From positions 1-22,157 of IMG/VR virus record IMGVR_UViG_3300009551_000122: 22,157 bases of DNA; one strand, written 5' to 3'. A program made the translations under genes and the position numbers. This DNA comes from a virus. Below the pieces are notes generated by a model. The model searched no databases. It was not told the origin of the DNA and saw only the letters and a program-made list of their open reading frames with translations. Below are positions 1-22,157 of this stretch, in pieces. The stretch's first letter is position 1, and every line of letters starts with the position of its first letter.

Positions 1-86
1 GAGGGGCGAATCTGCGGATGGTCTGAGAGTTTGGATACCAGGACTTCCGGCTTAGGGTTTCGATTCTTCCGCTCTTCGTCAGTCAT
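1..86 (-). CDS. partial unknown phage protein (N-terminus only)
   Basis: This minus-strand reading frame starts at ATG 86-84 and runs off the left edge without a stop, giving about 28 residues beginning MTDEERKNRNPKPEVL. The start is supported by a GGGAG ribosome-binding sequence 7 nt upstream and by an ATGA overlap with the stop of the gene before it, the arrangement seen through most of this polycistron. The visible part is charged and has no recognisable motif. No function can be assigned from so short a fragment. Confidence 0.6.
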   Translation of the reverse strand, partial: MTDEERKNRNPKPEVLVSKLSDHPQIRP

Positions 87-331
87 TCGCAATCTCCCGG
101 TACCTCTTCATCGTCGTCATCGAAAATGATGTAGGGCTCAAAGTCGCCGCGCCGAATTCCCCTTGCGATTTGGCACTCGACCATCATGGCGATGGTTCGC
201 TCCTCGTCGGCTTCCAGCGGGCCGTCCGCTGTGGCGATGAAGCGCGCCGTTGCCTCGATGTATTCGCCGAGGTCTTCCACGTCGCTGGTGAGAGTCCAGC
301 CGCTTACGATAGCCGAGAATTCATCTCTCAT
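83..331 (-). CDS. small acidic hypothetical protein (82 aa)
   Basis: The 82-aa product is strongly acidic and ends in an Asp/Glu-rich tail (IIFDDDDEEVPGDCE). It has no membrane segment, signal peptide or familiar catalytic motif. Its start overlaps the stop of the upstream 31-aa gene as ATGA, and its stop overlaps the next start the same way. Position in the chain is therefore the best evidence that it is translated. Acidic small phage proteins sometimes act as DNA mimics or host-factor binders, but nothing specific shows that here. I do not recognise the family. Confidence 0.7.
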   Translation of the reverse strand: MRDEFSAIVSGWTLTSDVEDLGEYIEATARFIATADGPLEADEERTIAMMVECQIARGIRRGDFEPYIIFDDDDEEVPGDCE

Positions 332-423
332 AATTCGTCCAGTGTGCGAATAATCGAAGGCTCTACACCACGCCTCCAGGGACTCTCAACCCTCGCATAC
401 TGATCTGGGTTAACCGTACTCAT
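328..423 (-). CDS. micro-gene, 31-aa hypothetical protein
   Basis: This 31-codon frame begins MSTVNPDQYARVESPWRRG and ends in IIRTLDEL. Both ends are ATGA overlaps: its ATG shares bases with the stop of the 50-aa membrane protein gene, and its TGA with the start of the 82-aa acidic protein. A short frame landing exactly between two such junctions is unlikely by chance and supports real, coupled translation. It looks soluble and has no recognised motif; function unknown. Confidence 0.55.
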   Translation of the reverse strand: MSTVNPDQYARVESPWRRGVEPSIIRTLDEL

Positions 424-572
424 CGTTTCAAAATGGCAACTATCACAGCTACAACAGCCACACTAAAGGCGTACCAAAACCTTCTTCTCCACATTTTTAC
501 TTCAGCATAGGGAGTAAGCCCCTGGTCCCTCACCTGGTGAAGATTCCAGCGGACTTCCTGCTGCCAGTTCAT
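420..572 (-). CDS. small single-pass membrane protein (50 aa)
   Basis: The frame encodes 50 residues: a polar N-terminal half starting MNWQQEVRWNLHQVRDQ, a basic stretch (KMWRRRFW), and a C-terminal hydrophobic helix (roughly residues 33-48, AFSVAVVAVIVAIL) ending in KR. By the positive-inside rule the N-terminus should be cytoplasmic, with the helix anchored in the inner membrane. Start and stop each form ATGA overlaps with the neighbouring genes, so it belongs to the leftward polycistron. Roles such as holin-like or superinfection-exclusion factor are possible but unproven, and one helix alone is not diagnostic. Confidence 0.6.
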   Translation of the reverse strand: MNWQQEVRWNLHQVRDQGLTPYAEVKMWRRRFWYAFSVAVVAVIVAILKR

Positions 573-1420
573 ACAGAATCCTTTTTAGGATTAACCTGGA
601 GACTCTCCGCTTGCTCCCCTGCTCCCATGGTGGCGGGCGAGAGCGCTGTATCAGCAGTACGCTCGGTCGGATAAAGCGCTTCAACCTCAACCTGCCGTCT
701 AGCGAGTTCCTCAAGTCCGCCGCGCTCCGTTCTCGCGACTTCGATCAAGGCGGGCAGCCCCGTGGCCACTGAGTGCTCAACTTCAGCGCGCGTTGCTGGC
801 CTTCCCAGTGCCCACCATTCCACTCGATCCGGGTCACCGACGCTGAACAGCCGTCCTCCCTTTCCGTCGGGCACAAGCTTGTAGTCGCGGCAAATCCACA
901 ACAGCGCTACGCCTGGGTTGCGTTCGATCATCACGCCCGCGACGTTGGCCCTGGCGGATTCGATTCGCGCGGGTTCAGCACCGGGGCCGGTTTCGCGGCG
1001 TATCATTTGGGGCTTGCTGAGGAAGGGGCAGTTGCGCGCGGACCATTGGGCGCATTCCAGGTGTGAGGGTGGCTCGCTCGATATTCGATTGATGGCGCAC
1101 ATGGGACCGATGACGAAACACAGCCACGATCCCAGACGCTGGCCACAGACCCAACAAAGTCTCTCCCGGATCGCCCGCGTGAGCTTCTGTCCATCCATCG
1201 CGCGAAACTCCGGTACTTTTCCATCCGGCCCGTCGATCCACGCCACGAACCACGGCACCGCATAACCGCGCGCATCCACCGGCAGGTCTTTCATCCGCTC
1301 CGGCAATGGTTCGAGTTCAGGGCGAAGCATGTGCGCAGATTGAAGGCTCTCCCGATCTGCATCTAGGGACTCGCGAAGTGGAACTGCTGATTCCTGGTTG
1401 CCCTTCAAATCGTCGCCCAT
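569..1420 (-). CDS. Cys-rich phage hypothetical protein (283 aa), probable zinc binding
   Basis: The conserved-looking core begins near residue 52 (YAVPWFVAWIDGPDG) and includes EFRAMDGQKL, CWVCG (C89, C92), C101, GPMCAINR (C108), SEPPSHLECAQWSARNCPF (H120, C123, C131) and a C-terminal acidic/basic helix. I recognise this pattern as a recurrent uncharacterised phage and prophage protein. The spaced Cys/His residues suggest one or two structural zinc sites; that is inference. The first 43 residues are low-similarity leader, and translation might instead begin at M43 (MKDLPVDARG). AAAGGGG lies about 11 nt before the chosen ATG. It follows the HNH gene by 5 nt, the only junction from 2253 to 86 without an ATGA overlap. 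Confidence 0.8.
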   Translation of the reverse strand: MGDDLKGNQESAVPLRESLDADRESLQSAHMLRPELEPLPERMKDLPVDARGYAVPWFVAWIDGPDGKVPEFRAMDGQKLTRAIRERLCWVCGQRLGSWLCFVIGPMCAINRISSEPPSHLECAQWSARNCPFLSKPQMIRRETGPGAEPARIESARANVAGVMIERNPGVALLWICRDYKLVPDGKGGRLFSVGDPDRVEWWALGRPATRAEVEHSVATGLPALIEVARTERGGLEELARRQVEVEALYPTERTADTALSPATMGAGEQAESLQVNPKKDSV

Positions 1421-1425
1421 TTCTA

Positions 1426-1764
1426 TCAGGCCCCTTTCAAAGTAGACTCGAAAAGCCCGTTGAATTTCAATATCAGCTTTGTAATATCCAACCCATGAAC
1501 GGCAGCAAATTCAAGCGGTCCTAAAGCATGTAGTGACTCGGTGCCCGTCTGGTGGTGCAACGCGCATAGTGGAATCACCTGCAGGTCTGAACTCTTCGTA
1601 CCCATTCCATGCGAGCCAGTATGGGCAGCTTCCACGCGACGGGTCGATTCACACACACAGCATGCGAACCTTCGGACGAATGCCTTGTACTTCTCATTGC
1701 GGACTGGCTTACCCCGCTGGTAACCCCCTGCAAGCGAAGACCGCACCCCATACGCCGTGTTCAT
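1426..1764 (-). CDS. HNH-type nuclease-fold phage protein (112 aa)
   Basis: Residues 24-82 carry a compact HNH-like zinc module: FACCVC (C35/C36, C38), EAAHTGSHGMG (H48), IPLCALHHQTG (C67, H70, H71) and SLHALG. This matches the small phage proteins related to P1 Ref/DUF968-type HNH proteins, some of which nick or cut DNA and some of which have unknown roles. Replication or recombination support is the likely setting. The N-terminal 20 residues are not part of the fold, so M1 is chosen mainly because it makes an ATGA overlap with the upstream micro-gene. Activity is inferred only from motif spacing. Confidence 0.8.
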   Translation of the reverse strand: MNTAYGVRSSLAGGYQRGKPVRNEKYKAFVRRFACCVCESTRRVEAAHTGSHGMGTKSSDLQVIPLCALHHQTGTESLHALGPLEFAAVHGLDITKLILKFNGLFESTLKGA

Positions 1765-1856
1765 CGGCCATCCATGAACAGCAGTGCTCCACCGAGTGCA
1801 GCGAAGAAGATGGCGTACCAGATCCGATCAGGCCAGGACAATTTACGGTCGATCAT
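1761..1856 (-). CDS. micro-gene, 31-aa single-pass membrane protein
   Basis: The 31-codon frame starts MIDRKLSWPDRIWYAIFF and contains one predicted membrane helix (about residues 12-28: IWYAIFFAALGGALLFM) followed by DGR. The charged, basic N-terminus suggests a cytoplasmic N-end. Its ATG overlaps the stop of the 77-aa gene and its TGA overlaps the start of the HNH gene, both as ATGA, which strongly supports it as a genuine gene despite its size. No family is recognised. It is the second micro-membrane protein in the same polycistron. Confidence 0.6.
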   Translation of the reverse strand: MIDRKLSWPDRIWYAIFFAALGGALLFMDGR

Positions 1857-2086
1857 TCCGACCGCCGCAAGATGTACTCCACACCCCGGATGCGTGCCCC
1901 TGGAACCGTGGCGCCACCAGCCAGCAGCTTCCGGATCCGCCGGTAATCCGGCTTCTGGCAGACCAGCCCGGCGGCCTCGATCGCGGCTTCGTCTGTAACC
2001 TCGATCGATTCATACCGGGTGAGCGAGAGCCCGGTTTCCCCTGCCAGCTTGCAGACTGCCTGATCTTCCGAGAAGGGCGCCATCAT
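1853..2086 (-). CDS. hypothetical protein (77 aa)
   Basis: A soluble 77-aa protein with mixed charge. It begins MMAPFSEDQAVCKLAGETG and carries a basic central segment (KPDYRRIRKLL, about residues 45-55). There is no obvious fold signature; the helix-rich composition could fit a small nucleic-acid-binding or adaptor protein, but that is a guess. Its start is fixed by the ATGA overlap with the 56-aa gene upstream, and its stop overlaps the start of the 31-aa membrane micro-gene. Its place in the accessory polycistron suggests early or lysogenic expression. Confidence 0.7.
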   Translation of the reverse strand: MMAPFSEDQAVCKLAGETGLSLTRYESIEVTDEAAIEAAGLVCQKPDYRRIRKLLAGGATVPGARIRGVEYILRRSE

Positions 2087-2253
2087 ACGGACGCCTTCCC
2101 GGAATCCGCATCTTTCACACGTGCGCCCCGCTGCACCATGTGAACCCTGGAGCGCAATTCTCGCGCCCGCTCCGGTTCGTCGTCCTGCTCGTAAGCATCC
2201 GCCAAAGAGCGCGCCACCATGCAGAGCAACCGCCGCTCATCGTGCGTCATCAT
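2083..2253 (-). CDS. small hypothetical protein (56 aa)
   Basis: The frame encodes 56 residues beginning MMTHDERRLLCMVARSLADA, predicted as one amphipathic helix followed by an acidic turn (YEQDDEPERA) and a second basic helix (RELRSRVHMVQRG). The helix-acidic-helix layout resembles small helical hairpin proteins; no family is recognised. The first ATG (2253) overlaps the stop of the 210-aa gene as ATGA, and the TGA overlaps the next gene's ATG. A second ATG immediately follows the first, so the exact start could be one codon later. Confidence 0.6.
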   Translation of the reverse strand: MMTHDERRLLCMVARSLADAYEQDDEPERARELRSRVHMVQRGARVKDADSGKASV

Positions 2254-2882
2254 GCACCACCTTTACGCTGCAGGCCGATGAAGGCGGAAAGCATGACCGT
2301 ACGAACAACGGCATTCGGTACACCCTGGGACTCCGCGTGGATGCAGGCCTGAGCGTAAACGTCAATGAGCGCGTTGGTCTGATTTAGCAGCGTGACGCCC
2401 CAGGGTTGCAATTGCTGAGCCTGCGGAGCCCGTGACGGCATGGCTACCGGGCCATAGGTTCCAGTCCCCTGTGATTGAACGGGCGGGGCACTGACGGCCG
2501 GCTTACGCTGCTGCGACTCAAGAATGGAGGCCGCTAACTGGCGTTCGAGCAGTGAAGGCGGTTCGTCCTGCATCTCTGCGCGAGCCCGCGATTTTTCGCC
2601 TTCTGGATCGAGCCAGACATCCACATATCCCTGTTGCGCTTTGTTGGTGGATTTTTTGCAGATCCAGAATTCTTCCCGGTTGCCGAGCTGCAGGCCGTAA
2701 ATCTTGTTGGCCACTCCGAGCGACAGGTAAGCACTGCGGCCATCGACCAGCCCGAAGTACACCTGCTTCTCGTCACCAAATCGCGAGTCGCAAATCTTGC
2801 CTGTGGGATATTTCAAGGCGATCCGCTCCGGCACGTTCGGCTGGAGCATTAGTTTCGATGGCGCGTTTCCGTTGTTGTTCAT
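2250..2882 (-). CDS. hypothetical phage protein (210 aa)
   Basis: The first 95 residues look like a compact beta-rich domain (for example PERIALKYPTGKICDSRFGDEKQVYFGLVDGR split by turns, about residues 18-50). A linker rich in Gln, Pro and Ser follows (about 105-160), then a C-terminal helical tail. An ordered N-domain, flexible linker and short tail is a layout shared with single-strand DNA-binding and annealing proteins, but no OB-fold signature can be proven by eye, so the function stays open. The start is well supported by an AGGAGG ribosome-binding site 10-11 nt upstream, the strongest in this operon. Confidence 0.75.
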   Translation of the reverse strand: MNNNGNAPSKLMLQPNVPERIALKYPTGKICDSRFGDEKQVYFGLVDGRSAYLSLGVANKIYGLQLGNREEFWICKKSTNKAQQGYVDVWLDPEGEKSRARAEMQDEPPSLLERQLAASILESQQRKPAVSAPPVQSQGTGTYGPVAMPSRAPQAQQLQPWGVTLLNQTNALIDVYAQACIHAESQGVPNAVVRTVMLSAFIGLQRKGGA

Positions 2883-2961
2883 TTACTTTTTTCCTCCTGG
2901 TGCAAAACCAAAGTCCAATCGTGTAAGCGAGCAGTTGAACGACTCCCCAAGCGAGCAGCAT
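2773..2961 (-). CDS. possible small membrane protein, frame uncertain
   Basis: An ATG at 2961, one base after the stop of the zinc protein gene, opens a frame beginning MLLAWGVVQLLAYTIGLWF followed by CTRRKK: a convincing membrane helix plus basic stop-transfer. The frame then runs 110 nt out of phase into the 210-aa gene with low-complexity, unlikely protein. If one extra A were present in the A6 run at 2886-2891, or ribosomes slipped -1 there, the protein would end SK-stop at 2879, giving the ATGA overlap typical of this operon. I believe the N-terminal 25 residues; the remainder is doubtful. Confidence 0.35.
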   Translation of the reverse strand: MLLAWGVVQLLAYTIGLWFCTRRKKVNEQQRKRAIETNAPAERAGADRLEISHRQDLRLAIW

Positions 2962-2962
2962 C

Positions 2963-3340
2963 TTAGGCCACTTCCCTTAACTTGCGCGCCCGCATTTCGA
3001 TTAGCAGCGCTTCCAACTGGTCGATAATCAGCTCGGTTGACATGGCGCGGATCGGTTGCGGCAGGCGAGCAGGCAATACCGGCCGGCGGGCCCCATGCAA
3101 TTCGCAATTGCTGGCGTCTGCCTGATCACCACCTGAAAAGATGCACTCGCATTCAAGCGCTTCCACGCGCCGCAATTCGACGCATGCCCCACAGAGCAGG
3201 TCGTTACCCGTGCCGATGTTTTCGGCTCCCGGGCACATGTCGCACATGGCGTTTCCGCAGTCTTCGCAGTCGGCAAGGGTTGACCATTCGCGCGAGTCGC
3301 AGGTAGTGCAGAAGGTTGTTGTGTGGGGTGATGTGCTCAT
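2963..3340 (-). CDS. zinc-binding protein with four CxxC pairs (125 aa), first gene of leftward operon
   Basis: Residues 11-53 contain four evenly spaced CxxC pairs (C11/C14, C25/C28, C33/C36, C50/C53). This is the layout of a two-zinc cross-brace or B-box/RING-like module. More Cys/His residues follow (CECIF, NCELHG) and the protein ends in a basic C-terminal helix. Such modules bind proteins or nucleic acid; which one applies here cannot be told. It is the first gene after a palindromic operator and extended -10, with its ATG only 6 nt past the -10 and no Shine-Dalgarno, so a leaderless or nearly leaderless message is expected. It may be a regulator of the region, but that is inference. Confidence 0.75.
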   Translation of the reverse strand: MSTSPHTTTFCTTCDSREWSTLADCEDCGNAMCDMCPGAENIGTGNDLLCGACVELRRVEALECECIFSGGDQADASNCELHGARRPVLPARLPQPIRAMSTELIIDQLEALLIEMRARKLREVA

Positions 3341-3375
3341 GTAAGAATTCTATCATCCGTGCGCACGGATAGCAA
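3341..3375 (-). promoter_or_regulatory. operator 1 and leftward promoter
   Basis: A perfect 16-bp palindrome ATCCGTGCGCACGGAT occupies 3355-3370. Reading leftwards it is followed by GA and the -10 TAGAAT (3352-3347). The last T of the palindrome and the next G form an extended -10 (TGA TAGAAT). TTGCTA at 3375-3370 lies 17 nt upstream as a fair -35. The operator fills the spacer, so a bound protein should block polymerase. The zinc protein ATG (3340) lies 6 nt beyond the -10. The regulator is unknown. Confidence 0.7.
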
Positions 3376-3380
3376 GGAGA

Positions 3381-3412
3381 ATCTGTACGCACGGATGTGA
3401 TATTCTTGAGCC
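3381..3412 (+). promoter_or_regulatory. operator 2 and rightward promoter for the 49-aa gene
   Basis: ATCTGTACGCACGGAT at 3381-3396 is an imperfect copy of operator 1 (two of eight symmetric pairs broken). It is followed by GT and a -10 GATATT (3399-3404), spaced as at the other two sites, with TG preceding; TATTCT at 3401-3406 is an alternative -10. No -35 is visible. The ATG at 3413 is 8 nt after the -10, so little or no leader is expected. Its centre is 26 bp from that of operator 1. Confidence 0.6.
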
Positions 3413-3562
3413 ATGCCGGAAGAAGAGAAAGACTCCGCCGCGCAAAGTATGGCGGCGAAGCGATGGGCTAAGACCACAAGTAAGGAACGCTCGGAGGTTG
3501 CGCGGAAGCTGAACGAAGCGAGATGGGGGAAGAAGAAAACAGCGAAGAAGAAAAAGGCGTAG
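3413..3562 (+). CDS. small Lys-rich basic protein (49 aa), possible DNA binder
   Basis: ATG 3413 opens a 49-aa frame starting MPEEEKDSAAQSMAAKRWAK, with core KRWAKTTSKERSEVARKLNEA, then RW and a poly-Lys tail (KKKTAKKKKA). The KRWAKT..ERSE.ARK..EARW pattern is shared by many small bacterial and phage proteins of unknown role. The two RW-anchored helices plus Lys tail suggest nucleic-acid binding. It lies between operators 2 and 3 and has no clear ribosome-binding site. It could be the regulator of this control region or simply one of its targets; the sequence does not decide. Confidence 0.6.
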   Translation: MPEEEKDSAAQSMAAKRWAKTTSKERSEVARKLNEARWGKKKTAKKKKA

Positions 3563-3593
3563 AGATCCGTGCGTACGGATGCTATAATAGGGT
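3560..3593 (+). promoter_or_regulatory. operator 3 and rightward promoter
   Basis: ATCCGTGCGTACGGAT at 3565-3580 matches operator 1 at all but one position. It is followed by GC and a perfect -10 TATAAT (3583-3588), making the extended -10 TGC TATAAT. TAGAGA at 3560-3565 is a weak -35. The next ATG (3594) begins 5 nt after the -10, so the transcript should be leaderless or start between the two in-frame ATGs (3594, 3600). This is the best promoter in the window by consensus. Confidence 0.75.
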
Positions 3594-3920
3594 ATGGAAA
3601 TGAGCGACAACATCACGAAAGCCGACCTGGATGCGGCATTGAGCAACTACGCCACAAAGGCCGATCTACAGTTCGCGCTGAATGGCGCGGTGCAGACGAT
3701 CATCACCGAGCTTGGCGTACGCTTCGGTGAAGTGAACAGCCGCCTTGACCGGATGGACGCCACCCTGGTTAGCCACGGGAGACAGATTTCAAACGGTGCG
3801 CGATCCATTGCCGACTTCAACGGGTGGGTAGGGAAGGCCGATGAGGATTACAAGCGCGTGCTTGCGGAGCTTACGGAATTAAAGCTGCGCGTGGCGAAAT
3901 TGGAAGGGAATGGCCGATAA
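3594..3920 (+). CDS. coiled-coil hypothetical protein (108 aa)
   Basis: The product has a duplicated TKADL motif (residues 8-12 and 21-25), a long amphipathic stretch (about 30-60, FGEVNSRLDRMDATL) and a C-terminal heptad-rich helix (AELTELKLRVAKLEG), so an elongated coiled-coil oligomer is likely. No catalytic motif is visible. Similar TKADLD-type coiled coils are common in phage and bacterial hypotheticals. It follows operator 3 with almost no leader. M1 (3594) or M3 (3600) may be used; neither has a convincing Shine-Dalgarno. Its stop lies 19 nt before the exported-protein start, so the two genes probably form one transcript. Confidence 0.75.
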   Translation: MEMSDNITKADLDAALSNYATKADLQFALNGAVQTIITELGVRFGEVNSRLDRMDATLVSHGRQISNGARSIADFNGWVGKADEDYKRVLAELTELKLRVAKLEGNGR

Positions 3921-3939
3921 GAACAATAGAGGGCTCAGA

Positions 3940-4356
3940 ATGAAGATACGTTTACTCTCGCTCGCGCTGCTGTTTGGTTCGCTCAGTTTCGGGCAGACGT
4001 GCGGAAACACCGATTTCGGCTGCGCTGCTATTGAAGGCTACCGGCGTGGGCTAGAAATCCGGATGGAGAGAGAGAGAATCCAGGCAGCTCAGGCTCAACA
4101 GAAGCTGATTAACGCTCAGACCGAGGCCATCCGTCAGCAGACTGAGCAGCTCCGGATCGAGGCGGCAAGGCCAAAGCAAGCGCCCCAGGCTCAGCCGTTC
4201 TCGCCAGGTGCAGCGTTGGTTGCCCTCCCTGAATTCTGGTTGCTGCCGATGGCCAACAGGATTCGATTCATTCGAGCGGTCGAACCGGCGATGTCAGCCC
4301 AACATACAGACGAGGAGTTCGAGAAGATCCTTACGGCGATCGCGGCAGGCCGTTAA
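3940..4356 (+). CDS. exported coiled-coil protein with signal peptide (138 aa)
   Basis: I start at ATG 3940 because AGAGGG lies 6 nt upstream and because this gives a clean signal peptide (MKIRLLSLALLFGSLSFGQ, cleavage near residue 18). The alternative ATG 3910 overlaps the previous gene but would put ten polar residues before the signal. The mature part has C21 and C28 (possible disulfide), a long charged Gln-rich helix (about 40-76), a Pro/Ala linker and a C-terminal helical segment. It should act in the periplasm. Roles in envelope modification or superinfection immunity are conceivable; no family is recognised. Confidence 0.7.
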   Translation: MKIRLLSLALLFGSLSFGQTCGNTDFGCAAIEGYRRGLEIRMERERIQAAQAQQKLINAQTEAIRQQTEQLRIEAARPKQAPQAQPFSPGAALVALPEFWLLPMANRIRFIRAVEPAMSAQHTDEEFEKILTAIAAGR

Positions 4357-4417
4357 AAGATCCGGCCTTAATTGAGTACATTCCACTCCGATATTGGCGC
4401 AACATCGAAGTAACGTT

Positions 4418-5047
4418 ATGAAGTGCGCAATCTATGCCCGCGTCTCGAAGAAGGAAGGCCAGGACACCGAGAACCAGCTCCTCGACCTCCGCCGGTATGC
4501 GAAGGCGCAGGCCTGGGAGGTCGTTGAATATATCGATCACGACACCGGCAAGCATGCGAACCGGGACGCCTTCAAAGAGCTGGTGGCCGATGCCAGCCGG
4601 CGGAAGTTCGGGGTAGTCCTGGTGTGGGCACTCGATCGCTTCACCCGTGAGGGAGTGCTCGAGACGTTTGGCCACGTCCGGAAGCTATCCGACTACGGCG
4701 TACAGTTTGAGAGTTACACCGAGCCATTCTTCCGCACCACCGGGCCCGCCGGCGAGCTGCTGATGGCTGTCCTTGCCTGGGTGGCGAAGCAGGAGCGGCA
4801 GCGCATCAGCGATCGCACCAAGGCCGGCTTGGCCATTGCCCGATCCAAGGGGAGAGTGGGTGGCCGGCCCGCGAAAGTCTTCGACCGGGACCGAGCGCGC
4901 GCGATGCGGGACCAGATTCCGCCGATGAGCTGGCGGGTGATCGCGCGGGAATTGGGCGTTGCTCAATCCTCGATCCGGAAGGCCTTAAAGGGTGTGCCTA
5001 AAACGTCCGCCCGAAAACCCCGAAAGCGTGTTGCAACCAAATCCTGA
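4418..5047 (+). CDS. small serine recombinase (resolvase/invertase type, 209 aa)
   Basis: The N-terminal catalytic domain is unmistakable: IYARVSKKEGQDTENQ with nucleophile S10 and R8, LDRFTRE (D73, R74, R77) and KQERQRISDRTKAGL (E127 helix). A C-terminal HTH (about 169-190, MSWRVIARELGVAQSSIRKAL) and a basic tail follow. The size fits resolvases and invertases, not the 450-600-aa large serine integrases, so it may resolve multimers, invert a segment or act in a small mobile module. ATG 4418 is preferred because the catalytic strand begins there; an in-frame TTG 24 nt upstream is less likely. No phage tyrosine integrase is visible in the window. Confidence 0.93.
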   Translation: MKCAIYARVSKKEGQDTENQLLDLRRYAKAQAWEVVEYIDHDTGKHANRDAFKELVADASRRKFGVVLVWALDRFTREGVLETFGHVRKLSDYGVQFESYTEPFFRTTGPAGELLMAVLAWVAKQERQRISDRTKAGLAIARSKGRVGGRPAKVFDRDRARAMRDQIPPMSWRVIARELGVAQSSIRKALKGVPKTSARKPRKRVATKS

Positions 5048-5291
5048 CGTTTCGGCCGTTTGTGGTGCACAGCCGATCGTTTATGCACAGCGAGCAACCC
5101 CTATCATTGCTGTGCTTTGCGCGCTAACTGCTCACCCAGGGCATGCGATTCTCAACTGTGCGCCTGCAGGCGTACAGCCGCCCACAGGACGAAATTGGAC
5201 ACACAACCGGGGGGGGGCAGAGCTTCGCGCATTTTGCGCAGGTGCGCACTAACAACACCAGGGGGTGGTAATCTCTCTCAAGGAGCAAAAC
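5048..5291 (+). other. 244-nt non-coding stretch beside the recombinase
   Basis: No convincing gene is present. Visible items are a near-perfect 18-bp palindrome GTGCGCCTGCAGGCGTAC at 5158-5175 (inner 12 bp exact), the short direct repeat TGCACAGC at about 5065 and 5083, a run of nine G at 5209-5217, and GCGCA-rich inverted pieces at 5227-5250. Placement next to a serine recombinase makes it a candidate recombination or regulatory site, but no duplicated crossover core was identified. Confidence 0.4.
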
Positions 5292-5501
5292 ATGCCCAAA
5301 GGCGTACCAGCATCAGGACTTAAGACCCAATCGGCCGCGTTGAATAAACCCTTCGCGAAACCCGCGACCCCCGCAAAGACCCCGGTCTCGATCTACATCG
5401 AACCGAACACCGGCGCGGTAACGATCAACGCTCCGAGCTTCGATATGGTGGCCCCTGCACTCGAGAAGCTCAAAGTCCGGACGGCCGGCGCCGGCGCCTG
5501 A
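5292..5501 (+). CDS. small hypothetical protein (69 aa)
   Basis: ATG 5292 is chosen because AAGGAG sits 6 nt upstream; a GTG 27 nt earlier is in frame but lacks a site. The first 30 residues are basic and rich in Ala, Pro and Lys (MPKGVPASGLKTQ). The remainder (VSIYIEPNTGAVTINAPSFD, then a short helix) suggests a small beta-hairpin plus helix. There are no Cys residues, membrane segments or known motifs. It faces the PAPS-reductase-like gene tail to tail. Function unknown. Confidence 0.65.
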   Translation: MPKGVPASGLKTQSAALNKPFAKPATPAKTPVSIYIEPNTGAVTINAPSFDMVAPALEKLKVRTAGAGA

Positions 5502-5553
5502 TTATCTGCCGCGTTTTGGTAAATCTCGGGGGAGGTAGCCATCCGGCAGACCC

Positions 5554-5590
5554 ACGGAGCGGGCCCGCGTCCGCGTCTCGTCCGCTCCGT
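5554..5590. repeat. inverted repeat between convergent genes
   Basis: ACGGAGCGG (5554-5562) and CCGCTCCGT (5582-5590) are perfect 9-bp arms around a 19-nt loop, placed between the stops of two convergent genes (5501 and 5594). A stem-loop here could act as a weak bidirectional terminator or 3'-end protector. There is no T tract on either side, so intrinsic termination is uncertain. Confidence 0.4.
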
Positions 5591-5593
5591 TGC

Positions 5594-6496
5594 TTAAAGA
5601 CCGCAGCCGCCCTCACACTCCATCGCGAAAGCTAGCTGGTCCTTCCGCTTGAAGTCTATTTGATCGAGTGGCCGGCAGTCCGCATGCAGGTATAGCTTTT
5701 GATCGAGTCCGCGATTTACTACGATGCCAGGCGTGCGTATCGCCGTATCGATCTGTAGCAGCTTCTCACGGGTGGGCCCTGGCTCCATGCGCTTGGCCCA
5801 GGTGGCATCATCCTGGAACGGGCAGAAGATACAGGCCGATCCGTAGACCTGGTGCGGCACGTGGATCTGGTTGTAGGCTTCGCAATCGTCCCGGCTCCAT
5901 CCGGTTTCGCCATTCATTTCGAGCAGGGGGAAGTGTACCAGCCAGTTCGGCCGCGCCCTGCCGCTCTCGGTTAAGAATCGCCGCGCGATATCAACCGCCC
6001 GTGTCCGCTCTTCCCACGAAATACCGATCGACTGGTGAACCGTGACGCCCCGTGGAACGTGTTGGCCCGGTTTCAGGCCCACCACTTCGCGCCTGATTGT
6101 CTGCTCGATGACCTCGATTTTGTATTCCTTGGTGCATTGCCGGCGGAGCATTCCATGTTTGCCGCCTTCCACGGTGGCGGTAAATGCGGGAATGGTGGCG
6201 AAGCGCTGCCCTGTGGAGTTTTCGCCGCGGGTGAGGTCGTCGCTGATACAGCCCCGCGTACGCACCAGGATAGGCGGCCCGTGGAGCGATACGAGCCAGT
6301 CGAGGTGAGCATAGACCGATTCAGGCGGATCCGGAAGCCCCAGGCGCCTTTCTTCGGCGCCCGGTTCGTTGCGCGTGTCAGCGAATACGGCACAATCGAA
6401 CCTTGGCACTGCTGGATGTCCTGCCAGGGAGAGAAGGTAGAGCGTAGTTGACTGGACGCCTGCACCGAGATTCAAAACCTGAAATTGAGTTTCCAT
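5594..6496 (-). CDS. PAPS-reductase-like PP-loop protein (300 aa)
   Basis: The N-terminus carries a PP-loop (VLNLGAGVQSTTLYLL; GAGVQS at residues 11-16), the ATP-pyrophosphatase signature of the adenine-nucleotide alpha-hydrolase superfamily. RRQCTKEYKI (118-127), ISWEERTRA (159-167) and CIFCPFQDD (C222, C225) match the phage 'phosphoadenosine phosphosulfate reductase family' proteins. A C-terminal ECEGGCG adds Cys residues. True PAPS reduction is unlikely to be the job; relatives include DndC-type sulfur-transfer enzymes, so nucleotide or nucleic-acid modification is a reasonable inference. It lies 6 nt downstream of the LuxR-like gene, forming a two-gene leftward unit inside phage late territory. 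Confidence 0.88.
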   Translation of the reverse strand: METQFQVLNLGAGVQSTTLYLLSLAGHPAVPRFDCAVFADTRNEPGAEERRLGLPDPPESVYAHLDWLVSLHGPPILVRTRGCISDDLTRGENSTGQRFATIPAFTATVEGGKHGMLRRQCTKEYKIEVIEQTIRREVVGLKPGQHVPRGVTVHQSIGISWEERTRAVDIARRFLTESGRARPNWLVHFPLLEMNGETGWSRDDCEAYNQIHVPHQVYGSACIFCPFQDDATWAKRMEPGPTREKLLQIDTAIRTPGIVVNRGLDQKLYLHADCRPLDQIDFKRKDQLAFAMECEGGCGL

Positions 6497-6502
6497 GGGT
6501 TT

Positions 6503-6817
6503 CTAGCCTTCCGCCTTCAATTTGTCACCGGCCAGGCCCAGCGCGATCATCCCCAGGCACCCCGGCGAGCCACACTCACAAGGCGGCACGTGCAACCCTT
6601 CCAGTGATTCCGTATCTCGCATCAGACAGGCGGGATTCTCGAGCACCCATAGGACGAGCTGCAGCCTGTTCACGCGCGCGCGATCGCACATGGAAGTCAG
6701 GCGCGAATTCACCGTACTGACGGCAATCTCCATCGCGCCGGCGATCGCCTTCACATCCAAACCACCGAAAACCTTCTTCACGATTTCACGGTCTTGACGG
6801 TCAAAAGTGACGGACAT
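6503..6817 (-). CDS. LuxR/GerE-like HTH protein with C-terminal Cys motif (104 aa)
   Basis: Residues 8-62 resemble a GerE/LuxR-type four-helix HTH: DREIVKKVFGGLDVKAIAGA (first and second helices), MEIAVSTVNSRLTSMCDR (recognition helix with the STVNSRL core) and ARVNRLQLVLWVLEN. No receiver or ligand domain precedes it, so it is a stand-alone DNA binder. The C-terminus adds CECGSPGC (C80, C82, C87), perhaps a metal or redox site. It is transcribed divergently from the late genes across an intergenic palindrome, so it is a candidate late-gene regulator or autoregulator. TAAATA at 6836-6831 may be its -10. Confidence 0.8.
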   Translation of the reverse strand: MSVTFDRQDREIVKKVFGGLDVKAIAGAMEIAVSTVNSRLTSMCDRARVNRLQLVLWVLENPACLMRDTESLEGLHVPPCECGSPGCLGMIALGLAGDKLKAEG

Positions 6818-6859
6818 TGGCCCAAGCCCCTATTTATTCCGCCCAGTGTCGCCCGATTA

Positions 6860-6874
6860 CTGGCAAATTGCCAG
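6860..6874. promoter_or_regulatory. operator-like palindrome between divergent genes
   Basis: CTGGCAA A TTGCCAG is a perfect 7-bp inverted repeat with one central base, in the 112-nt gap between the LuxR-like gene (leftward) and the first late gene (rightward). It sits just upstream of the region where a leftward -35 would fall. GACTAT/TATAGG at 6918-6926 is a weak rightward -10 candidate very close to ATG 6930. Binding by the adjacent HTH protein is inferred from position only. Confidence 0.5.
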
Positions 6875-6929
6875 ATTTCAGCAATTGAATTGAACGGAAG
6901 CCACGCCAGCAGGCCCAGACTATAGGTAT

Positions 6930-7370
6930 ATGCGCCCCGATCCTCAATCCGCGGCACGTCAGGCGATTGTGGATGAGTTCGGGGAAGTCGACCGGAAAGT
7001 AAAGTTGTGGACCCCTGCAGTTAACCCACACCTCCAGCGCCGGGCCGAATTACAAGCCGTCATCGAAAGCTGGTACACCGACTACGCAGCAGGCCTTAGC
7101 GACGTTCAACAGGGCAAGCTCTACCAGTTGGAAGTAAGCCCGAAGCAGTGGCAACAAACCCTCACCGCAGCAACCCAGGCGAAAGCCTTCTCCCTCATTA
7201 AACGCGCCAAGCTGATCGATCCGTTTACGATCTTCACCACCACCCTTGCAGCCATCAAGAGTCAGCTCGGGCAGCCATTCCTCGACCAGAACGTACCCAA
7301 GGACCGCAGCGGCAGGCGCACCATTACCGTGGTCGCGAAGGCGGAGCCCGTCCTTACCAAGGTGGCTTAA
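6930..7370 (+). CDS. hypothetical late-region protein (146 aa)
   Basis: A soluble, helix-rich 146-aa protein. The N-terminal half contains VDEFGEVDRKVKLWTPAVNP and RRAELQAVIESWY (about residues 37-49). A Gln/Lys-rich middle follows (QLEVSPKQWQQTLTAATQA), then a basic C-terminus (KDRSGRRTITVVAKAEP). No membrane segment or catalytic motif is visible. I do not recognise the family, although its place as the first rightward gene suggests a late or auxiliary function. No clear Shine-Dalgarno precedes ATG 6930, and the putative -10 lies within 4-7 nt, again suggesting a very short leader. Confidence 0.7.
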   Translation: MRPDPQSAARQAIVDEFGEVDRKVKLWTPAVNPHLQRRAELQAVIESWYTDYAAGLSDVQQGKLYQLEVSPKQWQQTLTAATQAKAFSLIKRAKLIDPFTIFTTTLAAIKSQLGQPFLDQNVPKDRSGRRTITVVAKAEPVLTKVA

Positions 7371-7583
7371 ATGGACATGGAAGCGGTAAGCAGTTCGAAC
7401 ATTCAGGCAGTCGGCTACGATCCGGAATCGAAAACGATGCGGATCCAGTTCCATAACGGCGCCGAACACGAATACTCAGGCGTTCCGGCAGAGACACACG
7501 CGGCCCTCATGGCCTCCGATTCAAAAGGCGCCCACCTGCACAAGCATGTGAAGAGCGCGCATTCGTCCGTCCGCATAAAGTAG
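7371..7583 (+). CDS. KTSC domain protein (70 aa)
   Basis: The protein is essentially one KTSC domain (named for its occurrence at the C-terminus of some lysyl-tRNA synthetases). The pattern is VSSSNIQAVGYDPESKTMRI (residues 6-25), then FHNGAEHEYSGVPAETHAAL and SDSKGAHLHKHVKSAHSS. Its hallmarks are SS.I..VGYD, F.(N/G)G..Y.Y..VP and S.G.....h+. Stand-alone KTSC proteins are common in phages; the molecular role is not established, with RNA binding usually suggested. The ATG abuts the TAA of the preceding gene, so translational coupling is likely. Length and motif order match the family well. Confidence 0.88.
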   Translation: MDMEAVSSSNIQAVGYDPESKTMRIQFHNGAEHEYSGVPAETHAALMASDSKGAHLHKHVKSAHSSVRIK

Positions 7584-7601
7584 TTCTCAGAACTCTGAGA
7601 A
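7584..7601. repeat. perfect 18-bp inverted repeat after the KTSC gene
   Basis: TTCTCAGA AC TCTGAGAA begins at the base after the KTSC stop codon. The 8-bp arms are exact with a 2-nt centre, a spacing more typical of a dimeric protein-binding site than a hairpin, and no T tract follows. It lies 54-71 nt before the next start codon (7655), so an operator or RNA-processing role is possible. Confidence 0.45.
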
Positions 7602-7654
7602 GCACTGTCATCGCTCCAAATCTGGGGTGAACCCACCGAGGCACATCGACAAAA

Positions 7655-7945
7655 ATGTCACACAGCAAGTGCGGCACGTTGGTATGGAGTTCGACCGGCG
7701 AGGCATGGACTTCAAAGCGCGGCGCCCGGCGATTGATCGACCGGAAATTAGCGGAACGGCAGCCAGACGGCACACTTCGGATGTACGAATCCGACTACCG
7801 TTTCCGTTCAGAACCGCAAAGCACAAGCGGCCCCGATTTGACACCAATGTTATGCGAATTCCCGCTTGACCTGCACCACGACGACGATCGCGCGGTACTC
7901 AAATACTGGCCCGATCAATCGAGTCCCGAAGGGAAAGCCGCATGA
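7655..7945 (+). CDS. hypothetical protein (96 aa)
   Basis: A 96-aa mostly polar protein starting MSHSKCGTLVWSSTGEAWTS. It has a basic segment (RGARRLIDRKLAERQPDG, about residues 22-39), a Tyr/Arg-rich middle (LRMYESDYRF) and an acidic HHDDDRAVLKYWP near the C-end. The frame is supported because its TGA overlaps the next gene's ATG as ATGA. The start is less sure: only a weak GAGG lies upstream, and the preceding 70 nt contain the inverted repeat. No family is recognised; predicted soluble. Confidence 0.6.
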   Translation: MSHSKCGTLVWSSTGEAWTSKRGARRLIDRKLAERQPDGTLRMYESDYRFRSEPQSTSGPDLTPMLCEFPLDLHHDDDRAVLKYWPDQSSPEGKAA

Positions 7946-8580
7946 GTGAAGCCCTCGCACGGGAAGGCGACATTGCGGCAAATAGCGCGTGGTCAGTCGA
8001 TACCCTACGGGATTATTTTCTCGGGTTACTGCTCGAAAAAGACCGGCGCCTCAACGACCTGATTACCGCGAATGACCGGCGATATTCGCAGGAAGTCGCC
8101 CACCTGCAAAAGCAGTTTGACGGAAGCGACAAGGCCGTAAGCGTCGCCTTCACTGCGCAGCAGCGGGCGATTGATACCGCCTTCACTGCCCAACAGACCG
8201 GCTTGAATGCGGCACTCCTGGCCCAGAAAGAAGCGATCGCTACCGCCCTGGTAGCAGCCGAAAAGGCCGTCAATGCGGCATTGGTGAGTAGCGCCCAGGC
8301 CGTTCAAAAGGCCGAAGCCGCGGCCGAACGGCGATTTGAGGGCGTGAACGAATTCCGCCAAACCCTCAGCGACCAGCAACGTACGCTCATTCCGCGGGCT
8401 GAGGTCGATGTCTTGATGAAATCGGTAAATGACAAGGTGGACTTGCTCAGCAATGCCTACAGAGCCCACCAGGCGGAAGGGGTAGGCAAGGTTAGCGGGT
8501 GGGCGGCAGCCGTGGGAGTGGTGGGATTTATTGCGGTGATCCTTTCAGTCGCAGCCTTCCTGATGAAGTTCAAAGGTTAA
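7942..8580 (+). CDS. hendecad-repeat coiled-coil protein with C-terminal membrane anchor (212 aa)
   Basis: Residues 65-130 form six consecutive 11-residue units without gaps (for example AVSVAFTAQQR, then AIDTAFTAQQT), Ala-rich and with Gln/Glu/Lys at the ends. This predicts a right-handed hendecad coiled coil. The N-terminus holds a charged helix (VDTLRDYFLGLLLEKDRRL). The segment SDQQRTLIPRAEVDVLMKSV (about 142-161) resembles a conserved region seen in other phage coiled-coil membrane proteins. One strong membrane helix (about 189-207) ends the protein, followed by KFKG. It is therefore probably an inner-membrane protein with a long cytoplasmic or periplasmic rod. An envelope or lysis-related role is possible but not shown. 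Confidence 0.75.
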   Translation: MSEALAREGDIAANSAWSVDTLRDYFLGLLLEKDRRLNDLITANDRRYSQEVAHLQKQFDGSDKAVSVAFTAQQRAIDTAFTAQQTGLNAALLAQKEAIATALVAAEKAVNAALVSSAQAVQKAEAAAERRFEGVNEFRQTLSDQQRTLIPRAEVDVLMKSVNDKVDLLSNAYRAHQAEGVGKVSGWAAAVGVVGFIAVILSVAAFLMKFKG

Positions 8581-8586
8581 AACGTT

Positions 8587-8790
8587 ATGGGACTGATTCA
8601 AATCGTTGTGGTTCTGATCGTCATCGGCGTCTTGCTGTGGCTGGTCAACACCTATATTCCGATGGCGGCGCCCATCAAAACCATTATCAATATCGTGGTG
8701 GTCGTGTTCGTGTGCCTGTGGCTCTTGAGTGCGTTCGGCCTCTTGAGCGGCGGCCCGTACCTCGGCACACGTGCAGCACCTCTTCGGTAA
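8587..8790 (+). CDS. Thivi_2564-like small membrane protein (67 aa)
   Basis: The sequence MGLIQIVVVLIVIGVLLWL, then NTYIPMAAPIKTIINIVVVV and LWLLSAFGLL, is the recognisable two-helix pattern of the Thivi_2564 family of small membrane proteins: helix, VNTYIPM loop, helix ending WLL. These occur widely in bacteria and in phages; their role is unknown. Two membrane helices (about 4-21 and 33-55) suggest a hairpin in the inner membrane. In a phage, a two-helix hairpin next to another hydrophobic protein makes a holin function conceivable, but the family is not established as holins. Starts 6 nt after the preceding stop. Confidence 0.82.
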   Translation: MGLIQIVVVLIVIGVLLWLVNTYIPMAAPIKTIINIVVVVFVCLWLLSAFGLLSGGPYLGTRAAPLR

Positions 8791-8797
8791 ATCCTCT

Positions 8798-9103
8798 ATG
8801 AACTGGCTTAAATTGCTGTTCCAGTATTTCCCCCTCGTCCTTTCGGGCGTTGTGGCCATCGAAGGCGCCGTAAAAGCACCTGGCGCTACCAAGAAACAAA
8901 TCCTGTTGAACGTCATCACAGCAGGCGCCGGCATCGCGCAGCAGATTCCCCAGGTGGACGTGCAAAAGGTTGGCACCGTCATTGATGCGGTAGTCGGCGC
9001 CTTGAACAAATCGGGCGTGTTCACCAAAGACACCCCGCCAGCAGTCCCGGGCCCGGTGATCGTTCTCGACCTTCCCACCGGCAGTATCAAACCATCCGCG
9101 TAA
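8798..9103 (+). CDS. hypothetical phage protein with N-terminal hydrophobic helix (101 aa)
   Basis: ATG 8798 opens MNWLKLLFQYFPLVLSGVV, a hydrophobic helix (about 5-25), followed by KKQILLNVITAGAG and DVQKVGTVIDAVVGALNKSG, a soluble helical part repeatedly seen near phage lysis or late genes. A GTG at 8771 is in frame but lies inside the preceding gene and adds a polar tail, so I prefer the ATG despite its weak ribosome-binding site. The C-terminus is Pro-rich. It may work with the adjacent two-helix membrane protein, for example in lysis; this is inference from neighbourhood. No endolysin is visible nearby. Confidence 0.65.
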   Translation: MNWLKLLFQYFPLVLSGVVAIEGAVKAPGATKKQILLNVITAGAGIAQQIPQVDVQKVGTVIDAVVGALNKSGVFTKDTPPAVPGPVIVLDLPTGSIKPSA

Positions 9104-9114
9104 GCAGGTGTCTC

Positions 9115-9306
9115 TTGAGCCCCTGTGGAGTTCCACTTCCCCAACCCGAATCAGTCTCACCACCGGATGAACCGGAAGTTCACCAATGGGGCAGCTACGA
9201 TCCAACCTTGGCCGAAGAGATTGAAGGCTTCCTCGTGACACTGCCCACCTGGTTGATCGAACCCGCTGCCATGACGGAAATCCTCGCCCTCCTGCATGCT
9301 GCATGA
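9115..9306 (+). CDS. possible small acidic protein with TTG start (63 aa)
   Basis: The frame uses TTG 9115, preceded by AGGTG at 5-nt spacing, and ends in an ATGA overlap with the methyltransferase gene. The product begins MSPCGVPLPQPES, is acidic in the middle (DEPEVHQWGSYDPTLAEEIEG split here for description) and ends in a helix (MTEILALLHAA). There is no ATG near the front, so a real start depends on TTG. The clean stop/start overlap and good composition make it plausible but not certain. No family is recognised. Confidence 0.5.
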   Translation: MSPCGVPLPQPESVSPPDEPEVHQWGSYDPTLAEEIEGFLVTLPTWLIEPAAMTEILALLHAA

Positions 9307-10598
9307 CAGATATCTGGCCCATTGACCGCCTGATCCCGTATATCCGCAACCCCCGCAAGAACGACGCGGCGGTAGGGCAGATGTGCGCCTCGATTCAGGA
9401 GTTCGGCTTCAAGATTCCCGTGCTGGTCCGGTCCTCGGGCGAGGTGGTCGACGGCCACCTGCGCATCAAGGCGGCCCGCAAGATGGGTATCACCGATATC
9501 CCGGTGATCCTGTGTGACGAATGGTCGGAAGCCCAGGTAAAGGCGTTCCGGCTGCTGGTCAACCGTTCGGTGAATTGGGCGGAATGGGACGACGATCTGG
9601 TCAAGCTGGAGATGGTCGACCTGAAGGCGCTCGAATACGACCTCAGCCTCACGGGGTTCGATTCGGCCGAAGTGGCGGAGTTCCTGAAAGAGGCCACGGT
9701 CTATGGGCAGGACGAGGACGCGGTACCCGAGGTTCCAGCCACTCCGGTAACGATCCTGGGCGATTTGTGGCTACTGGGGGAGCACCGGGTACTGTGCGGC
9801 GACTCGACGGACGCAAGCGCGGTGGCGAGGCTAATGGGTGGCAAGAAAGCCACGTTGCTCGCGACGGACCCACCTTACCTGGTCAACTACACGGGCGGGT
9901 CGCATCCGCAGTCCTGGTCGAATTCCCCAGAGGTGAAAGATAAATGCTGGGATTCATACAAGGACCCGGCCTCCTGTATCGAGTTTTACGAGTCCTTTAT
10001 GCGCATCGGGCTCGAACACCTTGCCAAGGGTGGTGCGGTTTACCAATGGCATGCTGCACTGATGCAGTATCTGGTTCACCAAGCTTGGCTCAAGTGCGGG
10101 CTGCTGGTACACCAGCACATCGTCTGGGTGAAGGCGCGTTCCGTTTTAACGCACTCCCACTATATGTGGCAGCACGAAGTCGCCTTTTATGGCTGGCCAA
10201 AGGGGAATCTACCGAACCTCCGTCCGCCCGCAAATACCTCGACTGTTTGGCAGGTTAATCAGGTTGGCGAATCGACCGGAATCCACCCAACACAAAAGCC
10301 GGTGGAACTTGCGCGCCGGCCCATCGAATACCATACACAGCCACACGACATTTGCTATGAACCGTTCAGCGGATCCGGCACCATGATTGCGGCGTCGGAA
10401 GCTGCTGGCAGGGCGTGCTACGCGATGGAAATAGCGCCGGAATTCGTGGACTGCGCAGTCAACCGCTGGCAGGAATTCACCGGCAAACAGGCCACCCACG
10501 ATCAGACCGGCCTGACCTTCGACGCACTGAAAGCGCAGCGGCTTGGCACCACCGAACGTGTACCCGACGAGGAGACAGAAGTCTCCATTGCTAGATGA
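9303..10598 (+). CDS. ParB-like domain fused to N4/N6 DNA methyltransferase (431 aa)
   Basis: Residues 1-130 form a ParB/Srx-like N-terminal domain (IDRLIPYIRNPRKND, then VVDGHLRIKAA with the GHxR motif at 51-54). Residues 150-395 form a beta-class amino-methyltransferase: catalytic DPPY at 189-192 precedes the SAM-binding FSGSGT at 355-360, with HPTQKP at 328-333 between them. The enzyme should methylate adenine N6 or cytosine N4 on DNA. Such ParB-MTase fusions are frequent phage genes just upstream of terminase and may protect phage DNA or mark packaging sites. No partner restriction enzyme is encoded nearby. Start and stop overlap both neighbours as ATGA. Confidence 0.95.
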   Translation: MTDIWPIDRLIPYIRNPRKNDAAVGQMCASIQEFGFKIPVLVRSSGEVVDGHLRIKAARKMGITDIPVILCDEWSEAQVKAFRLLVNRSVNWAEWDDDLVKLEMVDLKALEYDLSLTGFDSAEVAEFLKEATVYGQDEDAVPEVPATPVTILGDLWLLGEHRVLCGDSTDASAVARLMGGKKATLLATDPPYLVNYTGGSHPQSWSNSPEVKDKCWDSYKDPASCIEFYESFMRIGLEHLAKGGAVYQWHAALMQYLVHQAWLKCGLLVHQHIVWVKARSVLTHSHYMWQHEVAFYGWPKGNLPNLRPPANTSTVWQVNQVGESTGIHPTQKPVELARRPIEYHTQPHDICYEPFSGSGTMIAASEAAGRACYAMEIAPEFVDCAVNRWQEFTGKQATHDQTGLTFDALKAQRLGTTERVPDEETEVSIAR

Positions 10599-11011
10599 AA
10601 CCTCACCACCTCGCCTTCATGAAGGCATACAGTCTCGTAGGCTCCGTTACGAAAGCCTGCGAGGTAGCAGAGCACGCCCGATCCCGGCACTACCAGTTAC
10701 TCAAGGAAAACAAGGACTATCGGGACGCCTTCGCGGAAGCCAGGAACAGGCTGGCGGACGTGTTGGAAGCGGTGGTGATTCAGCGGGCAGTTGAGGGGTA
10801 CCTGGAGCCTGTCTATTACAAGGGCAAGCCCTGCGGGGCAGTACGGCGCTTTTCAGACGGTAATGCGCAGTTCATGCTGCGAGGATTGCGGCCCGACGTA
10901 TACCGGGAACGTAGCGACGTGAATGTGAAGGCGGAAGTGGACTTGAAATTTAAGGGCGAGTTAGCGGAATTGCTCGACGTCTACCGGCAACTGACGAAGA
11001 CAGCAGAATGA
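10595..11011 (+). CDS. terS: terminase small subunit (138 aa)
   Basis: Residues 1-60 form the DNA-binding part: AFMKAYSLVGSVTKACEVAE is a classic TerS HTH of the 'G.v..Aa..agv.r....y.l.....f..af..A' type, followed by DYRDAFAEARNRLADVLEAV. The middle (VIQRAVEGYLEPVYYKGKPC) matches the conserved block after the HTH, and the end (ELAELLDVYRQL) suits oligomerisation. TerS recognises the pac or cos site and hands DNA to the large subunit. Its TGA overlaps the TerL ATG, and its own start overlaps the methyltransferase stop. Length is normal. Confidence 0.93.
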   Translation: MKPHHLAFMKAYSLVGSVTKACEVAEHARSRHYQLLKENKDYRDAFAEARNRLADVLEAVVIQRAVEGYLEPVYYKGKPCGAVRRFSDGNAQFMLRGLRPDVYRERSDVNVKAEVDLKFKGELAELLDVYRQLTKTAE

Positions 11012-12729
11012 CCCCCACGCTCACCACCCGCGAAGCAGAGCAGCTTATCCGGGGATTCTCGGACCATGCGAAGTTCTGCCAGCACCTGCAAATCCGCAAT
11101 AAAGACGGGGTGACCGTCCCTTACCGGAACTCCCCTGCAGGCGCCAAGCTCAACCGGGCAATCCGTAAGCAGGAAATTGCCGGCGACCCCGTGCGCGTGG
11201 TGATGCTGAAAGCGGGCCAGGTCTGGGCCTCGAGCAGTGCGGCAACCGAACTATTCAGGCGCATTCCCTTTTTCCCCGGCCGGCGCGCTTTGGTCTTAGC
11301 CGACAGCGACCAGCACGCGGACCTTGTATTTGAGTATTACCAGCAGTACATCCGCTCCTATGCGGACAACCCGTACGGCTCGGAGCTGAATTCAGCCATC
11401 GAGCTGCCCGAGCTGATCAAGGATACAGAGCGGCACATCCGCTGGTCAAACGAAAGCTCCATCCTGGTCGGTACCGCCTATAACGCCGACATCGGCCGCT
11501 CGGCACCCTACAACTGGGCGCACCTCTCAGAAGCGGCTTTCTACCGCGACATGGGCACGCTCATGACCGGCCTGATGCAGAGAATCCCGAACTCTGCCGA
11601 TTCAGGCGTGATCATCGAATCGACAGCCAATGGCACCGGCGGAGACTTCTACGACCTCTGCCAGCGGTCAATGGATCCACGGCGCGCAACTGGGTGGGCA
11701 TTCGTATTCTTCGGCTGGTGGGAACACCCCGAGTACCGCATGCCGACACCGGCAGGCTTCAAGATCACCCGCGATGAATTGGCGGAAGTCCAGAAATATA
11801 ACCTCCATATCGATCAGATCGCATGGCGCCGGCGGCAGATCGATACCGCGTGTGAAGGGAAGATTGAGCGCTTCCGTCAGGAGTTCCCGGCCAACCCACA
11901 GGAAGCCTTCCAGGCGTCTGGTCGAACCATCTTCGACATGGTGGCAGTCGGCCGCATGCGCACGATACAGGACGGCATGCGCGGCAAGCTGCAGGTGGTC
12001 GACATCGGCACCGAGAAGCGCGTACAGTTCCAGCAGAGTGAAGACGGCCGCGGCGAACTCGTCATCTACCAACTGCCCCGCAAGGGCGGGCACTATTGCA
12101 TTGGCATCGACCACGCGGAAGGTATCGACCCCAAAGCGAAATCGGCCGGCAGCTCGGACCCCGACTATTGCAGCGCAACAGTCCTCGATGCGGACACCGG
12201 CGAAGAAGTCGCCAAATTAAAAGAGCGATACGAACCGCACCCGTGGGCGCAGGCCTGTTACCTCCTGGGCAAGTTCTACAAGTGGGCTTTCCTCGCACCC
12301 GAACAGAAAGCAGTGGGTAAAGCGATGATCGGGCAACTGCTGGCCCTGCAGTATCCGCAAGAACTCATCTACTCGAAGCAACGCGACCCCTCCGACAGGC
12401 GCACGCCACTACTTCAAGAGTTGGGATTCGACACCAACAGCGTATTTCGTCCCGTGCTGATTTCAGGCCTCGACCAGGCGCTACGCGAGTCTGCAATTCA
12501 AGTGCATGACCCGGAAACCCTGCAACAGCTCCGCGAGTTCGTCAGGAAGCCGAACGGCAGGGAAGAAGGCACCAGTCACGATGATGATGTCTTCGGCCTC
12601 GCGCTGGCTGTAGAGGGATTGCCATATGCGCGTCGTGCTTTCAACTACAGGGAATCCCGATCCAAGGAAGACACCCAGTGGAAGCCCCAACGCTACGGGC
12701 AGCAGGTAAAAGAACTCGATGACGACTAA
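11008..12729 (+). CDS. terL: terminase large subunit, packaging ATPase/nuclease (573 aa)
   Basis: The ATPase half has a Walker A-like VMLKAGQVWASSSAATELF (68-77 core), Walker B/catalytic WAHLSEAAFYRD (171-181) and coupling motif IIESTANGTGGDF (203-214). FPANPQEAFQ (293-302) precedes the RNase H-like nuclease, with acidic residues in YCIGIDHAEG (D368), APEQKAVG (E432) and SHDDDVFGLALA (D525-D527). It powers DNA packaging and cuts the concatemer. Walker A deviates from the usual [KR]xRQxGxS[ST]: Arg and Gly are G70 and W73. The overall signature is otherwise complete, so it is probably functional. Overlaps TerS by 4 nt and the next small gene by 11 nt. Confidence 0.95.
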   Translation: MTPTLTTREAEQLIRGFSDHAKFCQHLQIRNKDGVTVPYRNSPAGAKLNRAIRKQEIAGDPVRVVMLKAGQVWASSSAATELFRRIPFFPGRRALVLADSDQHADLVFEYYQQYIRSYADNPYGSELNSAIELPELIKDTERHIRWSNESSILVGTAYNADIGRSAPYNWAHLSEAAFYRDMGTLMTGLMQRIPNSADSGVIIESTANGTGGDFYDLCQRSMDPRRATGWAFVFFGWWEHPEYRMPTPAGFKITRDELAEVQKYNLHIDQIAWRRRQIDTACEGKIERFRQEFPANPQEAFQASGRTIFDMVAVGRMRTIQDGMRGKLQVVDIGTEKRVQFQQSEDGRGELVIYQLPRKGGHYCIGIDHAEGIDPKAKSAGSSDPDYCSATVLDADTGEEVAKLKERYEPHPWAQACYLLGKFYKWAFLAPEQKAVGKAMIGQLLALQYPQELIYSKQRDPSDRRTPLLQELGFDTNSVFRPVLISGLDQALRESAIQVHDPETLQQLREFVRKPNGREEGTSHDDDVFGLALAVEGLPYARRAFNYRESRSKEDTQWKPQRYGQQVKELDDD

Positions 12730-12901
12730 CCGCGTAACCTTCGGCTCAAACGGATCCTGGATCTGTTCGTGCGGGCATCACATGCTGTACCTCGACCAGC
12801 CCGAGAACGGCAAGCCGCGGCGCATGCACTGTGTGAATCGCGAATGCCCGGCGTTTGAAGTTGCATTTCAAGAGCCCACGTTTGCCGTGGTGCGGGCATG
12901 A
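12719..12901 (+). CDS. small zinc-ribbon-like protein (60 aa)
   Basis: The 60-aa product contains ICSCGHH (C16, C18) and MHCVNRECPAF (C38, C43), a four-Cys arrangement typical of a small zinc ribbon. The rest is polar. Its ATG overlaps the end of TerL by 11 nt and its TGA overlaps the next ATG as ATGA, so translation is coupled. The role is unknown; similar small zinc proteins between terminase and portal are found in many phages and may help packaging or transcription, but I cannot show it. Confidence 0.7.
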   Translation: MTTNRVTFGSNGSWICSCGHHMLYLDQPENGKPRRMHCVNRECPAFEVAFQEPTFAVVRA

Positions 12902-13278
12902 CTGCCGAATTGACCTCGGTAGAGTGCCAGGTCATCAGCGATCTATGGCACGGGGAACCAGTAGAAGAGGCGAAATTACCGCAGATTCTCGCCAAACTGG
13001 GCTTGCGCGATCGGAAGGCATTGCGGCTATGGGCAAGCCCCGTAACGAATCGCACCCTCGATCAACTGGGAATCACGGGCGCCTGGAGCGCACCCAAAGT
13101 GTCGACGGATATGTCCTTTGAAGCTCAAACCATGCGATTCAAGCACGATCTGATAATGGCGGCGATTCAGCAATGCGACGGAAGCAAGATCAAGGCGGCG
13201 GAACTCCTCCAAATGCCCCGCGGCGGTTTGCATAAGTTTTTGAGACGCTGCCGCACACTACCAAATCTGGGCACGTGA
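12898..13278 (+). CDS. Fis-like HTH protein (126 aa)
   Basis: The last 45 residues (about 80-121: FKHDLIMAAIQQCDGSKIKA, then AELLQMPRGGLHKFLRRC) match the Fis/NtrC C-terminal HTH pattern, with the conserved 'aL..c.gn...AA..L.i.r..L...l' spacing. The N-terminal part is a separate helical domain with no known motif. It should bind DNA, perhaps as a dimer as Fis does. Placement between TerL and portal suggests a late-gene or packaging-related role. Both ends overlap neighbours by 4 nt. Confidence 0.75.
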   Translation: MTAELTSVECQVISDLWHGEPVEEAKLPQILAKLGLRDRKALRLWASPVTNRTLDQLGITGAWSAPKVSTDMSFEAQTMRFKHDLIMAAIQQCDGSKIKAAELLQMPRGGLHKFLRRCRTLPNLGT

Positions 13279-13511
13279 CATCGAATTGCCTTATTTTCGC
13301 GATACAGCACCTCTTCAAATGCGGCGGCTTCATCATTGCTCGGAAAAGTCACTATGGATTTTGGCCACACTTCCTCTGGTCGAAAGACCTGAAAGAGTTT
13401 GAGGAGTTCCACCCGCTAGGCGCCAAGCATCATCGCTGGTTTCCCCCGCTGATTTTTCGCGGCTACATCCGGCACACAACCGCCAATCAACAAAAAGAGA
13501 AGCATGGCTGA
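13275..13511 (+). CDS. small basic aromatic-rich phage protein (78 aa)
   Basis: A 78-aa protein from a GTG start that overlaps the previous stop (GTGA). It begins MTSNCLIFAIQHLFKCGGFI and continues RKSHYGFWPHFLWSKDLKEF and HHRWFPPLIFRGYIRH, an aromatic/basic pattern I associate with a recurring small phage protein of the form YGWWPHFLWS....PP.LFRG. The N-terminal 20 residues are hydrophobic but too polar-interrupted to call a membrane anchor. Function unknown. Its end overlaps the next gene by 8 nt. Confidence 0.65.
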   Translation: MTSNCLIFAIQHLFKCGGFIIARKSHYGFWPHFLWSKDLKEFEEFHPLGAKHHRWFPPLIFRGYIRHTTANQQKEKHG

Positions 13512-13677
13512 CCACGACGGCAACTGTTCCAACCCGTATCACCCGGACCCGGAGAAGTGTTGCGAAGCCTGTATCTTCGGCAGGGGCAAGCACGCGGACT
13601 GGTGTACGTACGTGCTGACCAAAGAAATGATCGAAGCCGGCCTGGCGGAGTTCCAAAAGATGGGCACCCGTGGATAA
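13504..13677 (+). CDS. small Cys-rich protein (57 aa)
   Basis: ATG 13504 begins MADHDGNCSNPYHPDPEKCC, followed by EACIFGRGKHADWC. The cysteines (C8, C19, C20, C23, C34) and His residues suggest a single zinc site. The C-terminal half is a helix (LTKEMIEAGLAEFQKMG). The start overlaps the preceding stop by 8 nt, and its TAA overlaps the portal GTG start by 8 nt, so the frame fits the gene chain exactly. Function unknown. Confidence 0.6.
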   Translation: MADHDGNCSNPYHPDPEKCCEACIFGRGKHADWCTYVLTKEMIEAGLAEFQKMGTRG

Positions 13678-15865
13678 AAGTTTTCAGATCAAGCTGTCCG
13701 ACGCCGAAAAGCAAAAGCTCATCGCGCGTATTGAGCAGGACTTTCAAAACGCCAAAGCCTCACACATGCGCTGGTCGGAACGTTGCGCGGGGTGGATGAA
13801 GAAGTGGGAGGCGCGAGTCGATCCCCCACGCATGGGCGAAGAGGACAAACCCAACCAGGTTGTACCGCTCGTGCAATGGCAGTGCTTCAACAAGCTAGCG
13901 CGAGATCTCCAGGCGCTGTTAGGTGACAACGCGGAGATTACCGCACGTGCGACGGGCCCCTCGGACAAGGGCAAGGTGGCGAAGATCGGCCGGTGGATGA
14001 CAAGCCGCATGTTCGATCAGATGGAAATTACGAATCCATTGTGTGAGTTCGAGTTCCGCCGAATCCTCAACGGCTGGAGTGCAGCCTATCGCCCCTGGTA
14101 CAAACGGGAATTCGACACGCTGGTGAATGGCAAGCGTAAGCGCGTGTGCGACTACGAAGGCCCCGGCTTCTTCCCGCTCGAGCCCGATGACCTGGTGGTA
14201 CCGGCTGAGCGCGGCGTCAAAAGCCTGCAGGATTTCAGCTTCATCATTCGGCGCGTACCCGTCACGGTAGACGATCTGCAGCATGGAGACGGCACGCTCT
14301 ACAAGGGCACCAGTGAGCCCGACTTCGTACGGAAGGCAATCGACTGGGCGCAGACCGGCCAGAACGATTACACGATGTCATCCGACCCCGTGCGCACCGA
14401 ACGCGAGCGCTCGGAAGGGGTGGATTACGACAGCTACACATTGGGCCGGCGCATCATCTGGACGTGGGAATGGTACGGCAAATGGCGACAACTCAAGGGC
14501 GGCGATGCCGAAGAGAACGAACTGGGCAAGCGCGATCAGTTCGAAAGCGATCTGGTCATACGCTTCATTCCGGGGATGCGGCAGATTATCGGTTGTCAGG
14601 ACCTCTTAGAGCTGTACCCGAAGATGCGCAACCGCCGGCCGTTCGTGGAATCGACCCTCATCAAGGACGGCACGTACAGACCCAAGGGATTCGGCGCACT
14701 CCTCGGAGATCTCGAGGACGACGCTACTGCGAACTCCCGATTATTCGCGGCTGCCGGCGAGCTCTCGGTGTGGCCGATCATTTTCTACAAGCCCGGCGGC
14801 GGTATGAAGCCCGGCAACTTCAAACTGTCCCCAGGCACGGCCGTTGCAACCGAAGATCCCGCCTCGGTGAACGTGATCAAGCTGAATCCGAACCTTGATT
14901 TCACGATCGCCAGGCAGCAGGACATCCTGAGCGTAGCTGAGCGCGTCACCGGCATCACCGACCAGTCGCTAGGCCGTGCAGTCGATCGACCGAACGCCCC
15001 GAAGACAGCAACCGGACAGCTCGCACTCATCGAAGAAGGCAACGTACGCGCCTATCTGGACGCAACCATCTTGCGCGAGGACATGGAGCACATTGTCGGA
15101 GAAATCTGGGAATTAGACGTTGATATGGTGCCCAAAACCGAGCCCGGCCTCTTCTTCAGAGTGACCGAAGAGCAGGCGGACGGCCTGTTTGATACCCGGC
15201 AAGGCGGCGCCTTCATGACGCCCGAGGAATTCGGCGGCCGCTACGACTTCAAGCTCAAGTTTGCGACCACGGTATACGCCCGCCAGGCCAAGAAACAGGA
15301 GTTTCTAGCCTTCTATCAGGCAGCGATGATGTGCCCGCTTGTTCAACAGAATCCAAAGGCCATGTGGTCGCTGTTGAACATGTTGGCTAAGCAGTTTGAT
15401 ATCGACTTTGCCGATGTGATCCCGAAACCGGCAGACCTCGACCAGCCGAAGACACCCGAGCAGGAATGGGTGGAAATGCTCGAAGGCCAGGAGGTTGAAC
15501 CCAACCCGATGGACGACGACGCGGCCCATATCCAGGCCCACATTAAGCAGCTCGAAGACGAGCGCAAGGACCCCGACCGTGACGTGCAAGCCATCGGCCT
15601 CAACGTGGCGCATGTACTCGCGCACAAGCAACAAATGAGGACCAAGCAGTTAATGCAGGCCATGACTTCGCAGCTTGTACAGCAGATCACTCCGCCACCA
15701 GGCCAGCAGCAGGCCCAGCAGCTCGCCCAACACGTCGGACTGATGCAGCAGGCGTACGGCGGCGCCCCACCTCCCGAGCAGCAGGGCGCTCCCGGCGACG
15801 TTCCCGCACCCGATCAGGCATTTGGAGCACAGGCGGCACAGCAACCCGTTGAAGGCCAGATGTGA
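13670..15865 (+). CDS. portal protein (731 aa)
   Basis: Length and composition match large P22-type or related portals. The N-terminal helical region (SDAEKQKLIARIEQDFQNAK, SERCAGWMKKWEARVDPP) leads into conserved-looking blocks FNKLARDLQALLGDNAEI, FRRILNGWSAAYRPWYKREF, GFFPLEPDDLVVP and, near residue 430, ITDQSLGRAVDRPNAPKTAT, a typical portal segment. A Gln/Pro/Ala-rich C-terminal tail (about 665-731) is the sort that extends into the capsid in podovirus-like portals. The portal forms the dodecameric DNA gate at one vertex and contacts TerL. The start is GTG with a weak ribosome-binding site, supported by the overlap with the upstream gene. Confidence 0.85.
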   Translation: MDKSFQIKLSDAEKQKLIARIEQDFQNAKASHMRWSERCAGWMKKWEARVDPPRMGEEDKPNQVVPLVQWQCFNKLARDLQALLGDNAEITARATGPSDKGKVAKIGRWMTSRMFDQMEITNPLCEFEFRRILNGWSAAYRPWYKREFDTLVNGKRKRVCDYEGPGFFPLEPDDLVVPAERGVKSLQDFSFIIRRVPVTVDDLQHGDGTLYKGTSEPDFVRKAIDWAQTGQNDYTMSSDPVRTERERSEGVDYDSYTLGRRIIWTWEWYGKWRQLKGGDAEENELGKRDQFESDLVIRFIPGMRQIIGCQDLLELYPKMRNRRPFVESTLIKDGTYRPKGFGALLGDLEDDATANSRLFAAAGELSVWPIIFYKPGGGMKPGNFKLSPGTAVATEDPASVNVIKLNPNLDFTIARQQDILSVAERVTGITDQSLGRAVDRPNAPKTATGQLALIEEGNVRAYLDATILREDMEHIVGEIWELDVDMVPKTEPGLFFRVTEEQADGLFDTRQGGAFMTPEEFGGRYDFKLKFATTVYARQAKKQEFLAFYQAAMMCPLVQQNPKAMWSLLNMLAKQFDIDFADVIPKPADLDQPKTPEQEWVEMLEGQEVEPNPMDDDAAHIQAHIKQLEDERKDPDRDVQAIGLNVAHVLAHKQQMRTKQLMQAMTSQLVQQITPPPGQQQAQQLAQHVGLMQQAYGGAPPPEQQGAPGDVPAPDQAFGAQAAQQPVEGQM

Positions 15866-16092
15866 CCGACCCCGACAGCGCAGAACTCGATGCCATCAAG
15901 GAACTGAGACGCTCGCCAGGCTACCAACTGGTGGAGACGCGAATCAAGGAAGAGCTGCACCGCAAGCGCCTACTTCTCGAAATGCAGGGCCCGGAACTGC
16001 CATTCGCCAAGACCCAAGGCTATATCGAAGCTCTGAAAACAGTGCTCGCGATCCCCGAGATTTTAGAGAACGAATTGAAGGAACTCAAATAA
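15862..16092 (+). CDS. small helical protein after portal (76 aa)
   Basis: A GTG start overlaps the portal stop (ATGTGA) and the TAA overlaps the next ATG (TAATG). The product MTDPDSAELDAIKELRRSPG continues as charged helices (YQLVETRIKEELHRKRLLLE; GYIEALKTVLAIPEILENEL). It resembles small helical proteins encoded just after portals in many phages, sometimes internal or packaging-associated, though none has an established role. No zinc site or membrane segment is present. Function unknown. Confidence 0.72.
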   Translation: MTDPDSAELDAIKELRRSPGYQLVETRIKEELHRKRLLLEMQGPELPFAKTQGYIEALKTVLAIPEILENELKELK

Positions 16093-16631
16093 TGGAAACC
16101 ATTCAGCAGGACCTGCAACCGAAACCAACGCCCGTAGGCGGAACCATCGATAACCCCGGCACCAGCCGCGGCGATGCAACAGCTAACCTCCAAGCCAATG
16201 CAGAGTACATGTGTGCGCAGTTGAATGCGAAGCTCGTTGCGGCGCTCGACGCCCGCGACGAATCGTATAACATCATGCTGCGATCGGGCAGCTTTCCTCA
16301 CCTCGGCGCGCCTCCCGTTGGCGATCGCTCGTGGGTGGTTGTGCCTGCCGATGGCTCACCCAATGGAATGCCCGGCTACGACCAGGTGGGACCGCCCGTC
16401 ATTTCGACTGTTGAGATTCTGAAGGGCAACAACGCCTTGATGGGCAAACAGAACGCCACCCCGGATGTTACCGACATCGGTATCGAGTTCTCGCCCGGCT
16501 GGTTTCAGGCTGGCCCAACCGACTCGCGCCTGAACGGCTTTGAAGTCACGCTACCCGGTCCCAAGGGCAATATCATCACGCTTCGCAAGATGGTCCTCCC
16601 CTGGGGCGGCAAGTACGAACAGGTCGCGTAA
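16092..16631 (+). CDS. hypothetical structural-region protein (179 aa)
   Basis: ATG 16092 is chosen because it overlaps the previous TAA as TAATG; the same frame is open 270 nt further upstream, but that part shadows the portal and the small helical protein. The N-terminal 40 residues are Thr/Gly/Pro/Gln-rich. A helix (AEYMCAQLNAKLVAALDARD, about 38-57) and a beta-rich C-terminal half follow (GDRSWVVVPADGS, GIEFSPGWFQ, GFEVTLPGPKGNIITL). This suggests a small structural or accessory virion protein. Its location between portal and scaffold fits. I do not recognise the family. Confidence 0.72.
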   Translation: METIQQDLQPKPTPVGGTIDNPGTSRGDATANLQANAEYMCAQLNAKLVAALDARDESYNIMLRSGSFPHLGAPPVGDRSWVVVPADGSPNGMPGYDQVGPPVISTVEILKGNNALMGKQNATPDVTDIGIEFSPGWFQAGPTDSRLNGFEVTLPGPKGNIITLRKMVLPWGGKYEQVA

Positions 16632-16642
16632 AGGAACCCACC

Positions 16643-16888
16643 ATGTTTATCTCACCTGACGCGCCACGTTTCGGCAAAGATCCCGACCCGGCAACAGAAG
16701 AATCCGCCGTACCGATCGTGCATGATCCCGTTCCCGCCGGCATGGAGCCTGACCCCGAACCCGCGTCAGGTGAAACGGCAGCGCCGGCGCCCGAACTCTC
16801 GCGACCGAACCGCGTACCCGGACACGCAGTCCTCGACCAGGCCCGCGACGAACGCCGAAAGAAACGCCTGGAAGAGAAAGGATACTGA
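16643..16888 (+). CDS. small Pro/Glu-rich protein (81 aa)
   Basis: AAGGA lies 7 nt before ATG 16643, a good start. The 81-aa product is low-complexity, with Pro/Asp/Glu/Ala dominating (PDPATEESAVPIV, GMEPDPEPASGET), followed by a basic helix at the end (LDQARDERRKKRLEEKGY). Disordered acidic segments with a basic tail are common in small head-region phage proteins. Its TGA overlaps the next ATG (TGATG). No function can be named. Confidence 0.6.
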   Translation: MFISPDAPRFGKDPDPATEESAVPIVHDPVPAGMEPDPEPASGETAAPAPELSRPNRVPGHAVLDQARDERRKKRLEEKGY

Positions 16889-17073
16889 TGTTCACCAAAA
16901 ACCAAGCTCCACCGTTCGGCGCGAAAGCAGCGCCTGCAGCCGCGGCCCCACCCGCGAAGAAGAAAGCGAAGGGTAAGGGCAAGCCCGCAACGAAGACAGC
17001 CGGCCCGCCTCCCGCGTGGCAAGGCATCGGTAACAAGATGCTGGCAGGCAAGCCCGGAATGCCGGCCTGCTAA
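16888..17073 (+). CDS. small Ala/Lys/Pro-rich basic protein (61 aa)
   Basis: Low-complexity basic protein: MFTKNQAPPFGAKAAPAAAA, then PPAKKKAKGKGKPATKT and a C-terminal part AWQGIGNKMLAGKPGMPAC. The Lys/Ala/Pro middle resembles disordered nucleic-acid-binding tails and histone-like linkers. The start overlaps the previous stop as TGATG, and the stop abuts the next ATG. Such tiny disordered proteins in head operons may be internal virion or scaffold-associated; that is inference. Low-complexity composition lowers confidence in any homology claim. Confidence 0.55.
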   Translation: MFTKNQAPPFGAKAAPAAAAPPAKKKAKGKGKPATKTAGPPPAWQGIGNKMLAGKPGMPAC

Positions 17074-17415
17074 ATGAGCCCGGCATTTCAGATTGGTGAG
17101 CAGTGCCACTACTGCCAAAAGTGGAGATGGCCCGCCGACATCATCCACCAACCCGGTGGAGTCAAAATCTGCCAACAGTGCGAATGGCGCCACATTGAAG
17201 CGCTCAAAGCACTATCAACCGGAGTGTTTACCGGCGAGTGTTCGGAATGCGGCAAGTCTGCAGAGCAGCTCCGCAGCCCGAATGGAGAGATGGCCTTCCA
17301 CTACGAAAACGGAGTCTACCGGGTGATGTGCGTAACGTGCGATCGCGCGTACGTCCGGAAGCGCAAAGACCTGTACGGCGATACCGAGTTTGGCCACTCG
17401 ATCGGCCTGAAATGA
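17074..17415 (+). CDS. zinc-finger protein with two CxxC..CxxC sites (113 aa)
   Basis: Two zinc ribbons are visible: C11/C14 with C33/C36 (CHYCQKW...KICQQC) and C56/C59 with C86/C89 (CSECGKS...MCVTCDRAY). Between them lies a helix (IEALKALSTG). The C-terminal KRKDLYGDTEFGH is basic. It is probably a nucleic-acid- or protein-binding module. Its start directly follows the preceding TAA, and its TGA overlaps the ATG of the next small gene. Role in the head-gene region unknown. Confidence 0.72.
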   Translation: MSPAFQIGEQCHYCQKWRWPADIIHQPGGVKICQQCEWRHIEALKALSTGVFTGECSECGKSAEQLRSPNGEMAFHYENGVYRVMCVTCDRAYVRKRKDLYGDTEFGHSIGLK

Positions 17416-17582
17416 AGACGTACTGTTTCCAGGTCGAACTCGAAATTGCAGAAGAGCAGGACATGCAGAGCGCTCTATCCCAGGTAATGCAGGCGATCGC
17501 CTCGAGCATGGGAAGGTTTCACAAACCGGACTCTGGGCCTCCAATGCGGCTCACCGTAATCGACCTCGGATTGAAGAAGTAA
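17412..17582 (+). CDS. small hypothetical protein (56 aa)
   Basis: ATG 17412 overlaps the previous TGA as ATGA. The product MKTYCFQVELEIAEEQDMQS, a helix (ALSQVMQAIASSMG) and MRLTVIDLGLKK suggest a small beta-alpha-beta fold. The in-frame region upstream of 17412 shadows the zinc-finger gene and is not counted. Seven nt downstream begins the scaffold-like gene with a strong AAGGAG. I do not recognise a family. Confidence 0.6.
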   Translation: MKTYCFQVELEIAEEQDMQSALSQVMQAIASSMGRFHKPDSGPPMRLTVIDLGLKK

Positions 17583-17589
17583 GGAGAAT

Positions 17590-18411
17590 ATGGAACCTGA
17601 TGAAGTGCTCGGCAACGAGCCACCCAACCCCGATGTGCCTGCTAAAGGCCAGGGAAAAGACGACTACGTACCACTCACCCGCACCGAAGCGGAATCACTC
17701 AGACGCGAGCGCGATGAAGCCCGCGAATCCGAACGCTATTGGTCGGCACACGCACGCGGCAACGGCCAGCAACAGCAGGCAGCCGAACCCGAAGCAGAAG
17801 ACGCCTCCGAGTTCTATGCCGAAGAGACAGCCAGCAACGACGAAGACACGCCCGAAAAGCTGGTAGACGACTTCGCGGCCACCGGCGTAAAGGCTCTCCA
17901 GAAGCGCGGCTTCATCACAGCAGCGGACGCCCAGAAACTGGCAGCCGATACAGCCCTACGGGTAACCCGTGAAATGATCGGCCGGGAACGCCAGAAGATG
18001 GGCAGCGATACCAAGATCCTGGCAGACTTCCCCGAATTGAAAGACCAGACGAGCGACCTCTGGAAGGAAACCGCCAAGCATTACAAGGAAGCGGTGGACA
18101 TGGACCCGAACGCAGCCAAGACCCCGGCAGCGCTCTATCTGGCAGCCAAGACCGCACGCGCCACCCTGAAAGCGCAAGCGAAAATCCACCACGCCCCCAA
18201 GGATGACGACGAGGATACGCCCGAACCGGAAAGCGATCGCAGAGCCCGCGCGAGCTCCCAGGACGGCAGGGCCAAGGGCAGAGCGGAAGTCGAAGACGAT
18301 GACATGCTCGGCTCGGAAGCTCGCTCCATCATCAAGTCGATGGGCATTACAGAGGCGGAATTCAAAGCCTCGCGTAAAGAAACCGCGGGCTCGGCCAAAG
18401 GACGGCGGTAG
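17590..18411 (+). CDS. probable capsid scaffolding protein (273 aa)
   Basis: AAGGAG lies 4 nt before ATG 17590. The protein is very acidic and helical: ESLRRERDEARESERYWSAH (about 36-55), an acidic stretch (EAEDASEFYAEET), SDTKILADFPELKDQTSDLW (about 138-157) and a charged tail with DDDEDTPEPESDRRAR and SIIKSMGITEAEFKASRKE. This is the composition of phage scaffold proteins, and it sits between portal and capsid, where scaffolds belong. No protease motif is visible. Scaffold is therefore inferred from composition and synteny, not from a diagnostic motif. Confidence 0.68.
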   Translation: MEPDEVLGNEPPNPDVPAKGQGKDDYVPLTRTEAESLRRERDEARESERYWSAHARGNGQQQQAAEPEAEDASEFYAEETASNDEDTPEKLVDDFAATGVKALQKRGFITAADAQKLAADTALRVTREMIGRERQKMGSDTKILADFPELKDQTSDLWKETAKHYKEAVDMDPNAAKTPAALYLAAKTARATLKAQAKIHHAPKDDDEDTPEPESDRRARASSQDGRAKGRAEVEDDDMLGSEARSIIKSMGITEAEFKASRKETAGSAKGRR

Positions 18412-18654
18412 ATGGATTTCGACCCCAACTATTCGCCAGTGCGGGGCAGGCGACTACGCGACTATGCCCGCGATTTCCTGGAATGCCTGCTTGAAATGAC
18501 ACTGCCCGACTGGCTCTTAGACTTGCGAGCGAGACGCGAGAACCGCAAGCGATTGCTGATGCGGATGGGCGTTAGTGAGCAGGAATTCAAACAGGCCAAG
18601 CGAATCATGAGCGAACAGACGCCCGGGTGGCGCAACTTGCAAGGAGCACGATGA
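18412..18654 (+). CDS. basic hypothetical protein (80 aa)
   Basis: An 80-aa basic helical protein starting directly after the scaffold-like stop (TAGATGG). It contains RGRRLRDYARDFLECLLEMT, PDWLLDLRARRENRKRLLMR and a C-terminal SEQEFKQAKRIMSEQTPGW. The phrase MGVSEQEFKQAKRIM echoes MGITEAEFKASRKE at the end of the previous protein, so the two genes may share a short C-terminal binding helix. The TGA overlaps the following ATG as ATGA. Function unknown. Confidence 0.65.
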   Translation: MDFDPNYSPVRGRRLRDYARDFLECLLEMTLPDWLLDLRARRENRKRLLMRMGVSEQEFKQAKRIMSEQTPGWRNLQGAR

Positions 18655-19280
18655 AAAACGAAGAGAAACGCGCACGGCAGGAAGCGGCCGGCATCCCCGA
18701 TACTCCGCTGAATATCAGCATGGAGGAACTACCAACCGGCGAGACCCGCATACTCCAGGCGCACATTAACGGCGTCCTGGTGGCAGACCTCAACCTACCG
18801 GCACATGTAATCGCAGCCCTCGACTGGTACGCAACCGATGAAGGCGTGATCGAGCGCAACTCCCGGCCGAACGTGCGGGAAGCTTCAGGTGTCACCCTCG
18901 GACGTGATGCGGATTCTAAGGCTCTCGATGAGCGGCGCGACGATGTACGCGAACGCGGCAAGTCCCTCTATGAAGCCCGCGACCAGTTCAAAGAAGCGGC
19001 CGACCGCTACACCACGCCCGGCATGCGGCCGCGCTTTATCGCAGGCGCCAAAGCCAAAGAAGGCGGCGGTACCGGCGACTATGAAGTAGTCAAATACCCG
19101 GCTGGTGATCCACGTGCGGGTGATCCCGTGAAGGTTCGGGGTATGGTCCTCGGACAGATGCCGGAAGAAAAAGCCGCGGCGCGCACCAAGTTCTACGCGC
19201 AGCGCGGCAACCAGCTTTTGAACCAGATCGGTGAAAAGTACAAGAAAGAAGGCGGAGCAACCGCCGTATCCGATCAGTAG
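18651..19280 (+). CDS. hypothetical head-region protein (209 aa)
   Basis: AAGGAG 4 nt before ATG 18651 and an ATGA overlap fix the start. The N-terminal half has a mixed alpha/beta pattern (ETRILQAHINGVLVADLNLP, then HVIAALDWYATDEGV). The second half is charged and helical (LDERRDDVRERGKSLYEARD), followed by a Gly-rich loop and KYPAGDPRAGDPVKVRGMVL. It resembles neither a protease nor a known decoration protein. Position just before the capsid pair suggests a head-assembly accessory. I do not recognise a family. Confidence 0.72.
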   Translation: MKNEEKRARQEAAGIPDTPLNISMEELPTGETRILQAHINGVLVADLNLPAHVIAALDWYATDEGVIERNSRPNVREASGVTLGRDADSKALDERRDDVRERGKSLYEARDQFKEAADRYTTPGMRPRFIAGAKAKEGGGTGDYEVVKYPAGDPRAGDPVKVRGMVLGQMPEEKAAARTKFYAQRGNQLLNQIGEKYKKEGGATAVSDQ

Positions 19281-19408
19281 TTAAGCAACCCACGCGAAGC
19301 AGGCGCTTCCATCCAACCGTCCCGCAAGGGCACCCGGAAGCGGTATACCTCACCTGCCATTGTCTTCGCTCCATGAGGCAACAAACCCAACTCTAGGAGT
19401 GTTTTCAT
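19281..19408 (+). other. 128-nt gap before the capsid genes
   Basis: No convincing gene is present. It holds a weak GAAGC/GCTTC stem near 19295-19308, CGCTTCC/GGAAGCG arms at about 19301 and 19339, the palindrome GGTATACC (about 19343-19350) and an AGGAGT ribosome-binding site 9 nt before ATG 19409. As one of the few breaks in a tightly overlapped operon, it is a candidate site for a capsid-specific promoter or RNA processing, but no -35/-10 pair stands out. Confidence 0.4.
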
Positions 19409-19951
19409 ATGGCAAATAGCAACACGCCGTTTGGCTTCCGACCCACTGGGCGCACGGTATCCGGAGCTTCGGGCTCCCTCGTACCGGCCCACAAATTAGT
19501 CGGATATGCCACGGCGTTATTCGTTAACGATGCCGTCACGCACGCAGCCGCGGGCACCAAGCCCACGCTCGCGATCGATGCGGCCATTACCCCGGGCACT
19601 ACGCCCGTTTTGGGTGTCAACATCCAATACGGTGCGGCCTCCCTCGCGACCGATCACACGATCGTCCTCGCGAAGGATGCCGTCTTCTGCGTCCAGGGCG
19701 ATGGTTCAGGCGCCACCTTCCTCGTAGCAGCTTCCCTGCAGAAGTGCGCGAACATCGTGCTCACTGCCGGCAACGCCTCGCTCAAAAGCTCCAAGCATTC
19801 GATTTCCGAAACCAGCTTGGCGGCAACCAACACCCTGGACTGCAAAGTCCGCGGCCTCTACCAGTCACCGGATAACGCCTTGGGCCAGTACGCCCGCGTC
19901 TTCGTGACGTTTAACAACTTGGTCGAAAGCGATCAGAAGGCGGGCATCTAA
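19409..19951 (+). CDS. probable head decoration protein (180 aa)
   Basis: The N-terminus MANSNTPFGFRPTGRTVSGA is a typical start of capsid-decoration-like proteins encoded just before Mu gpT-like capsid genes. The body is small-residue-rich and beta-like (GYATALFVNDAVTH, TTPVLGVNIQYGAASLATDH, FVTFNNL), with Ala/Thr/Gly throughout. A strong AGGAG lies about 9 nt upstream. A decoration or minor head protein bound to the shell is inferred from composition and position; no single motif proves it. It ends 4 nt before the capsid start. Confidence 0.68.
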   Translation: MANSNTPFGFRPTGRTVSGASGSLVPAHKLVGYATALFVNDAVTHAAAGTKPTLAIDAAITPGTTPVLGVNIQYGAASLATDHTIVLAKDAVFCVQGDGSGATFLVAASLQKCANIVLTAGNASLKSSKHSISETSLAATNTLDCKVRGLYQSPDNALGQYARVFVTFNNLVESDQKAGI

Positions 19952-19955
19952 CTCC

Positions 19956-20882
19956 ATGAACATCAGAGGCAATTTCTCCGACTTCTTTTTCGAGACGATG
20001 CTCCCGGCCTTGAACGCGAAAATCTGGAAGAACTTCAAAGCGAAGAAATCCATGATTGGTGAAGTACTCGGCACCGAGACCACCACGCGCTCTATCGAGC
20101 AGTTCTCTCAAATGGCCGGCGTTGGGCTCCCCACGCTGGTAGGCGAAACCGAAGACACCCCGACGGATGACTTTATCCAGGGGTTCAATAAGACGTTCAA
20201 GCCCGCCAAGTACGGCTTGGGTATTGCAGCGTCTCAGGAACTCGTGGAAGACGACAAGGTGGGCATCATCTCCCGCCGTTCGGTCGCTCTCTCGAACTCC
20301 ATTTTCCAGGCTCGCGAAATTCAGGCGGCCTCGGTTCTCAATAACGGCTTCGATGGAACCAACTTCCCGGGCCCCGATGGCAAGGCGCTTTTCGCCCTCG
20401 ACCATCCGCTCATCAAATCGGGCGGCTCGCAGGCTAACATGCTGGCGGTCGCGGCCGATCTCGATGTCGCTTCGCTCGAGCAGGCGCTCACCGACTGGGA
20501 ACTCATCAAGTCTCCCGAAGGCTTCCTGCAGATGACCGGCACGCCCCGTGTATTGACGGCCTCCGCCAATCGCTGGAACGTGGCCGAAATCCTGAAGTCT
20601 CAACAGCGCTCGGACACCGCGAACAACGCTATCAATGCGTTCAAATACAGCGAGCAGGGCGGAGTCATCAACTCCCTAACCTGGGCATATTTGACCGACC
20701 CTGATGCGTGGTTCCTGATCGCGCCTCCGGATGAAACCGGCCTGCTGTGGCTCGACCGCAAGGCCCCGTACACCAAGTCCGACTATGTGGAGAAGAACGA
20801 AACCGGCTTCGTCTACATGCGTTACCGCGCCACGTTCGGATTCTACGACTGGTCCGGCACCTACGGCAGCCCCGGGGCATAA
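19956..20882 (+). CDS. major capsid protein, Mu gpT-like (308 aa)
   Basis: The block FNKTFKPAKYGLGIAASQEL, then VEDDKVGIISRRSVALSNSI (about 79-118), is the hallmark of the Mu gpT-like major head subunit family. So are the NGFDG..FPGPDGKALFA segment (about 130-147) and a C-terminal MRYRATFGFYDWSGTYGSPG. Length (308 aa) fits gpT relatives (about 300). It should assemble an HK97-fold shell; no N-terminal delta-domain protease motif is obvious. It starts 4 nt after the decoration-like gene with a modest GGCGGG site. A strong intrinsic terminator follows at 20913-20939. Confidence 0.9.
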   Translation: MNIRGNFSDFFFETMLPALNAKIWKNFKAKKSMIGEVLGTETTTRSIEQFSQMAGVGLPTLVGETEDTPTDDFIQGFNKTFKPAKYGLGIAASQELVEDDKVGIISRRSVALSNSIFQAREIQAASVLNNGFDGTNFPGPDGKALFALDHPLIKSGGSQANMLAVAADLDVASLEQALTDWELIKSPEGFLQMTGTPRVLTASANRWNVAEILKSQQRSDTANNAINAFKYSEQGGVINSLTWAYLTDPDAWFLIAPPDETGLLWLDRKAPYTKSDYVEKNETGFVYMRYRATFGFYDWSGTYGSPGA

Positions 20883-20912
20883 TTAAAAGCCTCACCGTTA
20901 GCAAACCTCACC

Positions 20913-20939
20913 GGGGGGCAACCCGCCCCCCAACTTTTT
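20913..20939 (+). terminator. Rho-independent terminator after the capsid gene
   Basis: GGGGGGC (20913-20919), loop AACCC, GCCCCCC (20925-20931), then AAC and five T (20935-20939) make a perfect 7-bp, GC-only stem with a U-tract. It lies 31 nt after the capsid stop, so the main head operon probably ends or is attenuated here, separating capsid from the HNH gene. Confidence 0.8.
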
Positions 20940-21010
20940 CCCGGTACTCGCGGTACTTCTACATTGCGCGCACCAGCAACATTAGCGGCTAGGCCAACGT
21001 CCAATAGACA

Positions 21011-21826
21011 ATGGCTCCCGAACGGCAATGTCCGAAGTGTCTTCAGAGCTTCCCGCACACTGCCGAGTTCTTCACTCGCCAGAAACAGAACACGAGTGGG
21101 CTTCTGCTTACCTGCAAGGCTTGTACGCTTAAACGTCGGCAGCGGAAAGCTGCCAGTTTGCCTCTTCCCGAAAGCCGCACGTGTCGTACCTGTTCTCGGG
21201 TCTATCCGCTCCGCGCTGAATACTGGCACAAGTCAACAGGCGCCCCCGGAAACCTGTCGGCCCACTGTAAAGACTGCACCTGCGCGAAAATGCGAGACTA
21301 CATCGCACTTCCTCGGGTTCGCGATAAGCGCAAGGAATATTACCAGCAGAACTCCGAAGAGATGGCAGCCTACAACAAGGTTTGGAACCGAGCGAACACA
21401 GCCAAACTCCGAGCAACACAAGCTAGATGGCGTAAGGCCCATCCTGAGAGTGTCGAAAAGATGCGCGCAAGCGGCGCCGTCTGGCGGAAGGCAAACGCCG
21501 AAAACCTTAAGAAAAGCCATCGCGCGTGGCGTAAGGCGAATCCTGAAAGGGTGCGAATCAGAGACGCAAACCGTAGGGCGCGCCACAATGCCGCACCGGG
21601 GAAAATCACCCTGGGCATCGTTATGGCGCTCTTTGATCTCCAAGTCGGGCTTTGCTTCTACTGCGATACCCAGCTTGGCAGCCTCTTCCATATCGATCAT
21701 TACATCCCGCTTACAAAGGGCGGCTCTAACGAGTTTAATAACCTCGTACTGGCCTGCGTGCCCTGCAATTGCAGCAAGCAAGACCTCCTTCCCGACGAGT
21801 TTCTACTCAGGCTCTCCGCTCGCTAG
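21011..21826 (+). CDS. free-standing HNH endonuclease with zinc fingers (271 aa)
   Basis: Two N-terminal zinc sites (C7/C10 with C35/C38; C58/C61 with C86/C89) precede a basic helical region with repeated WRKA(H/N)(P/A)E units at W140, W158 and W173 (spacings 18 and 15). A C-terminal HNH nuclease follows: CFYCDTQLG (C215, C218), FHIDHYIPLTKGGSNEFNNL (H227, D229, H230, N244) and LACVPCNCSKQD (C249, C252, C254). This is the layout of phage homing-type HNH enzymes. It sits alone between the capsid terminator and the next structural gene, with non-coding flanks, as expected of an intergenic invading element. No intron or intein is visible here. Confidence 0.88.
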   Translation: MAPERQCPKCLQSFPHTAEFFTRQKQNTSGLLLTCKACTLKRRQRKAASLPLPESRTCRTCSRVYPLRAEYWHKSTGAPGNLSAHCKDCTCAKMRDYIALPRVRDKRKEYYQQNSEEMAAYNKVWNRANTAKLRATQARWRKAHPESVEKMRASGAVWRKANAENLKKSHRAWRKANPERVRIRDANRRARHNAAPGKITLGIVMALFDLQVGLCFYCDTQLGSLFHIDHYIPLTKGGSNEFNNLVLACVPCNCSKQDLLPDEFLLRLSAR

Positions 21827-21876
21827 GTACAGCCTCCGAATCGGCACCCGTTTAACCCCCAACAATTCCAACCAGA

Positions 21877-21894
21877 ACCACTCATTTGAGTGGT
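21877..21894 (+). repeat. stem-loop between HNH gene and next gene
   Basis: ACCACTC ATTT GAGTGGT is a perfect 7-bp stem with a 4-nt loop. No T tract follows (CTGCAG comes next), so it is not a standard terminator; it may shield the mRNA end, or mark an HNH insertion boundary. Its distance from the next ribosome-binding site is about 15 nt. Confidence 0.45.
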
Positions 21895-21916
21895 CTGCAG
21901 ACACAGGAGAATTACT

Positions 21917-22157
21917 TTGAGCCTCAATAACAGATCTTACGGAAGAGTAGCAACCCGCTTTTCCCGACTTCTTATCAAACTGATGCCTCACCGGGCAGAC
22001 GCCACAGGGCAAGGCGACTACCTGGCGCAACCCATGTTTGTGATCCAGGCGCCTCCCGGGCAGACGGCCGACCTCATGCAGTTGCAGGACTCGACCGGCG
22101 CCGTACTGTACAAGCTCGACGCCACCGGCCGCGGCGCCGTCAATGCGACCGCGAAGA
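21917..22157 (+). CDS. partial structural or fibre-like protein (right edge)
   Basis: TTG 21917 follows a good CAGGAGA site at 6-nt spacing and opens a frame that runs off the window (about 80 residues). The first 22 residues are basic (MSLNNRSYGRVATRFSRLLI). Then come GQGDYLAQPMFVIQAPPGQT and ADLMQLQDSTGAVLYKLDAT, the 'v.dstGavl.k.d..G.v' phrase common in phage fibre and surface proteins. The identity is therefore fibre- or virion-like, inferred from that phrase. The start codon is fairly secure by spacing. Confidence 0.6.
   Translation, partial: MSLNNRSYGRVATRFSRLLIKLMPHRADATGQGDYLAQPMFVIQAPPGQTADLMQLQDSTGAVLYKLDATGRGAVNATAK

Follow-up and report, generated by a model that had tools for sequence, protein, structure and literature searches.

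Do the short minus-strand reading frames that follow one another by four-base stop-start overlaps in an uncultured phage represent genes, and what kind of operon do they form? The window analysed here, 22,157 nucleotides long, is an entire IMG/VR virus record. It encodes a terminase large subunit (TerL), a ParB-like/DNA methyltransferase fusion, a major head (capsid) protein and a serine recombinase. A DNA search with the whole window against phage records (INPHARED) revealed no similar record.

Anatomy of the overlapping chain

Ten minus-strand frames, designated A to J, extend from position 2882 to the window edge (Table 1). A preliminary description of this DNA had reported exact ATGA overlaps at eight of the nine junctions between 2253 and 86, and direct reading as well as recomputation gave the same result. 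The four frames of 31, 50, 31 and 56 codons pointed out there were found at the given sizes, too, and correspond to D, G, H and B, the four micro-genes of the chain. That size-filtered gene callers would miss them is not correct, because 93 coding bases plus a stop codon exceed the default minimum of PHANOTATE (90 nt). As gene A stands upstream in the chain and gene J continues past the window edge, the true feature is larger than positions 1 to 2253.

Table 1. Frames, junctions and adjacent features of the minus-strand chain.
Feature	Position	Strand	Description
Gene A	2250..2882	-	210 aa; 96/94% identity in L052/L054, dN/dS 0.05-0.07
Micro-gene B	2083..2253	-	56 aa; ATGA at both ends; codon usage fits phage
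Gene C	1853..2086	-	77 aa; 65-66% identity, dN/dS 0.11-0.28
Micro-gene D	1761..1856	-	31 aa; one hydrophobic segment; both ends ATGA in the window, L052 and L054
Gene E	1426..1764	-	112 aa; predicted DUF968 / HNH nuclease
Gene F	569..1420	-	283 aa; Cys-rich; three-part chimera
Micro-gene G	420..572	-	50 aa; C-terminal hydrophobic span after RRR
Micro-frame H	328..423	-	31 codons; conservation confined to the first 22
Gene I	83..331	-	82 aa; unrelated gene in its place in L052/L054
Gene J	3..86	-	cut by window edge; 93% identity over 28 aa to L054 homologue (276 aa), ATGA kept
A/B junction	2253-2250	-	ATGA
B/C junction	2086-2083	-	ATGA
C/D junction	1856-1853	-	ATGA
D/E junction	1764-1761	-	ATGA
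E/F junction	between 1426 and 1420	-	+5 gap (tagaa), no overlap
F/G junction	572-569	-	ATGA
G/H junction	423-420	-	ATGA
H/I junction	331-328	-	ATGA
I/J junction	86-83	-	ATGA
Gene Z	2963..3340	-	125 aa; Cys-rich; opens leftward cluster; 74% identity over 80 aa in L052
Promoter-like site	3375-3347		just upstream of gene Z; TTGCTA-17-TAGAAT, consensus match only

Chance or base composition might produce such a chain, as ATGA is frequent in general (20 occurrences in the 2.9-kb strand) and no arrangement is commoner in prokaryotes than the four-base overlap (PMC10666635). But in 3,000 dinucleotide-preserving shuffles, searched for ATGA-linked ATG frames of at least 25 codons, the longest run was 3 and was reached 9 times, compared to 4 in the window, and the opposite strand contains no ATGA-linked run by the same criterion. 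Since none of the shuffles reaches the observed run and the other strand has none, we regard the chain as real, and the view of the preliminary description that the overlaps are hard to explain by chance is borne out. Taking into account that the overlaps are also conserved in related phages, a chance origin was rejected as extremely improbable.

This phage makes frequent use of four-base overlaps. In its plus-strand late cluster, 9 of 25 junctions, counted on a hand-made gene list, are of this type (7 ATGA and 2 GTGA). The minus-strand chain is denser in overlaps than this cluster (Fisher p=0.004). Between plus-strand genes, about 550 bases (16093-16642) lack a convincing coding frame; the sole candidate there, 16225-16422, scores -0.37 bits per codon.

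Micro-genes at the overlaps

The operon is present in three further records. Two of these, L052 and L053, are identical over the locus, leaving L052 and L054 as distinct relatives. Scans of viral contigs with G, C, E and H revealed nothing beyond these three records, a genome scan with D gave no match, and neither A nor G matched any phage record in INPHARED.

The frames of D and G are intact in both relatives. D exhibits 77-84% identity and a dN/dS of 0.08-0.19 (Fisher 1e-3 to 1e-6), a value which, like all dN/dS values given here, rests on two distinct relatives, since the scans returned no further records, and is complicated in places by recombination blocks. For G, the identity is 74-88% and dN/dS 0.13-0.24 (Fisher 2e-3 to 6e-7). 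Synonymous change thus exceeds non-synonymous change in both, and judged by these substitution patterns D and G are genuine genes under purifying selection. In their amino acid sequences, both look like single-span membrane peptides. A possible hairpin, AATCCTAAAAAGGATT, at 572-595 (minus strand) covers the Shine-Dalgarno sequence of G in the window and in L054. It is absent from L052, where G is no longer overlapped.

H and B gave a different picture. For H, dN/dS is 0.5-1.2 and synonymous changes are not significantly in excess (p 0.29-0.72, with only 22 codons alignable to the window); no Shine-Dalgarno sequence precedes it (+0.4 kcal/mol), and its codon usage is weak and not distinctive. 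Its last nine codons align poorly between the lineages; this tail changes jointly with the downstream gene, which is replaced in both relatives. For B, no homologue with a conserved frame was detected in L052, in L054 or in the viral-contig scans. These results raise the alternative that some micro-frames, most notably H and perhaps B, are linker frames carrying ribosomes onward, or recently acquired sequence. On the other hand, H retains its start, 17 invariant residues and both ATGA overlaps in three lineages and is too short for a strong test, and the codon usage of B matches the phage. We consider the linker or acquired-sequence reading nearly, but not quite, an even bet. H may encode a protein or may serve only to pass ribosomes on to the following gene. 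Of the four micro-genes, two are therefore supported (D and G), one may be either gene or linker (H) and one is an orphan (B).

The comparison of synonymous and non-synonymous change in relatives, which the preliminary description had proposed as a check, hence speaks for D and G, but gave no signal for H; B is absent from both relatives. Its proposal that the operon is a set of small proteins made at coupled levels agrees with the overlap anatomy and the conservation of D and G; it is not backed by H, which shows no sign of protein-level selection, nor by B, for which no homologue was detected, and the coupling mechanism itself is one that we infer. With D and G (31 and 50 aa), two new, evolutionarily supported phage microproteins were obtained that have no known relatives outside the three phage records. 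Reading from stop to start along overlaps is a good way of finding such micro-genes.

Exchange of single genes between related phages

Single genes have been gained, lost or replaced between the relatives, while their neighbours and most of the overlaps were kept. The window, L052 and L054 all have ATGA at the C/D, D/E and G/H junctions and at the one following H, and all three keep the five-base gap between E and F. F and G are joined by ATGA in the window and by GTGA in L054, and are separated by a +2 gap in L052. Between A and C, the window contains B, whereas in both relatives A is joined directly to C by TGATG. The preliminary description would have taken interrupted micro-frames or the loss of overlaps in homologous loci as a refutation: D and G are intact and C/D, D/E and G/H persist, but B is missing and the F/G overlap is lost in L052.

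The most complex case is gene F. Its first 30 residues recur in a different gene of L052, and approximately the last 40 in different genes of L052 and L054. Between these shared end blocks, the slot is occupied by two small genes in L052 and by one small gene plus a MerR-like gene in L054. At each end of F lies a 50-100 bp block of DNA that recurs nearly identically in the relatives (L052:5293-5891; L054:5293-6002), where the blocks enclose entirely different genes, as if they served as exchange points.

The core of F (about residues 32-250) belongs to a widespread family marked by conserved Cys and His residues, with members in 50 viral contigs and 28 genomes, including Paraburkholderia, Bradyrhizobium, actinomycetes, planctomycetes and others. 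This phage/prophage family (L002-L051, L061-L088) exhibits the conserved motifs CxxCG, GPMC, EPPxHxxCA and CPF; L010 was left out of the F alignment because its matched stretch contains a stop. The family has no match in Pfam or PHROGs and no relative in the PDB. An AlphaFold model of F (pLDDT 76.8) gave no PDB match with an E-value <0.7, and a sequence-profile search of the PDB gave no match.

Gene A exhibits the best Shine-Dalgarno sequence of the chain (-10.3 kcal/mol). Database searches, including a sequence-profile search of the PDB, assigned no function to it, and its predicted structure was useless (pLDDT 36). A homologue of gene I in L093 lies upstream of the DnaB helicase gene, in a chain of four-base overlaps leading to it.

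The gene replacement seen here is ordinary phage mosaicism at single-gene resolution, and the locus illustrates clearly how the genes of an overlapping operon are exchanged one by one with the overlaps kept or restored. A further-reaching reading would be that ATGA overlaps are the standard boundaries of exchangeable gene cassettes, that coupling is restored with each swap, and that H is a 'relay' frame without a role as a protein, its tail moving together with the gene that follows. Across the window and the two relatives, the ATGA that ends H persists through replacement of the downstream gene, and the loss or gain of B swaps ATGA for TGATG. We nevertheless regard this reading as rather unlikely.

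Relation to the lambda nin region

Stop-start overlaps are usually accompanied by translational coupling. Strict coupling was observed for 13 of the 14 overlapping pairs tested (PMC6728339), and termination-reinitiation has been measured in E. coli and Haloferax (PMC6728339, PMC10666635). The pairs studied there (Huber et al. 2019, 2023) include ATGA and TGATG junctions like those described here, and the 5-base and 2-base gaps of our loci are shorter than the spacing of ~20 nt that abolishes coupling. Throughout the chain, the junctions are either stop-start overlaps or a very short gap, as expected for termination-reinitiation.

A similar organization is known from phage lambda: in 1982, Kroger and Hobom (reference 64 of PMC10695390) described its nin region as a series of interlinked genes. 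The entire region is dispensable for plaque formation (PMC10695390). Like the present chain, the nin region (ren, ninB-ninI, Q) consists of co-directional small genes (56-300 aa) mostly joined by ATGA or GTGA, with nuclease and recombination genes among small unknowns. The lambda O-to-Q region exhibits 6 ATGA and 1 GTGA in 11 junctions, so that co-directional genes are linked by four-base overlaps at 7/11 junctions compared to 8/9 here, with no clear difference in overlap density (p=0.16). There are differences, too: the small nin genes encode 56-68 aa, whereas the micro-genes described here go down to 31 aa, and our phage is not a coliphage. Furthermore, ninC of lambda carries the annotation PAPS reductase; in our phage a PAPS-reductase-like gene (phrog_424, E=7e-23; 5594-6496, minus strand) is situated upstream of the minus-strand cluster, but outside the chain.

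The nuclease component of the chain is represented by gene E, a predicted nuclease of the DUF968 HNH family. Its match to PF06147 (E=7.9e-10, 39.5 bits compared to a gathering threshold of 27.8) is partial, covering profile positions 87-155 of 171, and it matched an HNH endonuclease in PHROGs as well. A homologue is found in the early region (gp42-gp46) of the lambdoid phage mEp390, in the run gp42-gp43-RusA-HNH-Q with the junctions ATGA, ATGA, GTGA and ATGA. As in our chain, the DUF968/HNH gene thus lies within unbroken four-base overlaps. In contrast to our chain, mEp390 exhibits the order RusA-HNH-Q and longer genes, and E, about 40% identical to the mEp390 homologue, comprises only the C-terminal HNH part of DUF968.

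The DUF968 HNH nuclease together with the comparison to lambda nin suggests a delayed-early recombination/accessory operon. We consider it likely that the chain represents a delayed-early operon of nin-like type, in which translation proceeds by termination-reinitiation and genes are swapped between relatives. One leftward transcript would carry the chain of short genes, and ribosomes ending one gene would resume translation from the ATG with which the following gene overlaps it. The products would comprise the DUF968 HNH nuclease, the two small membrane peptides D and G, the Cys-rich F and several unknown proteins, with an accessory and probably non-essential role. No ninB-ninI orthologue was detected among the chain genes in Pfam and PHROGs, and no homologue of Q, RusA or NinB/NinG among the chain genes or the scanned genes of L052 and L054, with the chain running off the window. 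We refrain from naming it a true nin region, since these searches gave no ninB-ninI orthologue and its position relative to Q lies beyond the reach of the window. The arrangement itself is textbook lambda biology, i.e. an ordinary compact phage operon of a kind known in lambda since 1982, according to the account cited above.

Alternatively, the chain might be an early accessory module of anti-host factors, as the preliminary description had suggested, in which D and G would target the host membrane or competing phages, and the other proteins host processes. The proteins are small, rapidly swapped, unknown and adjoin an early-type gene, and by sequence D and G resemble single-span membrane peptides. 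However, searches of Pfam and PHROGs linked the chain to none of the known families of anti-host proteins, its sole recognizable gene encodes a recombination-type nuclease, and a place in a nin-like chain does not single out such an action. Beyond smallness, membrane spans and rapid turnover, nothing that we found points specifically to anti-host factors, and we give this alternative only a small chance compared to the nin-like operon.

The leftward cluster is opened by gene Z, in front of which the promoter-like site is located (Table 1); an Rfam search gave no match. On the plus strand, a serine recombinase gene (4394-5047; Resolvase N-terminal domain, E=1.3e-33) was identified. In L052 and L054, a 217-aa frame of equal length and resolvase-like sequence adjoins the operon. 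Directly ahead of the terminase genes, a ParB-N domain is fused to an N6/N4 DNA methylase (9303-10598, plus strand).
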